Below, piece after piece: positions 1 to 64,000 of a DNA stretch of 64,000 bases. Position 1 is the stretch's first letter; the number at the start of each line of letters is the position of its first letter. Origin of the DNA: Allobosea sp. LC85 (GTDB lineage: Bacteria > Pseudomonadota > Alphaproteobacteria > Rhizobiales > Beijerinckiaceae); contig NZ_JPKG01000061.1 in assembly GCF_000735605.1 (NCBI RefSeq), positions 62,001-126,000 on the forward strand, read 5' to 3'. The translations under genes and the position numbers were made by a program. The notes below the pieces were generated by a model. That model saw only the letters and a list, made by a program, of their open reading frames with translations. It made no database searches and was not told the DNA's origin.

Positions 1-587
1 AAGCCGCGACGCGGGTGCGAGATCGCTCCGCGGCCGCGCATCTCGCGAAGGGTCTCGTCGTCGTCCCGGATTTCCTCGGCAACCGCTCGCCGCATGCCGA
101 TCCGCAGGCCCGGGCCCTGATCGCAGGCCTCGGCATGGAGCGCGATCTCGACCATCTCGTTGCGCTCTATGTCGCCGGGCTGACAGGCATCGGCTACGGT
201 CTCCGGCAGATCATCGAGGCCAGCCGCGCCAAGGGGGCAACGATCGAAGCGATCGTGCTCAGCGGTGGCGCCGGCCACACTCCGCTGATCCAGCAATTGC
301 TCGCTGACTGTGCCAGGCTGCCCGTGCTCGTTCCAGAGGAGGTCGATCCCGTCCTTCTCGGCTCCGCGATGCTCGGCGCGACGGCGGCCGGAACCTTTCA
401 GGGCGTCGCGCAAGCCATGGTCGGGATGGCACCGGGTGCCAGCGTCTTCGCCCCGGTTGGCGGCGACATCTCCCGGCTGCACGACAGGCGCTTTGCCGCC
501 TTTGAAACGCTGCAGGCCGCCGCGCGCGCGACGCGCGACCTGCTGCAGGAGACGAAAGATCATGCGGTGTCGGAGGCTGTGACGTGA
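1..587 (+). CDS. FGGY-family carbohydrate kinase, C-terminal part (probable D-ribulokinase)
   Basis: This is the 3' end of a gene that begins outside the window; the frame is open from base 3 and gives about 194 residues. The sequence matches the C-terminal half of FGGY sugar kinases, with the conserved [16 protein letters not shown] stretch that forms part of the ATP-binding lobe and the later [12 protein letters not shown] segment. Such kinases phosphorylate pentuloses or polyols in the cytoplasm. Its stop overlaps the GTG start of the SDR gene in a GTGA junction, so the two are translationally coupled. A pentulose kinase paired with a ribitol-type dehydrogenase suggests ribitol to D-ribulose to D-ribulose 5-phosphate. 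The substrate is inferred from this pairing. Confidence 0.85.
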
Positions 588-1312
588 CTCAGGAACTGGC
601 CGGAAAAGTCGCCGCGATCACCGGCGCCGCATCGGGGATCGGATTGGCCTGCGCTAAACGGCTGCTCGCGGCCGGCGCGCGCGTCGTTCTCGTCGATCGC
701 GACCGCGAAGCACTGGCCCGTGTCACCGAGCCCCTCGGCCCGGAGGCGATACCGCTCGTCGTCGACTTGGCCGATGCGGCCTCCGTCACCGGCATGATGC
801 CGCAGATCCTCGAGCGGGCCGGAGAACTCGACATCTTCCACGCCAATGCCGGGGCCTATGTCGGCGGACCCGTCAGCGACGGAGATCCCGACGCCTGGGA
901 TCGCATGCTGCATCTCAATATCAATGCCGTATTCCGCAGCATCCACGCGGTGCTCCCGCACATGATCGCGCGCAAGACGGGCGATATCATCGTTACCAGC
1001 TCGATCGCCGGCATTGTGCCAGTGGTGTGGGAGCCGATCTACACCGCCTCCAAACATGCGGTGCAGGCCTTCGTTCATACCCTGCGGCGCCAGGTCATTC
1101 CGCATGGGCTCCGTGTCGGTGCAGTCCTGCCGGGTCCGGTCGTGACCGCCCTCATCGCCGACTGGCCGCAGGAGAAGCTCGAGGCGGAGCGCGCCAGGGG
1201 TGGCCTGATCGAGGCCGAGGAGGTCGCCGAAGCCGTGCATTTCATGCTGACCCGGCCGCGGAACGTCACCATCCGGGATCTCGTGATCCTGCCCCAGAGC
1301 ACAGACCTTTAG
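584..1312 (+). CDS. SDR family oxidoreductase, probable ribitol 2-dehydrogenase
   Basis: A classical short-chain dehydrogenase/reductase of 242 residues. The nucleotide-binding TGAASGIG motif is at residues 13-20, HANAG at 86-90, the catalytic Ser at about 139-140, and the YTASK active site gives Tyr153 and Lys157. An Asp after the second beta strand (VDRD) suggests NAD rather than NADP. The GTG start overlaps the stop of the upstream pentulose kinase by four bases. That pairing makes a polyol dehydrogenase of the ribitol type the best guess. The SDR assignment is firm and the substrate is inferred. The stop codon lies at the edge of a palindromic intergenic repeat. Confidence 0.85.
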
Positions 1313-1410
1313 ATCATCGGCCCGGATTTCGTATCCGGTCCGATGATCTACCCTTCTGTGTTTGCATCGGCCTTCCCGAAAACCGCAATCCACTTTTCGG
1401 GCCGATGCTT
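1312..1410. repeat. Mosaic palindromic intergenic repeat, copy A
   Basis: Two modules of a dispersed repeat lie end to end after the SDR gene. The first, 1312-1348, is an inverted repeat with 16-base arms of the type GATCATCGGCCCGGAT. The second, 1364-1408, is a hairpin flanked by GCATCGG and CCGATGC that contains CCGCAATCCACTTTTCGG. The same modules recur near 8967, 10438, 29679 and 53115 in either orientation. They resemble the RIME/REP-type elements of Rhizobiales in structure and in their position after genes. Confidence 0.85.
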
Positions 1411-1454
1411 TAGCCGGTTGCCTGATGAGCGAAGCACGACCTGGCTCCCCCTGT

Positions 1455-2627
1455 TCAGGGTGCTCGCACATGGCTGAGAACAAACAGGGCGAGCGCCGCG
1501 AAGGCACCGACGGTTGCGACCGCGGCTGACAGCAGGAGCGCGCCCGCTTCGCCGTAGCGCGTGATGGTGGCCGCGTAGGCGATCGGTGCCGTGGCCGATA
1601 GCAGGAAGCTCGGGGCCACGAGTTTCCCGACGAGGCGTCCATAGCTCGCCGGATCGAACAGAATGAGCGGCACGGTTCCCCGCGTGATCGTCAGCAAGCC
1701 GTTGCCGGCGCCATATATGAAGGCGAAGACAACTGCAGCCTGCCATGTGGACACCGCCAGGAATCCGGCAACGAAGCTGACGAGCAGGACGACGGTGGCA
1801 AAAAGGTTCAGAGCGATCGGATCGACGCGCGCGCCGAACAGCACCTCGCAGAAACGGGCGGCCGACTGGCCGATCCCACGGAAGCTGGCGGCCATGATTG
1901 CAGTCGTCGCGCTCAATCCCAGGCCGACCATCATCCCAATCATGTGCGCCGACATCCCCGAGTTCAGGAAGTTCGCCAGCGTCACGATCAATGCAAACAG
2001 ACCTGCCGCCCAAACCTTCTGACGAGCGGTTTCCACGCGGCCCGTGCTGGACCGGGAGGAAGACGTGATCGGCCTCGCAGCGACGGGCAATGTGATCAGC
2101 AGCGGGATCGCCAGCAGAGACAGGGCCGCGTAGGCGAACACGGCTCCCCGCCAACCCAGGGTTTCCGCAAGAGCGCTGCCGATCGGCCAGAAGACCGTGG
2201 AGGCCAGGCCTCCCAGGAGCGTGATCTGGGACATCGGGCGGCGTGCGTCATGGCCCAGCAGGCGCGCCAGGGTGGCAAAGGCGGCGTCGTAAAGCGACAT
2301 GCGCATGCCCAGACCGAGCATGATCCAGGCCGTGAAGTAGAGCGCGAGATTGCCACCCAGCGCGAGCAGGAGGCAGCCCAGGGCATTGAGCCAGGCTCCC
2401 CCGATCATGACGGGGCGCCCTCCCCTTCGATCGATCAATGCGCCGACCGGCGCAGAGCTCAGTCCCATGACCAGGAGGGCAAGGGAATACCCTCCGTAGA
2501 CGGCCTCCCGCGACCAGCCCGTGTCCTCGATGATCAGGTTGCCGAACGCGCCGATCAGGTAATACGTCACCCCCCACGAGATGAGCTGCGTGAGGCCAAG
2601 ATTGAAGACCGTCCAGGGACGCATCAT
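1455..2627 (-). CDS. MFS transporter
   Basis: A protein of 390 residues with about twelve hydrophobic helices, typical of the major facilitator superfamily. The signature loop between helices 2 and 3 is visible as DRRGGRP at about residues 66-72. The chosen ATG (2625-2627) overlaps the TGA stop of the upstream acetyltransferase gene in an ATGA junction. An in-frame start 84 bases further upstream would lie inside that gene. The two genes form an operon divergent from a LysR gene. Pairing with a phosphinothricin-type acetyltransferase fits export or detoxification of a small amine or amino-acid analogue. The substrate cannot be read from the sequence. Confidence 0.85.
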   Translation of the reverse strand: MMRPWTVFNLGLTQLISWGVTYYLIGAFGNLIIEDTGWSREAVYGGYSLALLVMGLSSAPVGALIDRRGGRPVMIGGAWLNALGCLLLALGGNLALYFTAWIMLGLGMRMSLYDAAFATLARLLGHDARRPMSQITLLGGLASTVFWPIGSALAETLGWRGAVFAYAALSLLAIPLLITLPVAARPITSSSRSSTGRVETARQKVWAAGLFALIVTLANFLNSGMSAHMIGMMVGLGLSATTAIMAASFRGIGQSAARFCEVLFGARVDPIALNLFATVVLLVSFVAGFLAVSTWQAAVVFAFIYGAGNGLLTITRGTVPLILFDPASYGRLVGKLVAPSFLLSATAPIAYAATITRYGEAGALLLSAAVATVGAFAALALFVLSHVRAP

Positions 2628-3220
2628 GCCGAGGTCGATGGATACGCGCCATCTGGCGGCGTATCCGCACCGTCGCCCAACGACCTTTGCATCAGCACGG
2701 TGTCCAGCCATCCTCCGAACTTGAAGCCGATCGCCCGAAACGTACCGACCGGTTCGAAGCCGAGACGGGAGTGCAGGGCGATCGAGCCGCGGTTGTCGCT
2801 ATCGCCTATGACGGCCACCATTTGACGCCAGGGACCCATCTCGCAGTGGTCGATGAGGGCGGCCAGGAGCCGGCTCCCGATGCCACGCCCTGCCATTCCC
2901 GGCGCGACATAGACGGAATCCTCCACCGTGTATCGATAGGCCGGCCGCGGCCGGTAGCACGTCGCATAGCAGTAGCCGACGACCGTCGCGTCGATGTCCG
3001 CCACCAGGAAGGGAAGGCCGAGGTCCAGGACAGCGGCGCGCCTGGCCGTCAGTTCGTCAAGCGAAGGCGGAACGGTCTCGAAGCTGGCGAGCCCATGCAG
3101 AACATGGTGCGCATAGATCTCCCGGATGCTCTCAAGGTCACGCTCTTCCGCCGCGCGGATCGCGATGCTGGACGTCGGGACGGCCGATGGCTGCGATGGG
3201 CGCTCCGCCAGGCTGGGCAT
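2624..3220 (-). CDS. GNAT N-acetyltransferase, phosphinothricin/methionine sulfoximine type
   Basis: A cytoplasmic acetyltransferase of 198 residues in the GNAT fold. The opening IRAAEERDLESIREIYAHHV, the FETVPP stretch, a VEDSVYVAP strand and the acetyl-CoA loop RGIGSRL (about residues 112-118) match the Pat/Bar/YncA group, which acetylates phosphinothricin or methionine sulfoximine using acetyl-CoA. The start at 3220 is preferred because a GAAGAG Shine-Dalgarno sequence lies eight bases upstream. A longer form starting at 3274 has no such site. It is followed by a coupled MFS gene and is divergent from a LysR gene, which probably regulates both. Confidence 0.85.
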   Translation of the reverse strand: MPSLAERPSQPSAVPTSSIAIRAAEERDLESIREIYAHHVLHGLASFETVPPSLDELTARRAAVLDLGLPFLVADIDATVVGYCYATCYRPRPAYRYTVEDSVYVAPGMAGRGIGSRLLAALIDHCEMGPWRQMVAVIGDSDNRGSIALHSRLGFEPVGTFRAIGFKFGGWLDTVLMQRSLGDGADTPPDGAYPSTSA

Positions 3221-3284
3221 GTTTCGCTCTTCGAAAATTGGCTCTGGGTCCCTCGCTACGCCTCCCAAGGGCATTAAGGAAGAT

Positions 3285-3313
3285 TTGCCTTGTTATACCG
3301 AGCATGAGATATT
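3285..3313 (+). promoter_or_regulatory. Possible promoter of the LysR gene
   Basis: TTGCCT at 3285-3290 and GATATT at 3308-3313 are separated by 17 bases and resemble -35 and -10 boxes, each matching four of six consensus bases. The GTG start of the LysR gene lies only seven bases after the -10 box, so a transcript from here would have almost no leader. Confidence 0.3.
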
Positions 3314-3319
3314 CTTTGG

Positions 3320-4204
3320 GTGTCCAATCTCAGTCTCGATCAGCTGCAGGCCTTCGTCGACGTCGTGGAGCTGGGCAGCTTCACCGCAGCGGCCGAACGT
3401 CGAGGGCTCTCACAGCCCGCTGTCAGCCTGCAGTTGCGCCAGCTGGAGCGGCGTCTGGGAGTGACGCTGATCGAACGGATCGGCCGCAAATGCCAACCAA
3501 CTCCGGCGGGCGATGAACTCCTGGGCTATGCGCATCAGATCGACCGTCTGGTCGGCAGCGCGACCGAAGCCATGACACGGCATGGCAAGGGCGCGATGGG
3601 ACGTGTCAGGCTCGGGACAGGCGCGACGGCTTGCATCTATCTTCTGCCAGCGATGCTGAGGGAGCTCCGTCGGAAATTCCCCACGCTGGAGATCACGGTC
3701 ACCACCGGCAACACGGCCGATTTCCTCAAGGCAATCGAGGAGAACTCGATCGATGTCGGGCTTGTGACGTTGCCGGCGGCGGGCCGCATGCTGGAGGTGA
3801 CCCCGGTGCTCGATGACGAGTTCGTGCTCATCGCTCCGCAGGACATGCCGCTCCCCGCGAAGGTCGACCCGGCCTGGCTCGCCGGGCGCCCCGTGATTCT
3901 CTTCGAGCCCGGGGGAAGGACGCGCAGTATTGCCGATGCTTGGCTCTCTCAGGCGGGAGTGGCGCTCAGGCCGATCATGTCCCTGGGGAGTGTCGAGGCC
4001 ATCAAGGAGCTTGTCGGCGCAGGGTTGGGCTGTGCCGTCCTGCCAGGCATGGCAGTCGCGGGCCACCGAGCCCCATCAGGCGTCGCGGTCCGGAGCCTGA
4101 CCCCAAATCTCAAGCGGACCCTCGCGATCGTCGTCCGCCGCGACAAGAAGCTGCACAAAGGGCTCGTGGAAACGATCCGCGCGCTGGGCAATCTGTCGGT
4201 CTGA
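3320..4204 (+). CDS. LysR family transcriptional regulator
   Basis: A 294-residue LysR-type regulator. The N-terminal winged helix-turn-helix covers residues 4-62, with SFTAAAERRGLSQPAVSLQLRQLE as the DNA-binding core. It is followed by the effector-binding domain, which begins with VRLGTGATACIYLLPAMLRE. The start is a GTG without a convincing Shine-Dalgarno sequence. It is transcribed away from the acetyltransferase-MFS pair with 99 bases between them. This is the usual layout for a LysR protein controlling its divergent neighbours, probably in response to the compound they handle. Confidence 0.88.
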   Translation: MSNLSLDQLQAFVDVVELGSFTAAAERRGLSQPAVSLQLRQLERRLGVTLIERIGRKCQPTPAGDELLGYAHQIDRLVGSATEAMTRHGKGAMGRVRLGTGATACIYLLPAMLRELRRKFPTLEITVTTGNTADFLKAIEENSIDVGLVTLPAAGRMLEVTPVLDDEFVLIAPQDMPLPAKVDPAWLAGRPVILFEPGGRTRSIADAWLSQAGVALRPIMSLGSVEAIKELVGAGLGCAVLPGMAVAGHRAPSGVAVRSLTPNLKRTLAIVVRRDKKLHKGLVETIRALGNLSV

Positions 4205-4349
4205 ACGATCTCGCCAGGATCTCGTCGGAACATTTCGGGGCATTGCGAGGCAGCGGCAAGCGCGGCCGAGGGCCGCCAAGCGCTTACCGCCACACCGATG
4301 GGGAAATCGCTCCCCGACGCGGGCCGACGACCCCCATCTGGCCGCCTCG

Positions 4350-5280
4350 TCACCGGTGATACAAGGACGGGTGGGCCATTCCGAGGCGCGTGACGATGGC
4401 CGGCGCAAAGATCGAGATGGCCTTGGGGTGAACCTTGAAATGGGCCGGCGTCGCCGTGACGATCTCACCGTCGGTATTGATCGGCAGGGGCGTCTTCGTC
4501 TCGATGTCGAACTCCACGCATTTCGCGGTGCGAACCTCGCGCCACGCGCCATGCGTCCCCGATCGGAACGAGCGCAGCATCAGCGCCAGCTTCCAGAGGT
4601 TCTTCATCTCGAGGCTGTAGAGGTCGAGATGACCGTCATCGATCTCGGCGTTCTCCTCCACCACATTGCCGCCGCCATAGTGCCGCCCATTGCCAACCGC
4701 GATCTGATAGGTCTCGACGTCGATCGCCCGGCCCTTCTCGGTGATGGTCGCGCTGAACCGCGACGCCCGGGTCAGGACCTTCAGGGCGGCCAGCGCATAG
4801 CCCAGCCTGCCGAAACGCCTCTTCAGCACCGGGTCGAGGCTTTGCGCGAGCTCGCTGCTCAGTCCGATGCTCGCGACATTGAAGAATGCATGCCCATTGA
4901 CCGTACCGACATCGACCCGTCGTGTTTCACCCCGAGCGATCACATCGGCCGCTCCCAGCAGGTCCATTGGTATGTCGAGCGTTCGGGCGAGGTCGTTGGC
5001 CGTTCCCATCGGAATGATGCCCAGCGGCAAGCCGCTTTCCATCGCGGCGAGCGCTGCCGAGGACACCGAGCCATCGCCACCGCAAACGATGACGAGGTCC
5101 GCCCTGTGGCGCAGGCGCACGATGTCGCGCGCGATCTCGGGCAGGGCCTCGAACGTTTCAACGCTTACGGTGAGTCCGCCCCCCTTCCAGACGCTGGAGG
5201 AGAGGCGTGATCGACTCCTGGCCGCGCCGCGCCTTGGGATTGCGCAGCAGGAGGGCACGCTTCTGGATCGATTGGCTCAT
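4350..5280 (-). pseudogene. Diacylglycerol/lipid kinase family protein (YegS-like), frameshifted
   Basis: The gene encodes a DAGK-catalytic-domain lipid kinase of about 309 residues, but its frame is broken. The N-terminus MSQSIQKRALLLRNPKARRG starts at 5280 with the family's nucleotide-binding RNPKARRG motif. It runs out of frame at a run of six G on the minus strand (5179-5184). Reading five G instead of six joins it exactly to the rest, giving LEGGGLTVSVETFEAL. The second part has the CGGDGS and GTANDLAR motifs of YegS/DAGK enzymes and the C-terminal domain with DGHLDLYSL and NTDGE. The family phosphorylates lipids at the membrane with ATP. The extra base may be a sequencing error or a real mutation; everything else looks intact. 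Confidence 0.8.
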
Positions 5281-5548
5281 AGGCTCGCACTGGCGGGTGA
5301 TCGGGCAAGGCAAGTGGGGAAGCATCGGGCCGATTTCAACCGCAGGCCCCTGCCCCGTGCACGACCGGGGCTTGCCCTGATCGAACGGATCGGTTCCGCT
5401 CACCCCAGTATTGGAAACTGCCCTCATGCCCGAAAGCACTTGCAAACGGGCCTGAACCCGTTCGGCTGCCAGGCCCGACACGACGTCCGCTTCCGCCAAG
5501 CAGCACGTCTGCGCATGGTGGTAAGCGTCGCGCGATCGGGTGGCGGCC

Positions 5549-7279
5549 TCAGGCTGCTTCCGCTGGCGGCGGCTCGGTCGGTGTCGAATCCGGTCTCGTG
5601 CACAGCGCCAGCATGGCGCGCGCGATCTCCGCTTCACCCATGATCGTCAGCGTCGCACCGCATTTGGTCAGATGTTCGACCTCGGCATCCGAATGCGCGC
5701 GGGCGACGATCGGCAGCGTCGGGTTGTCGCGGCGGGCCTGCTCGCAAACCTGGCCCGCCTCGAAGCTTTGCGGAATCGCGACGAAGAGCCGCTTGGCTCG
5801 CGCGACACCCGCCGCCGAGAGCACTTCGGGATCGGCGGCATTGCCGACGATGATTTCGGCACCGTCGCGCCTGGCGGCCTCGATCGCATCGGACTGGTCC
5901 TCGATCACCAGCAGCTTCTCGCCATGCGCGAGCAGCCCGGCACCCAGCAACGAGCCGACACGGCCATAACCGACGACGATCATGTGCTCGGAAAGCGAGG
6001 TCGGCACGATATCCCGTTCGGGCTCCGGCGCCGGCTCGGGAACAGCCGCACTCTGCTTCGGTTTCGCCGGCTGCGTCTCCGCGCTGATTTTCTCGACGAT
6101 CGCGAACAGGACGGGGTTGAGCAGGATCGACAGGATCGCGCCGGCCAGAATGAGATCGCGCCCCTGTTCGGGCAGGATGGCAAGCGAGACGCCAAGCCCC
6201 GCCAGGATGAAGGAGAACTCGCCGATCTGCGCCAGACTGGCCGAGATCGTCAGCGCCACGGCATTCGAACGGCCGAAGGCCCGTACGATCAGCCAGGCGG
6301 CCACCGATTTGCCGACCAGGATGATCGCGAGCGTCGCGAGCAGCGGGCCCGGCGCGCGCAGCAGAATACCCGGATCAAACAACATGCCGACCGAGACGAA
6401 GAACAGCACCGCGAAGGCATCGCGCAGCGGCAGGGATTCCTCGGCGGCGCGCTGGCTGAGCGGTGACTCGCTCAAGATCATGCCCGCAAAGAAAGCCCCA
6501 AGCGCGAACGAGACGCCGAACAGGCTGGCCGCCAGGAAGGCGACACCGAGGGCGACAGCCAGCACTGCCAGCCGGAACAGCTCACGCGAGCCGGTATGGG
6601 CGACCCAGTGCAGGCACCAGGGAATGACGCGGCGCCCGACGATGAGCATGAAAGCGACGAAGGCGATGACCTTGGCGAGGGTCAGCCCGAGCACGCCCCA
6701 CAGCCCCAGATCGAACTGGGCCGCAAGCGGACCTGGAGCTCCCGGGCGCGCCCCGTTCAGCGCGTCGGCGACCGCCGGAAGCAGGACCAGCGCGAGGACC
6801 ATGGCGAGATCCTCGACGATCAGCCAGCCGACCGCGATCTTGCCCTTCTCGGTCTGGACGAGGCGGCGCTCCTGAAGCGCGCGCAGCAGTACGACCGTAC
6901 TTGCCACCGAAAGAGCAAGGCCGAAGACAACACCCGCAACCCATGTCCAGCCGAGCAGCAGACCGAGGCTGAGGCCGAGCAAAGTCGCGACGCCGATCTG
7001 AACGATGGCGCCGGGCACCGCGACCGCTTTGACGGAAAGCAGGTCCTTCAGCGAGAAATGCAGGCCGACGCCGAACATCAGCAGGATGACGCCGATTTCG
7101 GCCAGCTGATTGGCAAGCCCCTGATCCGCGACGAATCCCGGGGTGAACGGTCCGACCGCGACGCCCGCGAGCAGATAGCCGACAAGAGGAGGGAAGCGGA
7201 ATTTCTGGGCAAGCGCCCCGAAGACGAAAGCAAGGCCGAGGCCCGCGACAAGGATGGCGATCAGCGGGCCGTGATGCAT
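5549..7279 (-). CDS. Kef-type monovalent cation:proton antiporter (CPA2, YbaL-like)
   Basis: An inner-membrane protein of 576 residues. Residues 1 to about 390 form the CPA2 exchanger domain, with twelve or so helices and conserved stretches such as FPPLVGYLLAGVAVGP, and GVILLMFGVGLHFSLKDL. From residue 433 a cytoplasmic TrkA-N (RCK) domain begins with the Rossmann motif VVGYGRVGS, followed by a VIEDQSD strand end, and ends in a short proline-rich tail. This is the architecture of KefB/KefC/YbaL proteins, which move K+ or Na+ against H+ under nucleotide or thiol control. No KefF/KefG partner lies next to it. The 268 bases between it and the lipid kinase hold no gene I can identify. Confidence 0.9.
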   Translation of the reverse strand: MHHGPLIAILVAGLGLAFVFGALAQKFRFPPLVGYLLAGVAVGPFTPGFVADQGLANQLAEIGVILLMFGVGLHFSLKDLLSVKAVAVPGAIVQIGVATLLGLSLGLLLGWTWVAGVVFGLALSVASTVVLLRALQERRLVQTEKGKIAVGWLIVEDLAMVLALVLLPAVADALNGARPGAPGPLAAQFDLGLWGVLGLTLAKVIAFVAFMLIVGRRVIPWCLHWVAHTGSRELFRLAVLAVALGVAFLAASLFGVSFALGAFFAGMILSESPLSQRAAEESLPLRDAFAVLFFVSVGMLFDPGILLRAPGPLLATLAIILVGKSVAAWLIVRAFGRSNAVALTISASLAQIGEFSFILAGLGVSLAILPEQGRDLILAGAILSILLNPVLFAIVEKISAETQPAKPKQSAAVPEPAPEPERDIVPTSLSEHMIVVGYGRVGSLLGAGLLAHGEKLLVIEDQSDAIEAARRDGAEIIVGNAADPEVLSAAGVARAKRLFVAIPQSFEAGQVCEQARRDNPTLPIVARAHSDAEVEHLTKCGATLTIMGEAEIARAMLALCTRPDSTPTEPPPAEAA

Positions 7280-7500
7280 TGGTCTCCCGGAGCGGTGCGT
7301 GATGAAAAGGGGGTCCCCAGACCATGGCGGGCCGAAGGTAGAATTTCAACCGCCAGGCGCCCGCCCCCTCGCTTCGGAGAGCACTATTGGTGCCGATGGC
7401 GCCCGGCGAATTGTCGCAAGGCATCATCGCAGCAATCTGATGGTAAACCGGAACTTTACGAATGCGGGGGGCGCTACGGTAGCGTCCCTCACGCTTGCCG

Positions 7501-7821
7501 TCAGGAGCGTGGCTTCTCGAGCAGGACCTGCCCCTGCTTCTCGACCCCGAGCTTCAGCTTCTCGGCGAAGACCGCGAGCACCCATGGCAGCATCACCTCG
7601 ATGCGGACGAGGGTTTCCTCGACCTCGAGCTTGCCCCTGACGGTATAGCCGAGCGCGGCCACGCCGAACTGTACGGTATTCCCGTCCCAGCTCTCCTCGA
7701 CCAGCTGCATCTTCACCATGCCGAGCTTGTCGCGGATACGGTCGATGCCGCTGCGCAACCGCTCCCGGGCGGCCTCGCGCCCGAGGTCATGTGAAACGGT
7801 GATGCTGACAGGCTTGGCCAT
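7501..7821 (-). CDS. Polyhydroxyalkanoic acid system family protein
   Basis: A 106-residue protein matching the small family annotated as polyhydroxyalkanoic acid system protein (PHA granule region). It opens with KPVSITVSHDLGREAARERLRSGI, then a central DGNTVQFGVAALGYTVRGKLEVEETLVRIEV beta segment, and ends in a helix with LPWVLAVFAEKLK. The exact role in the family is unknown. The ATG at 7821 has GAAGAG four bases upstream, whereas a TTG 12 bases earlier would place the ribosome site inside the gene. It is a single gene with its own spacing. The 221 bases between it and the antiporter gene hold only the antiporter's presumed promoter. Confidence 0.75.
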   Translation of the reverse strand: MAKPVSITVSHDLGREAARERLRSGIDRIRDKLGMVKMQLVEESWDGNTVQFGVAALGYTVRGKLEVEETLVRIEVMLPWVLAVFAEKLKLGVEKQGQVLLEKPRS

Positions 7822-7901
7822 GGCGCTCTTCAATCAGGTCGACTGACTGTCATGTGATGAATCGCGGGCCCGATATCCAGAGGCGCACACGGCCATTCCG
7901 C

Positions 7902-8171
7902 TCAACGGGAGAAGGCGCTGGAGCACGGCGTGCGCGAAGCCTGGGTATGAGCGAGCCACCAATAATTGCGCTCGCTCAGCGCCCGGTGGCCGCGCATGGT
8001 GACACGCCACTGTCCGTCCGCCGGCTCCACGAGCCCCCGCTGCCGCAGCGACAGCAACACGGCATCGTCGAAGATGAAGTGCTTGGTCTCCTCGTCGAGG
8101 CTTTCGAGGGCAATCCATTCCGGGTCGGTCATGACGGGGTTGCACGGCATCTGAAGGTGCTGTGTTTCCAT
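7902..8171 (-). CDS. Hypothetical protein, possible winged-helix fold
   Basis: A small protein of 89 residues that I do not recognise. The start at 8171 is supported by AAGGAG with a six-base spacer; a longer reading to 8258 has no ribosome site. The middle segment, DDAVLLSLRQRGLVEP...GQWRVTMRGHRAL, looks like the helix-wing pattern of a winged-helix domain. There is no signal peptide or membrane helix. It stands alone between the PHA-system gene and a divergent membrane protein gene. The fold is a guess from the residue pattern. Confidence 0.6.
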   Translation of the reverse strand: METQHLQMPCNPVMTDPEWIALESLDEETKHFIFDDAVLLSLRQRGLVEPADGQWRVTMRGHRALSERNYWWLAHTQASRTPCSSAFSR

Positions 8172-8363
8172 GATCATCTCCTTAGTCGATCCAGATTGGA
8201 TGGTGACGACCTCGCATCCAATCTTGGCACCCTCGTGACCGGAACCCGGCCTCAACAAGCCTTAGCCGGCAGGCTCGGCACATTTCCGTGAGCGCGGACG
8301 GAACTCTGCCGCGGCAGCATCGTTCAGTTTGCACATCCGAAACGAGAGACTGGAGTGTCCGCG

Positions 8364-8966
8364 ATGGCGACCAACAATGCGTTTCCGCCCGACATGCCGA
8401 AGGATTGGGACGAGGCAGAGGATGAGACCAAGCGTGCCGGCCATACGATCCGCGCAAAGGCGGCCGATCTCGCCGGGACCGTGAAGGACGGCTATGACCG
8501 CGCCAGGGACGCCATCCGTGATGTCGATCCGGGCGAGGCAGGTCGTTACGCCCAGGAGAAAGGCGAAGTCGCCCTGCGCACGATCGAGCGCCATCCGGTC
8601 GTCGCCTTCGGCTTGGGCGCGCTCAGTGTCGGCTTGATCGCCTGGGCGAGCCTGCGGCCGGCACGGCCGCAATGGGAGCCCGATTACGGGCGCCTGCGCC
8701 GGCTCTTCTCCGATTATGGCGGAGACGACCTGATCAAAGCTGGGAAAGACTCGATGAAGGCAGGCGAAAACTGGCTGCAATCGTCAGGCAACATCGCGCA
8801 GGATTATGCCCGTGATGGCAGCCGCCTGCTGGCGAAACGGACGGAGAAGGAACCGCTTGCAGCGTTGCTCGGCATCGGCATCGCTATCTATGTGCTCGGC
8901 TCGCTGCTGACCTCGTCGAGTGAGCCCGCGCCGGCCCCGGCGCGACGCCGCAGCACGAAACGCTAG
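8364..8966 (+). CDS. Hypothetical two-helix membrane protein (DUF883/YqjD-like organisation)
   Basis: A 200-residue protein with an acidic, amphipathic N-terminal region (residues 10-75). Two hydrophobic segments follow, VVAFGLGALSVGLIAWASL in the middle and AALLGIGIAIYVLGSLL near the C-terminus, separated by a helical stretch that may form a coiled coil. The layout resembles ElaB/YqjD-type ribosome- or membrane-anchored stress proteins, but I see no clear homology. The ATG at 8364 follows GGAG with an eight-base spacer; a GTG at 8355 is an alternative. The stop codon is immediately followed by a palindromic repeat. Confidence 0.65.
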   Translation: MATNNAFPPDMPKDWDEAEDETKRAGHTIRAKAADLAGTVKDGYDRARDAIRDVDPGEAGRYAQEKGEVALRTIERHPVVAFGLGALSVGLIAWASLRPARPQWEPDYGRLRRLFSDYGGDDLIKAGKDSMKAGENWLQSSGNIAQDYARDGSRLLAKRTEKEPLAALLGIGIAIYVLGSLLTSSSEPAPAPARRRSTKR

Positions 8967-9038
8967 AGCATCGGCCCGAAAAGTGGATTGCGGTTTTCGG
9001 GATCATCGGACCGGATACGAGATCCGGTCCGATGATCT
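8967..9038. repeat. Mosaic palindromic intergenic repeat, copy B
   Basis: This copy carries the GCATCGGCCCGAAAAGTGG module, cut short after CGGTTTTCGG. It is fused directly to the GATCATCGGACCGGAT inverted repeat at 9001-9037, which has perfect 16-base arms around ACGAG. It begins right at the stop codon of the upstream membrane protein gene and could act as its terminator. Confidence 0.85.
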
Positions 9039-9091
9039 CATAGAGCGACCGGCCGCGATCTGCAGCTGATCAGCCAGTGCAAACTTCAAAC

Positions 9092-9118
9092 AAAAACCGG
9101 GAGGCCGAAGCCTCCCGG
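9092..9118 (-). terminator. Rho-independent terminator
   Basis: On the minus strand CCGGGAGGC, a TTCG loop and GCCTCCCGG form a nine-pair hairpin (9097-9118) followed directly by five T. It lies just after the lipoprotein gene that ends at 9129. Confidence 0.85.
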
Positions 9119-9128
9119 AAATGGCATG

Positions 9129-9434
9129 TCACCACCAGTAGCCGGGACGGCCATAGTAATAGCCGCGACCATAATAGGGGCGCGATGCCGCGGCGCCGAC
9201 AATCGCACCGCCGACAACGCCAGCGGCGACGCCGGCGGTCACCGCACTGGCGGTCTCGTTCGAGGCACGGCGGTTCTCGACATAATTGGCGGAACGGCAC
9301 TGCTGATAAGCGCGCGTGCCCGGACGGAAGCCCTGAGCTTCGCAGGTGACTTCGGCGTCGGCCATCGATTCCTGTGCAGTCTGGCACCCGGCCAGCCCCG
9401 CGGCCAGAAGCCCCACGACAATAAGAGAACGCAT
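9129..9434 (-). CDS. Hypothetical glycine/tyrosine-rich lipoprotein
   Basis: A predicted lipoprotein of 101 residues. It starts with a lipoprotein signal, MRSLIVVGLLAAGLAGC, where LAGC is the lipobox and Cys17 would be lipidated. A Cys-containing segment (CEAQGFRPGTRAYQQC) follows, then a glycine- and alanine-rich hydrophobic stretch, SAVTAGVAAGVVGGAIVGAAA. The end is tyrosine- and glycine-rich, PYYGRGYYYGRPGYWW. The start at 9434 has AAGGATA upstream. Similar glycine-zipper lipoproteins are common in Hyphomicrobiales and are thought to sit in the envelope. A clear terminator follows, so it is monocistronic. Confidence 0.75.
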   Translation of the reverse strand: MRSLIVVGLLAAGLAGCQTAQESMADAEVTCEAQGFRPGTRAYQQCRSANYVENRRASNETASAVTAGVAAGVVGGAIVGAAASRPYYGRGYYYGRPGYWW

Positions 9435-9553
9435 CGTATATCCTTTTTCAGCCACCCAAGACCGCCAATTCGCATGGAAACTATCGCTACGGCAACCGTC
9501 AAGGCAGATGAGATATTAAGGTTTCCGCATGTGTGGCGTTCCGGTTACGCTCG

Positions 9554-9817
9554 CTATCGGCGGGTCTTCTGCGCCGGCTTTTCCGGGGCGGCCTTTCCGG
9601 ACCGGATCAGCGAGGTGATCGCGAGCGCCGGCTTTCCTGACTTCTCCGCGATGATCCGGTCCTGTTCCATAATGGCCTCGCGCGCCGGCTCGTCGCCATC
9701 GAGTCCGCCGAGCAGATCGGAGGGAACGCGACGGTTCGACGAGCGCGAGCCATCGGAATAGACGATGTCGAACATGACGAACTCGGCATCGAGCGGTTTG
9801 GATTTCTTGCGGGCCAT
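9554..9817 (-). CDS. Hypothetical protein
   Basis: An 87-residue soluble protein with basic ends and an acidic middle, opening MARKKSKPLDAEFVMFDIVYSDGSRSSNRRVP. The start at 9817 has AAGGAT with a five-base spacer, which supports expression. I do not recognise a characterised family. There is no signal peptide or membrane segment. It lies alone between two genes for exported proteins. Confidence 0.65.
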   Translation of the reverse strand: MARKKSKPLDAEFVMFDIVYSDGSRSSNRRVPSDLLGGLDGDEPAREAIMEQDRIIAEKSGKPALAITSLIRSGKAAPEKPAQKTRR

Positions 9818-10033
9818 GGTCGATCCTTATGCGAAAGGCCGCCGGCTGCGGAGCGCGGCGCGATGGGCCTGCGGCCCTTGAAGCGACCTGGATGAAAGCG
9901 GCCCCGGGATAGAACACCTGCGGCCGCGGTTCAATGCGCTCATCCGCAGCGGCATGGTTCCCGAAATTGCAGCCGAGCGGCTGATCGTGCGAAATGTGAT
10001 ATGGCGACACACAGGCTTTCAGGAAAGACCCCG

Positions 10034-10339
10034 ATGCTACTGCGCCCGATACTGCTCCTGTCGACCCTCGCACTCACCGCCTGCGCCGTTCCGAATTCGC
10101 GCTCCAATGCAGTGGTCGTGACGGACAACAAGGAAATCGTCCAGACCTGCAAGCAGGTCGCGGAGATCAATGGCGACTCGACCATCAATCAGACGCTGTT
10201 GATCGACAGCGCCCGCGACAGCGCCCTTGCCCGGCTGAAGATCCGCGCCGCCGAAGCCGGCGGGACACATGTCGTCTCACCGGTCGCGACCCATACCTGG
10301 AAGGGTCCGAGCACGGCTGGCACGGTCTATAAGTGCTGA
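10034..10339 (+). CDS. Hypothetical lipoprotein (DUF4156-like)
   Basis: A 101-residue lipoprotein. The signal MLLRPILLLSTLALTAC ends in the lipobox LTAC, so the mature protein would be lipidated at Cys17 and anchored in the envelope. The mature part has a pair of cysteines (Cys39 in QTCKQV and the C-terminal Cys). It ends in ARLKIRAAEAGGTHVVSPVATHTWKGPSTAGTVYKC, which resembles DUF4156/RcsF-like lipoproteins in which the cysteines form a disulphide. The ATG at 10034 follows AGGAAAG at a good distance; an upstream ATG at 10001 would bury the signal. The family link is tentative. Confidence 0.7.
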   Translation: MLLRPILLLSTLALTACAVPNSRSNAVVVTDNKEIVQTCKQVAEINGDSTINQTLLIDSARDSALARLKIRAAEAGGTHVVSPVATHTWKGPSTAGTVYKC

Positions 10340-10437
10340 CACGGTCGCTTGGTGGATCGGGCCACCAGGCTTCTCGGCGGCAGTAGCAACAGGAAGCGCG
10401 GCGGCAAGCGCTCGTCTCGGTCCGGGAAGAACCTGGA

Positions 10438-10539
10438 GCATCGGATCGAAAAGTGGAATCCGGTTTTCGGAAAAATCCGATGCCCAAACAAAGAGCTAGA
10501 TCGCCCCTCCTGCGTCCGAACGGACGCACGGCGATCTAG
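10438..10539. repeat. Mosaic palindromic intergenic repeat, copy C
   Basis: The copy begins with a diverged GCATCGGATCGAAAAGTGG hairpin closed by CCGATGC. A different palindrome follows (10495-10539), with outer arms CTAGATCGCC and GGCGATCTAG and inner arms TGCGTCCG and CGGACGCA. The end of the repeat supplies the TAG stop codon of the minus-strand gene 10536-10814. Confidence 0.8.
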
Positions 10540-10814
10540 CCGAGGCGCCGGACGACCTTCTCGCCATTCGGCCAGGGGCCGCGCGCCCGACCGGAGCGCT
10601 TCTCATAAGGCACGTACCGGTACCCGGACAGCACCGGCGCCGGAAACTCCGGCACCGGATCGAAGATCCAGCATTGCCGCCTGTTCCGTTCCGCTTCGGT
10701 CTGGGCCTCGGCACAGGCCATGATCTGGGAGCGCTCCCAGAATGCCTCGGCGCGCGACGGCAGCGCGGCGATCAGTGTCGCTGCAGCAAGGCCGGTCAAC
10801 AAACCTCTGCTCAT
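10536..10814 (-). CDS. Hypothetical exported protein
   Basis: A small protein of 92 residues with a Sec-type signal peptide, MSRGLLTGLAAATLIAALPSRAEA, and a mature part of about 68 residues containing two cysteines (MACAEAQ and RQCWIF) that could form a disulphide. The rest is basic and proline-rich. No family is recognised. The start at 10814 is chosen because it gives a complete signal peptide; the Shine-Dalgarno sequence is weak. The stop codon lies within palindromic repeat copy C. Confidence 0.55.
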   Translation of the reverse strand: MSRGLLTGLAAATLIAALPSRAEAFWERSQIMACAEAQTEAERNRRQCWIFDPVPEFPAPVLSGYRYVPYEKRSGRARGPWPNGEKVVRRLG

Positions 10815-11369
10815 GAGACAGTCATGGATAGGAGCCTCTTGGGTCTGCGCATCCGTCTCGCATTCTCCAGCATAACATCGTCTCCGTCTTACCGGGTCGT
10901 AAACATCACACACGAAAACCTTCGGCCGTCATTCGCCGCCGCCAGGGAACACTTCGCGTGACGATGAAAACGAGCCCGGCCCAGGTTCACTGCCATAACG
11001 ACATGGGGCCGGAGGACCGGCGGCTCCGGCAGCGCCCAGACCGACCATCGTCAAGCACTGACCCACGCCACGGGTGGCCCATCAGGCGATACTGAACTCT
11101 GCCGGCCGCCCCCGCGGACGCAGCGTTCAAACCATGGCAATGCTCTCGCTCCAGCGAGGGTGCGCTTCGGTGGTCTGCTGGCGCCGCTCGGTGTCGTCGA
11201 CCTGGCAGGCTGCTTGCCGGCTGCTTGTCGGGGAGCTTGTCATTTCCTTCCACCGAACCAAGATGCGACGCTGTCAGTTGCTGTGGTCGGGCTGGTCTCC
11301 CGTGACATCGTCCCGACGGCAGCGGGCCTCGTCGTGCCAGCGCGGGCCCAGGTCATCCAGGGGAACACC
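10815..11369. other. Non-coding stretch, no feature recognised
   Basis: 555 bases between divergent genes. A frame open towards the ATC hydrolase gene from 11160 has no ribosome binding site and no family resemblance. No hairpin followed by a T-run, tRNA or copy of the local palindromic repeat is visible. Confidence 0.5.
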
Positions 11370-11897
11370 ATGATGGACAAGGACCATGAAGCCAGTTCGC
11401 GGGCTGTGATCGACGGCGAAATTGGAATTCTTGCTCGTCGCAAGATCGAGGCCGGAATCATCGCGCCGATCTACGAGGTCATGCGTGAAAAGCTCGGTGA
11501 AGAGCTGGCACAATCCATTCTCGACACGGCGATCAAGCGGGCCGCCATTGAAACAGGCAAGGCTTTTGCCGCCAAGACACAAGGAGGCACGACGCTGCGC
11601 ACGTTCCAGGAACTCCAGGATCTCTGGACGCAGGACGAAGCGCTGACGATCGAGGTCGTCAAGGCCACCGACGCGGAGTTTCACTACAACGTCAAACGGT
11701 GCCGATATGCCGAGACCTATCGGGACATGGGCCTCGGCCATATCGGCCATTTGCTATCGTGCAATCGCGACGGCGTCTTTTGCACGGGTTACGACCCACG
11801 AATCTCGCTCGAACGCACCCAGACCGTGATGGAGGGCGCTTCGCACTGCGATTTCAAATATCATTTCTCGGAAAAGCCCAACACCGCCTCGGAATGA
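11370..11897 (+). CDS. L-2-amino-thiazoline-4-carboxylic acid hydrolase family protein
   Basis: A 175-residue cytoplasmic protein matching the ATC hydrolase-like family. Visible features are the helical RRKIEAGIIAPIYEVMREKLGEELAQSILDTAI, the FHYNVKRCRYAETYRDMGL segment, and LSCNRDGVFCTGYDPRISLERTQTVMEGASHCDFKYHF. The conserved Cys and His residues in the last two are typical of the family. The reference enzyme opens the thiazoline ring of ATC in L-cysteine synthesis, but many members act on other compounds or are untested. The ATG at 11370 follows AGGGG with a six-base spacer. There are no functional partners nearby. Confidence 0.75.
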   Translation: MMDKDHEASSRAVIDGEIGILARRKIEAGIIAPIYEVMREKLGEELAQSILDTAIKRAAIETGKAFAAKTQGGTTLRTFQELQDLWTQDEALTIEVVKATDAEFHYNVKRCRYAETYRDMGLGHIGHLLSCNRDGVFCTGYDPRISLERTQTVMEGASHCDFKYHFSEKPNTASE

Positions 11898-12056
11898 ACG
11901 GCAAGGCGCCCCTGCAACCTGATTCACTGTCATTGGCCGCCGCAAGACGGATGCAGCTGAAGCGAGAGCCGTGGTTCGAGCCAGATTGTCGCAGCGAAGG
12001 AACGCTGGAGCGGGGTAGCGGTTTCACCCCGTTGTGACTGGGAAAGGGAGCGAAAC

Positions 12057-12263
12057 ATGGCCAGCAAGGATAGCGCTCAGCGGGAAATCCGAAAAATCGC
12101 CTATGCCCTCTGGATGGAGCAGGGGCAGCCGGATGGTCGCGATCGCGAGCATTGGGAAGCGGCCAAAGTCATCTGGGCTTTCCGCAACCACGAAAACCAA
12201 GACCGCGATAGCGAGCTAAAGGCCGGTTCTCACGCGGCTCGACCGTTGACGGATCGCAGATAG
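12057..12263 (+). CDS. DUF2934 domain-containing protein
   Basis: A 68-residue protein whose residues 8-45 (IRKIAYALWMEQGQPDGRD..HW..A) match the short DUF2934 motif common in rhizobial and methylotrophic proteins. The function is unknown. The ATG at 12057 has GGGAGCG upstream with a short spacer. Its 3' end overlaps, tail to tail, the end of a minus-strand gene by 34 bases (12230-12263). Confidence 0.75.
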   Translation: MASKDSAQREIRKIAYALWMEQGQPDGRDREHWEAAKVIWAFRNHENQDRDSELKAGSHAARPLTDRR

Positions 12264-12448
12264 TGCTCGGCTAGCTGATAGTAGCGCTCAGCCTCGATGC
12301 GATTACCAGCCAAGGCTTCGGCATCGCCAAGCTTCAGGGCACGCTCATAGCGCTGCCACACGCCTTGGAGCGGCGCCTGCTCGGCGCGCGCGGGTTGCGA
12401 CGTCCGGCGTGAACGTGGGAACGACGGGGTGGAGTAGGAGCGAGGCAT
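12230..12448 (-). CDS. Small DUF4167-like protein
   Basis: A 72-residue protein. Its C-terminal half, VWQRYERALKLGDAEALAGN, followed by RIEAERYYQLAEHYLRSVNG, resembles the DUF4167 core found in larger Hyphomicrobiales proteins, in which a helix pair ends in AE.YxQxAEHY.R. The N-terminus is short and basic. The function is unknown. The gene follows 12460-12624 with only 11 bases between, and GGAGAAG just after that stop serves as its ribosome site, so the two are an operon. It overlaps the convergent DUF2934 gene. Confidence 0.7.
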   Translation of the reverse strand: MPRSYSTPSFPRSRRTSQPARAEQAPLQGVWQRYERALKLGDAEALAGNRIEAERYYQLAEHYLRSVNGRAA

Positions 12449-12459
12449 CTTGCTTCTCC

Positions 12460-12624
12460 CTATCCCAGGATCTCAGCCACGATTCTGCGGAGTTCCTCAC
12501 GGCTGAGTCCGCAGGGTTCGGGCTTCCAGTTCGGATCTGCCCTGAGGGGCATGATGGCATTCTTTTTCAAGCTCTCGGGGCGCGCACGCGCCTGAGCGGG
12601 CTTCGTTTCAGTGTTCTTGTGCAT
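12460..12624 (-). CDS. Small hypothetical protein
   Basis: A protein of 54 residues starting MHKNTETKPAQARARPESLKKN and ending NWKPEPCGLSREELRRIVAEILG, which looks like a short helix. It has no signal peptide or membrane helix. The ATG at 12624 is chosen over one 24 bases upstream; neither has a strong ribosome site. It is the first gene of a two-gene operon with the DUF4167-like gene, which supports its being real. Confidence 0.5.
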   Translation of the reverse strand: MHKNTETKPAQARARPESLKKNAIMPLRADPNWKPEPCGLSREELRRIVAEILG

Positions 12625-13031
12625 GTAAGTCCATTGGCCAGGCGGCAAGGCCGCGCGGCGTTCATGTAGGAGAATCGTCGAGCGAAATGCAGGCGACGGT
12701 CGCGCTGCGTTCTGGCAGCGATCAAAACGTCGAAGGGACGGGTTGAGGCCCTGCGCGCTCTCAAGAGCGATGGGCCAAGCCGAGCATTTCTAAGTCGACG
12801 CTCGAACTGGTAGCGGAACAATGTGGCGAATTCAGGTTGTTCGAATGCTGATCGAGCCAGCTGCGCAGCTTTTGTCGCGGCTCGCGCCGTCAGGCGCACC
12901 GACAAATCGGGGCACAGTGCCCAGAGCATGCTACGGCCGAGCGTCGCTCAAAAGCTAAGACCTTCGTCGCTTGCCCGGGAACAAGCACGCGCTCAGCATC
13001 ATCGTCTCCTTATCCTTGGGGGAGAACCAAC
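12625..13031. other. Non-coding stretch, no feature recognised
   Basis: About 400 bases between the small divergent genes. Open frames here have no ribosome site or family resemblance. The final GGGGGAGA at 13018-13025 is the ribosome site of the small membrane protein gene at 13032. Confidence 0.45.
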
Positions 13032-13196
13032 ATGATCGGATGGCTCCTCGTCCTCGCTTTCATGAGTGGGCTGCTGCTGGGCGACATCATCGGCTCGCGC
13101 CGATGGCAGCGTCGGGCGGACGAAGCCTTGCAACTTGCAGCGCAGTCCCTTGTGCTCATCCGCAGCCGCTCTGGCCCGCCCGCCAACCCGAAATGA
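13032..13196 (+). CDS. Small single-pass membrane protein
   Basis: A 54-residue reading frame preceded by a very strong ribosome site, GGGGGAGA, six bases before the ATG. It opens with MIGWLLVLAFMSGLLLGDII, one hydrophobic membrane helix. A basic segment (GSRRWQRRADEAL) follows, which would lie on the cytoplasmic side, then a short hydrophilic tail ending in PPANPK. No homologous family is recognised. The strong ribosome site and the clean helix-plus-charge layout are the reasons for calling it a gene. Confidence 0.6.
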   Translation: MIGWLLVLAFMSGLLLGDIIGSRRWQRRADEALQLAAQSLVLIRSRSGPPANPK

Positions 13197-13382
13197 TGCG
13201 CCGAGCTTCGGCCTCTTCGACGGTCATACGGCGCACATCACAACAGTGTCGATCACTCGTGTGGCGTGACGTTGGCGGACCGGGCATTCGAGGCGAAGTC
13301 TCGGTCGGGTCGCGAACCCAGAAGAGTCCCGGCGCGGTTCGGAGAGCCGGGCCGGCGTCTGCCACGGGCGAGAATCGGGTTG

Positions 13383-14957
13383 TCACTCCGGCAGCCCGGC
13401 CTTTCGCAGGCCGTCTGCAAATATCGCGATATCTTCCTGCCGATGGATCGGAAGCCATTCCGTGATGTTGGAGATTCGCAGCGCGGGGTCGAGCTGATGC
13501 AAATGGTCCATTGCCCGCTGCGCCGGCTCCATCCGGCCTGCCAGTGCATGGCTTGCGGCGATGATGCAGCTCACCATCAGAAAGCTCGGCAGATTCCTGA
13601 ACGCCTTCTCGGCCCATGACGATGCGACGTCGAAGCGCCCAGCAAACAAATGCGCCACCGCGATTCCGGCCTCCATGCGATACATTTCCGGATCTCGGGG
13701 GCTCAGGCGCATAGCCCGGGCGAAATGCGCGATGGCGGCCTCCGTTTCACCGTGCCAGACCCTTAGATAGCCGCCAAGGAACCAGGCCGCCGCCAGGTTC
13801 GGATTGAGCACGGTCGCCCGGTCGAGCAAGGCGATGCCGGCATCGAGGTCATTGGTGAGGTGGCCGAGCGCATGGCCGCCCCTGGTGAGCGCCACCGCAT
13901 CGTCCCTGCCCAGCTCGACGGCCCGGCGGGCCAGTCGGGCCCCTTCCGCGCTCTCCTGCAGGCGATCGGTCATCCAACCATTGACCTTGCGCCAGAAATA
14001 GCACCACGCCGCCATTCCGTAGGCCGATGCGAATTCGGGATCGAGTTCGATCGCCTGGTCGAACCGCTGGAGCGCCTCGCTGATGGCCTCCCTGCTGCCC
14101 TGATGCAGTTTTGCGAGTCCGCGCAGATAGCAGTCATAGGCGTTGAGGCTGGTGGTCGGCATGCGCTGCGCGCGTTCGATCTCGGCGCGCTCCAGCTGCG
14201 GCGCCATCGCGCCGACGACGCTCGCCGCGATCTGATCCTGCAGCTCGAAGATGTCGTCGAGTGTGCCCTCGAAACGCTCCGCCCAGAGATGCGCACCGGT
14301 CGTCGCATCGATCAGCTGTCCGGTGATGCGCACCCGGTTCGCAGCCTTGCGCACGCTGCCTTCCAGCACATAGCCGACGCCGAGTTCGCGACCGACCTGC
14401 TTCACATCCACCGCCCGGCCCTTGTAGGTGAAGCTCGAGTTGCGCGCGATGACGAACAGCCAGCGAATGCGCGACAATGCCGTGATGATGTCCTCGACTA
14501 CGCCATCGGCGAAGTATTCCTGCTCCGCGTCGCCGCTCATGTTCTGGAACGGCAAAACGGCAACCGAGGGCTTGTCAGGAAGGGGCGGGGCCGATGATTC
14601 GTCCCGTGACGTTCCGCTCACTGGCGAAATGGGCTCATCGGGTGAGCGTGTTTCCGTGACATCCGCGACGAAGCGGAAGCCCTTGCGGGCGATCGTCCGG
14701 ACCAGCCGCTGTTCCTCGCCGCTGTCGCCGATGGCCCTGCGCACGGCGTTGATATGGCTGGTGAGGGTCGATTCAGAAACGATCCGCCCGCCCCAGACTG
14801 CGTCCAGCAGGTCATCCTTGCTGACGACGCGCTCGCGATTCCGCACCAGGTGGGCCAGGAGGTCGAAGACCTGCGGCCCGATCGCGATCCCCTCGACGCC
14901 CCGCGTCAACTCCCGCCGCTCGGGATCGAGCACATAGCCTCCGAACTGGAACTGCAC
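13383..14957 (-). CDS. Winged-helix transcriptional regulator with TolB-like and TPR domains
   Basis: A 524-residue regulator. Residues 1-100 are an OmpR/CadC-type winged helix (FGGYVLDPERRELTRG, then ALxAVWGGR-like and RRAIGD, RTIARKGFRF). After a linker comes a TolB/adenylate-cyclase-associated domain opening with SVAVLPFQNMSGDAEQEYFA. The C-terminal half consists of TPR-like helices (AAWCYFW, ALGHLTNDLDAGIALLDRA, AAIAHFARAMRLSPRDPEMY). Proteins of this type are cytoplasmic DNA-binding regulators with unknown ligands. The GTG at 14957 is preferred because GGAG lies eight bases upstream and the family begins there. It is divergent from an NmrA-like reductase gene, its likely target. Confidence 0.85.
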   Translation of the reverse strand: MQFQFGGYVLDPERRELTRGVEGIAIGPQVFDLLAHLVRNRERVVSKDDLLDAVWGGRIVSESTLTSHINAVRRAIGDSGEEQRLVRTIARKGFRFVADVTETRSPDEPISPVSGTSRDESSAPPLPDKPSVAVLPFQNMSGDAEQEYFADGVVEDIITALSRIRWLFVIARNSSFTYKGRAVDVKQVGRELGVGYVLEGSVRKAANRVRITGQLIDATTGAHLWAERFEGTLDDIFELQDQIAASVVGAMAPQLERAEIERAQRMPTTSLNAYDCYLRGLAKLHQGSREAISEALQRFDQAIELDPEFASAYGMAAWCYFWRKVNGWMTDRLQESAEGARLARRAVELGRDDAVALTRGGHALGHLTNDLDAGIALLDRATVLNPNLAAAWFLGGYLRVWHGETEAAIAHFARAMRLSPRDPEMYRMEAGIAVAHLFAGRFDVASSWAEKAFRNLPSFLMVSCIIAASHALAGRMEPAQRAMDHLHQLDPALRISNITEWLPIHRQEDIAIFADGLRKAGLPE

Positions 14958-15166
14958 GTCAGCGCTCCATGACCCCGTCAGCTGGCTGGCGGTTGATAAC
15001 ACGCCCGGCCTGTTTGGGCACCGGATTGTGGCCGGTGTGGACGAAGAACCAAGGGAAATTCAAGCTCGATCCAAGGCCTTCACAAGGTCTTCCGACGGGC
15101 TCGCAGGCATTCTCTTCTCACTGGAACGCGATGGACGCGTCCGGTTGTCAGACAGAGGAGAGAGAC

Positions 15167-15922
15167 ATGAAGATCGTGGTCATCGGCGGCACCGGCCTCA
15201 TCGGAACGAACCTCGTGAACAGGCTTCGTCAGAAGGGTCACGAGGTTGTGGCGGCATCACCGAACACGGGCGTCAACACCATCACGCGCGAGGGCCTGGC
15301 CGAAGCGCTCTCCGATGCGCAGGTCGTCGTGGACGTGGCGAATTCGCCCTCGTTCGAAGACACGGCCGTCCTGGAGTTCTTCGAGACCTCCGGCCGCAAC
15401 CTGCTGGCCGCGGAAGCCGCCGCCGGCGTCGGACATCACGTCGCGCTGTCGGTCGTCGGCACAGAGCGCAATCCAGACAGCGGCTATCTCCGCGCCAAGC
15501 TCGCGCAGGAGAACCTGATCAAGGCCTCCGCGACCCCGTACACGATCCTGCAGGCGACGCAGTTCTTCGAATTTGTCAACGCGATCGTCCAGTCGGGCGC
15601 GGACGGCGATGCCTTCCGCCTGTCGCCGGCCCTTTTTCAACCGATCGCCGCCGCCGATGTCGCGGCCGTGCTGGCCGATGTCGCGGTCGGAGCACCGCTG
15701 AACGGAACCGTCGAGGTGGCTGGCCCGGAGTCGATCCCGATGGATGCGATCGCCCGGCAGTTCCTGGCAGCCAAGGGGGACAAGCGTCAGGTCATCGCCG
15801 ATGTCCGGGCCCGCTATTTCGGCGCCGAGCTGAACGACAAGTCGCTGCGGCCCAGCGGCCAGCCACGTCTCGGTACGACCCGCTTCGCCGATTGGCTCAG
15901 TGCATCCGCGGCGCGCACATAA
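15167..15922 (+). CDS. NmrA-like NAD(P)-binding oxidoreductase
   Basis: An atypical SDR of 251 residues. The N-terminal MKIVVIGGTGLIGTNLVNRL has the GGTGLIG nucleotide motif, and the C-terminal half has the NmrA/HSCARG-type pattern (TILQATQFFEFVN, then PIAAADVAAVLADVAVG, and VEVAGPESIPMDAIA). There is no YxxxK at the classical position. Such proteins bind NADP(H) and act as reductases or redox sensors. The start has GAGGAG with a six-base spacer. It lies downstream of the divergent winged-helix/TPR regulator gene and 57 bases before a small membrane protein gene that is probably co-transcribed. Confidence 0.8.
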   Translation: MKIVVIGGTGLIGTNLVNRLRQKGHEVVAASPNTGVNTITREGLAEALSDAQVVVDVANSPSFEDTAVLEFFETSGRNLLAAEAAAGVGHHVALSVVGTERNPDSGYLRAKLAQENLIKASATPYTILQATQFFEFVNAIVQSGADGDAFRLSPALFQPIAAADVAAVLADVAVGAPLNGTVEVAGPESIPMDAIARQFLAAKGDKRQVIADVRARYFGAELNDKSLRPSGQPRLGTTRFADWLSASAART

Positions 15923-15979
15923 GCGCGTCGTCCACCCCCCAAACGCAGCCATTCATCCCAATGCAGGAGGATCTGAATC

Positions 15980-16420
15980 ATGACGATCACTCGGGATAAT
16001 CAGGCCATTGCAGCGGCGGTCATCGCAATGGTGGCGTTCAACGGAGTATTTCTCTCGGCGAACGGCCTCTTCATGCTCATCGACCCCTTGGCTTGGTATG
16101 AGCTCGTGCCGGGGGTGACCGATACCGGCTTCTTCAACCAGCACTTCATCCGGGACATCGGGATCATTCAGCTTTTCCTTGGCGTAGCCTTTGTCGTCGG
16201 CATGACCATGCCCGAGCGCCGCATCGGGCTCTGGGCCGCCGCCACGCTGTGGCTCAGTGCGCACGCGCTCTTCCATTTCTGGGAAGTCGCGGTCGGCATC
16301 TGCTCCCCCTCGGCCCTTCCCCGCGATTTCCCGGGCGTGACCCTGCCGGCGATCATCGGGATGGTGCTGACCTTCTGGGCAATCCGTCGCTCCCCAGCGG
16401 AAAAGTCCGCCTCCGCCTGA
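15980..16420 (+). CDS. Hypothetical four-helix membrane protein
   Basis: A 146-residue inner-membrane protein with four hydrophobic helices (AIAAAVIAMVAFNGVFLSANGLF, IIQLFLGVAFVVGMTM, LWAAATLWLSAHALFHF, LPAIIGMVLTFWAI). A conserved-looking DPLAWYELVPGVTDTGFFNQHFIRDIG loop faces the periplasm or cytoplasm. It resembles small DUF proteins found next to NmrA-type reductases, but no function is known. GCAGGAGG lies well upstream of the ATG. It is probably in an operon with the preceding reductase. Confidence 0.7.
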   Translation: MTITRDNQAIAAAVIAMVAFNGVFLSANGLFMLIDPLAWYELVPGVTDTGFFNQHFIRDIGIIQLFLGVAFVVGMTMPERRIGLWAAATLWLSAHALFHFWEVAVGICSPSALPRDFPGVTLPAIIGMVLTFWAIRRSPAEKSASA

Positions 16421-16851
16421 GATCGGCATCAGACGCGCCACGGCCAGAGATGAGCCGCTTGGGGTGGATTGTTCTGCAGCTGTTACAGCGGCTGGGTCCG
16501 AAACAGGAGAACGATGCCACGCCCTGTGGAAAGAGGCCGCTGTCCTCCCGAACAGCAGCCTCCTCCCGCAGAGCGGCGTTCCCCCCCGAGATTATTGTTA
16601 GCCCTGTGCTCTCTCCCGGCTGGCCGTACCATTCCACACGCCTCCGCAGGCCGACAGTTAGACTTTATGTTGCGTATCATCGATCTGCGGCGTTGAGCTT
16701 CGCAACTTCCGCGCGCAGCGCACCGGGGCCTGATCGCTTGCATGCCCCTTACCGGCATTGCGCGGAATTGAGCCCAAATGGCAGCCCAAAACGAAAGAGC
16801 CCGGCGCTCCATTCGGAGAGCCGGGCCGAATTCAAGCTAAGGCGGTCCAGC
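16421..16851. other. Intergenic region between convergent genes
   Basis: About 430 bases between convergent genes. The only clear element is the minus-strand terminator at 16793-16826. The rest contains short open frames without ribosome sites. Confidence 0.5.
16793..16826 (-). terminator. Rho-independent terminator
   Basis: On the minus strand GCCCGGCT, CTCC, a short loop, GGAG and GCCGGGC form a hairpin (16799-16826) followed by TCTTTCGTTTT. It lies 26 bases after the PRC-barrel gene. Confidence 0.75.
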
Positions 16852-17247
16852 TCACTTCGCGAAGCGGCCCTCATATTTGAACTGCGGCGCCGCCTTCAGC
16901 TGGTCTTTGGTGGCGTTGATCCTGGCGTTCCACTTCTTGTCCGTCGCATTCCAGGTGATGGCGAGTGCGTCCGGGCTGACCGCAACATAGTGGGTGCCCA
17001 TCCCAAGGAAGCCGCCGACCGACAGAATGTAAGAGGCAAGGGAGTTGCCGGCGATGACGACGTCCTCGATCTCGCCCACAGTCTCGTCACCGGCATTCCT
17101 GACGTTAAGCCCCTTGAGACTGCTGGTGAGAGCGGATGCCTCGTTCACCGAGACGAAGACCGGGGCCTGAGCCGGGGCGGGGCCGGTCTGCGCGAAAGCA
17201 ACGCTGGACAGCACGGTGGCGGCGAGAGCAAGAGCGATAGGACGCAT
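16852..17247 (-). CDS. PRC-barrel domain-containing exported protein
   Basis: A 131-residue protein with a Sec signal peptide (MRPIALALAATVLSSVAFA, cleaved before QTGP). The mature part carries a PRC-barrel domain, SLKGLNVRNAGDETVGEIEDVVIAGN, followed by VGGFLGMGTHYVAVSPDALAI. This is the domain first described in photosynthetic reaction-centre H subunits and also found in many small periplasmic stress proteins of Hyphomicrobiales. Its role here is unknown. A rho-independent terminator follows, so the gene is transcribed alone. Confidence 0.85.
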   Translation of the reverse strand: MRPIALALAATVLSSVAFAQTGPAPAQAPVFVSVNEASALTSSLKGLNVRNAGDETVGEIEDVVIAGNSLASYILSVGGFLGMGTHYVAVSPDALAITWNATDKKWNARINATKDQLKAAPQFKYEGRFAK

Positions 17248-17514
17248 TTTTGGGATAACCTTCTTGCTGGGCCGCAGTCGGAAACCGCTGCGTCGTGACA
17301 GAGCGGTAATTCCCGGGCGCCCGATCGGTTCCGCGAATATGTGCAGTGCTACAAAAGTGATCGTGGCCCGGTCAGACCTTTGACGTCCGCGCCGCCCGCC
17401 TCGCGATGCGCAGGAACGCGCGGTCTTAAGGGAACGCTTCGCGAGAGATCACAATTTTCGGACAATGTTGATCCGATCGTTGCCTCAGGCGTTTAGCTGG
17501 CAGGAGGAACGGCC

Positions 17515-18036
17515 ATGAAACATGATCTCATGCTCAAGGCGTTCACCGCGATGCTCACGATGGTCCCGGTGACGTCGGCTTCAGCCCAGCAGGGCACAAT
17601 CGACGAGGCGTCCTTTCTACAGGCCTTCGAAGGGCGCTTCACGGGCACGGGCAAGCTCGAGAACGCAGGCGGATCAAGCCATAACCTGAACTGCAGGTTC
17701 GATGGCGATCAGCAAGGTTCGCGGGTCACGTTGACCGGCAGCTGCTCGACTGCGCTGATCTTTTCCACGACAGTCAGGATCGATCTGCGCTACGATCCCA
17801 GGACGCAGCGCTATGACGGCAAGTTCCGGGAGGGCAAAGGCACCATCGCGAACCTCGCCGGCGCACGCCGTGGCGACAATCTCGCTTTGTCCTTCCGCGA
17901 GACGGCGGAGAGCGTTCGCCCCAATCCTCCCGCCACGCTGACGATCAGCCGCCACGCGGAGGGGTTGGTCTTGGCGCTGAGAGGGAGTCAACCGGGCCAA
18001 GGGCAAAATCTGGACCTGCGCCTCAGTGAAAACTGA
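17515..18036 (+). CDS. Hypothetical periplasmic protein
   Basis: A 173-residue protein with a Sec signal peptide (MKHDLMLKAFTAMLTMVPVTSASA, cleaved before QQGT). The mature part looks like a small beta-rich domain, with FLQAFEGRFTGTGKLENAGGSSHNLNCRFDGDQQGS then LTGSCSTALIFSTTVRIDLRYD. Two cysteines could pair. It may belong to a family of conserved alphaproteobacterial exported proteins without known function. The ATG has GGCAGGAGG upstream with an eight-base spacer, a strong ribosome site. It is followed 55 bases later by an I78-type inhibitor gene on the same strand. Confidence 0.7.
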   Translation: MKHDLMLKAFTAMLTMVPVTSASAQQGTIDEASFLQAFEGRFTGTGKLENAGGSSHNLNCRFDGDQQGSRVTLTGSCSTALIFSTTVRIDLRYDPRTQRYDGKFREGKGTIANLAGARRGDNLALSFRETAESVRPNPPATLTISRHAEGLVLALRGSQPGQGQNLDLRLSEN

Positions 18037-18091
18037 GGCGCCCCTTGAGAGCCGGGCTTGGCGAAGGACAATTCGCCTATAGTCTTGCCCC

Positions 18092-18382
18092 ATGACCAGA
18101 CCTCTCTACCTCCTCGGCCCGATCGCAGCATTGGCCCTCACCGCTTGCACGGCGGCCGGCCAACCATCCCGTGCCGCTCCGCCCAGCCCGTGCTCGCCCG
18201 AAGGAGCCAAGGGCCTTGCAGGGCAGATCGGCCAGAGCGACGCCGAGGTCATGCGAGCAACAGGCGCGAGTGTGGTGCGACGTCTCTCACCCGGCTCGCC
18301 CATGACAATGGATTATCGCCGCGAACGGGTGATGATCGAGGTGGATGGCCACGGAAAGGTCCTGCGGGCATTCTGCGGCTGA
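18092..18382 (+). CDS. I78 family peptidase inhibitor-like lipoprotein
   Basis: A 96-residue lipoprotein. The signal MTRPLYLLGPIAALALTAC ends in an LTAC lipobox. The mature part matches the small I78 inhibitor domain: LAGQIGQSDAEVMRATGASVVRRLSPGS, then MTMDYRRERVMIEVDGHGKVLRAFCG. The conserved DYRxxRxxxxxD...VxRxxCG ending is characteristic. Fungal members inhibit serine peptidases; bacterial ones are anchored in the envelope and mostly untested. No peptidase gene lies beside it. Confidence 0.8.
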   Translation: MTRPLYLLGPIAALALTACTAAGQPSRAAPPSPCSPEGAKGLAGQIGQSDAEVMRATGASVVRRLSPGSPMTMDYRRERVMIEVDGHGKVLRAFCG

Positions 18383-18448
18383 CGCCACATGGCGCTCCCC
18401 CAAGGGGCTGCCATTGCCGGGACGATGAAACCCTTAGGGGGAATGATG

Positions 18449-18538
18449 GCGGACAGGGAGGGATTTGAACCCCCGATACCCTTGCGGGTATGCCGCATTT
18501 CGAGTGCGGTGCATTCAACCACTCTGCCACCTGTCCGC
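18449..18538 (-). tRNA. tRNA-Ser (anticodon CGA)
   Basis: The minus strand folds into a full 90-base serine tRNA. The acceptor stem is GCGGACA paired with TGTCCGC, the D-arm has GTGGCAGAGTGG, the anticodon loop is CTCGAAA with anticodon CGA, the long variable arm is TACCC-GCAA-GGGTA, and the T-arm is GGGGGTTCAAATCCCTC. It reads UCG. The 3' CCA is not encoded. No integrase gene or attachment repeat lies beside it. Confidence 0.97.
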
Positions 18539-18839
18539 GGTCGCCTTCGGTCGAAGCGGGCTGGTTACTACACGCCACGTCGGACGGTTACAAGCCTCCT
18601 CGCTGTCATAAATCCGACGAATCTGAAGCCCCGCGACTTGACCTGAAGAGCCGCCAAGACTATCGAGCCTCGTCCGGCGTGGGGAAACCCGCGCCTGATC
18701 TCTTTTGCGTGTCCGGCTCTGCGTTGCAGCGTCCGGCATGATCGAAGAGTGAACCCGACCACGTAACGACTGCCAAAAAGCCGTCCCGCATGCGCCTCGC
18801 GAGGCCATGACAGGGCGGGGCTGAACATGGAGAACAACG
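18539..18839. other. Upstream region of tRNA-Ser and rplU
   Basis: About 300 bases between the divergent tRNA-Ser and rplU genes. They must hold both promoters and the L21 leader. GGAGAAC lies just upstream of the rplU start. I see no convincing leader hairpin or other element. Confidence 0.4.
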
Positions 18840-19514
18840 ATGTTCGCAGTCATCAAGACCGGCGGTAAGCAGTTTCGCGTCGCCGCGAACGATGAAATCA
18901 CCATTGCCAAGCTCGAAGGCGAGCCTGGCGATACCGTTGCCTTCGGCAACGTCCTGATGCTGACCGACGGCGAGAAGTCGACGCTCGGCGCGAAGGAACT
19001 GGCCGAGATCACCGTCGCAGGTGAGATCGTGCGCCAGGCCCGCGGCGAGAAGGTCATCGCCTTCAAGAAGCGTCGCCGCCAGAACTCGAAGCGCAAGCGT
19101 GGCTTCCGCGCCGAGCTGACGATCGTGCGCATCACCGACATCCTCACGGGCGGCAAGAAGCCCGAGATGAAGAAGGGTGACGCTTCGACCGTTGCCGTGA
19201 AGGCCGCCGCCAGTGCCGTCAAGGGCAAGGCGAAGGCTGAAGCCAAGGCTGAGGCGCTCGACGCCTCGAACCTCTCGCTGATCTCGGGCGTCGGCCCGAC
19301 CATCGAGAAGAAGCTGCGCGCTGCCGGCATCACCTCCTGGAACGACATCGCCGCCTGGACCGAGGCCGACGTCGCCAAGTGGGACGAAGAGCTCAAGCTG
19401 CGTGGCCGCGCCACCCGCGAGGAGTGGGTTGTTCAGGCCAAGGAACTCCTGGCCGGCAAGCCCCCGCGCGCCAAGGTCGACCAGGCCGAACAGGCTTCCG
19501 GCGAGGACTACTGA
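18840..19514 (+). CDS. rplU: 50S ribosomal protein L21 with C-terminal helix-hairpin-helix extension
   Basis: Residues 1-103 are a standard L21 (MFAVIKTGGKQFRV, then KVIAFKKRRRQNSKRKRGFR), which binds 23S rRNA in the large subunit. The usual protein ends there, but this one has 224 residues. After an Ala/Lys-rich linker (about 108-140) comes a helix-hairpin-helix-like domain, LSLISGVGPTIEKKLRAAGI, followed by WNDIAAWTEADVAKWDEELKLRGR, to about residue 206. Such long L21 proteins are known in Hyphomicrobiales, and the role of the extra domain is unknown. GGAGAAC lies upstream of the ATG. rpmA follows 100 bases downstream, the universal rplU-rpmA order. Confidence 0.97.
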   Translation: MFAVIKTGGKQFRVAANDEITIAKLEGEPGDTVAFGNVLMLTDGEKSTLGAKELAEITVAGEIVRQARGEKVIAFKKRRRQNSKRKRGFRAELTIVRITDILTGGKKPEMKKGDASTVAVKAAASAVKGKAKAEAKAEALDASNLSLISGVGPTIEKKLRAAGITSWNDIAAWTEADVAKWDEELKLRGRATREEWVVQAKELLAGKPPRAKVDQAEQASGEDY

Positions 19515-19614
19515 CAGCTCCTGTCAGGCAGTCTTCGGCTTTCATCTCCGAACCGGTGGCTTTTGCCGCCGATTCGGGTTAGAGAGACAAACAGTAGTTT
19601 CGAGGTAGGGCGTT

Positions 19615-19881
19615 ATGGCTCACAAAAAAGCAGGCGGCTCGTCGCGCAATGGTCGCGACTCCGAAAGCAAGCGTCTCGGCGTGAAGCGCTTCGGCGACCA
19701 GGCGGTCGTGGCCGGCAACATCATTATTCGTCAGCGCGGCACCAAATGGCATGCCGGCGTGAACGTTGGCATGGGCAAAGACCATACGCTCTTTGCGACG
19801 ACCAATGGACGAGTCCGATTCACGACGAAACTCGGCCGAGCTTTCGTGAACGTAGTCCCGGCCCAAGAGGCCGCAGAGTAA
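19615..19881 (+). CDS. rpmA: 50S ribosomal protein L27
   Basis: An 88-residue L27 starting [20 protein letters not shown], with the N-terminal tail that reaches the peptidyl-transferase centre. The conserved core is [20 protein letters not shown], then [17 protein letters not shown]-like segments. The length is normal. It follows rplU in the same orientation and ends before a strong terminator at 19974-20011. Confidence 0.98.
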
Positions 19882-19973
19882 AAGGCGGATAGGGAAGTTC
19901 CTTGATCCGCCGGTTCCATCGAACCGATCGGATCAAGGGCAAGGCCCGACAAGGGTCTCCCGAAGGTCAAGCG

Positions 19974-20011
19974 AAAGGGGAGATGGGACCAAAGTCCCAG
20001 CTCCCTTTTTT
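19974..20011 (+). terminator. Rho-independent terminator of rplU-rpmA
   Basis: GGGGAG-AT-GGGAC, a CAAA loop and GTCCC-AG-CTCCC form a long hairpin that runs directly into six T. It lies 92 bases after rpmA and 24 bases before the next ATG. Confidence 0.85.
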
Positions 20012-20034
20012 CGTTTGCGCCGACGGAGAGACCG

Positions 20035-20670
20035 ATGTTCCCCGAACTGACCCGCGACGATGTCTTCCGGCTCGAGACCCGCCGTCTCTGGCTGCGCTGG
20101 CCGCGTATGGCGGACGCTTCCGCCATCCTGCGCCAGGCTGGGGAGAAAGCCGTGGCCGAGATGACGGCCTCGATCCCGCATCCCTATCCGGCGGATGCGG
20201 TCGAGCCCTTCATTTTCGCCATGCGCAAGGGCAATGCGCTCGGCGAGCACTTGGCGCTGGCGATCACGCCGCGCTCCAGGCCGAACGAGCTCATCGGCAT
20301 GATCGGCGCCCATAAGCAGGCGACCGGCATCCCCTTCATCGGCTACTGGCTCGGCACCCCGCACTGGGGCAAGGGCTACACGACCGAGGCCGCCCAGGCT
20401 CTGATCGACACGCTCTTCACCTTGCTCGATATCCCGGCGATCGAGGCGGATACGCGCGTCATCAACCCGGCCTCGCGCCGGGTACTGGAGAAGTCCGGCT
20501 TCCGGCAGGAGGGCTCTTTCCTGAAGTCGCTGCCGGCACGGGGTGGGCTGTTCCCCTGTGAGCAGTATCGGCTCGACCGCTCGACCTGGGCTGCCCTGAA
20601 GAGCTGGGGCTCGACGGGCTGGACCCACGCGCCCGAGATCGAGACCCCCGGCGAGTTCTGCGTCGCCTGA
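20035..20670 (+). CDS. GNAT N-acetyltransferase (RimJ/RimL type)
   Basis: A 211-residue cytoplasmic acetyltransferase. The LETRRLWLRWPRMADASAIL opening, the central IGYWLGTPHWGKGYTTEAAQALI acetyl-CoA segment, and INPASRRVLEKSGFRQEG near the end are the hallmarks of RimJ/RimL-type GNAT enzymes, which acetylate protein N-termini or small amines. The ATG follows GGAGAGACCG. It lies downstream of rpmA in many Hyphomicrobiales, but the terminator at 19974-20011 separates it from the ribosomal operon. Confidence 0.85.
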   Translation: MFPELTRDDVFRLETRRLWLRWPRMADASAILRQAGEKAVAEMTASIPHPYPADAVEPFIFAMRKGNALGEHLALAITPRSRPNELIGMIGAHKQATGIPFIGYWLGTPHWGKGYTTEAAQALIDTLFTLLDIPAIEADTRVINPASRRVLEKSGFRQEGSFLKSLPARGGLFPCEQYRLDRSTWAALKSWGSTGWTHAPEIETPGEFCVA

Positions 20671-20675
20671 AACGA

Positions 20676-20706
20676 AGCAGCCCCGGCAGATGATGCCGGG
20701 GCTGCT
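20676..20706. terminator. Hairpin between convergent genes, possible bidirectional terminator
   Basis: AGCAGCCCCGGCA, a GATGA loop and TGCCGGGGCTGCT form a perfect 13-pair stem between the stops of the GNAT gene and the first erythronate dehydrogenase gene. There is no proper T-run on either side; the minus strand continues TCGTTTC. Confidence 0.6.
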
Positions 20707-20731
20707 CGCTAATGGCCCGTGAGCCGCGGGC

Positions 20732-21715
20732 TTACTTGACGAAGTTGCCGCCAAGCTCGTCATCGATATGGACGCGGATGATCTCCTCGAAGCTCGCTTC
20801 CGCCTTGAAGCCGAGTGCGGTCGAACGCTGCGGGTTGAAGTTGCGCGGCCAGCCGGCAACGATGCCGTCAATGACCGGATCCGGAACCCGCTTGATCCGC
20901 TTCACCACGTTCTCGCCGGCGACCTTGCGCAACGCCTCGATCTGCTCGGCCACCGTGCAGGAATAGCCCGGCATGGTCAGCGTGCGGCGAGGGCCGATGG
21001 CGCCGGTATCCATCGTCGCGGCGTGGACGAGGAAGCCGACGGCCGAACGCGGCGAGGCATGCCAGTGCCGGACCTGATCGGAAACCGGCAGCACCGCCTC
21101 CTCACCGTTCAGCGGTTCGCGGATGATGTTGGAGAAGAAGCCGGACGCCGCCTTGTTCGGCTTGCCCGGACGCACGCAGATCGTCGGCAGGCGAATTCCG
21201 ACACCGTCGAAGAAGCCGCGGCGGGAGTAGTCAGACAGCAGCAGTTCGCCGATCGCCTTCTGCGTCCCGTATGAGGTCAGCGGCGTGGTGAAGAACTCGT
21301 CCTCGATCTTCTCATGGAAGGGGGCGCCGAAGACCGCGATCGAGGAGGTGAAGACGAGACGCGGCTTGTAGCCGCCGCCGGCCTTGCGGATCGCATCGAA
21401 GAGATGGCGTGTACCGTCGAGATTGATCCGGTAGCCCTTGTCGAAATCGGCCTCGGCCTCGCCCGAGACGATCGCCGCGAGATGGACGATCAGGTCGGGG
21501 CGGGAAGCGATCAGCGCCTCGGCCTCCCCCTCGTTCGACATGTCGGAGACGACGACGTCGAAGATGAAGGGCGCCGCGGCCGGCGCGCTTGCGGCGACGA
21601 CATCCTGGGCCGTGATCTTGGTGACCGGCTTGCCGCCGAGCTGACCATCATGGGCCAGTCGTTCGATGAACTTGCGGCCGACCATGCCGGCACCACCGAG
21701 AACGAGAATATGCAT
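20732..21715 (-). CDS. denD: D-erythronate dehydrogenase (first paralogue)
   Basis: A 327-residue extended SDR. The GGAGMVGRK nucleotide motif is at residues 7-15, the LAAIVSGEAEADFDKGYRIN segment follows, and the catalytic Ser124-Ser125 and YGTQK (Tyr149, Lys153) are intact. The pattern matches DenD, which oxidises D-erythronate at C2 to 2-keto-erythronate with NAD+ in tetronate catabolism. The kinase and PdxA2-type enzymes of that pathway are not in the window. A closely related paralogue follows at 21742. The gene lies downstream of it in the same direction, 26 bases away, so they form an operon with the SDR gene at 22757. Confidence 0.85.
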   Translation of the reverse strand: MHILVLGGAGMVGRKFIERLAHDGQLGGKPVTKITAQDVVAASAPAAAPFIFDVVVSDMSNEGEAEALIASRPDLIVHLAAIVSGEAEADFDKGYRINLDGTRHLFDAIRKAGGGYKPRLVFTSSIAVFGAPFHEKIEDEFFTTPLTSYGTQKAIGELLLSDYSRRGFFDGVGIRLPTICVRPGKPNKAASGFFSNIIREPLNGEEAVLPVSDQVRHWHASPRSAVGFLVHAATMDTGAIGPRRTLTMPGYSCTVAEQIEALRKVAGENVVKRIKRVPDPVIDGIVAGWPRNFNPQRSTALGFKAEASFEEIIRVHIDDELGGNFVK

Positions 21716-21741
21716 GGGGATTTCCTGGTGCTTGTTGTTGA

Positions 21742-22737
21742 TCAGTTTGGCAGGCGCCCGCCGAGATCATCCTCGATATGGACGCGGATGATCTCGTCGA
21801 AATCCTTCTCGGCCCGGAAGCCGAGCTCAAGCGCGCGCCTGGCCTCGAAACCGGTCGGCCAGCCGGCGACGATCTCGGTGACCGCCTTGTCCGGAGCACG
21901 GCGGATCAGATTGACCGCCTTCTCGCCCGCGACACGCCGCAGCGCCGCGATCTGCTCGCCGACGGAGCAGAAGACGCCCGGCATGGTCAGATTGATCCGC
22001 GGGCCGAGAGCTTCGCGGTTCAGCCCGGCAGCATGGAGCAGGAAGCCGACGGCCGAACGCGGACTCGCATGCGTGAAGACAAGATCGTCGCCGACCGGCA
22101 ATGACGCTTCCAGCCCGACCAGCGGCTCGCGGATGATGCTGGAGAAGAAGCCGCCGGCCGAGGCATTCGGCTTGCCCGGGCGCACGACGATCGACGGGAA
22201 GCGGATTCCGACGCCGTCGACCAAGCCCCGCCGCGAGTAATCCGCAAGCAGCAGCTCGCCGATCGCCTTCTGCGTCCCGTACGAGGTCAGCGGCGTGGCA
22301 TGGAACTCGTCCGGGATCACCTCCGGATAGGGCGCGCCGAACACGCCGCTCGACGAGGTGAAGACGAAGCGGGGCACATAAGAGCCGCCATCCTTCTGTC
22401 CTTCCCGCCGGATCGTCTCGAGCAGGGTCCGTGTCCCGTCGAGATTGATCCGATAGCCCTTGTCGAAATCGCGCTCGGCCTCGCCGGAGATGATCGCAGC
22501 AAGGTGGAAGATCAGCAGCGGGCGGGCCCCGATCAGTTCCGCGGCGATGGCGGGATCGGCGAAATCCTCGGTGCGGATCTCGATCTCGCCGCCAAAGCCC
22601 CGCGGTGTTTCCGGCGTAACGACGTCGGTCAGCGTCAGCTTGCTGACGGCCTTGCCCGCGCAAGCACCATCAGCCGCCAGCTGCGCTGCGAGCTTGCGGC
22701 CGACCATGCCGGCTGCACCTGTTACCAGGATGTGCAT
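21742..22737 (-). CDS. D-erythronate dehydrogenase paralogue (second copy)
   Basis: A 331-residue extended SDR clearly related to its neighbour at 20732. Long blocks are shared, such as SGEAE.DFDKGYRINLDGTR and LTSYGTQKAIGELLL. The nucleotide motif GAAGMVGRK is at residues 7-15 and the active site YGTQK gives Tyr153 and Lys157. The start at 22737 has AGGAAAGGA upstream. The two copies arose by tandem duplication and may act on different tetronates or stereoisomers. It sits between the SDR gene at 22757 and the other copy, with 19 and 26 base gaps. Confidence 0.8.
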   Translation of the reverse strand: MHILVTGAAGMVGRKLAAQLAADGACAGKAVSKLTLTDVVTPETPRGFGGEIEIRTEDFADPAIAAELIGARPLLIFHLAAIISGEAERDFDKGYRINLDGTRTLLETIRREGQKDGGSYVPRFVFTSSSGVFGAPYPEVIPDEFHATPLTSYGTQKAIGELLLADYSRRGLVDGVGIRFPSIVVRPGKPNASAGGFFSSIIREPLVGLEASLPVGDDLVFTHASPRSAVGFLLHAAGLNREALGPRINLTMPGVFCSVGEQIAALRRVAGEKAVNLIRRAPDKAVTEIVAGWPTGFEARRALELGFRAEKDFDEIIRVHIEDDLGGRLPN

Positions 22738-22756
22738 CGACGCGTCCTTTCCTGAG

Positions 22757-23503
22757 TCAGAGCGCGAAGCCACCATCGGCAAGATGAATCTGCCCGGTGG
22801 TGTAGCTCGACTCGTCGGATCCAAGGTAGACGGCAAGCCAGGCGATTTCCTCGGCGGTGCCGAGCCGGCCCATCGGCTGGCGGTCGACGAAGGCCTGACG
22901 CGCAGCCGCCTCGGTCGTCTTGGTCGCCTTCGCGAGATCGGCGATGCGCTGGTCGAGCGAGGGCGACTGGATCGTGCCCGGGCAGATCGCATTCGCGCGA
23001 ACGCCCTTCTTGATGTAGTCGGCCGCGACCGCCTTGGTCAGGCCGATCACGGCCGCCTTGGTCGCGCCATAGGCATAGCGGTTCGGGATGCCGCGCACCG
23101 AGCCGGCGCCCGAAGCGATATTGACGATGGAACCCGCGCCCTTCGACAGCATCCCGGGCAGGAAGGCCTTTGTCGTGCGGTGCATCGACTTGACGTTGAG
23201 GTCGAAGGAAAAATCCCAGGCCTTGTCGTCGCAGTCAAGAACGGTGCCGTGGTGAACGAAGCCGGCGGCATTGACGAGAATGTCGATCGGGCCGACCTTC
23301 TCGGCGAAAGCGTCGACGGCCTTGCTCGAAAGCACGTCGAGCTTGCGCTTCTTCGCCTTGGGAATGCCCTCCAGCAGCGCGACATCCTTGTCCGTCGCCC
23401 AAACCGTCGCGCCTTCCCTGACGAAGGCTTCCGCAATCGCCCGGCCGATGCCCTGCCCCGCGGCCGTGACGACCGCGACCTTGCCTTTCAAACGTCCTGC
23501 CAT
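22757..23503 (-). CDS. SDR family oxidoreductase
   Basis: A classical SDR of 248 residues with TAAGQGIG at 13-20, NAAG at 78-81, the catalytic Ser131 and YGATK (Tyr145, Lys149), and the C-terminal LADGGFAL. The sequence resembles the DHRS6/2-keto-3-deoxy-L-fuconate dehydrogenase group, which oxidises sugar acids or hydroxybutyrate with NAD+. It is the first gene of an operon with the two erythronate dehydrogenase paralogues, which suggests a hydroxyacid substrate. The precise substrate is not fixed by the sequence. Confidence 0.85.
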   Translation of the reverse strand: MAGRLKGKVAVVTAAGQGIGRAIAEAFVREGATVWATDKDVALLEGIPKAKKRKLDVLSSKAVDAFAEKVGPIDILVNAAGFVHHGTVLDCDDKAWDFSFDLNVKSMHRTTKAFLPGMLSKGAGSIVNIASGAGSVRGIPNRYAYGATKAAVIGLTKAVAADYIKKGVRANAICPGTIQSPSLDQRIADLAKATKTTEAAARQAFVDRQPMGRLGTAEEIAWLAVYLGSDESSYTTGQIHLADGGFAL

Positions 23504-23535
23504 GTCCTTGGTCCTCTTGTTCAGCCGGCTTATTA

Positions 23536-24660
23536 TCAGAGCTGCTTGCGCATATGCGTCAGGCGCCGGTCGGCCAGATCGGCGTGATGGGTGATCGCGA
23601 AACCCAGGCGCTCATACCAGGCGATGCGCTGTGTCAGCTTCGCGTTGGTGTAGAGATGCACCGAGCCAAAGCCGAGCGCGGCGGCGCGGTCATCGGCAAA
23701 GCGCATCAGCAGCAGGCCGAGCTTGCGTCCCTGCGCCTCGGGGCAGACCGCCACGCTCCAGATCGTGAAATCGTCCGGCGCGATCTCGAGAACAAGGGCA
23801 GCATCCAACCCGCTGTCGCCGTCGACCAGCCAGACCTCATGTTCGGCCACGACCTGCGCATAATCTGCGATCCGCGGCAGCGAAGGCACGCCGATAATGG
23901 CCTCGTTGGGCGTATAGGCTGCGTTCTTCAGCGCGAGGATGGCAGGAATGTCGGCCAGCGACGCCCTGCGCAATGACATCGCGTCGGTCTGGCCCAGCGT
24001 CTGGTTGAAGGCGGCGAGCGCCCGCTTCTGCCGGCCCTCGGCGTCGAAATTCGAGGGGTCCAGCCAACGCTGGAACCCTTGCGCGCGTACCGGCCATTCG
24101 CTGTCGAGGATCGAATACCAGGCGGTGTCGCGATTCCCGCCCTTCACCACCATGTGCTGGCGGAACAGGCCTTCATAGTGGAAGCCGAAGCGCAGGGCGG
24201 CCCGCTTCGACGGTTCGTTCAGAGCGTTGCACTTCCACTCGAAGCGGCGATAGCCGAGCGAGAAGCCGTAGGCACCGCACAGATAGATCGCCTCGGTCGC
24301 GACCCGGGTCTTCTGCAAGCTCGGCGAATAGGTGATGTAGCCGACCTCGAAGACGCCATGCTCGGGCCTGATCTCCATTAGCCAGAGATGGCCCTTGGCC
24401 TTGCCATCGGCCCTGTCGATCACCGCGAAGGGCACGATGCCGGCCTTCGCCGCCATCATCGTCAGCAGTTCGCGATAGCTTTCGCGATCCTGCGGCGGAT
24501 GGGCCGGCATCCAGGTCCAGATGTGATCGTGCCCGCCATTGGCCTGCCAGATATCGTCAAGATGCCGGTCCGGGTCGATCGGCTCGAGCCGGCAATAGCG
24601 CCCTTCCAGAACCTTGGCCGGCGGAAAGGGCGGCGCCTTCCAATCGGGGGAAAGCGTCAT
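23536..24660 (-). CDS. Tandem GNAT acetyltransferase (fusion of two GNAT domains)
   Basis: A 374-residue protein made of two acetyltransferase domains. Residues 1 to about 215 are RimJ/RimL-like (RYCRLEPIDPDRHLDDIW, then EVGYITYSPSLQKTRVATEA, then RFEWKCNALNEPSKRAALRFGF). Residues from about 229 to the end are a second, shorter GNAT domain (LRRASLADIPAILALKNAAY, then IWSVAVCPEAQGRKLGLLLM and ITHHADL). In the first domain the acetyl-CoA loop is unusual (SLQKTRVATEA); the second has a good AQGRKLGLLLM loop. The ATG overlaps the stop of the upstream hypothetical gene in an ATGA junction. The substrates are unknown. Confidence 0.8.
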   Translation of the reverse strand: MTLSPDWKAPPFPPAKVLEGRYCRLEPIDPDRHLDDIWQANGGHDHIWTWMPAHPPQDRESYRELLTMMAAKAGIVPFAVIDRADGKAKGHLWLMEIRPEHGVFEVGYITYSPSLQKTRVATEAIYLCGAYGFSLGYRRFEWKCNALNEPSKRAALRFGFHYEGLFRQHMVVKGGNRDTAWYSILDSEWPVRAQGFQRWLDPSNFDAEGRQKRALAAFNQTLGQTDAMSLRRASLADIPAILALKNAAYTPNEAIIGVPSLPRIADYAQVVAEHEVWLVDGDSGLDAALVLEIAPDDFTIWSVAVCPEAQGRKLGLLLMRFADDRAAALGFGSVHLYTNAKLTQRIAWYERLGFAITHHADLADRRLTHMRKQL

Positions 24661-24983
24661 GGTTCTCCCCGCGCATGCCAGGCGGAGAGATCGAGCGAGA
24701 CCTTCCAGCCGGCACCGAGCTCGGCAGCGGCCGCATGCGCGAGAGCTGTTCCCTCCGCCTCCCAGGCAAGCCGCTCGACCTCATTCGCGAAGGCCGACGC
24801 GGCCTCGTCCTCCTCGTCGTAGATCGCGTCGAACGCATCCATCCAGGCTTCCAGCCGATCGCCGAACGCTTCCGAGAGACCGGCGTCCTCGGCGTCGATG
24901 GCCTTGCGCCTGCCCTTGGCGTCAAGCGTCCAGAGACCGCTTCGCCCAAGCCACTCGGGCGCGATGACGAGTTCGCTGCTCAC
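24657..24983 (-). CDS. Hypothetical protein
   Basis: A 108-residue soluble, acidic protein (MSSELVIAPEWLGRSGLWTL, then a helical, Glu/Asp/Ala-rich stretch, ending WKVSLDLSAWHARGEP). No known family is recognised. It overlaps the PEP mutase-family gene before it and the tandem GNAT gene after it by four bases each, which places it firmly in a three-gene operon. It may therefore work with one of them. Confidence 0.65.
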   Translation of the reverse strand: MSSELVIAPEWLGRSGLWTLDAKGRRKAIDAEDAGLSEAFGDRLEAWMDAFDAIYDEEDEAASAFANEVERLAWEAEGTALAHAAAAELGAGWKVSLDLSAWHARGEP

Positions 24984-25819
24984 GAGCGCGCCTTGAGGTC
25001 GTCCTCGAAGAAGGTGTTGAGTGGCACGGACGGCCCGTTACCGGCGAAGCCTGCAAAACTGCCCTGCTCGGTGATCAGGCGTGTCGCCTCGATGAAGGCA
25101 GCCCAGGCCGCGCGCGCCAGCGCTGCGCCGATCGAAATGCGCCGGACACCGAGTGCGGCGACATCGGACACCGTCAGGCCGAAATCGCCATAGATCAGCG
25201 CATTGACCGGCTTGCCGCCGGCAGCCGTGACAATGGCTGCGATCTGCTCGCGTGTCTTTGGTCCGGGCGCATAGAGCACATCGGCGCCCGCCTCGGCATA
25301 GGCGGCGATACGCCTGACCGATTCGTTCAGCGGATCGTCATGGCCGGTCAGAAAGCACTCGGCACGCGCCGTCAGCAGAACGCCGGAGCCGGTCTCGTCA
25401 ATCGCCCGACGCGCCGCGCGGATACGCTCGACCGCGAGTTCGAATGGATAGAGCGGCACATCATCGCGGCCGGTCGCATCCTCGATCGAGAGCCCGGCGA
25501 CACCGGTCGCCACACAGGCTTTCACATTGAGGGCGACATCGGCCGGCTCGTCGGCATAGCCGTTCTCGAAATCCGCGTTGATCGGCAGATCCGGAACCGC
25601 CTTCACCATATCGGCGATATGAGCGAGCATCATGTCGCGCGGCACGTCCTGGTCAGCCCGCCCCTGCGTGAAGGCGAAACCGGCACTGGTCGTGGCCAGC
25701 GCCCTGAAGCCCTGCCCCCGCAGCCAGCGTGCCGAACCGACATCCCACGGGTTCGGCATGACGAAGCAGCCAGATTGGTGAAGCGCACGAAAGGCGGCGA
25801 TCTGCGGGCTGTCGGTCAT
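24980..25819 (-). CDS. Isocitrate lyase/PEP mutase family protein
   Basis: A 279-residue enzyme of the PEP mutase/isocitrate lyase superfamily. Visible motifs are FVMPNPWDVGSARWLRGQGF, LPINADFENGYAD with the Mg-binding Asp and Glu, VAGLSIEDATGRDDVP, and LLTARAECFLTGHDD. The fold is a TIM barrel. Members cleave or rearrange alpha-keto or hydroxy acids such as methylisocitrate, oxaloacetate or phosphonopyruvate; the reaction here is unknown. No standard ribosome site precedes the ATG at 25819. Instead a CG-centred palindromic site lies directly against it. It is the first gene of an operon with 24657 and 23536. Confidence 0.8.
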   Translation of the reverse strand: MTDSPQIAAFRALHQSGCFVMPNPWDVGSARWLRGQGFRALATTSAGFAFTQGRADQDVPRDMMLAHIADMVKAVPDLPINADFENGYADEPADVALNVKACVATGVAGLSIEDATGRDDVPLYPFELAVERIRAARRAIDETGSGVLLTARAECFLTGHDDPLNESVRRIAAYAEAGADVLYAPGPKTREQIAAIVTAAGGKPVNALIYGDFGLTVSDVAALGVRRISIGAALARAAWAAFIEATRLITEQGSFAGFAGNGPSVPLNTFFEDDLKARS

Positions 25820-25834
25820 TTTAAATCGTTTCAG
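25820..25834. promoter_or_regulatory. Candidate CG-centred operator, copy 1
   Basis: TTTAAATCGTTTCAG (plus strand) lies directly upstream of the start codon of the minus-strand PEP mutase-family gene. It matches the sites at 31768 and 38389, which share TTTAAA(T/A)CG(A/T)TT. A site this close to the start would also block ribosome binding. Confidence 0.5.
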
Positions 25835-25944
25835 ATGCGAGTTGGCCGAGCGATGCCCCATACTGTCCGGGCGCGTGCCGTTTGTCAGCCCTTCATGTCA
25901 TGCGTCAAGGCTCGGCGCCGATGCGCGACCGGCATGGAAGCCGA

Positions 25945-26601
25945 TCAATAGGCCGCAAACAGCTCGTAGACGAACGCCGTGAGACCGTCCGGGCCCGGGA
26001 TCCTGGAGGCCAGATCGCCGCGCAGGAGCGCAACCAGCGCCTTCCGGTCGGTACTGCTGATCAGGGCAACGCCATGTCGTGCGCTCGCATCCTGCGTTGC
26101 GGGAAAAGCGGGATGGGGCCTGGCCGCCAGCGTAACGCCTGCTCGGGCTGAGAGGACGCCGGAACGCCCGATGAGGTCCGCCAGAGCCGGTGGCGGCACG
26201 GCGTCTTCAACCCTGCCCTGCCATGTCACCACGGCGAGGTAGCGGCCAAAACCCCGCCCGGCCCGGCCCGTCTCGCGATAGACGAAGCGGCTGAACGCCC
26301 CCATTGCCGGCCGCATCCTGCACGTTTCCGGGGTCGGATTGGCAAGCAGATGGAGATACTCCGGCGTCTCCAGTGCCTCTGCCGCATCGAGATCGTAGAG
26401 GGTGAGATAACGAGCGGCGGCGCCACGACCCCGGGCGTAACGCTTTGCGGCGAGGAAACCGGGCATCGTCAGCCGTTCGGGGACATGCTCGCCTCCGTGC
26501 CAGGCCTCGTAGTCCGCGCGCATGACGGGGTCGACGCTGTTGCCGATCGCCAGGAAGATGGGTCCGGGCCAATCGGGCGAGCCTGACGGCATGCCCGTCA
26601 C
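25945..26601 (-). CDS. Hypothetical protein with ferredoxin-like (dimeric alpha-beta barrel) domains
   Basis: A 218-residue protein opening with FLAIGNSVDPVMRADYEAWHGGEHVPERLTMPGFLAAKRYAR. This is the pattern of EthD/DUF4286-like small alpha-beta barrel domains that bind or degrade aromatic or small organic acids. A second, weaker repeat follows at about residues 110-210. Its start overlaps the stop of the zinc alcohol dehydrogenase gene by four bases. It probably works in the same catabolic step, but that is inferred from the operon alone. Confidence 0.6.
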   Translation of the reverse strand: MTGMPSGSPDWPGPIFLAIGNSVDPVMRADYEAWHGGEHVPERLTMPGFLAAKRYARGRGAAARYLTLYDLDAAEALETPEYLHLLANPTPETCRMRPAMGAFSRFVYRETGRAGRGFGRYLAVVTWQGRVEDAVPPPALADLIGRSGVLSARAGVTLAARPHPAFPATQDASARHGVALISSTDRKALVALLRGDLASRIPGPDGLTAFVYELFAAY

Positions 26602-27629
26602 GGCCGCAGGACGATCTTGGACGCAGTGCGATTGCTTGCTCGAGCAAAGGCGTCGAGCCCCGCTGCGAGCGGCACCTCTTCACTGATCATCCGCCGGATG
26701 CGCCCTTGCTGCGCAGCCATGAACGCGATCACCCGCGGCCATGTTGCCAATGGCGAGCGGTAGCTCCCGCGAATCTGCTGGTGCCGCCGCACAACCGCAG
26801 TCAGGTCGATCGGCGCCGGACGGGAATGAATGCCGCAGATGACAAGGACACCACGCAAGGCAAGAAGATCGATCGCCTCCGGCACCACGGCCGGCGCACC
26901 TGCCGCTTCTACGATCACGTCATAGGCGACAGGCAGGCCTGCGCGAGTGAGCGCCTCCCGCAACGTCGTCCCGGCCGTGTCGACGGTGTCGGGAAAGCCG
27001 AGTGCCTCGACAGTGCCAAGGCGGACCGAATCATTGCGGCCCGCCACGACAACCCGCCCCGCCCCAGCCGCCTCGGCGGCCAGCGCCGCACCTTGTCCAA
27101 TCGTGCCCGGCCCGATGACCAGCACCGTATCACCCGGTTTCACGCCCCCCGTATCGACGGACTCGGTGGAAACCGTCATCGGCTCGGCGAGCGCCGCAAC
27201 CGCGTCATCCAGCTCATCGGGGAGAGCGATGCAATTCTCTGCCGGAACGGCGGCAAGGGTTGCGAAGCCGCCATTCCGAGCAATGCCGATGCCGGTCCGC
27301 GTGATGCAGTCCTCCGCCCGCCCCGACCGGCACCGCTCACAACGCCCGCACACCACGGAGGGGCGCACCACCACGCGCGTTCCCACCGCGATGCCGCCGG
27401 CACCTTCGCCGCGATGCAGGACGCGGCCGACGAACTCGTGCCCGAGCGTGACCGGCATCGCGGCCGCCATCGCTTCGTACCCGCCCGACCAGTCGGCGAT
27501 ATGGAGATCCGTGCCGCAAATGCCGGCAGCCGCAACTTCGATCAGCACTTCGCCGGGATCGGCGACGGGCTCCGATATCTCGCCGAGCCAGAGCCCGGGC
27601 GACGGGGCGGTCTTGCGGAGCGCGAGCAT
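26598..27629 (-). CDS. Zinc-dependent alcohol dehydrogenase (MDR family)
   Basis: A 343-residue medium-chain dehydrogenase. The catalytic zinc ligands are Cys38 (ICGTD) and His64-Glu65 (LGHEF), and the structural zinc has four cysteines (Cys94, 97, 100, 108 in CGRCERCRSGRAEDC). The nucleotide-binding Rossmann segment contains VIGPGTIGQ. It resembles L-threonine 3-dehydrogenase, sorbitol and L-iditol dehydrogenases, so the substrate is probably a polyol or hydroxyacid. The gene follows a TctC-type binding protein gene by nine bases and is coupled to the next gene, so uptake and oxidation of one compound are likely. Confidence 0.85.
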   Translation of the reverse strand: MLALRKTAPSPGLWLGEISEPVADPGEVLIEVAAAGICGTDLHIADWSGGYEAMAAAMPVTLGHEFVGRVLHRGEGAGGIAVGTRVVVRPSVVCGRCERCRSGRAEDCITRTGIGIARNGGFATLAAVPAENCIALPDELDDAVAALAEPMTVSTESVDTGGVKPGDTVLVIGPGTIGQGAALAAEAAGAGRVVVAGRNDSVRLGTVEALGFPDTVDTAGTTLREALTRAGLPVAYDVIVEAAGAPAVVPEAIDLLALRGVLVICGIHSRPAPIDLTAVVRRHQQIRGSYRSPLATWPRVIAFMAAQQGRIRRMISEEVPLAAGLDAFARASNRTASKIVLRP

Positions 27630-27638
27630 GAACGGCTC

Positions 27639-28652
27639 TCACTCGACCTTGATCGCAGCCGACTTGACCACCTTTGCCCAGGTTTCGGCATCCTTGGCCA
27701 TGAACGCCGCGAGTTCGGCCGGCGTGCCCGGTGCCGGCTCGGCGCCAATCTCGACCAGGCGGGCGTTCACATCGGGCCGGGCCAGTGCCGCATTGATCGC
27801 GGAGTTCAGCACCTGCACCACTTCGGGGGCCGTTCCCTTGGGGGCAACGAGGGCCACCCAGGCCGAGAGGTCGTAGCCGGGATAGCCCTGCTCAGCGACA
27901 GTCGGCACATCCGGCAACAGCGAGGCGCGCTTGCCCGTGGTCACCGCGAGCGCCTTCATCGTGCCGCCCTTGACGTGGCTGGAGGCGCCGGCAAGCGTCG
28001 AGAACATGACGTCGATATTGCCGCTGATCGCATCGGTCAAAGCCGGCGCTTCGCCGCGATAAGGCACGTGCTGGACCTTGGTGTCCGAGACCAGGCCGAA
28101 GAATTCTCCAGCCAGATGCGCGACCGTGCCGGTGCCGCCCGAGCCGAAGGTGATCGGCCGCTTGCTGGCCTGGCCATGCGCGGCAAGCTCCTTCATCGTG
28201 TTGGCCGGATAGGATTTTCCGGCCGCGACCACGAAGGGCAGTTTCGCGATCATTGCGACCGGGACGAAATCCTTCTCCCAGTCGAAGGGCACGTTCGCCT
28301 TCAACGCGGGATTGATCACCATCGTGGTCGGCGCGGCGAGCAGCGTGTAGCCGTCGGGCTCCGCCTTGGCGACGGTCTGGGAGCCGAGGATCGTGGCGGC
28401 ACCGCCGCGATTCTCGATGACGAAGCGCTGCTTGAGCACGTCGCCCGCCGCTTCGGCCACGACGCGCGTCACGACATCGACGCCACCACCCGCAGCAAAG
28501 GGCACGACGAGCTGCATGGCCCGCACCGGATAGGCCTGAGCCAGCGCCGGTCCGGCAGCCGTTGCTGCAAGCAGCCCGAGCGCGGCGGCCATCGCCTCGC
28601 GCCTGCTCAATGGGCCCGAACGGATCGGGGCAAGCTTCAACGCGTCCGTCAT
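27639..28652 (-). CDS. Tripartite tricarboxylate transporter substrate-binding protein (TctC/Bug family)
   Basis: A 337-residue periplasmic binding protein. The signal (SRREAMAAALGLLAATAAGPALAQA) has a twin-arginine-like SRREAM start. The mature sequence matches Bug/TctC proteins: YPVRAMQLVVPFAAGGGVDVVTRVV, then VENRGGAATILGSQTVAKAEPDGYTLL and PFVVAAGKSYPANTMKEL. These bind carboxylates for uptake. AGGAGGAAACATC precedes the ATG at 28652. No TctA/TctB membrane genes lie nearby, so it may serve another transporter or act as a sensor. It is followed by the zinc dehydrogenase gene, and a LysR gene lies directly upstream. Confidence 0.88.
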   Translation of the reverse strand: MTDALKLAPIRSGPLSRREAMAAALGLLAATAAGPALAQAYPVRAMQLVVPFAAGGGVDVVTRVVAEAAGDVLKQRFVIENRGGAATILGSQTVAKAEPDGYTLLAAPTTMVINPALKANVPFDWEKDFVPVAMIAKLPFVVAAGKSYPANTMKELAAHGQASKRPITFGSGGTGTVAHLAGEFFGLVSDTKVQHVPYRGEAPALTDAISGNIDVMFSTLAGASSHVKGGTMKALAVTTGKRASLLPDVPTVAEQGYPGYDLSAWVALVAPKGTAPEVVQVLNSAINAALARPDVNARLVEIGAEPAPGTPAELAAFMAKDAETWAKVVKSAAIKVE

Positions 28653-28731
28653 GATGTTTCCTCCTGTTCTTCTTGCGATCGACAAGGCCATCGATGGGGA
28701 GGCGCGACAACAGCGAATCCTGTGCGCCGCG

Positions 28732-28746
28732 ATAGCCTGAGGCTAT
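28732..28746. promoter_or_regulatory. Candidate LysR-box
   Basis: ATAGCC-TGA-GGCTAT is a perfect 15-base inverted repeat that contains the T-N11-A pattern of LysR-type sites. It overlaps the stop codon of the LysR gene and lies 80 bases upstream of the TctC-type gene start. It is a likely binding site for the regulator at 28743. Confidence 0.55.
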
Positions 28747-29645
28747 AGGTCAGCCCCAATTCTCAAGATCTCTGCCCGCAAGGCCGTCTCGAAATGCTGG
28801 ACCAGGCGGCTGCGCGCCCGCTCGACATTCCGGTGCAGGAAGACCTCGTACTGGGCCGGATGATCCAGCGGCAGGAGCGCGACCGCGTCGCGGTTGGCCG
28901 CCAGCGCACTGAAGCGGTCGACGATGGCGAGGCCCAGCCCCGCCTCGGCGAGCGCAATCGCGGTTTCGGCGAAGCGGACGACATGCGTCCGCTCCGGGAC
29001 GACGCCACCGTCACGCAGCACGGCATCGACGACCTGGCCATGCACGGATTGCGGCTCGAACACGATGATCGGAACGCCCGCGAGAGCCGAGGGAGACAGG
29101 CGCGCAGCCGACGCCAGTGGCCAATCGCGCGGACACACGGCGACCGCCTTGCCGGTCCCCACCGATATGCTCCGAATTCCCGCGTGAAGGATAGGGAACA
29201 AGGTGACGGCGCCCTCGCCTTGTGCCGAAAGCAGATACTCCATCACCTGGCTGACCGACAGGATATCGAGATGCAGGCTGAGCCCGGAATGCTCTGTCAG
29301 CAGGCTGGCGGCTGCGCGCGGGATCAGGACGCGGCCAATGCTCGGCGAAGCTCCGAGACGGAGCGAGCCGGTATCGGCTCGTGCCAGCCTGAGCGCCCGC
29401 GCCAAGGCCCCTTCGAGCTGATCGAAGGCGATGTCGACCTCACCGAGAAGACGATGCGCCTCCGCCGTCGGCGTCAGGCGGCCGCCATGCCGGTCGAACA
29501 GGGCAAAGGCGCAGATATCCTCGATCCGCCGCACCGTCTTGGTCACGGTCGGCTGGGCGATCCCGAGATCGCGCGCCGCACCGACGATGGTGCGAGCGCG
29601 CATCACGGCGCGGAAGACCTCGATCTGCCTCAGCGTGAGCAGCAC
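28743..29645 (-). CDS. LysR family transcriptional regulator
   Basis: A 300-residue LysR-type regulator. The helix-turn-helix is LTLRQIEVFRAVMRARTIVGAARDLGIAQPTVTKTVRRIE, with TIVGAARDLGIAQPTVTKTV as its core, and the effector domain starts LRLGASPSIGRVLIPRAAASLL. The GTG at 29645 is chosen: longer readings run into repeat copy D, which lies just upstream, and GGGGGAG is placed before the GTG. It is followed on the same strand by the TctC-type gene, dehydrogenase and DUF genes, and probably controls them through the site at 28732. Confidence 0.85.
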   Translation of the reverse strand: MLLTLRQIEVFRAVMRARTIVGAARDLGIAQPTVTKTVRRIEDICAFALFDRHGGRLTPTAEAHRLLGEVDIAFDQLEGALARALRLARADTGSLRLGASPSIGRVLIPRAAASLLTEHSGLSLHLDILSVSQVMEYLLSAQGEGAVTLFPILHAGIRSISVGTGKAVAVCPRDWPLASAARLSPSALAGVPIIVFEPQSVHGQVVDAVLRDGGVVPERTHVVRFAETAIALAEAGLGLAIVDRFSALAANRDAVALLPLDHPAQYEVFLHRNVERARSRLVQHFETALRAEILRIGADL

Positions 29646-29678
29646 CGCGGCACGCTCCCCCGCCAGGGACGCCCCGCT

Positions 29679-29894
29679 AGAGCATGCTGCGAAAAAGTGG
29701 CAACGGTTTTTCGCATAAAGCATGCTCTAAAGCATCGGCCCGAAAAGTGGATTGCGGTTTTCGAGAAAGACGATGCACATACAAAGGTTTAGATCATTGG
29801 ACCGGATACGATATCCGGTCCAATGATCTAACCGATGAGAGTCGATCACGTTTTCTGCGTTTGGACGATTTCGTCCAAACGCAGCGTGATCTAG
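29679..29894. repeat. Large mosaic palindromic repeat, copy D
   Basis: Four palindromic modules lie end to end: a hairpin AGCATGCTGCGAAAAAGTGG closed by AGCATGCT (29681-29726), the GCATCGGCCCGAAAAGTGG hairpin (29731-29777), the GATCATTGGACCGGAT inverted repeat (29791-29827), and a palindrome with inner arms TGCGTTTGGACGA and TCGTCCAAACGCA. The last module supplies the stop codon of the sugar-acid dehydratase gene (29891-29893). It is the largest copy in the window. Confidence 0.85.
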
Positions 29895-31711
29895 TGGTTG
29901 TCACGCGGAACGCCGAACTTCTTGTGGATCTTCTGGTACTTGACCGCCGGCTTCAGCACCATGCCCTCGGAGAGTTCGCCAACGATCTTGCGCTGGATCT
30001 CCTGCCAGGGGGTCTGGCTCTTCGGATACTTGTAGCCGCCGGCAGCCTTCAGCGCGACCCGGCGCTCATCCAGCTCCTTGTCGGAAATCAGGATGTCGGC
30101 CGTGCGCTTCTTCAGGTCGATGCGGACCTTGTCGCCGGTCTTCAGCAGTGCAAGTCCGCCGCCGGTCGCTGCTTCCGGCGAGGCGTTCAGGATCGAGGGC
30201 GAGCCCGAGGTGCCGGACTGGCGACCGTCGCCGATGCAGGCCAGCGCCGTGATGCCCTTCTTGATCAGGTAATCCGGCGGCCGCATGTTCACCACCTCGG
30301 CCGCGCCGGGATAGCCGATCGGCCCAACGCCGCGAATGAAGAGCACGCTATGCTCGTCGATCTCGAGCGACGGATCGTCGATGCGGTGATGGTAATCCTC
30401 CGGCCCGTCGAAGACGATCGCCTTGCCCTCGAAGGCCATCGGATCCTTCGGGTTCTCCAGATAGCGCTTGCGGAATTCCGGCGTGATCACGCTGGTCTTC
30501 ATGATCGCGGAATCGAACAGGTTGCCGCGCAGGTTGAGGAAGCCGGACTGCGCCTTCATTGGCTCGTCATAGGCCTTGATGACGCGACGATCGCCGGAAA
30601 AGAAGCCTTCGCAGTTCTCGGCCAGCGTCTTGCCGTTGGCGGTGATGGCGGGCTTGATCTTGCCCTTGGCGACGAGCTCGGCAACCACGGCGGGCACGCC
30701 GCCTGCGCGATAGAAATCCTCGCCGAGATATTCGCCGGCGGGCTGCAGATTGACCAGCAGCGGGATGTCGTAGCCGATTGCAGTCCAATCCTCGTTGTCG
30801 AGCTTCACGCCGATATGCTTGGCGATGGCGTTGACATGGATCGGCGCATTGGTGGAGCCGCCGATCGCCGAGTTGACGACGATGGTGTTCTCCAGGGCTT
30901 CGCGCGTCAGGATCTTCGACGGGATCAGGTTCTCCCAGACCATCTCGACGATGCGCTTGCCGGTCAGGTAGGCCATTTCATAACGGTCGCGATAGGGCGC
31001 CGGGATGGCGGCGCCGCCGGGCAGGGTCATGCCCATCGCCTCGGCCAGCGAGTTCATGGTCGAGGCCGTGCCCATGGTGTTGCAGTGGCCGGCCGACGGA
31101 GCCGACGACGCCACCAGATCGACGAAGCCGCGATAGTCGATTTCGCCGGCGGCCATCATCTGGCGCGCCTTCCAGACGATGGTGCCCGAACCGGTCCGTT
31201 CGCCGCGGAAATTGCCGTTCAGCATCGGCCCGCCCGGCAGCGCGATGGCCGGGATGTCGACCGTGGCCGCCGCCATGATCTGGGCCGGGGTGGTCTTGTC
31301 GCAGCCGGTCGTCAGCACGACGCCGTCGAGCGGATAGCCGTAGAGGATCTCGACGAGCGAGAGATATTGCAGGTTGCGGTCGAGGCTCGCGGTCGGGCGC
31401 TTGCAGGTTTCCTGGATCGGGTGGATCGGGAACTCGAACGGCACGCCGCCCATCTCGCGGATGCCGTCGCGGACGCGGACGGCGAGCTCGATATGATGAC
31501 GGTTGCAGGGCGCAATATCGGAGCCCGTCTGGGCGATGCCGATGATCGGGCGGCCCGACTGCAGCTCTTCGCGCGACAGGCCGAAATTCATGGTGCGCTC
31601 GATATAGAGCGCGGTCATGTCGGCATTGGCGGGATTGTCGAACCATGCCTTGGAGCGCAGTTGCTCCGGCTTGATCTTGCGGACCGGCTTCCTTGCTGGC
31701 GTCTTGGCCAT
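29891..31711 (-). CDS. IlvD/Edd family sugar-acid dehydratase
   Basis: A 606-residue dehydratase of the IlvD/Edd family. Motifs include [32 protein letters not shown] with the cluster-ligand Cys, [15 protein letters not shown] with a second Cys, and [13 protein letters not shown] near the C-terminus. These proteins bind an Fe-S cluster and Mg2+ and dehydrate sugar acids such as L-arabinonate, D-xylonate or galactonate to 2-keto-3-deoxy acids. The sequence looks more like the sugar-acid group than biosynthetic DHAD (IlvD). A candidate operator lies 57 bases upstream (31768). The ATG at 31711 is one of two close choices; 31720 is the other. Confidence 0.88.
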
Positions 31712-32077
31712 CCCCGTCATTCCCTCTCGCACCGGCCCGCAGCCTTCGCGCCGCTTCCGCCGTGGTCTTTAAATCGATTTGACCAGCCAATCATGCCGAT
31801 CGCCAGGCGCGCGACAAGAGCCAAATTCGACCAAATCGCGCCACCTGCATTCTGCATACAGCACACAAATTGCTTCGCCAATCATGCAGATGGCTGCCGC
31901 GCAGGAAAGGTCGCCGTCCCGCAGTTTGCAAGTGTTCCAAATGCGCGGCGGCCCGGCGGCCGGCGCAGACGGCGGGCTTGCATCGCCCCCGCGTTTCCGG
32001 CCAAGACAGCGCAGCACGACAGCGCAAGGCCCGCGACAGGGCCTGCCTCGTCGAGAGCTTGCAGAGGAAAGCGCACC
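31712..32077. other. Divergent promoter region with candidate operator
   Basis: About 366 bases between the dehydratase and the divergent aminotransferase. The CG-centred site at 31768-31782 is the clearest element. TGCATTCTGCATACAGCAC at 31846-31864 has repeated TGCAT units and could be a second site, but is unsupported. Confidence 0.45.
31768..31782. promoter_or_regulatory. Candidate CG-centred operator, copy 2
   Basis: TTTAAATCGATTTGA contains the perfect palindrome AAATCGATTT (31771-31780). It lies 57 bases upstream of the dehydratase start. It matches the sites at 25820 and 38389 in sequence, orientation and position relative to a minus-strand gene. CG-centred palindromes are typical of LacI-family operators. 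Confidence 0.6.
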
Positions 32078-33262
32078 ATGACGCTGCAGACCGTCTCCTC
32101 CTTCGCCCGGATCGGCGAGGAAAACGCTTTCGCCGTGCTGGCACGGGCGACCGAGCTGCAGCGCAAGGGCAAGGACATCATCAATCTCGGCATCGGCCAG
32201 CCCGATTTCCCGACGCCCGACCATATCGTCGAGGCGGCTGTGAAGGCGCTGCGCGACGGCCATCACGGCTATACGCCGGCCAATGGCATCCTGCCGTTGC
32301 GCGAAGCGGTCGCCGCCGACCTGCACAAGCGCCTCTCGGTCGATGTCTCGCCGGAAGAGGTGATGATCGTGCCGGGCGGCAAGGTCACCATGTTCATGGC
32401 AATCCTGATGTTCGGCGAGCCCGGCGCCGAGATCCTCTATCCCGATCCCGGCTTCCCGATCTATCGCTCGATGATCGAGTTCACCGGCGCGACCCCGATT
32501 CCGGTTCGGGTCCGCGAAGAGAACGGCTTTGCCTTCTCGGCCGACGAGACGCTTTCGCTGATCACGCCCAAAACCCGGCTGCTGATCGTCAACTCGCCGG
32601 CAAACCCCACCGGCGGCGTCACGCCGAAGGCCGAGGTCGACAAGCTCGTCGCCGGCCTTGCTCGCTTCCCCGATGTCGCGGTGATGTCGGACGAGATCTA
32701 CGACCAGATGCTCTATGATGGCGAGAAGCACGTCTGCCTGTTGGGCTACCCTGAGATTCGCGACCGGCTGATCCTGCTCAATGGCTGGTCGAAGACCTAT
32801 GCCATGACCGGCTGGCGCATGGGCTTCTCGGTCTGGCCGAAGCCGCTCTACGACAATGCCCGCAAGCTCGCGGTCAATTCGCATTCCTGCGTCAACGCCC
32901 CGGCGCAATGGGCCGGGCTCGCCGCCCTCACCGGCCCGCAGGACGCGGTGCATGCCATGGTCGCCGAGTTCGATCGGCGCCGGAAGGCGGTGGTCGCCGG
33001 GTTGAACGCCTTGCCCGATGTGTCCTGCGCGGTGCCCAAGGGCGCCTTCTACGCTTTCCCGAATATCTCGAAAACCGGGTGGAAGGCGAAGAAACTGGCC
33101 TCGGCCCTGCTCGAAGATGCGGGCGTCGCGACGATCGGCGGTCCCGATTTCGGCGTCCATGGCGAAGGCTATATCCGCCTGTCCTATGCCAACTCGCTGG
33201 AGAACATCGAGCGTGCGCTGGAGCGGATGAAGAGCTTCCTCGCCAGCGCACAGGCAGCGTGA
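32078..33262 (+). CDS. Pyridoxal-phosphate-dependent aminotransferase (class I/II)
   Basis: A 394-residue fold-type I aminotransferase. It has NLGIGQPDFPTP at 36-47, NPTGG at 176-180, the Asp205 that contacts the PLP ring in SDEIYD, the PLP lysine Lys239 in NGWSKTYAMTGWR, and the substrate-binding Arg in GYIRLSYA. It belongs to the aspartate/alanine aminotransferase-like group; the true amino acid cannot be read. GAGGAAA precedes the ATG at 32078. It is followed by a NIPSNAP-family gene two bases later. It diverges from the dehydratase gene. Confidence 0.9.
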   Translation: MTLQTVSSFARIGEENAFAVLARATELQRKGKDIINLGIGQPDFPTPDHIVEAAVKALRDGHHGYTPANGILPLREAVAADLHKRLSVDVSPEEVMIVPGGKVTMFMAILMFGEPGAEILYPDPGFPIYRSMIEFTGATPIPVRVREENGFAFSADETLSLITPKTRLLIVNSPANPTGGVTPKAEVDKLVAGLARFPDVAVMSDEIYDQMLYDGEKHVCLLGYPEIRDRLILLNGWSKTYAMTGWRMGFSVWPKPLYDNARKLAVNSHSCVNAPAQWAGLAALTGPQDAVHAMVAEFDRRRKAVVAGLNALPDVSCAVPKGAFYAFPNISKTGWKAKKLASALLEDAGVATIGGPDFGVHGEGYIRLSYANSLENIERALERMKSFLASAQAA

Positions 33263-33264
33263 CC

Positions 33265-33597
33265 ATGATCACCTGCCATTTGCGCTACATCGTCGATCCC
33301 TACCAGCTGCCGGCCTTCGAGGCCTATGGCAAACTCTGGATCAGGCTGGTCGAGAAGTTCGGCGGCAAGCATCACGGCTATTTCATGCCCTCGGAAGGCA
33401 CATCGAACGTCGCATTGGCGATGTTCAGCTTTCCGTCGCTCGCGGCCTATGAGGAGTATCGCACCGCCTCGTTCAAGGACGAGGAATGCCTGGCGGCCAT
33501 GGCGATGAACGACAAGCACCGCTTCATCATCAGCTTTGAACGCTCGTTCTTCCGACCGGTCTTCGAAGACGATCAGGGTGCGCGCCGCGCACCCTGA
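33265..33597 (+). CDS. NIPSNAP family protein
   Basis: A 110-residue protein whose opening MITCHLRYIVDPYQLPAFEA, the WIRLVEKFGGKHHGYFMPSEG segment, and FSFPSLAAYEEYRTASFKDEE match the NIPSNAP dimeric alpha-beta barrel family. Members bind small molecules; most bacterial ones are uncharacterised. It starts two bases after the stop of the aminotransferase gene, so the two are in an operon. Confidence 0.85.
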   Translation: MITCHLRYIVDPYQLPAFEAYGKLWIRLVEKFGGKHHGYFMPSEGTSNVALAMFSFPSLAAYEEYRTASFKDEECLAAMAMNDKHRFIISFERSFFRPVFEDDQGARRAP

Positions 33598-33617
33598 TCG
33601 CGCCGATTGGAGCGGCG

Positions 33618-34511
33618 TCAGGCCTTCGCCGCGCTCGCAGCCGCGTCGATATTGGCGACCAGTTCGGCATCGAGGCCGACCGAGCCCGCGAGCCCGGCGA
33701 GGAAGTCCTTCTCCGCAGGCGTATCCGGATTGATGGCGAGGCGAGCCGCCGTGTAGATTTGTGCCGCGAGCTCCGGGGTTTCCGCCGCCTCGGCGAGGAC
33801 ATCGACCGAAGCCGGATTGGCCATTTCATTGGCGAGCCAGGCATTGGCTTCCGGGTCGAATCCGGCCTCGCGCAGCCCCCCGAGGATGGCATTGCGCTCC
33901 TCGGTGTCGATATGGCCGTCGGCGGCCGCGGCCGCGATCATCGCCCGGATGAAGATGAGGGCCGTAGCCTCGCTTGCAGCTTCCGGCTCGAAACCGGTCC
34001 CGGCCGGCGCTGGCAAAACCTCCTGACGCTTCAGATCGAGCAGCGGCTTGCCGGCCTGATGGTTCTGGTAGGCCTTGTAGGCGAGGCCGCCGATCAGCGC
34101 GAGACCGCCGAGTTTCGCCGCCGAGCCGGCAACCGAACGCCCTGTCGACGAACCGAAAAGCAAGGCACCGAGACCGCCGAGCACCGCGGTTGCCACGGCC
34201 GGATTGCTGCTGAACATGCCCTTGGCCTGTTCCAGCAACTGGTCGGGCGTCTTGCCGCCGGACACCTGGCCGACAACCTCGGTCGCCTTCTGCTCCAGCC
34301 CTGTCTGGCGCGCGGCGTCCTGCATGCCCTGCGTCGCCTGGCCGAGCACGCTGCCGACGAGGCCGCCAATTCCACCCGAACCACCGGCCTGCTGAACCTG
34401 TTGCGCCAAATTGCCCAGCATCCCGCCGAGCCCCCCGGCCTGGCCTGCCTGCTGCCCGGCCTGATTGCCGGCGCTGACCAGCGCGTCCAGGAGTGATTTT
34501 GCGTTGAACAT
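33618..34511 (-). CDS. DUF533/TerB-like tellurite resistance-type protein (YebE family)
   Basis: A 297-residue protein with three parts. The N-terminus is a glycine/glutamine-rich segment (AGNQAGQQAGQAGGLGGMLGNLAQQVQ). The middle holds a hydrophobic stretch, AVATAVLGGLGALLFGSSTGRSVAGSAAKLGGLALIGGLAY, that may insert in a membrane. From about residue 185 comes an all-helical TerB-like domain, ALIFIRAMIAAAAADGHIDTEERNAILGGL. DUF533 proteins are conserved in proteobacteria and their function is unknown. GAGGGAG precedes the ATG at 34511. It converges with the NIPSNAP gene. Confidence 0.85.
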   Translation of the reverse strand: MFNAKSLLDALVSAGNQAGQQAGQAGGLGGMLGNLAQQVQQAGGSGGIGGLVGSVLGQATQGMQDAARQTGLEQKATEVVGQVSGGKTPDQLLEQAKGMFSSNPAVATAVLGGLGALLFGSSTGRSVAGSAAKLGGLALIGGLAYKAYQNHQAGKPLLDLKRQEVLPAPAGTGFEPEAASEATALIFIRAMIAAAAADGHIDTEERNAILGGLREAGFDPEANAWLANEMANPASVDVLAEAAETPELAAQIYTAARLAINPDTPAEKDFLAGLAGSVGLDAELVANIDAAASAAKA

Positions 34512-34617
34512 CGAGAGGCTCCCTCGTTTAGGCCATTCACCGCAAAGCGGCGGCGTAACCTGCACCCGGGCCACGGGCTTCACAAGCCGCCCCGCATGGA
34601 AGCGAACCTTGACGCGA

Positions 34618-35100
34618 TCATGACGAAGGCAACGGCAGGAGCCCCGGCTCCTTCAGTGTCTCGAGCGCGATTTCCGAGCGGACCCGCGCGACGCTTTCAT
34701 GCGGCATCAGAATCTCGTTGACGAAGCGCGAGAGTTCCTTGAGATCGCCGACCGCAACCTTGAGCAAATAATCCGCCTCACCCGTCAGCGCGTGCGCCTC
34801 CAGGATCGCGGGAGTCAGCCTGACCAGATCGCGAAAGCGGCGGGCATTGTCGCGCGAATGCGTGTTCAGCGCGACATGGACGAAGACGGTCACGCCGAGC
34901 CCGATCGCGGCCGGATCGATCAGCGCCCGGTAGCCGCGGATCGTGCCCTCCTCCTCGAGCCGTTGGCGCCGGCGGGAAATCTGGCTCGCCGACAACCCGA
35001 CCTTCTCGGCCAGCGCGCCATTCGTCAGGGAAGCGTCCTGCTGGAGCGCATCGATCAGGCGCCAGTCGAAGGAATCGAGACCGCTCACATCACGCACCAT
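34618..35100 (-). CDS. Lrp/AsnC family transcriptional regulator
   Basis: A 160-residue regulator. Residues 6-65 are the winged helix of Lrp proteins ([20 protein letters not shown], then [20 protein letters not shown]). The rest is the RAM ligand-binding domain ([15 protein letters not shown], then [19 protein letters not shown]). AAGGAT lies before the ATG at 35100. It is divergent from the 4-hydroxyphenylpyruvate dioxygenase gene with 112 bases between, and probably regulates it in response to an aromatic amino acid such as tyrosine. Confidence 0.9.
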
Positions 35101-35212
35101 AGGGAGATCCTTTGCACGAACTGTGCGGATTCCGCGCCATATCGGAGTATTTTGCAAGCTCTTTGCCTTCGCGGTGCGCGACCATGTCGGCAGTCACATC
35201 GAGGAGAACGCC

Positions 35213-36346
35213 ATGGGCCCATTTCCGCACGACACCGCCCCTCCCGCCATTTCCGAAGCCAATCCCATGGGAACGGACGGGTTCGAGTTCGTCGAATATG
35301 CCCATCCCGAGCCAGAGAAGCTCGGCCCGTTATTCGAGCAGATGGGCTTCACAGCCGTCGCCCGGCATCGCTCCAAGAAGGTCACGTTGTACCGTCAGGG
35401 CGACGTCAATTTCGTCGTCAATGCCGAGCCGGAGTCCTTTGCCCAGCGCTTTGCAGCCGAGCACGGCCCGTGTGCCTGCGCCATGGCCTTCCGCGTCGTC
35501 GATGCCAGGCATGCTTTCGAGCGCGCCGTGTCGCTTGGCGCCGAGCCCTATGAGAGCAAGGTCGGCCCCGGCGAGATGCAGATTCCCGCCGTGAAGGGCA
35601 TTGGCGGCTCGATCCTGTACTTCGTCGAGCGTTATGGCGCGAAGGGCTCGATCTGGGACGTCGATTTCGAATGGATCGACGAGCCGAATCCGCATCCGGA
35701 GCAGGCTGGTCTCTATTATCTCGACCACCTCACCCATAACGTCCATCGCGGCCGCATGGACCATTGGGCGGGCTGGTATGCAAAACTCTTCAACTTCCGC
35801 GAGATCCGCTTCTTCAACATCGAAGGCAAGCTCACGGGCCTGATCTCGCGTGCCCTGACCTCGCCCTGCGGCAAGATCCGCATCCCGATCAACGAGTCGC
35901 TCGACGACAAGAGCCAGATCGAGGAATACCTGCGCCAGTACAAGGGCGAGGGCATCCAGCATGTCGCGCTCGGCGCTCGCGATATCTACGCCACCGTCGA
36001 GCAGTTGCGCCGCAACGCCCTGCCCTTCATGCCGGCGCCGCCGCCAACCTATTATGAGCGCGTCGATGCGCGTGTTCCCGGCCATGGCGAACCAGTCGAG
36101 CGGCTGAAAGCCAACGGCATCCTGATCGATGGCGAGGGCGCGGTCGCAGTCGGCTCGAAGGAAGGAAGGATGAGCAAGGTCCTGCTCCAGATCTTCTCCG
36201 GCACAGTGCTCGGGCCGATCTTCTTCGAGTTCATCCAGCGCAAGGGCGATGACGGCTTCGGCGAGGGCAATTTCCGCGCCCTGTTCGAGTCGATCGAGGA
36301 GGACCAGATTCGTCGCGGCGTGCTGAAGGTCGAGGCGGCCGAGTAA
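35213..36346 (+). CDS. hppD: 4-hydroxyphenylpyruvate dioxygenase
   Basis: A 377-residue Fe(II) enzyme that turns 4-hydroxyphenylpyruvate and O2 into homogentisate in tyrosine degradation. Two VOC-fold halves are visible. The iron ligands are His172 (YLDHLTHNV), His250 (GIQHVALG) and Glu339 ([20 protein letters not shown]). The length is normal. GAGGAGAACGCC precedes the ATG at 35213. The gene for the next enzyme, homogentisate dioxygenase, is not in the window. The Lrp gene divergent from it is the likely regulator. Confidence 0.96.
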
Positions 36347-36563
36347 CGCGCCGACCACGATGGGACGCGGCGTGGCCCTTGCGGCCGCGCCCCGTTTCGT
36401 CTGTCGGGAGCAGCGATCACGCGGCGCTCATCAGGCTCCCTGACGAGCGCACCTCCATATTCAGATGTCGACCGCCATCGCAATCGCGGGGGGCTGCTGA
36501 CTATCAAGTCGATTCGATAGCCAACATGAAGACGCTCGGCCGCGTCGGGGCGAAAGTGCGCTC

Positions 36564-37355
36564 CTACGGCGCGAGCTTGCGCAGCATCAGCGGTGCGCCC
36601 ACCGCAGGGTCCTTGCGCCACTGGCCGTTCTCGAAGACGAGATCGACGCTGTGCCCCTTGCGCGCAACCAGCGAAAGGCGCCCGGCGGCATAGCGCCAGC
36701 CGACGGGATCGAAGATCGTCAGGCCGGTATCGTCGCAGCGCCCGTCGAAACGCGCGGGTGCGCCGCCGGGGGCGTTGGCAACACCCGCCTCAAGCATGAG
36801 GCGGCATCCCTCGCGGTTCTGCTGGCGCATCGTGACATAGCGTCCGGGCACTGCATCGGTCGGCGGCGCGGCCGCCGGGTCAACGACCGTCGGCCGGGCC
36901 GCGGCGGTCGCGGCCCGTTCCGCCGCACTGGGCGGCACTGGGCGTGCGCTGCGCGGATGATCCTTGGGATCCAGCAGATAGTCCTGCCCGTCCGTGCCCT
37001 TGCCGTTCAGGCCAGTGCCGGACTTGCTGAGCGTGATCACGGCCTTGCCGGCCCCGTCATGCAGGCGCAGCTCGCCCTCACCGCCGACACTCCAGGACAT
37101 GATCTGCCCCAGAATGGGCAGTGCTCGCCGGCAGGTCGCAGGGAAGCGTAGTTGCCGCCCCTGCCCCGACTGTTCCACCCCAAGGGTGATGGTGCATTGG
37201 CGCGGCGCACCGGCCTGCTCGAGGTTCCAGGCACCGATCAAGGGGCGGATTGCGTCAGGCGCGGTCTCTGCCCCTTTCGGGAGTGGTGATGTTTGCGCCT
37301 GTAGCGCTCCCGCGAAAAGGACGCCCGCCACAAGCGGCAGGCATCCTCGCCTCAT
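36564..37355 (-). CDS. Exported protein with two AprI/Inh-like protease inhibitor domains
   Basis: A 263-residue exported protein. The signal peptide is MRRGCLPLVAGVLFAGALQA, cleaved before QTSP. The first domain (about 35-115; LIGAWNLEQAGAPRQCTITL, then LRFPATCRRALPILGQIMSW) and the second (about 170-250; GRYVTMRQQNREGCRLMLE, then ARFDGRCDDTGLTIFDPVGW) both show the W/Y..C..L....C.....W pattern of the AprI/Inh metalloprotease-inhibitor beta barrel, with one cysteine pair each. A Pro/Ala-rich linker joins them. Family members protect the periplasm against the cell's own metalloproteases. The start at 37355 is chosen for the signal peptide; 37391 is possible. The previous gene ends 20 bases upstream. 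Confidence 0.7.
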   Translation of the reverse strand: MRRGCLPLVAGVLFAGALQAQTSPLPKGAETAPDAIRPLIGAWNLEQAGAPRQCTITLGVEQSGQGRQLRFPATCRRALPILGQIMSWSVGGEGELRLHDGAGKAVITLSKSGTGLNGKGTDGQDYLLDPKDHPRSARPVPPSAAERAATAAARPTVVDPAAAPPTDAVPGRYVTMRQQNREGCRLMLEAGVANAPGGAPARFDGRCDDTGLTIFDPVGWRYAAGRLSLVARKGHSVDLVFENGQWRKDPAVGAPLMLRKLAP

Positions 37356-37375
37356 GTGAACCGAAAGGCGGTGTC

Positions 37376-38335
37376 TCAGGCTTTCTTCCATGGCGTCTCG
37401 GCAACCGGCGTCAGGGGACCCTTGCCATCGAACCATGAAACCAGGTTGTCGACCAGAAGCTGGCCCATCTGTTCACGCGTATGCACCGATGCCGATCCGA
37501 CATGCGGCAGCAGAACCACATGATCCATCGCGATCAGTTCGGCCGGCACGCGCGGCTCGTCCTCGAAGACGTCGAGGCCAGCCGAAAGGATGACCTTGTT
37601 CTTGAGCGCCTCGATCAATGCCTGTTCGTCGATCACCGTGCCGCGGCCGACATTGATCACGATGCCATTCGGGCCGAGCGCCTTCAGCACGTCGGCATTG
37701 ATCATGTGATGGGTCGAAGCGCCGCCAGGGGCGACCGAGATCAGCGTGTCGACATCCGCCGCCATCTCGACCAGCGAAGGATAGTAGCGATAGGGCACGT
37801 CCGCCTGACGGGTCCGGCCATGATAGCTGACCGGCAGGCCGAATGCCTCGATACGCTGCGCCACTGCCTTGCCGATGCGGCCGAGCCCGACGATGCCGAC
37901 CTTGCGGGTTCGCAGCGAGGTCGTCAGCGGATAGGCCTTCTCCAACCACTTGCCGGCACGCAGGTAACGGTCGACCTGCGGCAGTTGGCGGACCGTCGCA
38001 AGCAGCAGGCCGAGCGCCAGGTCCGCCACCTCATCGGTCAGCACGTCCGGCGTATTGGTGACGATCAGCCCGCGCTTGCCGGCTTCCTTGGCATCGACAC
38101 TGTCGTAACCGACGCCGAAATTCGCAACGACCTCGAGCTTCGGCAGGGCGTCGAACAGCGCGCCGTCGATCCTGACATGCGCGCCGCCACCGGCGACGCC
38201 ACGAACCTTGCCGCCGATCTCCTTCAGCAGGGCGGCCCGGTCCTCTGCCTTCCAGAGTTCGTGCACCGTGAAACGGGCCTTCAACTGGTCGGCGGCGTAG
38301 GCCATCAGCGGGCCGGTCATGATGATGTCGGTCAT
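37376..38335 (-). CDS. D-isomer 2-hydroxyacid dehydrogenase (glyoxylate/hydroxypyruvate reductase-like)
   Basis: A 319-residue enzyme of the D-2-hydroxyacid dehydrogenase family. It has the NAD(P)-binding GLGRIG at 150-155, and the catalytic Arg231 (NVGRGTVID), Glu260 (FEDEP) and His278 (LPHVGS). It most resembles GhrB-type reductases that act on glyoxylate, hydroxypyruvate or 2-keto-gluconate. A CG-centred candidate operator (38389) and a GTCATA-type inverted repeat (38485) lie upstream, together with the GntR gene. Its place in the sugar-acid region fits reduction of a keto acid made there. Confidence 0.9.
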   Translation of the reverse strand: MTDIIMTGPLMAYAADQLKARFTVHELWKAEDRAALLKEIGGKVRGVAGGGAHVRIDGALFDALPKLEVVANFGVGYDSVDAKEAGKRGLIVTNTPDVLTDEVADLALGLLLATVRQLPQVDRYLRAGKWLEKAYPLTTSLRTRKVGIVGLGRIGKAVAQRIEAFGLPVSYHGRTRQADVPYRYYPSLVEMAADVDTLISVAPGGASTHHMINADVLKALGPNGIVINVGRGTVIDEQALIEALKNKVILSAGLDVFEDEPRVPAELIAMDHVVLLPHVGSASVHTREQMGQLLVDNLVSWFDGKGPLTPVAETPWKKA

Positions 38336-38388
38336 GTCGTGAACTTTCGTCGGGCGTGGGGTCAGAGCGGCTGGCTTGATTTCAACTC

Positions 38389-38403
38389 TTTAAAACGATT
38401 AGA
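38389..38403. promoter_or_regulatory. Candidate CG-centred operator, copy 3
   Basis: TTTAAAACGATTAGA matches the sites at 25820 and 31768 (TTTAAA(T/A)CG(A/T)TT). It lies 54 bases upstream of the hydroxyacid dehydrogenase start, in the same orientation relative to the gene as the other copies. Confidence 0.55.
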
Positions 38404-38484
38404 TCGCGAAACCTCAAGGCCTCCGCTACGCGGCATCGGCAGAGCAGTACTACACGCGCTGCAGGGCGAGAAGAGCGCGTCCCT

Positions 38485-38501
38485 GTCATATGTAGTATGA
38501 C
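38485..38501. promoter_or_regulatory. Candidate GntR operator (inverted repeat)
   Basis: GTCATA-TGTAG-TATGAC is a perfect inverted repeat with six-base arms and a five-base spacer. It lies just after the GntR stop codon and about 150 bases upstream of the hydroxyacid dehydrogenase. Its right half TATGACTT recurs at 39364-39371 in the promoter region of the ABC operon. The GntR protein between the two sites is the natural candidate to bind them. Confidence 0.5.
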
Positions 38502-38505
38502 TTAT

Positions 38506-39267
38506 TCAGGCGATTTTCGGAGCATTCCGCTGACCTGCCCATGCCAGGAAGGTGAGTGTGGTGTTCAAGCTATCGGTGACCAGTGCACTCATCCGCGCCG
38601 CGGCGAGATCGCCGTCGCGCTGGATGATCGCATCCAGCACCCGCTCGTGATCGAACAGCGACGTGACATAGAAGCCCTGATCATCTCCCGACTTCAGCAG
38701 CAGCGACCATTGGATCGTCGCCGAGACGACGCTTGCCAGACATTGCAGCGTCGAGTTCTGTGCTGCAGCCAGGATCGCCTCATGAAAGGCCAGGTCGGCA
38801 CGAATGGTTGCCTCGGCATAGGGCGGGTTATCGATCATCCCGTGATAGCCGGCCTGGATTCGCGCGAGATCGGCAGGCGTACGCCGCAGCGCCGCGAGCC
38901 GCGCCGCGCTCGGCTCGACAAAACTGCGCAACTCGAACAGGTCGCGAATGAATTTCTCGTTCGGGTCGGCCTCGAAATGCCAGGACAGCACGTCGGGATC
39001 GAGCAGGTTCCAGCTGTCGCGCGGCGCCACCCGCGTGCCGCTCTTCGGGCGCGCCTCGACCAGCCCCTTCGCCGTCAGGAACTTCACGGCCTCGCGATAA
39101 GCGGTGCGCGAAACCGAGATTTCGGATTTCAGATCGGCCTCGTTCGGCAACAGCTCACCCGCCTTGACGATCCCTGAAATGATCGCGACTGCGAGCTTCT
39201 GGGCTACCTGCCCGAACAGGCGGTCGGGATTCAGGGTCGTCGGCCGCGAAAAGTCGCGCACCCGCAT
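38506..39267 (-). CDS. GntR family transcriptional regulator (FadR subfamily, FCD domain)
   Basis: A 253-residue regulator. Residues 14-80 form the GntR winged helix (LFGQVAQKLAVAIISGIVKA, then LPNEADLKSEISVSRTAYRE and AKGLVEARPKSGTRV). The helical FCD ligand-binding domain follows (FIRDLFELRSFVEPSAARLA, then ADLAFHEAILAAAQN, FDHERVLDAI), with metal-binding His residues. FCD regulators often respond to sugar acids or carboxylates. It lies between the hydroxyacid dehydrogenase and the divergent sugar ABC operon, and candidate sites flank it on both sides. Confidence 0.9.
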   Translation of the reverse strand: MRVRDFSRPTTLNPDRLFGQVAQKLAVAIISGIVKAGELLPNEADLKSEISVSRTAYREAVKFLTAKGLVEARPKSGTRVAPRDSWNLLDPDVLSWHFEADPNEKFIRDLFELRSFVEPSAARLAALRRTPADLARIQAGYHGMIDNPPYAEATIRADLAFHEAILAAAQNSTLQCLASVVSATIQWSLLLKSGDDQGFYVTSLFDHERVLDAIIQRDGDLAAARMSALVTDSLNTTLTFLAWAGQRNAPKIA

Positions 39268-39326
39268 CTGCTGGCGTCCTCACCCATTTTCGATCGCTCC
39301 CAACGCCGCCGGAAAGCGGCTTCATT

Positions 39327-39371
39327 GGAACGATTCCGGCGCTTGACACGCCTGTCGGTATCGTATGACTT
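39327..39371 (+). promoter_or_regulatory. Promoter/operator region of the sugar ABC operon
   Basis: A good -35 box TTGACA is at 39343-39348. TATGAC at 39364-39369 (15-base spacer) could act as -10 and is also the half-site shared with 38485. A small palindrome GGAA-CGA-TTCC lies at 39327-39337, immediately upstream of the -35. The start of the ABC gene is at 39527, so the leader would be about 150 bases. Confidence 0.4.
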
Positions 39372-39526
39372 TATCGCAGATGAAACCCGGCGCAACAGGC
39401 ACTGCCTGGTCTGCGACGCTTTTCGTCGGTCGGTCACTAGAAACCGGCAGCAGCGGCGGTGCGGAGAGCCCGGACACGGGACGATACCGGACCCCAGAGG
39501 AAACATAAGACCGGGAGAGGGTTCAG

Positions 39527-40579
<1,053 letters not shown>

Positions 40580-40637
40580 GCTTCTGACCGCGGAGGCCCG
40601 CGCCGCATCGCGCCTTGGCCCGCATGACATGACGTTA

Positions 40638-40671
40638 CGACAGGCCAACCCAAGCACTGGCTGGCCTGTCG
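40638..40671 (+). other. Stem-loop between ABC ATPase and binding-protein genes
   Basis: CGACAGGCCA (40638-40647) and TGGCCTGTCG (40662-40671) are perfect inverted repeats with a 14-base loop. There is no T-run. Such intercistronic hairpins often stabilise or attenuate the mRNA so that the binding protein is made in larger amounts than the ATPase. Confidence 0.5.
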
Positions 40672-40756
40672 CAGCCAAAAGAGCCGGCGACGACTTCCAG
40701 GGACGGGTCGCAGGCGACACAAAAAAGGTCCCGCCTTTCCGGGAAGGAAACGATCA

Positions 40757-42076
40757 ATGACGATTTCGAGACGCGATATGCTGCTGGGCAGCGCGGGCGT
40801 AGCCGCTGGCGCCGGCCTGATCGGTCATCTGGGAACCGCGCCGGCTTTCGCCCAGGCGGCCGCTCCCAAGTTCACGCCCGAGCCGGGTGCTCAATTGCGT
40901 GTCCTGCGCTGGGCCCCGTTCGTCAAGGGCGAGGAGGACGCCTGGCTCGCCAACACCAAGAAGTTCTCGGACGCGACCGGCGTTCAGATCCGTGTCGACA
41001 AGGAAGGCTGGGAGGACATTCGTCCGAAGGCCGCGGTCGCCGCCAATGTCGGCGCAGGCCCCGACATCGTGCTCGTCTGGTTCGACGATGCCTTCCAGTA
41101 TCCTGACAAGCTGCTCGACGTGACCGAGCTCGGCAATTATCTCGGCGGCAAGTACGGCGGCTGGTATCCCGGCCTCGAAGGCTACGCCAAGAAGGACGGC
41201 AAGTTCATCGGCCTGCCGCTGGCCGCCATCGCGAACGCCGTCCTGTATCGTGACAGCTGGGTCAAGGAAGCCGGCCACTCCACCTTCCCGACCAAGACCG
41301 ACGCCTTCCTCGATCTCTGCAAGGCTTTGAAGGGCAAGGGTCACCCTGCCGGATTCACACTCGGAAAGGGCGTCGGCGACGGCAATAATTTCTGCCATTG
41401 GCTGCTCTGGAGCCATGGCGGCCGCACCGTCGACGATGCGGGCAAGGTCGCGATCAACAGCCCCGAGACGATCGCGGCGATCAAATACGCCGCCGAGCTC
41501 TACAAGACCTTCATCCCGGGCACGGAAAGCTGGCTCGACATCAACAACAACCGCGCCTTCCTGGCCGGTGAGGTTTCGGTCACTGCCAACGGCGTCTCGC
41601 TCTACTACTCCGCGAAGAACGACCCCAAGCTCGCCGACATGGCCAAGGACATGAGGTCGGCGAACATGCCGATCGGCCCGGTGGGCCAGCCGGTCGAGCT
41701 GCACCAGACCACGACCTGCGTGATCTTCAAGCACACCAAGTTCCCGCAGGCGGCGCAGGCCTATCTCCAGTTCATGTACGAGCAGGAGCAGATGCCGAGC
41801 TGGATCACCCAGGCCAGCGCCTATTGCTGCCAGCCGCTGAAGGCCTACGCCAACAATCCGATCTGGACCTCCGATCCGGTTCACACGCCGTATCAGAAGG
41901 CCTCCGAGACACTGCGCCCGAACGGCTATTCCGGCGCGCTCGGCTACGCCTCGGCTGCGGTGATGGCCGATTACGTCCTCGTCGACATGTTTGCGGAAGG
42001 CGCCACCGGCCAGCGGACGCCGGAGGAAGCGGCCAAGCGCGCAGAGGCACGCATCAACCGCTACTATCGCGTCTGA
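40757..42076 (+). CDS. Extracellular solute-binding protein of sugar ABC transporter (family 1)
   Basis: A 439-residue periplasmic binding protein with a twin-arginine signal, SRRDMLLGSAGVAAGAGLIG, ending AFAQA. The mature part matches family 1 binding proteins: QLRVLRWAPFVKGEEDAWLA, then NVGAGPDIVLVWFDDAFQYP, and the WTNVVNNA-like motif AWLDINNNRAFLAGEVSVT. It would bind an oligosaccharide, sugar acid or polyol for import by the two permeases downstream. GGGAAGGAAACGATCA precedes the ATG. The exact ligand is not evident. Confidence 0.9.
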   Translation: MTISRRDMLLGSAGVAAGAGLIGHLGTAPAFAQAAAPKFTPEPGAQLRVLRWAPFVKGEEDAWLANTKKFSDATGVQIRVDKEGWEDIRPKAAVAANVGAGPDIVLVWFDDAFQYPDKLLDVTELGNYLGGKYGGWYPGLEGYAKKDGKFIGLPLAAIANAVLYRDSWVKEAGHSTFPTKTDAFLDLCKALKGKGHPAGFTLGKGVGDGNNFCHWLLWSHGGRTVDDAGKVAINSPETIAAIKYAAELYKTFIPGTESWLDINNNRAFLAGEVSVTANGVSLYYSAKNDPKLADMAKDMRSANMPIGPVGQPVELHQTTTCVIFKHTKFPQAAQAYLQFMYEQEQMPSWITQASAYCCQPLKAYANNPIWTSDPVHTPYQKASETLRPNGYSGALGYASAAVMADYVLVDMFAEGATGQRTPEEAAKRAEARINRYYRV

Positions 42077-42157
42077 TCGCTGCAACGAAACGGCGCGGCC
42101 ATGGCCGCGCCCGCCGGCGGCGAGAAGCCGCCGGCCCTGCATTCGGGAGAGATCACC

Positions 42158-43105
42158 ATGGCTGACACCGCAATCGCGCGGCCGGCAGAGCGTGCGAAAC
42201 CTTCGATGCTGGCGCGGCTGGGCCAGAGCCGCAATGGGCTCGGCATCCTGTTCATGGTGCCTGCAGCGATCTTCCTGATCGTCTTCCTGGCCTGGCCGCT
42301 GGTGCTCGGCGTCTGGCTCGGCTTCACCGATACTCGCATCGGCCGGTCCGGCATCTTCATCGGGCTCGAGAACTACGAGTCGCTGCTCACCGACTCGGTG
42401 TTCCGGCTCGCGGTCTTCAACACCATCCTCTACACGGTCGTCGCCTCGGCTCTGAAATTCGCGCTCGGGCTCTGGCTGGCGCTGCTGCTGAACGAGCACC
42501 TGCCCTTCAAGGCCTTCATCCGCGCCATCGTGCTGCTGCCCTGGGTGGTGCCGACCGTGCTCTCGGCAATCGCCTTCTGGTGGATCTTCGATACCCAGTT
42601 CTCGGTGATTTCCTGGGCTCTGAAGGAGCTCGGCCTGATCTCGACCAATATCAACTTCCTCGGCGATACCACCAATGCGCGCGCCTCGGTGATCGCAGCC
42701 AATGTCTGGCGCGGCATTCCCTTCGTCGCGATCTCGCTGCTGGCCGGTTTGCAGACCATTTCGCCCTCGCTCTACGAGGCTGCGATGCTCGATGGCGCGA
42801 CCAACTGGCAGCGCTTCCGCTTCATCACCCTGCCGCTGCTCTCGCCGATCATCGCGGTGGTGATGACCTTCTCGGTGCTGTTCACCTTCACCGATTTCCA
42901 GCTCATCTACGTGCTGACCCGCGGCGGCCCGCTCAACGCCACTCACCTGATGGCGACCCTCTCCTTCCAGCGCGCCATTCCGGGTGGCCAGCTGGGCGAA
43001 GGCGCCGCGATCGCGGTCGCCATGATCCCCTTCCTGCTCGGAGCGATCCTGTTCAGCTATTTCGGTCTGCAAAGGCGGAAATGGCAGCAGGGCGGCGCAG
43101 ACTGA
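42158..43105 (+). CDS. Sugar ABC transporter permease 1
   Basis: A 315-residue inner-membrane protein with six hydrophobic helices, the usual number for MalF/UgpA-type permeases. The EAA loop that contacts the ATPase is visible as YEAAMLDGATNWQRFRFITLPLL. It forms the channel with the second permease. The ATG at 42158 has GGGAGAG upstream; an upstream ATG at 42101 would only add an unconserved leader. It follows the binding-protein gene by 81 bases. Confidence 0.9.
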   Translation: MADTAIARPAERAKPSMLARLGQSRNGLGILFMVPAAIFLIVFLAWPLVLGVWLGFTDTRIGRSGIFIGLENYESLLTDSVFRLAVFNTILYTVVASALKFALGLWLALLLNEHLPFKAFIRAIVLLPWVVPTVLSAIAFWWIFDTQFSVISWALKELGLISTNINFLGDTTNARASVIAANVWRGIPFVAISLLAGLQTISPSLYEAAMLDGATNWQRFRFITLPLLSPIIAVVMTFSVLFTFTDFQLIYVLTRGGPLNATHLMATLSFQRAIPGGQLGEGAAIAVAMIPFLLGAILFSYFGLQRRKWQQGGAD

Positions 43106-43116
43106 GGACGCCAGCC

Positions 43117-44022
43117 ATGACCGACATCAGCCAGCCTAGCGCCTCACGCGTTCACCTCACCGACGAAAGCGTCGGCACCAGCTACATGGCCAACCTGCCG
43201 CGCCGGCTGGTGACGACCTGGCTGCCGCTCGCCGTCTTCGTCTTCGTTCTGCTCTTTCCATTCTACTGGATGGGCGTGACGGCGCTGAAGCCCAATCACG
43301 AGCTCACGGATTTCAGGAGCCACAACCCGCTCTGGCCGGGCGAGCCTACGCTGCGCCACATCAATTACCTGCTGTTCGAGACCACCTATCCGCACTGGCT
43401 GCTCAACACGATCGTGATCTCGATCGGATCGACGATCCTGTCGCTCACCGCCGCGGTGTTCGCCGCCTATGCGATCGAGCGCCTGCGCTTCAGTGGCTCG
43501 CGGGTTACCGGTCTGGCGATCTTCCTCGCCTATCTGGTGCCGCCCTCGATCCTGTTCATCCCGCTTGCCGTGCTGATCTTCGGCTTTGGCATCTATGACA
43601 CCAAACTCGCGCTGATCTTCACCTATCCGACTTTCCTGGTGCCGTTCTGCACCTGGCTTCTGATGGGCTATTTCCGCTCGATCCCCTACGAACTGGAGGA
43701 ATGCGCGCTCGTCGACGGCGCCAGCCGCTGGCAGATCCTGGTCAAGATCATCCTGCCGCTGGCGGTGCCGGGGCTGATTTCGGCCGGCATCTTCGCCTTC
43801 ACCCTCTCCTGGAACGAGTTCATCTACGCGCTGACCTTCATCCAGTCCTCGGAGAACAAGACCGTCGCGGTCGGCGTCCTCACCGAACTGGTGCGCGGTG
43901 ATGTCTATGAATGGGGGGCGCTGATGGCTGGCGCGCTGCTGGGCTCGCTGCCGGTCGTCATTCTCTACTCCTTCTTCGTCGAGCATTACGTCTCGTCGAT
44001 GACCGGAGCGGTGAAGGAATAA
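43117..44022 (+). CDS. Sugar ABC transporter permease 2
   Basis: A 301-residue inner-membrane protein of the MalG/UgpE type with six helices. The EAA loop ECALVDGASRWQILVKIILPLAVPG is near residue 190. It pairs with the preceding permease to form the transport channel. It begins eleven bases after the previous stop. A hairpin with a partial T-run (44028-44049) follows, which suggests reduced expression of the next gene. Confidence 0.9.
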   Translation: MTDISQPSASRVHLTDESVGTSYMANLPRRLVTTWLPLAVFVFVLLFPFYWMGVTALKPNHELTDFRSHNPLWPGEPTLRHINYLLFETTYPHWLLNTIVISIGSTILSLTAAVFAAYAIERLRFSGSRVTGLAIFLAYLVPPSILFIPLAVLIFGFGIYDTKLALIFTYPTFLVPFCTWLLMGYFRSIPYELEECALVDGASRWQILVKIILPLAVPGLISAGIFAFTLSWNEFIYALTFIQSSENKTVAVGVLTELVRGDVYEWGALMAGALLGSLPVVILYSFFVEHYVSSMTGAVKE

Positions 44023-44027
44023 TCGAG

Positions 44028-44049
44028 CGGGGCCCACCGGGCCCCGTTT
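44028..44049 (+). terminator. Hairpin with weak T-tract after the ABC operon
   Basis: CGGGGCCC, an ACC loop and GGGCCCCG form a perfect eight-pair stem followed by TTTGCGTTT. It may partly terminate transcription before the L-threonate dehydrogenase gene. Confidence 0.6.
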
Positions 44050-44070
44050 GCGTTTGAGGGACTGCTTGCC

Positions 44071-44970
44071 GTGACCGAGATCAAATCCATCGCCTTCGTC
44101 GGACTCGGCGCCATGGGCGCGCCGATGGCCGAGAACCTCGTGAAGCGCCAGTTCCGGGTCACCGGTTTCGACATGCGCGAGAGCGCCCGCGAGGCACTGG
44201 TCTCAGCGGGCGGCTACGCCGCCGAGAGCGCGGCGACGGCCGCAAAGGATGCCGACGCGCTCGTCATGATGGTCGTCAATGCCGCGCAGGCGCGCTCGGT
44301 CCTGTTCGAGGCCGGTGCGCTGGCGGCGCTCGCACCGGGCGCGAGCGTGCTGCTGATGGCGACATGCCCTCCTGGCGAAGTCGAGTCGATCGCGACGGAA
44401 GTCACCAAGACCGGCCGTCACTTCGTAGACGCCCCCGTCTCCGGCGGCATCAGCGGCGCGCGCAGCGCGACGCTGACCATCATGGTCGGTGCGCCGCAGG
44501 AGAGTTTCGCACTGGCACAGCCCGTACTCGATGCGATGGGCGACAAGGTCTTCCATGTCGGGCAGAAGCCTGGGCAGGGCGCGACCGTGAAGACGGTCAA
44601 CCAGTTGCTCTGCGGCGTCCATATCGCGGTGGCGGCCGAGGCGCTGTCGCTCGCCGAGAAGGCCGGAATCGACGGCAGGATCCTCTTCGAGATCATGGGC
44701 GGTTCGGCTGCCTCCTCCTGGATGCTGCGGGATCGCGGCCCGCGCATGCTGCTGGACGATGCCCCCGTCGCCAGTGCCGTCGACATTTTTGTCAAGGATC
44801 TCGGGATCGTGCTCGATGCCGGGCGGGCGGCCAGGACAGCGCTGCCGCTCGCCGCCGCCGCACACCAGATGTTCCTGGCAAGTTCGGGCCTTGGCCATGG
44901 CGCGCGCGACGATTCGCAGGTCGTGCGGGCTTATCGCGCGCTCAACGCCAAACCCGCGAATGATCCGTGA
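44071..44970 (+). CDS. ltnD: L-threonate dehydrogenase (beta-hydroxyacid dehydrogenase family)
   Basis: A 299-residue enzyme of the beta-hydroxyacid dehydrogenase family. It has the Rossmann motif GLGAMG at 11-16, the substrate loop DAPVSGGISGA, and the catalytic Lys174 (GATVKTVNQLL). The C-terminal PVASAVDIFVKDLGIVLDAG and GLGHGARDDSQVVRAY are typical of LtnD, which oxidises L-threonate at C2 with NAD+. The start is a GTG at 44071. It lies directly after the ABC transporter, which suggests that the imported compound is, or leads to, a four-carbon sugar acid. The kinase and decarboxylase of the known pathway are not in the window. Confidence 0.8.
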   Translation: MTEIKSIAFVGLGAMGAPMAENLVKRQFRVTGFDMRESAREALVSAGGYAAESAATAAKDADALVMMVVNAAQARSVLFEAGALAALAPGASVLLMATCPPGEVESIATEVTKTGRHFVDAPVSGGISGARSATLTIMVGAPQESFALAQPVLDAMGDKVFHVGQKPGQGATVKTVNQLLCGVHIAVAAEALSLAEKAGIDGRILFEIMGGSAASSWMLRDRGPRMLLDDAPVASAVDIFVKDLGIVLDAGRAARTALPLAAAAHQMFLASSGLGHGARDDSQVVRAYRALNAKPANDP

Positions 44971-44977
44971 ACGCGAT

Positions 44978-46057
44978 CTAGCGCTTGGGCGGCGTCGTCG
45001 TGCCTCGCACGATGAGTTCCGGCGTCAGCACGATTCGCTGCGTCGCCGCTGTGGGATCCTCGATGCGCCGGATCAGCAGTTCCGCCGATTTGCGGCCCAT
45101 CTCGTCCTGGAAGTTCTTCAGCGTGGTCAGGGCCGGATACCACTGCGCCGCTTCCTGCACGTCGTCGCAGCCTACCAGCGAGAAGTCGACCCCGGCTTCC
45201 AGTCCACGATGGCGCAATCCGAGCATCGCGCCAAAGGCGATGAGGTCATTGAAGCAGACCGCCGCAGTTGGCGGAATCTCCGCATCAAGCACCTTCTGAA
45301 TGCCCTTGAGGCCGTTCTCGCGGGTGCCGATCGACGCGTAGACCAACGCAGGATCAAGCGGAATCCCATGCCGGGCGAGCGTCTCGCAATAGCCCCGGTA
45401 CCGGTTCCGGCCCGTCGAGATCAGCTCGTTCTCGCCGAGGAAGGCGATGCGCCGGTGACCGAGCCCGATCAGATGCTCGAGCGCCAGCACGGTGCCATGG
45501 TGATCATCCGATCCCACGAAATCGAGGTCGAGACCCGGGATCTCGCGGGAGAGCTGGACGAGCGGAACACCGGCCGCAATCAGATGGCCGAAGGTTTCGG
45601 CCGTGCTCCCGCCTGCGGCGCAGATCACCATACCGTCGGGTCGATACTCCTTCAGGGTGTTCAGGACCCGGTCCTGTCGCTCCAGATTCTCCGCATAGGT
45701 GCCGAGCAGGATCGAGCGGCCATGCGCCGTCGCCGTTTCCTCGATCGCGGCCAGGAGTTCGGCGAAATAGGGATTGGTGATGTCGTGGAAGCCGACGCCG
45801 AGGATATTGGTCCGGTCGGTTCTCAGCGAAGCGGCGCTGCGGTTGTAGCTGTAGCCCATCTCGCGCGCGATCTGCTGAACCCGCAGCCGCGTCGCGTCCG
45901 CGACGAGAGGCGAGCCGCGCAGGGCCAGCGACACCGTCGCCGTCGACACCGAAAGGTGATCGGCGATGATTTGCAATGTCACACGCCCACGGCCCGGCGC
46001 AGCCAGTCCCGCCTTCCCGGCTGGCTCGGCCTCCGAGGTCTGGCCGTTGCTGGTCAT
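44978..46057 (-). CDS. LacI family transcriptional regulator
   Basis: A 359-residue LacI/GalR regulator. The helix-turn-helix and hinge are at about residues 26-75 (VTLQIIADHLSVSTATVSLA, then RLRVQQIAREMGYSYNRSAASLRTDRTNILG). A periplasmic-binding-protein-like sugar domain follows (GVGFHDITNPYFAELLAAIEE, then VGSDDHHGTVLALEHLIGLG, VGCDDVQEA). It converges with ltnD (eight bases) and diverges from the dehydrogenase at 46162. CG-centred palindromes like those at 25820, 31768 and 38389 are the kind of site this family binds, so it is a candidate regulator of the scattered genes. Confidence 0.9.
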   Translation of the reverse strand: MTSNGQTSEAEPAGKAGLAAPGRGRVTLQIIADHLSVSTATVSLALRGSPLVADATRLRVQQIAREMGYSYNRSAASLRTDRTNILGVGFHDITNPYFAELLAAIEETATAHGRSILLGTYAENLERQDRVLNTLKEYRPDGMVICAAGGSTAETFGHLIAAGVPLVQLSREIPGLDLDFVGSDDHHGTVLALEHLIGLGHRRIAFLGENELISTGRNRYRGYCETLARHGIPLDPALVYASIGTRENGLKGIQKVLDAEIPPTAAVCFNDLIAFGAMLGLRHRGLEAGVDFSLVGCDDVQEAAQWYPALTTLKNFQDEMGRKSAELLIRRIEDPTAATQRIVLTPELIVRGTTTPPKR

Positions 46058-46161
46058 GACACGCCCTCTTCAGACGGAAGCGAAAGAGTCCCGCGAGTTT
46101 CAACCGGCCTGCGAAAGGCCGCCTGATCGAGTCCTTCTCATATAAGACGGAGAAATTGAAG

Positions 46162-47073
46162 ATGAGCACCACGAAAGAGTCCATCGGCTTCATCGGCGTC
46201 GGCCTGATGGGGCAAGGCATGGCCCGCAATCTGCTCGACAAGGGCTTCCCGCTGACGGTGATGGGCCACCGCAACCGCAAGCCGGTCGAGGAACTGGTGA
46301 CGGCTGGCGCGACGGAGGCCCGAACGCCGAAGGAACTGGCTTCCCAGGCGACGATCATCTTCCTGTGCGTGACCGGCTCGCCACAGGTCGAGGCTGTGCT
46401 GAACGGCCCGGACGGCATCGTCGCCGGCGCCAGGCCCGGCACGATCGTGGTCGATTGCTCGACCTCCGATCCCGGCTCGACCATCCGCCTTGCTGCCGAA
46501 CTCGAGGCGAAGGGCCTGCATCTCTGCGATGCGCCGCTTGGCGGCACGCCGGCACAAGCCGTCCAGGGACAGCTCTCGACCATGATCGGCGCCGATGATG
46601 CGGTCTTCGCGCGCATCAAGCCGGCCTGCGAGGCCTGGGCACAGAAGGTCGTCCATCTCGGGCCCGTCGGCGACGGCCACAAGATGAAGCTGCTCAACAA
46701 CTTCCTGTCGATGGGCTATGGCGCGATCTATTCCGAGGCGCTCGCGCTGGCCCAGAAAATCGGCATCACGCCGCAGACCTTCAACAGCGTGCTCTCCGGC
46801 AGCCGGATGGATTGCGGCTTCTATCAGACCTTCATGAAATACGTGCTGGAGCGCGACCGTGACGCGCACAAGTTCACTCTGGTCAACGCGCTGAAGGATG
46901 TGCGCTATCTCGAAGGCGTCGCCAATGCGGCAGGCGTCCCGAACCCGATCGGCAACGCCGTCAAGAACGCCTATGCCTCCGCCGTCGCCAATGGCCGGGG
47001 CGATGATTACGTGCCGATGCTCTCCGACTGGATCGCGCAGCAGAGCGGCGTTTCGCTGGCGCCGAAGGGCTGA
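46162..47073 (+). CDS. NAD(P)-dependent oxidoreductase, 3-hydroxyisobutyrate dehydrogenase family
   Basis: A 303-residue beta-hydroxyacid dehydrogenase. It has GVGLMGQG near residue 12, the substrate motif DAPLGGTPAQA, and GxGxxxKxxxN as GDGHKMKLLNN with Lys176 and Asn180. Homologues act on 3-hydroxyisobutyrate, tartronate semialdehyde or gamma-hydroxybutyrate. It is divergent from the LacI gene with 104 bases between, and that protein may regulate it. The ATG at 46162 follows GGAG by nine bases. A convergent exporter gene follows. Confidence 0.85.
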   Translation: MSTTKESIGFIGVGLMGQGMARNLLDKGFPLTVMGHRNRKPVEELVTAGATEARTPKELASQATIIFLCVTGSPQVEAVLNGPDGIVAGARPGTIVVDCSTSDPGSTIRLAAELEAKGLHLCDAPLGGTPAQAVQGQLSTMIGADDAVFARIKPACEAWAQKVVHLGPVGDGHKMKLLNNFLSMGYGAIYSEALALAQKIGITPQTFNSVLSGSRMDCGFYQTFMKYVLERDRDAHKFTLVNALKDVRYLEGVANAAGVPNPIGNAVKNAYASAVANGRGDDYVPMLSDWIAQQSGVSLAPKG

Positions 47074-47086
47074 GATCCGCCAGCGC

Positions 47087-48001
47087 TCAATCGAGCCGGG
47101 CCGAGCCCTCGGGCACGGCCCGGACCCGCTCGCGATAGAGAAGATAGAGGCCCGACGAGATCACGATGGCTGCGCCGATGAAGGTCCAGCGGTCGGGAAG
47201 CTGGCCGAAGACGAGATATCCGAGCGTGACCATCCAGACGATCTGCGAATAGATGAACGGCGCCAGCACCGTCGCGGGCGCCAACCGATGCGCCAGGATC
47301 AGCAGCCAGTGCCCGAAGCCCCCCATGGCGCCGGTCACCAGCATCAGCGCCCAGGGCAGCGGCCCCTCCGGCCAGGTCCAGAACAGCGGGATGAGCGGCA
47401 GCATCGCGACCGTTCCCGCGACGCCGGAATAGACCATCGTCGTCTCCGGCGGGTCGAAGGCCGCCAGAAGCCGGGTCGTGAGCGAATAGAAGGCATAGCA
47501 GACGACGCCGATCATGCAGAGCAGCGCCGCCGGATGCATCCCGCCGAAGCCCGGCCGCGTGATGACCAGCACGCCGATGAACCCGATACCGATCGCAGCG
47601 AGCCGCCGCGGCCCGGGCCATTCGCCGAGCAGCGGCCCGGAAACCAGCGCCACCAGAAGCGGCGTCGCGAACATGATCGACACCGTCTCGGCGAGCTGAA
47701 GATATTTCAGCGCGAAGAAGTTCAGCGCCGTCGATCCGAGCAGCAGCAGCGAGCGGATCGCCTGCAGCCAGGGCTTCTTGGTGCGCAGGATGCCGGGATG
47801 GCTCCAGGGGTTCAGCAGCAGCGAGACCAGGATCATGCTGCCGGCATAGCGCGCGAACACCACCTGGAGCGGGTCCATATGACCGGCCAGCCATTTCGCG
47901 CTGGTATCGAGCAGTGAGAAGCACAGCACTGCGCCGCACATCAGCCCGATGGCGATCAGGCGGGAGCGGCCCGTTTCCGGTCGGTGGGAATAGGCGGGCA
48001 A
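47087..48001 (-). CDS. DMT family transporter (EamA domains)
   Basis: A 304-residue inner-membrane protein with about ten helices arranged as two EamA repeats (AIGLMCGAVLCFSLLDTSAK opening the first, LLCMIGVVCYAFYSLTTRL opening the second). DMT proteins move metabolites such as amino acids or S-adenosylmethionine, often outward. The start is a TTG at 48001, chosen because no ATG gives a full first helix; it is uncertain. A diverged copy of the CG-centred site lies about 42 bases upstream (48043). Confidence 0.85.
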   Translation of the reverse strand: MPAYSHRPETGRSRLIAIGLMCGAVLCFSLLDTSAKWLAGHMDPLQVVFARYAGSMILVSLLLNPWSHPGILRTKKPWLQAIRSLLLLGSTALNFFALKYLQLAETVSIMFATPLLVALVSGPLLGEWPGPRRLAAIGIGFIGVLVITRPGFGGMHPAALLCMIGVVCYAFYSLTTRLLAAFDPPETTMVYSGVAGTVAMLPLIPLFWTWPEGPLPWALMLVTGAMGGFGHWLLILAHRLAPATVLAPFIYSQIVWMVTLGYLVFGQLPDRWTFIGAAIVISSGLYLLYRERVRAVPEGSARLD

Positions 48002-48042
48002 AGGACCGTCCCGTCATGCGCGAGGAGAATGACGGAGAGAGA

Positions 48043-48057
48043 TTTAACCGATTTAGT
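48043..48057. promoter_or_regulatory. Weak candidate CG-centred operator, copy 4
   Basis: ATTTAACCGATTTAG resembles the copies at 25820, 31768 and 38389 (central CG and flanking TTNAA/ATTT) but has several mismatches. It lies just upstream of the minus-strand DMT transporter. Confidence 0.25.
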
Positions 48058-48098
48058 GAGCGACACCAGCGTCTGAAGGCATGCGTTCCATGCGCTGA

Positions 48099-48581
48099 TC
48101 AGGCCTCAGCCTCGGCATCATCCGCATCGGCATCAGGCTCGTCGATCTCCGCCCCGGCCTTGGAAAGGCCCTTCGAGGCCTTGCGCAGCAGCTTACGGAG
48201 CTGCTTGCGCTCCTTGGCGTCGAGCTTTTCCAGAAGCTCGTCCTCGACCTGATTCCAGACTGCATCGAGCGCAGCCGCAGTCTTCTGGCCGTGTTCGGTC
48301 AACGCGACCTGGACCAGCCGGCCATCGCGGCTACCGCCTTCGCGCGTCACCAGCCCCTGCAGGGAGAGCCGGCCGATGGTCTTGGACACAGTCGGCGGCT
48401 TGACCCGGAGCAGGGTGGCGAGTTCGCCCATCGTCATGGGAGCTGGCTGAAGGGCCTTCAGCGCCTGCTCCTGCCCGGGAAAGAGCCCGAGACCATTGAG
48501 CCTTTCGCCCATGCGCGCCCGGTGCAGGCGCGCTGCCACAAGGAGAGCTCGACCGACGCTTTTCTCGAGGGACTTGGTCAT
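48099..48581 (-). CDS. MarR family transcriptional regulator
   Basis: A 160-residue regulator with the MarR winged helix: GRALLVAARLHRARMGERLN, then MTMGELATLLRVKPPTVSKT, LQGLVTREGGSRDGRLVQVALTEHGQ. A very acidic tail, EIDEPDADADDAEAEA, follows the dimerisation helices. MarR proteins usually repress neighbours until they bind a phenolic or oxidant ligand. The ATG at 48581 follows AAGGA. It comes last in a same-strand group with a quinone reductase-like gene that ends 93 bases upstream, so it may regulate that operon. Confidence 0.88.
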   Translation of the reverse strand: MTKSLEKSVGRALLVAARLHRARMGERLNGLGLFPGQEQALKALQPAPMTMGELATLLRVKPPTVSKTIGRLSLQGLVTREGGSRDGRLVQVALTEHGQKTAAALDAVWNQVEDELLEKLDAKERKQLRKLLRKASKGLSKAGAEIDEPDADADDAEAEA

Positions 48582-48674
48582 GAGCCGGTCCTTGGAAACT
48601 GCTCGGAAATCTATTCGCCGGCTCTGAGATCGCTTGCGATCATGACAGTGTGATGACGCAAGTGCAGCGCACAA

Positions 48675-49256
48675 TCACAGAGTACGCATCTTTTTCGAAA
48701 CGCGCGCAAGGAAGGCATCGCGGCTTCCCGCTGTCGCGCGATTCATGTCGTAGTGAGCCAGGTAAAGCGGCCGCGCACGCGGATGACAGACGGCGCGTAC
48801 GGCCCGGCATACCACCTTGCGCGGCGGGTCGCCCATCAGAAAGGCGCGCCAGCGCGAGCCGCCATAGGTCGTGACCGCCACGAGACGGCGAATATTCCAG
48901 AGATTGGGCCTGACCTTGCCGTCGTCCAGCTTGAATGAAACGCCGGGCAGGAAGACACGATCGAAGAAGCCTTTCAGGATCGCGGGGTAGCCAAAATTCC
49001 AGACCGGGAAGCACAGGACCAGTGCCTCGGCCGCCCGCAACCGCTCGACATAGCCGGCAACCGGAAGCGTGTTGCTGGCAACATCATGATAGCCGACCCG
49101 CCCCTCCCGGCTTAGCACCGGATCGAAGCCCTCGGCATTGAGGTCGCAATCGTCGACCTCATGGCCAGCCTCCTCGAGACCTTTCACCACGGCTCGATGC
49201 AGCGCCGCCCCGAAGCTGTCAGGATCGGGATGGGCGTAGAGCACGAGCACGCGCAT
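48675..49256 (-). CDS. NAD(P)H-dependent flavodoxin-fold oxidoreductase
   Basis: A 193-residue protein with the flavodoxin fold of NQO1/MdaB/KefF enzymes: MRVLVLYAHPDPDSFGAALH opens the FMN/FAD site, and AEALVLCFPVWNFGYPAILKGFFDRVFLPG is the typical flavin-contact loop. Such enzymes reduce quinones by two electrons. It starts two bases after the FAD oxidase gene ends and is followed by a MarR gene, a pairing common for oxidant- or phenol-responsive reductases. Confidence 0.88.
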   Translation of the reverse strand: MRVLVLYAHPDPDSFGAALHRAVVKGLEEAGHEVDDCDLNAEGFDPVLSREGRVGYHDVASNTLPVAGYVERLRAAEALVLCFPVWNFGYPAILKGFFDRVFLPGVSFKLDDGKVRPNLWNIRRLVAVTTYGGSRWRAFLMGDPPRKVVCRAVRAVCHPRARPLYLAHYDMNRATAGSRDAFLARVSKKMRTL

Positions 49257-49258
49257 GA

Positions 49259-50686
49259 TCAGCCACCCACGCCGGCATCGGCCAGGCTGCGGAACAGGAA
49301 CGTCTTGCCCGACTTGTAGTCGTAGGACGGGTCCTCCCAGGCGATCATCTTGCCGGGATTGAGCAGGCCCTGCGGATCGGCCTCGCGCTTGAAGGCGAGC
49401 TGCAATGCGTCGGTCTGCTTCATGCCGCCTTCTTCCAGCGTATAGCGATGCGGGTTGAAGATCGGCGCCCCCATCTCCTCGTGGATCGCCATGATCTCTT
49501 CGAGCCGCTCCTCGCTGGTGAAGCGCACCAGCGGCAGGCCGAAGCAGGTGACCTTGCCGTCGAAGCGGACGAATTCGAGATGGCAGCGCACTTCGTCGCC
49601 GAAACGTTCATGGATGCGCTGGACCAGATCGACCTGGCTCGGGAAGGGGTAGAGCACCTGGAGATAGGTGATGGACGGATCGACCCTGAGCGCACGCAGC
49701 GTCGTGTGGTTCCAGCCCAGTTCATAGCCGGGCGGCAGGCCCTTGGCCTCGTCCGGCGAGAGCCTGTCGGAGCGCATCAGCAGCTCGGCGCCGCGGAAAT
49801 GCCGGGCATAGGCGAGCAGCGCATCGACTGCGAAATCCGCCGCCATGACGATCACGACATGGCTGTCGCGCGGCAGGAATTTCTTGTGCCGCAGAAAATA
49901 GTCATGCGGCACTGGGGCCGCGACGACCGCGAGGTTCTTCAACGCCAGCCCGTCCTGCTCGCCGAGCGCATTGGCGAACTCGGTCGCTGTGCGCAGCGTG
50001 TCGAAGCCGAGGATGACGTCGACCCAGTCATAGGCGGGCCCGAGCGGCATCTCGACTTCGGTGATGATGCCGTTGGTGCCATAGGCATGGGCGACCTTGT
50101 GCAGGTCGTCGCCGCTGAATTCGAGGATACGGGGCGAGGCCTCCATCGTTGCGACCTTGAGCCGGATGATGTTGCCCCAGTCGCGCAGGCCACCCCATTT
50201 GATCGAGCCGACACCGCCCGAGCCACCGGCGATGAAGCCGCCGATCGAGGCGGTCTGATAGGTCGAGGGATGCAGGCGCAGCTCCTGGCGCGAATGCGCC
50301 CGCGTCTGCTCGTCGATACGGGCCATGATCGCGCCCGGCTCGGCGACATAGCGTCCGGGCTCGATCGACTTGACCTTGTTGAAGCCCGAGAGATCGAGCA
50401 GCACACCGCCTGAGAGCGGCATCGCCTGGCCGTAATTGCCGGTCCCGGTGCCGCGCGGCGTCACCGGGATGCCGAGTGCATGAGCCGCCGAAAGGACGTC
50501 CAGCACCTCGGCTTCGCTGGTCGGCGACACGATGATGTCCGCCGTGACATGGTCGAGCTGGCGCTTGAGGATCGGCGAGTACCAGAAGAAGTCACGGCTC
50601 TTCTGCTTCACCAGTGCCGGGTTGTCCTCGGTCCTGATCCCGCCGAGACGGCGCTTCAGGGCGGCGATATCGTAGCGGGGGCTCAT
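49259..50686 (-). CDS. FAD-binding oxidoreductase (GlcD/FAD-linked oxidase type)
   Basis: A 475-residue flavoprotein of the PCMH/FAD_binding_4 type. The FAD-binding region is [55 protein letters not shown], and the C-terminal half ends [19 protein letters not shown], characteristic of glycolate, D-lactate or vanillyl-alcohol-type oxidases. It oxidises a hydroxyacid or alcohol; the substrate is unknown. Its start overlaps the end of the amidohydrolase gene by four bases, and the quinone-reductase gene follows two bases later, so the three are one operon. Confidence 0.85.
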
Positions 50687-52011
50687 GCGCTCTTGCTCAT
50701 CAGATGGTCGAGTTCGCGGTAATCCGGCAGCGTCCGGTCGATCGCCTTGCCGCCGACCAGCACCGTGCGGTCGGCCTGGGGGCGCGCGAAGAATTCGGTC
50801 CAGTCGCGGGCCCGGGTCAGGATCAGGTCGGCGGACAGCCCGGGCGCCACCACGCCCCTGTCGGCATCGCCCATGATCGCCGCCGGTGCGCGCGCGATCA
50901 TCGCCGCGAAATCGGTCGGGCCATGGTCGAGCTGGAGGATGCGGGTGCCTTCGCGCAGCACCTCGACGAGGTCGAGGTCGCCATAGGCATAGAACGGATC
51001 GCGCGTATTGTCGGAGGCGATCATCACCGGCACGCCGGCAGCCTTCAGTTCGTGCAGCGCAGTGACGCCGCGCCAGCGCGGCGTGCGTCCGCCGTCACGG
51101 TCCTGCAGATACATGTTGCACATCGGCAAGGAGACGACGGCGATGCCGGCTTCCTTGACCTTGGCGATGATCCGCGCCTCATCCTGCGGAGCCTGCATGG
51201 CGAGAGAGCAGCAATGCCCGGCAAGGATCTTGCCGGTAAAGCGATGCCGGAGTGCGGCCTCGGCGATGTATTCAAGGGACCGCGCTGCCGGATCATTCGT
51301 CTCATCGACATGGAAGTCGAGGTCGAAGCCGTGCTCGATCGCCGTGCGAAAGACGATGTCGAGCGCCTCCTCGAGCTCCGGGATCATATAGGTGACGCAG
51401 CCGAAGATGCCGTCGCCATGCACCTTCACGGCCCGCGTCACCGCCTGCATATGTCCTGTATCGAGCGCGAACTGGATACCGAAAAGCGGCGAGGCCTGCA
51501 GTGCGACACGCCCGGCCCATTCCGCCCGCATCTCGGCCAGCACCGGCCAGGAGATGCCGATCTGCTTGCCAAGCGAGTCGATATGGGTGCGGACCGCGCT
51601 CGTGCCGTAGGCGAAGGCGCAGCGCAGGCCGAAATCCATGCGGGTACGCACGTCTTCGGATGTCCAGTTGGCCTCGCGATCGGCCATGACATTCTCGAGC
51701 GCGCCCATGAAGGTGCCGTCCGGATTGCGACGACGCGGCCAGATATGGCCCTTGTCGAGATGGACATGCGCATCGACCAGCCGCGGCAGCACGATACCGC
51801 CATCGAGATCGAGCCCGGGACCGGCTTCGGGCGCTTCCGTGCCAGCCGGCAGGATCGAAGCGATGCGCCCATCCTCGACGCGAAGATCGACCAGTGCCAG
51901 CCCGTCGCGATCGGCCGCAAGGTCCGCGCCATCGATCAGGCAGAGCGGGAAGCGGGCATTGGTCAGGCGGTAGCTGGTCGAGGCGGGAATGGCGGCAAAT
52001 CCGGTCGTCAC
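50683..52011 (-). CDS. Amidohydrolase, cytosine deaminase-like
   Basis: A 442-residue metal-dependent amidohydrolase. Its metal motifs are [10 protein letters not shown] (HxH), [15 protein letters not shown], and the Asp in ASDNTRDPF. This is the set seen in CodA-type cytosine deaminases and related N-acyl or cyclic amidases. It deaminates or opens a nitrogen-containing ring, but the substrate is not clear. The GTG at 52011 is chosen because conserved sequence begins just after it; the longer frame upstream is not family-like. It is coupled to the FAD oxidase gene, so oxidation of the product is likely. Confidence 0.82.
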
Positions 52012-52248
52012 GTCGTCAGCTCTCCATCCCGTCAGTCGCTGCCTTGCCCTCGCTCGATACAGGCCAGCATGAGTGGCGGCAAGGCGATGATCAAGCTGCC
52101 GTCGCCGCAGGCAAGTCCCGCGAGGCAAGTCCCGCGCCTGTGGCGCGAATGGCCAAGGCGATGGCGCATCGATAGTGGCGCATCGATACTTGCCGCCCGC
52201 ACGATGATCGCGCATGAGGAGCGCTCAGCGAAACACAGGCGGTGGGTC

Positions 52249-53109
52249 ATGGCGGATCAGGCGCGCATCATCGACGGCAAGGCGGCAGCAGCGGCGCTGC
52301 GTTCCGAGATCGGCCAGGACATCGCCGCGATCAGGGCTGCGCGCGGCCTGGTACCCGGTCTGCATGTCGTGCTCGTCGGAGACGATCCGGCGAGCCGCGT
52401 CTATGTGAACTCCAAGGAAAAGCTTGCCGGCGAGATCGGCATGAACTCTGCCGTTCACCGCCTGCCGGCCGAGACCAGCGAAGCGGAGCTGCTGGCCAAG
52501 GTCGCCACGCTGAATGCCGATGACAGCGTCGACGGCATTCTGGTGCAGCTGCCCTTGCCGAAGCACATCAATCCCGACCGTGTGATCGAGGCCATAGACC
52601 CCGCCAAGGACGTCGACTGCTTCCATCCCATCAATGTCGGCCGCCTCGCCAACGGACAGGCCAGCCTGATCCCCTGCACACCGCTCGGCTCGATGATCCT
52701 GCTGAAGCAGACCCTGCCATCGCTTGCCGGACTGGAAGCCGTGGTGATCGGCCGCTCGGGCATCGTCGGCCGGCCGATGGCACAGCTGCTGGTCCAGGCC
52801 GACTGCACGGTCACCATCGCCCATTCCCGCACCCGCGATCTTCCCGCCGTCTGCCGGCGCGCCGACATCCTCGTCGCGGCGGTCGGGCGGCCGCATTTCG
52901 TCAAGAGCGACTGGATCAAGCCCGGCGCCACGATCATCGATGTCGGCATCAACCGCCTGCCCGACGGCAAGCTCGCCGGCGATGTCGATTTTGCCGGGGC
53001 GGTGAATGTCGCAGGTGCGATCACGCCGGTACCGGGCGGCGTCGGCCCGATGACCATCGCCTGCCTGCTGCGCAACACGCTGACGGCCTTTCACGCAAGG
53101 CGGGGCTGA
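52249..53109 (+). CDS. folD: Bifunctional methylenetetrahydrofolate dehydrogenase/methenyltetrahydrofolate cyclohydrolase
   Basis: A 286-residue FolD. It has the YVNSKEK site with catalytic Lys56, [27 protein letters not shown], the nucleotide-binding [17 protein letters not shown], and the C-terminal PGGVGPMT. It interconverts methylene-THF, methenyl-THF and formyl-THF with NADP+ in the cytoplasm. The length is normal. It diverges from the amidohydrolase operon and stands alone. A palindromic repeat begins six bases after the stop. Confidence 0.96.
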
Positions 53110-53114
53110 CTGAA

Positions 53115-53159
53115 GCATCGGCCCGAAAACTGGATTGCGGTTTTCGGAAAAGCCGATGC
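53115..53159. repeat. Palindromic intergenic repeat, copy E (single module)
   Basis: GCATCGGCCCGAAAACTGG, TTGCGGTTTTCGG and CCGATGC make up one hairpin module of the same family as copies A-D, directly after folD. The GATCATCGG module is absent here, although CAAACACAGAAGG, which joins the modules in copy A, follows. Confidence 0.8.
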
Positions 53160-53222
53160 AAACACAGAAGGTTAGACCCGGCCGCACGCCAAGGACGGCG
53201 CTGCCGCCCAGCCCGAAACGTG

Positions 53223-53249
53223 AAACGCCCGGCGAAGCGCCGGGCGTTT
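53223..53249. terminator. Strong hairpin terminator between folD and lpd
   Basis: AAACGCCCGGCG, an AAG loop and CGCCGGGCGTTT form a perfect 12-pair stem that ends in TTT on either strand. It lies between the convergent folD and lpd genes and can serve both. Confidence 0.8.
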
Positions 53250-53310
53250 GTCATCTGTGCTGAGATTCCCGGGTCTGCACCTACGCTTCGCCCGGGAATG
53301 GCAATGCCGC

Positions 53311-54708
53311 TTACATATGGATCGGGCGCTTGTCGACGGCGAGCGCAGCTTCCTTGACCGCCTCGGCCAGCGTCGGATGAGCATGGCAGGTGCGCGCGAG
53401 ATCCTCCGACGAGCCGCCGAACTCCATCAGCACCGTGACTTCGGCGATCAGGTCGCCGGCATGGGGGCCGATGATATGGCAGCCGAGCACGCGGTCGGTC
53501 GCTGCGTCGGCGAGGAACTTCACGAAGCCCTCGGTGTGGCGCATGGCGCGGGCGCGGCCATTGGCTGTGAACGGGAACTTGCCGACCTTGTAGGCGATGC
53601 CTGCAGCCTTCAGTTCCTCCTCGGTCTTGCCGATCGCGGCGACTTCGGGAGCCGTGTAGATGATGCTTGGAATGGCATCATAGTTCACATGCCCAACCTT
53701 GCCGGCGATCAACTCGGCCACCGCCATGCCCTCGTCCTCGGCCTTGTGAGCGAGCATCGGACCACGCACCACGTCGCCGATGGCATAGATGCCCGCGACA
53801 TTGGTCTTGAAGTGGTCGTCGATCACGACACCGCCACGCTCGGCCGCGACACCAGCCGCCTCCAGGCCAAGGCCGTCGGTGTTCGGACGACGGCCGATGG
53901 CGACCAGCACGATATCCGCAGACAGCGTCTTGGCCTCACCGCCGGCGGCGGGTGCGACCGTGACGGTCGCGCCCTTCTTGCCCGCCTCGACCTTGGTGAC
54001 CTTGGAACCCAGGTGGAATTCGAATCCCTGCTTCTGCAGGATGCGCTGGAACTGCTTGGCGATCTCGTCATCCATGCCGGGCAGGATGCGGTCGAGATAT
54101 TCGACCACTGTGATCTTGGCGCCGAGACGGCCCCAGACCGAGCCGATTTCGAGACCGATCACGCCGGCGCCCACCACCAGCAGTTCCTTCGGCACGGACG
54201 CAAGCTCGAGTGCGCCGGTCGAGGTCACCACGGTCTTCTCGTCGATTTCGACGCCCGGCAGGTCGGCCGCTTCCGACCCCGTCGCAATGACGATGTTCCT
54301 GGTCTCGAGGACCTGGCTCTTGCCGTCCGCGCCCTTGACCTCGACCTTCCCCGCACCGGGGATGCTGGCGACGCCCTGGAAGGCCTCGATCTTGTTCTTC
54401 TTCAGCAGGAAGGCGACGCCGTTGACATTGGCGTCCACCGTCTCCTGCTTGTGGACCATCATCTGCTTGAGATCGAGCTTGGGCGTGCCGACGCTGATGC
54501 CGAGGCTCGGGAAGGTGTGGCCGGCCTCCTCGAACATTTCCGACGCATGCAGCAATGCCTTGGACGGGATGCAGCCGACATTCAGGCAGGTGCCGCCATG
54601 CGTCTTGCGCTTCTCCACCACGGCGACCTTGAGGCCGAGCTGAGCGGCGCGGATGGCACAGACATAGCCGCCGGGGCCAGTACCGATGACGACGAGATCG
54701 TAGGACAT
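53311..54708 (-). CDS. lpdA: Dihydrolipoyl dehydrogenase (E3)
   Basis: A 465-residue FAD enzyme. It has the [13 protein letters not shown] motif at 9-18, the redox-active disulphide in [16 protein letters not shown] (Cys41, Cys46), a NAD-binding [12 protein letters not shown], and the C-terminal [15 protein letters not shown] with the catalytic His. It reoxidises the lipoyl group of E2 with NAD+ in the 2-oxoglutarate dehydrogenase complex. AAGGAAG precedes the ATG at 54708. It is the last gene of the mdh-suc-lpd cluster, after the VOC gene. Confidence 0.96.
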
Positions 54709-54874
54709 GACTTCCTTCCGTTGAGCAGGCAATGCGCGTGGACACTCGCTGTGCGGCGTCTTACCGGCCGCAATACATGGCTTTGGCGCCGTCCGCCATG
54801 CCCGCAGCAGATGTCATCCTTGCGGTCCAGATTGCTATCGCGGACCAGCGCAACGGCGCGCGCTGGCTCAGGCT

Positions 54875-55300
54875 TCAGCCCTGCGCCAGCGGCGCGTTGA
54901 AGGCCCAGACATGGCCGAAAGGATCGGTCAGGCGGCCATAGCGGGCCCCCCAGAACACGTCGCCCGCCGGCATGAAGATGATTGCGCCTGCGGCTTCCGC
55001 CCGGGCCATTGCCGCGTCGACATCGCTCGGGTTCGGCAGATTGACGTTCAGCGCGATACTGGCGCCGCCATGGGCATGCGGCGAGGCGACGGGCCCCCCG
55101 AATTCCGGTAACTCGTCATGCAGCAGGATCTCGCTGCCGAACAGCGCGAGATTGGCATGCAACACCCGCACGCCATCCTGCGCCATCTGCTTGAAGGTGC
55201 ATTCGGCGCCGAAAGCCTTCTCGTAGAAGGCGATCGCCTCAAGACCGCCCTTGACGCAGAGATGCGCCTGGAGCGAGGGAGGATTGCGGCCAAAAGCCAT
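54875..55300 (-). CDS. VOC family protein (PhnB-like glyoxalase)
   Basis: A 141-residue protein with a VOC fold. LQAHLCVKGGLEAIAFYEKAFGAE, HANLALFGSEILLHDELPEF, and the C-terminal FWGARYGRLTDPFGHVWAFNAP are typical of PhnB/YCII-type members. These bind a metal and act on small molecules or give drug tolerance; no known one belongs to central metabolism. AAGGAG lies six bases before the ATG at 55300. It lies between sucB and lpdA in the same direction. Confidence 0.85.
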   Translation of the reverse strand: MAFGRNPPSLQAHLCVKGGLEAIAFYEKAFGAECTFKQMAQDGVRVLHANLALFGSEILLHDELPEFGGPVASPHAHGGASIALNVNLPNPSDVDAAMARAEAAGAIIFMPAGDVFWGARYGRLTDPFGHVWAFNAPLAQG

Positions 55301-55466
55301 CACGAACTCCTTCCCTATCCCCGATCCCAGTACGCGACCGCAAGTCAAGTCCTGTGGTCGTGCGGGCCGGATCAGGCTCTTGAAACGGGAACCATGCTCG
55401 CGCCTTGCGATGGCCGCTTGCACGGCTTGTCGGGCATGAGCGCGGTTCCCGCAGATCTGTTCGAGC

Positions 55467-56693
55467 TCAGAGGTCCAGGACGAGACGGGCCGGGTCCTCC
55501 AGCGCTTCCTTGATGCGAACGAGGAAGGTCACAGCTTCCTTGCCGTCGATGATGCGGTGATCGTAGCTGACCGCCAGATACATCATCGGGCGCACGACGA
55601 TCTGACCGCCGACCACCATCGGACGCTCCTGGATCTTGTGCATGCCGAGGATAGCCGACTGCGGCGCGTTCAGGATCGGCGTCGACATCAGCGAGCCATA
55701 GACCCCGCCATTCGAGATGGTGAAGGTGCCGCCCTGCATGTCCTCGATCTTGAGCGCGCCATCGCGCGCCTTCTTGCCGAGCGCGCCGATTTCCTTTTCG
55801 ACGCCGGCAATGGAGAGCTGGTCGGCATCGCGAACCACCGGCACGACAAGGCCCTTGTCCGTGCCGACCGCGACCGCGATATGGTAGTAGTTCTTGTAGA
55901 CGATATCGGTGCCGTCGATCTCGGCATTGACCGAAGGGATTTCCTTCAGCGCCTGCACGCAGGCCTTCACGAAGAAGCCCATGAAGCCGAGCTTCACGCC
56001 GTGCTTCTTCTCGAAGACGTCCTTGTACTGGTTGCGCAGCGCCATCACGGCCGACATGTCCACCTCGTTGAAGGTGGTGAGCATGGCGGCAGTGTTCTGC
56101 GCCTCCTTGAGGCGGCGCGCGATGGTCTGGCGCAGCTTCGTCATCTTGACGCGCTCTTCGCGCGAGGCGTCATCGGGAGCCGACGGGGCGCGGACCTGCA
56201 CCGGAGCTGCGGGCGCAGCTGCAGCCGCCGAACCCGTCGCGATGGCGGCCAGCATGTCGCCCTTGGTGACGCGGCCATCCTTGCCGGAGGCCGCGACCTT
56301 CGCCGGATCGACACCGCTCTCGGCAGCGAGGCGCGCAACGGCCGGGCCGGAATCGGCAGCCTTGGTCGCGGGCGCAGCAGCGGCGGCCGGCGCAGCAGCA
56401 GGCTTCGGAGCCTCCGTAGCCGCGACGGGCTTCGCCGGAGCTGCGGCAGCGCCGTCACCAGCCGAGATCGAGCCGAGCAAGGCGTTGACGCCAACCGTCT
56501 CGCCTTCCTTGGCGACGATCTCGCCGAGCACGCCGGCGGTCGGGGCATTCACCTCCAGCGTGACCTTGTCGGTCTCGAGCTCGACCAGGGGCTCGTCCGC
56601 CTTCACGGCCTCGCCCGGCTTCTTGAACCATTTGCCGATCGTCGCTTCCGAGACGGATTCGCCGAGTGTGGGTACGCGGATTTCGGTCGCCAT
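55467..56693 (-). CDS. sucB: Dihydrolipoyllysine-residue succinyltransferase (E2 of 2-oxoglutarate dehydrogenase)
   Basis: A 408-residue E2. Residues 2-76 are a lipoyl domain with lipoylated Lys43 ([11 protein letters not shown]). An Ala/Pro-rich linker leads to the E3-binding domain ([29 protein letters not shown]). The acyltransferase domain follows, with the catalytic HRIIDG motif (His379, Asp383). It transfers the succinyl group to CoA. It begins 45 bases after sucA ends and needs lpdA downstream for E3. Confidence 0.97.
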
Positions 56694-56738
56694 ATCAGGC
56701 CTCTTGTTCGTGTCTTTGTCTGGCGTCTTCGGACAGGG

Positions 56739-59696
56739 TCAGGCCGCGAAGGCCTCGTCCATGAAGGCTGCGAGCTGGGCGGTATGCTTCGACATCAGGC
56801 CGGTCGCCGTCGCGGCAGAGGCCGGGCGCCCGACATAGCGCGGGCGTTTCGGCTTCGAACCGGCATGGCCCAGCACCCATTCGAGATAGGGTTCGACGAA
56901 GGTCCAGGAGCCCATGTTCTTCGGCTCCTCCTGGCACCAGACCACATCGGCGGCCTTGAAGCGTGCCAGTTCCTGCGCCAGCGTCTTCAGCGGGAACGGA
57001 TAGAGCTGCTCGACGCGCATCAGGTAGACGTCGTCGATGCCGCGCTTCTCACGCTCGTCGAGCAGGTCGAAATAGACCTTGCCCGAGCACAGCACGACCC
57101 GGCGGATCTTCGCATCCTTGACCAGCTTCGTCTCGGAGCGGCCGCGCTCGGCATCATCATGCAGCACGCGGTGGAAGGTCGAGCCCTCGGCCAGCTCCGA
57201 CAGGTCGGAGATGCAGCGCTTGTGGCGCAGCAGCGACTTCGGCGTCATCAGGATCAGCGGCTTGCGGAAGTCGCGCTTCAGCTGCCGGCGCAGGATGTGG
57301 AAATAGCTCGCGGGCGTCGAGCAGTTCGCGACCTGCATGTTGTCCTCAGCGCACATCTGCAGGAAGCGCTCGAGGCGAGCGGAGGAATGCTCCGGCCCCT
57401 GGCCCTCATAGCCATGCGGCAGCAGGCAGACGAGGCCCGACATGCGCAGCCACTTGCGTTCACCGGACGAGATGAACTGATCGAACACGACCTGCGCGCC
57501 ATTGGCGAAATCGCCGAACTGCGCTTCCCAGGCGGTCAGCGCGTTGGGCTCCGACAGCGAGTAGCCGTATTCGAAGCCGAGCACGGCCTCTTCCGAGAGC
57601 ATCGAGTTGATGACCTCGTAGCGCGACTGGCCTTCGCGGATGTTGTTCAGCGACGTGTGGCGGGCCTCGGTCTCCTGGTCGATCAGCACCGAGTGCCGCT
57701 GCGAGAAGGTGCCACGCTCGCAATCCTGACCCGAGAGACGCACGGGGTGGCCATCGAGCAGCAGCGAGCCGAAGGCGAGCGCCTCGGCGGTCGCCCAATC
57801 GATGCCCTGCCCGGCCTCGACAGCCTTGCGGCGATTGTCGAGGAAGCGCTGGATCGTGCGGTGGACGTTGAAACCGGGCGGCGTCGAGGTGATCTTCTCG
57901 GTGATCTCCTTCAGCACCGCTGCGGGAACGCCGGTCGCACCGCGGCGCGGGTCGTCCTCGTCGGCGCGGATCGCCTTCATGCCGGCCCAGCGCCCGTCCA
58001 GCCAGTCGGCCTTGTTCGGCTTGAAGGTCTGGCCGGCGTCGAACTCGATCTCGAGCTTGCCCTTCCAGGCCGCCCTCATCTCGTCGAACTCGCCCGGCTG
58101 GACCACGCCTTCGGCTTCCAGCTTGGTGGCGTAGAGCTCCAGCGTAGTCTTGTGGCCGCGAATCTTGCGATACATCAGCGGCTGGGTGAAGCCCGGCTCG
58201 TCGCCCTCGTTATGGCCGAAGCGGCGATAGCAGAACATGTCGATGACGACCGGCTTGTGGAATTTCTGCCGGAACTCGATCGCGATCTTGGCGGCGAACA
58301 CGACGGCTTCCGGATCGTCGCCATTCACATGGAAGACCGGCGCCTCGACCATCTTCGCCACATCGGACGGATAGGGCGAGGAACGCGAATAGCGCGGATA
58401 GGTGGTGAAGCCGATCTGGTTGTTGATGATGAAATGCACCGAGCCGCCGGTGCGATGGCCCTTCAGCCCGGACAGGCCGAGGCACTCGGCCACGACGCCC
58501 TGGCCGGCGAAGGCGGCATCGCCATGCAGCAGCAGCGGCAGCACCTTGGAGCGCTCGACGATATCGCCGAACTGGTCCTGCTTGGCGCGCACCTTGCCGA
58601 GCACGACGGGATCGACGATCTCGAGATGCGACGGATTGGCGGTCAGCGAGAGATGAACGTTGTTGCCGTCGAACTCCCGGTCGGACGAGGCACCGAGATG
58701 GTACTTCACGTCGCCCGAGCCCTCGACATCGTCGGGAGCGAAGGAGCCGCCCTTGAACTCGTGGAACAGCGCGCGGTGCGGCTTGCCCAGCACCTGGGTC
58801 AGCACGTTGAGACGACCGCGATGGGCCATGCCAAAGACGATGTCGCGCACGCCAAGCGCGCCGCCGCGCTTGATGATCTGCTCCAGCGCCGGGATCAGCG
58901 CCTCGGCGCCATCAAGGCCGAAGCGCTTGGTGCCGGTATATTTCAGATCGATGAACTTCTCGAAGCCCTCGGCCTCGACCAGCTTGTTGAGGATCGCCTT
59001 CTTGCCTTCGCGAGTGAAGGCGATCTCCTTGTCCGGCCCCTCGATCCGCTCCTGCAGCCATGCCTTCTGCTCCGGATCGGAGATGTGCATGAACTCGATG
59101 CCGATCGTGTTGCAATAGGTCCGCTGCAGGATCGCGACCATCTCGCGAAGCGTGGCGAACTCCATGCCGAGCACGTTGTCGATGAAGATCTTGCGGTCGA
59201 GATCGGCGTCCGTGAAGCCAAAGGCGGTCGGCGACAGCTCCTCGGGGTCCCTCGCCTGCTCGATGTCGAGCGGATCAAGCTTGGCGTGGAGATGGCCGCG
59301 CATCCGGTAGGCGCGGATCAGCATGATGGCGCGAACCGAATCGCGCGTCGCCTGCTGCACGTCGGAGGCGCTGAGCGTCGCGCCGGCAGCCTTGGCCTTG
59401 GCGCTGAGCTTGTCGCCGATGACCTTCTCGACCACGCCCCAATGGCCATCGAGCGCCGAAATGAGCTCGCCATTGGCGTGGATCGGCCAGTTCGGTTTCG
59501 TCCAGGATGCACCCTTGGCGTTCTGGATAATGGCCGGGCCATCATCCTTCAGCCCGGCGAAGAACCCGCGCCACTGCTCGTCGACCGAACTCGGATCGGC
59601 CTGATAGCGCGCATAGAGGTCCTCGATATAGGCCGCGTTGCCGCCATAGAGGAAACCCGTCTGCGCGAGAGCCTCGTTGATGTCCTGGCGAGCCAT
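56739..59696 (-). CDS. sucA: 2-oxoglutarate dehydrogenase E1 component
   Basis: A 985-residue thiamine-diphosphate enzyme. The N-terminal part has [21 protein letters not shown], then [20 protein letters not shown] and the ThDP-binding INNQIGFTT region. The C-terminal half has [20 protein letters not shown]. It decarboxylates 2-oxoglutarate and passes the succinyl group to E2. The length is normal for the family. A long hairpin lies between it and sucD upstream. Confidence 0.97.
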
Positions 59697-59767
59697 TGTC
59701 GTCCTGCCTTCTACCGTCGTCCTGCCCCGTTCCCGGAGCGTCTCATGCCGTCATTGCGTCTTAAGTA

Positions 59768-59793
59768 AGATGGCCGGGCTGGCCCGGCCATCT
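59768..59793 (-). other. Intercistronic hairpin between sucD and sucA
   Basis: AGATGGCCGGGC and GCCCGGCCATCT form a perfect stem with a two-base loop between sucD and sucA. No T-run follows, so it is more likely an mRNA processing or stability element, or a partial terminator, than a full terminator. Confidence 0.5.
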
Positions 59794-59807
59794 CGTCGCC
59801 TGGGCGT

Positions 59808-60692
59808 TCAGCCCTTCAACACGTCGACCAAGGTCTTTCCGAGGCGAGCCGGCGAGGGCGAGACCCGGATACCGGCCGCTTCCATCGCGGCGATCTTGTC
59901 TTCCGCACCGCCCTTGCCGCCGGAGATGATCGCACCGGCATGGCCCATGCGGCGGCCGGGAGGAGCCGTGCGACCGGCGATGAAGCCGACCATCGGCTTC
60001 TTGCGGCCGCGCTTGGCCTCGTCCTTGATGAACTGCGCGGCGTCCTCTTCCGCCGAACCGCCGATCTCGCCGATCATGACGATCGACTCGGTCTTGGGAT
60101 CGGCCAGGAACATCTCGAGCATGTCGATGAATTCGGTGCCCTTGACCGGGTCGCCGCCGATGCCGACCGCAGTGGTCTGACCGAGACCCTCGCGGGTGGT
60201 CTGGAACACGGCCTCATAGGTCAGCGTGCCGGAGCGCGAGACGATGCCGACCGAGCCGGGCTTGAAGATATTGGCCGGCATGATGCCGATCTTGCTCTGG
60301 CCGGCGGTGACGACGCCCGGGCAGTTCGGCCCGATCAGGCGCGACTTCGAGCCGGCGAGCGAGCGCTTGACCCGCACCATGTCGAGCACCGGGATGCCCT
60401 CGGTGATGCAGATGATCAGCGGGATCTCGGCGTCGATCGCCTCGCAGATCGCATCGGCTGCCCCCGGAGGCGGCACATAGACGACGGAGGCGTCGGCCCC
60501 GGTCGCATCGCGCGCCTCGGCGACGGTGTCGAAGACCGGCAGGCCGAGATGCAGCGCACCGCCCTTACCGGGCGAGGTGCCGCCGACCATCTGCGTGCCA
60601 TAGGCGATCGCCTGCTCGGAGTGGAAGGTGCCGTTCTTGCCGGTGAAGCCCTGGCAGATGACCTTGGTGTTCTTGTCGATCAGGATGGACAT
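59808..60692 (-). CDS. sucD: Succinyl-CoA synthetase subunit alpha
   Basis: A 294-residue alpha subunit. It has the CoA-binding [25 protein letters not shown], and the phosphorylated His251 in [15 protein letters not shown]. It converts succinyl-CoA, phosphate and ADP or GDP to succinate, CoA and NTP with SucC. In most bacteria it follows sucC directly; here a separate gene lies between (60712-61326). AGGAATG precedes the start. Confidence 0.97.
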
Positions 60693-60711
60693 TCAGTCAT
60701 TCCTATTGTGA

Positions 60712-61326
60712 TTATTCGGACGATTTGCTCGTTTCAACAGGAGCCGGCACAGCACCGCTTGCCGGAACTTGAAACTCGTAAACTCCGAAAATTGTTGTTT
60801 CACCGGACCTCAACTGCTGACGCTGAGCTGAGACCATACGAGTTACTTCATGAGGCTTGCTAACATCACCGGATACGACCCAGACTTGGCCAAAGGCCGC
60901 CGATGGCTGCGGCTCGCCCAGTCCAAGTTGGATACGAGCTGCTGAGACGACATCGCCCACGGACACCGCTTGCGCGTAGACTGAGCATCCATTCTGACGC
61001 CATCCGCTCCATTCGGGGCGGACGACCGCGATACGAAATCGCCCCGAGAAGAGTGGCTCCTCAAAGTTCCAATCGCGAACCTCGTACATTTCCGGGCGCT
61101 TCAGGTCGTCCGGATTAGCAACAACGCCACGCTGCCGACCCGATAGCTTGGGATCGCCCTTCCACGCTCCTGAACTGGCCATTTGCTCAGCAGCCACCAT
61201 CTGCGCTTCAGGCGTAGAAGGGGCAACGCAAGCCTGCTGAACAATCGCCACCACACGCTCGGCTACCGCGTCGGCATAAGCCGGCGCGGATACCAAAGAC
61301 AGCGCAAGGGTGGCGAAAGCCCGCAT
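60712..61326 (-). CDS. Unknown exported protein inserted between sucC and sucD
   Basis: A 204-residue protein with a Sec signal peptide ([18 protein letters not shown], cleaved before DAVAE). The mature part contains [46 protein letters not shown] and two cysteines (QQACVAPS and QNGCSVYAQ), and ends in a Pro/Ser-rich tail. No family is recognised. It fits between sucC (eight bases before its start) and sucD (19 bases after its end). Its base composition differs from its neighbours: 63 of 120 bases in 60721-60840 are G or C, against 37 of 60 in the sucC line 61921-61980. It may be a recent insertion. It has no apparent link to the TCA cycle. Confidence 0.6.
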
Positions 61327-61334
61327 GCCGTTTC

Positions 61335-62531
<1,197 letters not shown>

Positions 62532-62614
62532 GTGCTCGAATTCCTTGCGTGCGCTGGCGAGGGCGTCTGGAAGGGCGCGCCGCAGCGAGACTGCCGCGCA
62601 CCCCTCGCTCTATC

Positions 62615-63580
<966 letters not shown>

Positions 63581-63802
63581 CTAGTCCTTGTGCTTGCGCT
63601 GCGAGATGCCGGAGACCCGGCGAAACCGTGGGGTTCTTTGGCCCAAACAGGCCTTTTGCTGCAAGTCGTCTTGTTGCGATCACGGTCGGGCCGGAGGACG
63701 CGCGCCCTGGAAAACAGCCTTCACCTTTCTCGCCGTCAAATCAATGTCTTGCGCAATGCGCGCCTCGCGCGAGGCAGGAATAAGGCAGCGAAACCGTCAA
63801 TG

Positions 63803-63827
63803 ACAAATTACAGGAAATGTAATTTGT
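63803..63827. promoter_or_regulatory. Perfect AT-rich inverted repeat, candidate TetR operator
   Basis: ACAAATTACA and TGTAATTTGT form perfect 10-base arms around GGAAA. This is a strong operator-like palindrome in a GC-rich genome. It lies 226 bases upstream of mdh and 11 bases after the stop of a TetR-like gene. No T-run follows, so it is not a terminator. Confidence 0.6.
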
Positions 63828-63837
63828 AGCCCGATTT

Positions 63838-64000
63838 TCAGACGATGCCCGTCGCCAGCACGCGCAGGATGACCCTGATCAACGTTGCCAGCCGAAGGTC
63901 CACCGAAGCCTGCGGCACGTCCGCATCGAGCGCCAGCGCAGCAGGATGAATAAAGCGATGCGTGGCGTCGATGACGAAGGCGATCGCCCTGTCGCGATCG
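63838..64000 (-). CDS. TetR family regulator, C-terminal part (tentative)
   Basis: An open frame of 53 codons runs in from the window's end to a TGA at 63838. The translated end, AFVIDATHRFIHPAALALDA, followed by SVDLRLATLIRVILRVLATG, resembles the C-terminal helices of TetR regulators, where a Phe-His-Pro turn is followed by an Ala/Leu-rich helix. The upstream part, including the helix-turn-helix, is outside the window, so the call is tentative. A perfect inverted repeat lies just after its stop. Confidence 0.45.
   Translation of the reverse strand, partial: DRDRAIAFVIDATHRFIHPAALALDADVPQASVDLRLATLIRVILRVLATGIV

Follow-up and report, generated by a model that had tools for sequence, protein, structure and literature searches.

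A compositionally foreign gene for an exported-looking protein between sucC and sucD, at a junction reused by unrelated genes

The inserted gene and its operon

The genes sucC and sucD encode the two subunits of succinyl-CoA synthetase, and the locus described here raises the question of how a gene for an apparently exported protein came to lie between them, and what else may occupy that place in other genomes. The window, a stretch of 64,000 nucleotides (C61:62001-126000) of the 6.56-Mb genome G000, carries on its minus strand sucC (61335..62531, beta subunit) and sucD (59808..60692, alpha subunit), both identified above the cut-off of an NCBIfam equivalog (PRK00696.1 and PRK05678.1, respectively). 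The frames at 62615-63577, 56739-59696 and 55467-56693 are presumably mdh, sucA and sucB, and with these names, given by eye, the locus reads as an mdh-sucCD-sucAB cluster.

The inserted gene, referred to below as X, occupies 60712..61326 on the same strand, with its ATG at 61326 and its stop codon at 60712. It encodes a protein of 204 amino acids whose N-terminus resembles, by eye, a Sec signal with an AYA cleavage site; the putative signal peptide comprises residues 1-19 (61270..61326, minus strand), cleavage being expected after AYA (residue 18). X starts 8 nt past the sucC stop codon and ends 19 nt ahead of the sucD start. The first of these two minus-strand spacers, GAAACGGC (61327..61334), was compared with the empty junction of the closest relatives, G077 and G081, and probably derives from the former ribosome-binding stretch of sucD. 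The second (60693..60711) contains an AGGA motif, which we infer to be the new ribosome-binding site of sucD.

A consensus scan of 59600-63900 found no sigma-70-like or terminator-like sites on the minus strand, and X has the marks of an operon-internal gene, being closely spaced on the common strand with no promoter or terminator of its own seen in that scan. Because of the shared strand and minimal spacing, the sucCD transcript should carry X as well. The search for RNA elements gave nothing above cut-off, its only match being a sub-threshold isrO (21.3 bits against a cut-off of 42) that covers 59767-59856, where sucD ends.

The sequence-only reading of this locus had described an exported protein of no known family, inserted with minimal spacing and lower in GC content, and on each of these points the description holds. 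Composition was compared over 51 genes of the window, namely 50 picked by script and X. The GC content of X (0.588) is the lowest, all 50 other genes being higher. Its GC3, 0.57, falls below the median of 0.80 (one of the 50 genes is lower still) and below the 0.89-0.90 of the neighbouring sucC and sucD. The codon usage that the same reading had proposed to compare points the same way, since the codon-adaptation index of X is 0.406 against a median of 0.663 and no gene of the 50 falls below it. X is compositionally foreign.

Distribution in the genus and the edges of the insert

Convincing matches to X were found in two of the 67 congeners searched, G000 and G076, and a third match (G062, E 0.005) was judged to be chance. 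A wider scan of contigs confirmed a single locus, in UCLR01000032.1 (Rhizobiales bacterium isolate AFS094729), which appears to be that of G076. The G076 homologue has 210 amino acids, lies at the same sucC-sucD junction and is 65% identical to X in protein sequence. Between the two genes, identity at the first, second and third codon positions is 0.755, 0.794 and 0.495, and the estimates of dN and dS are 0.25 and 1.33 by NG86 (0.26 and 1.15 by YN00), corresponding to a dN/dS of about 0.19 (NG86). Judged from this pair of sequences, the protein is under purifying selection, and the low ratio together with the homologue at the same junction indicates that X is a real gene rather than a chance open reading frame.

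The dS of X exceeds that of all 12 frames compared between G000 and G076, a comparison that is rough, since highly expressed genes such as sucCD show lower dS. Eight of these frames are convincing orthologues with dS of 0.31-0.81, two others have 41-46% protein identity and dS of 0.97-1.00, and the remaining two are overlapping frames; sucC and sucD themselves give 0.31-0.43. Because X lies above every frame compared, a recent transfer of X from either of the two genomes to the other can be set aside. Among the genomes searched, no donor of X was found.

Both sucC and sucD were searched in 61 congeners, of which 59 gave a pair on one contig (G069 and G083 gave none, and the sucC matches of G068 and G071 were incomplete). 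The gap between the paired genes is at most 20 nt, stop codon included, in 50 of the 59, and the other nine carry an insert. In a comparison of the junction among close relatives, as the sequence-only reading had suggested, G077 and G081 were found to lack X and to have an intact, empty junction of 9 nt, GGAAAAACA, the sequence of which is common to both. On a tree of sucC and sucD from 37 genomes (a subset of the 61 congeners, seven of them with partial sequence; topology only), G000 groups with the empty G077 and G081, and G076 with the empty G024. As X stands on two separate branches, either two gains or one gain followed by many losses is needed.

Up to the insert G000 matches G077 and G081; it departs from them in the last codon of sucC (Ala to Gly), and the match resumes at the ATG of sucD. 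The ATG of X occupies the position of the former sucD ATG, behind what appears to be the old ribosome-binding stretch, and the edges of the insert, at the same site in both genomes, can be aligned between G000 and G076. Differences between G000 and G077 or G081 are no denser near the insert than further out, with one exception: in the nearest 100 nt of sucC there are seven differences from G081, and G077 and G081 also differ there at seven positions. No recombination tract is visible around the insert in these flanks. Short direct repeats at the edges, for which the sequence-only reading had proposed a search, did not emerge to any note, the longest exact repeat common to both edges being the 4-nt CTGA (counted with no shuffle comparison).

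The simplest reading of these data is that X was gained recently in the lineage of G000, because G077 and G081 are empty and because X has the lowest GC content and codon adaptation in the window. A gene present at the same place throughout the order with typical codon use, which would have spoken against acquisition, was not what was found: a two-sequence profile run against 397 genomes of the order gave a convincing match in G000 alone.

Occupants of the junction in the family and the order

The adjacency of sucC and sucD, which the sequence-only reading took to be nearly universal, describes most of the paired congeners well, but in wider surveys the two genes are often separated by other genes or lie apart. 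When 149 genomes of the family were surveyed, the junction was, among the matches listed, unsplit in 87 genomes and split or separated in 32 others, by a hand count that includes G000; G473 and G501 show both kinds of junction, and in G486 and G567 a contig end interrupts the locus. Among the matches listed for 327 genomes of the order, the same mix of unsplit and split junctions was seen. In six genomes (G494, G571, G587, G526, G304 and G487; loci L124-L128 and L138) there is no sucD within about 2 kb past sucC, so adjacency is no rule in the order. In three of these, G587, G526 and G304, sucC is followed by an open frame of 607-641 amino acids that looks, by eye, like a repeat (TPR-type) protein.

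The contents of the gap were read in two sets of loci, of 29 and 36. In many other genera of the order, unrelated small genes stand between sucC and sucD on the strand of the operon. Modules of a PIN toxin and a putative antitoxin, with PF01850 above cut-off, occupy the gap in G509, G520, G493, G549, G004, G514 and G527 (loci L079, L082, L084, L091, L064, L132 and L135), and modules that look decayed by eye are present in G503 and G078; among three antitoxins scanned, one was above cut-off (G520, DUF6364). A 4-OT-type tautomerase of 68 amino acids is found in the gap of G553 and G501 (by Pfam) and G467 (by eye), all of one genus, g149 (loci L087, L090 and L129); the G501 case belongs to a second copy of sucCD. 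DUF1579 proteins occur in G473 and G319 (by Pfam) and in G336, G365, G209 and G178 (by eye), the loci being L085 in G473 and L117-L121 in five genomes of another family, f36.

Further occupants are small membrane proteins or membrane and coiled-coil proteins, several exported proteins, and an RDD protein in G549. Some gaps of about 90-220 nt contain no clear open reading frame. At six loci of family f20 (L103, L105, L106, L109, L122 and L123) the spacer is 208-217 nt long with a GC content of 0.67-0.77 and no listed frame, and it is possibly a structured RNA or a repeat. The sucC-sucD junction is a reused slot inside a core operon.

Possible leftovers of the entry of cargo were sought by comparing 53 gaps of at least 60 nt with the 5' end of sucD and the 3' end of sucC, with 200 shuffles for each of the 106 tests. 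A decayed copy of the sucD 5' end lies upstream of the module in G004 (L064, about 523-580) and G078 (L068, about 641-700), its score being reached by none of the 200 shuffles in either case. Such a remnant is as expected if the module had arrived joined to another sucD start, and it may be a footprint of entry. The gap of G000 gave no such sign of sucD, since 109 of 200 shuffles reached its score. The gap of G509 (L079) matched the 3' end of its own sucC at a score of 31 against 30 for the best of 200 shuffles, which may be chance among 106 tests.

The family of X and its proposed route to the junction

Relatives of X were recognised among the exported proteins seen at other junctions. The protein of G493 aligns with X at an hhalign score of 55.5 (best of 30 shuffles, 1.0), and that of G544 more weakly, at 10.9 (best shuffle, 2.85). 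The exported junction proteins of G473 (0.19 against shuffles of up to 1.44 in one comparison, 0.25 against up to 1.3 in another) and G560 (1.17 against up to 1.2) were rejected as members. The alignment of X with the junction proteins of G076, G493 and G544, referred to as A2, was turned into a four-sequence profile. In the 149 genomes of the family this profile gave five matches at E of 0.01 or below, of which G000, G493 and G544 were already in the profile and the other two, G065 (E 0.0013) and G549 (0.0086), were judged to be chance. In 322 genomes of the order it again gave five, namely G000, G054 and three weak ones judged to be chance.

The match in G054 is the best new one (E 8.5e-6) and comes from another family, of which G054 is the sole genome searched. 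The search was blind to location, and the gene lies exactly between sucC and sucD. Homology is supported by an hhalign score of 83.5, where 40 shuffles reached 0.5 at most. Matches away from the junction in G153 (E 1.5e-4), G228 (5e-4), G259 (0.0032) and G270 (0.007) were considered chance; like those in G062, G065 and G549, they were rejected because they lie inside or overlap other genes, named by eye. All five recognised members (X and those of G076, G493, G544 and G054), from four genera and two families, are thus at the sucC-sucD junction, a count in which four were noticed at that place and only G054 was found blind to location. No convincing copy of X elsewhere came from the searches of the genus (67 genomes), the family (149) or the order (322 and 397). 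The profile searches scored some of the candidates in a genome (in G054, for instance, 9 of 17) and the two-sequence profile missed G054, so divergent or off-junction members may be overlooked.

By its sequences the family appears to be very divergent and fast-evolving. The mature part of X contains two cysteines, C33 and C114, both invariant in A2; in the five-sequence alignment, which adds G054, C33 is present in all five and C114 in four, G544 being without it.

As a member of a known family X was tried and rejected, with no match at cut-off in Pfam, NCBIfam, PHROGs or PADLOC and none among PDB chain sequences. Against Pfam-A the only hit was DUF2574, at 13.3 bits against a gathering cut-off of 27.5, and the other three members of A2 and the G054 protein gave nothing. 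The anti-phage defence models of PADLOC gave no family for X even with E as high as 1, nor any for the four A2 members. X had no match on plasmids, phages or viral contigs, nor had the relatives in G493 and G054 on plasmids. The nearest approach to a named family is that of residues 37-105 of the G493 protein to the NMCC_0638 family (lipo)proteins (NF047650), at a sub-threshold 12.7 bits against a cut-off of 28, a score given by one of the four A2 members; X and the G054 protein do not match it.

Structure prediction with AlphaFold2 reached a pLDDT of 39.7 and a pTM of 0.35 from two sequences, and 77.9 and 0.75 from the four of A2, where the five models span pLDDT 77.9 to 47.8. Foldseek returned nothing with an E of 0.001 or better. 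VIA-align placed START-like/helix-grip domains at Z of up to 5.2, a range common for this tool, the best being 3qsz (rmsd 7.0 over 99 residues).

With moderate confidence, X is read here as a probably periplasmic exported protein of a fast-evolving, junction-bound family, gained by recombination and expressed along with the TCA cycle. The lineage of G000 would have gained it after the split from G077 and G081, when an incoming sucC-X-sucD fragment recombined with the conserved ends of the resident sucC and sucD. Because these two genes are well conserved, a sucC-cargo-sucD fragment from another species could replace the junction; the crossovers would lie in near-identical sequence, and cargo on the same strand that leaves sucD a ribosome site would be tolerated. 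Among the matches listed outside G000, the flanks show 71-93% DNA identity to G081. By such exchange the X family could pass between lineages and still stay at a single address.

X would use the ribosome-binding stretch that formerly served sucD, the insert having supplied a new one for the latter. The protein is predicted to be made on the sucCD mRNA, to leave the cytoplasm through Sec and to be stabilised by a Cys33-Cys114 disulfide, and its amount would follow the expression of the TCA cycle. The likeliest kind of role is an accessory one in the cell envelope, of use in certain habitats but not in others; the repeated gain and loss would then be accounted for.

The idea in the sequence-only reading of a recent acquisition that uses a strong operon is therefore plausible for the G000 lineage, the gene being foreign and absent from G077 and G081. 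It is incomplete in that the cargo is more than just any gene in a strong operon, as the recognised relatives of X share the junction. Beyond that idea lie the reuse of this slot in a core operon and a family of proteins recognised nowhere else. A broader proposal, held more tentatively than the reading of X itself, is that the junction serves as an order-wide exchange slot in the TCA operon, with cassettes swapped by recombination in the end of sucC and the start of sucD, and that one exported family has become specialised to it, moving only as sucC-X-sucD and wiring an envelope function to TCA-cycle expression.

It is unlikely, though worth weighing, that the junction merely admits any small co-directional gene, so that X, picked up in passing and due to be lost, is unconnected with SucCD or the TCA cycle. 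The many unrelated genes in the same gap, the rarity of X in the genus and its foreign composition would all fit; the purifying selection between G000 and G076 does not, and unspecific cargo would not predict relatives at one address, including one found blind to location. Somewhat less probable still is an old residence, in which an ancestor of these families already had X at the junction and most lineages, G077 and G081 included, have since lost it. This could explain why G000 and G076 carry X at one site with edges that align, why its dS lies so far above that of sucC and sucD, and why members occur in two families. But many independent and precise losses would be required with 50 of 59 paired congeners empty, the empty sequence is identical in G077 and G081, and the GC3 of X would be odd beside its neighbours for a long-term resident. 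That X is a locally arisen, non-functional frame whose likeness to junction frames elsewhere is chance would fit the want of a family at cut-off in Pfam, NCBIfam, PHROGs or PADLOC and of a plasmid, phage or viral-contig homologue, but it is very improbable, being largely refuted by the dN/dS and codon-position pattern shared with a 65%-identical homologue and by remote matches well above shuffles.

Gene insertion into operons is reportedly a subject of The life-cycle of operons by Price et al. from 2006. A literature search on sucC-sucD insertions and operon insertion, with subscription journals largely outside its scope, gave, among the titles listed, none on this junction. As far as the accessible part of the source goes, existing operons are known to take in transferred or ORFan genes (PMC2259305). 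Such cases resemble X in being lineage-restricted, compositionally foreign genes inside a core operon; they differ in that unrelated genes across the order make repeated use of the one junction where X lies, between the two subunit genes of an enzyme, with one family recognised only there. For SAR11, the part of the source available describes gene indels as polymorphisms in syntenic core DNA, with purifying selection on the variably present genes (PMC2217521). X is similar in its presence or absence within an otherwise syntenic core and in the purifying selection on it, whereas the SAR11 indels, in that same part, fall at many core positions and X at one recurrent site with alternative occupants. 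The PIN-domain type II toxin-antitoxin modules share the slot in other genomes; unlike them, X starts with a Sec-like N-terminus and matches neither PIN nor antitoxin families.

If the slot reading is true, the junction would offer a clean natural system for the entry of foreign genes into a strong operon without breaking it, with toxin-antitoxin modules, enzymes, membrane proteins and exported proteins as occupants inside a central two-subunit enzyme. It would be unusual for a protein family to be recognised mainly by its genomic address, owing to the speed at which its sequence diverges. The family of X offers a testable lead to a possible link of the cell envelope with the succinyl-CoA synthetase operon.

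Two minor observations concern sucC. In G071 (G071:C20:530167-531302) the main sucC is split into two separate frames, neither of which covers query residues 272-289; a frameshift or a sequencing error may be the cause. In G000 (GGC TGA, window 61335-61340) and several other insert-bearing genomes sucC ends in Gly-stop; Ala-stop is the ending in G077 and G081 and wherever else an empty junction was printed, and G076 carries an insert yet has Ala-stop.
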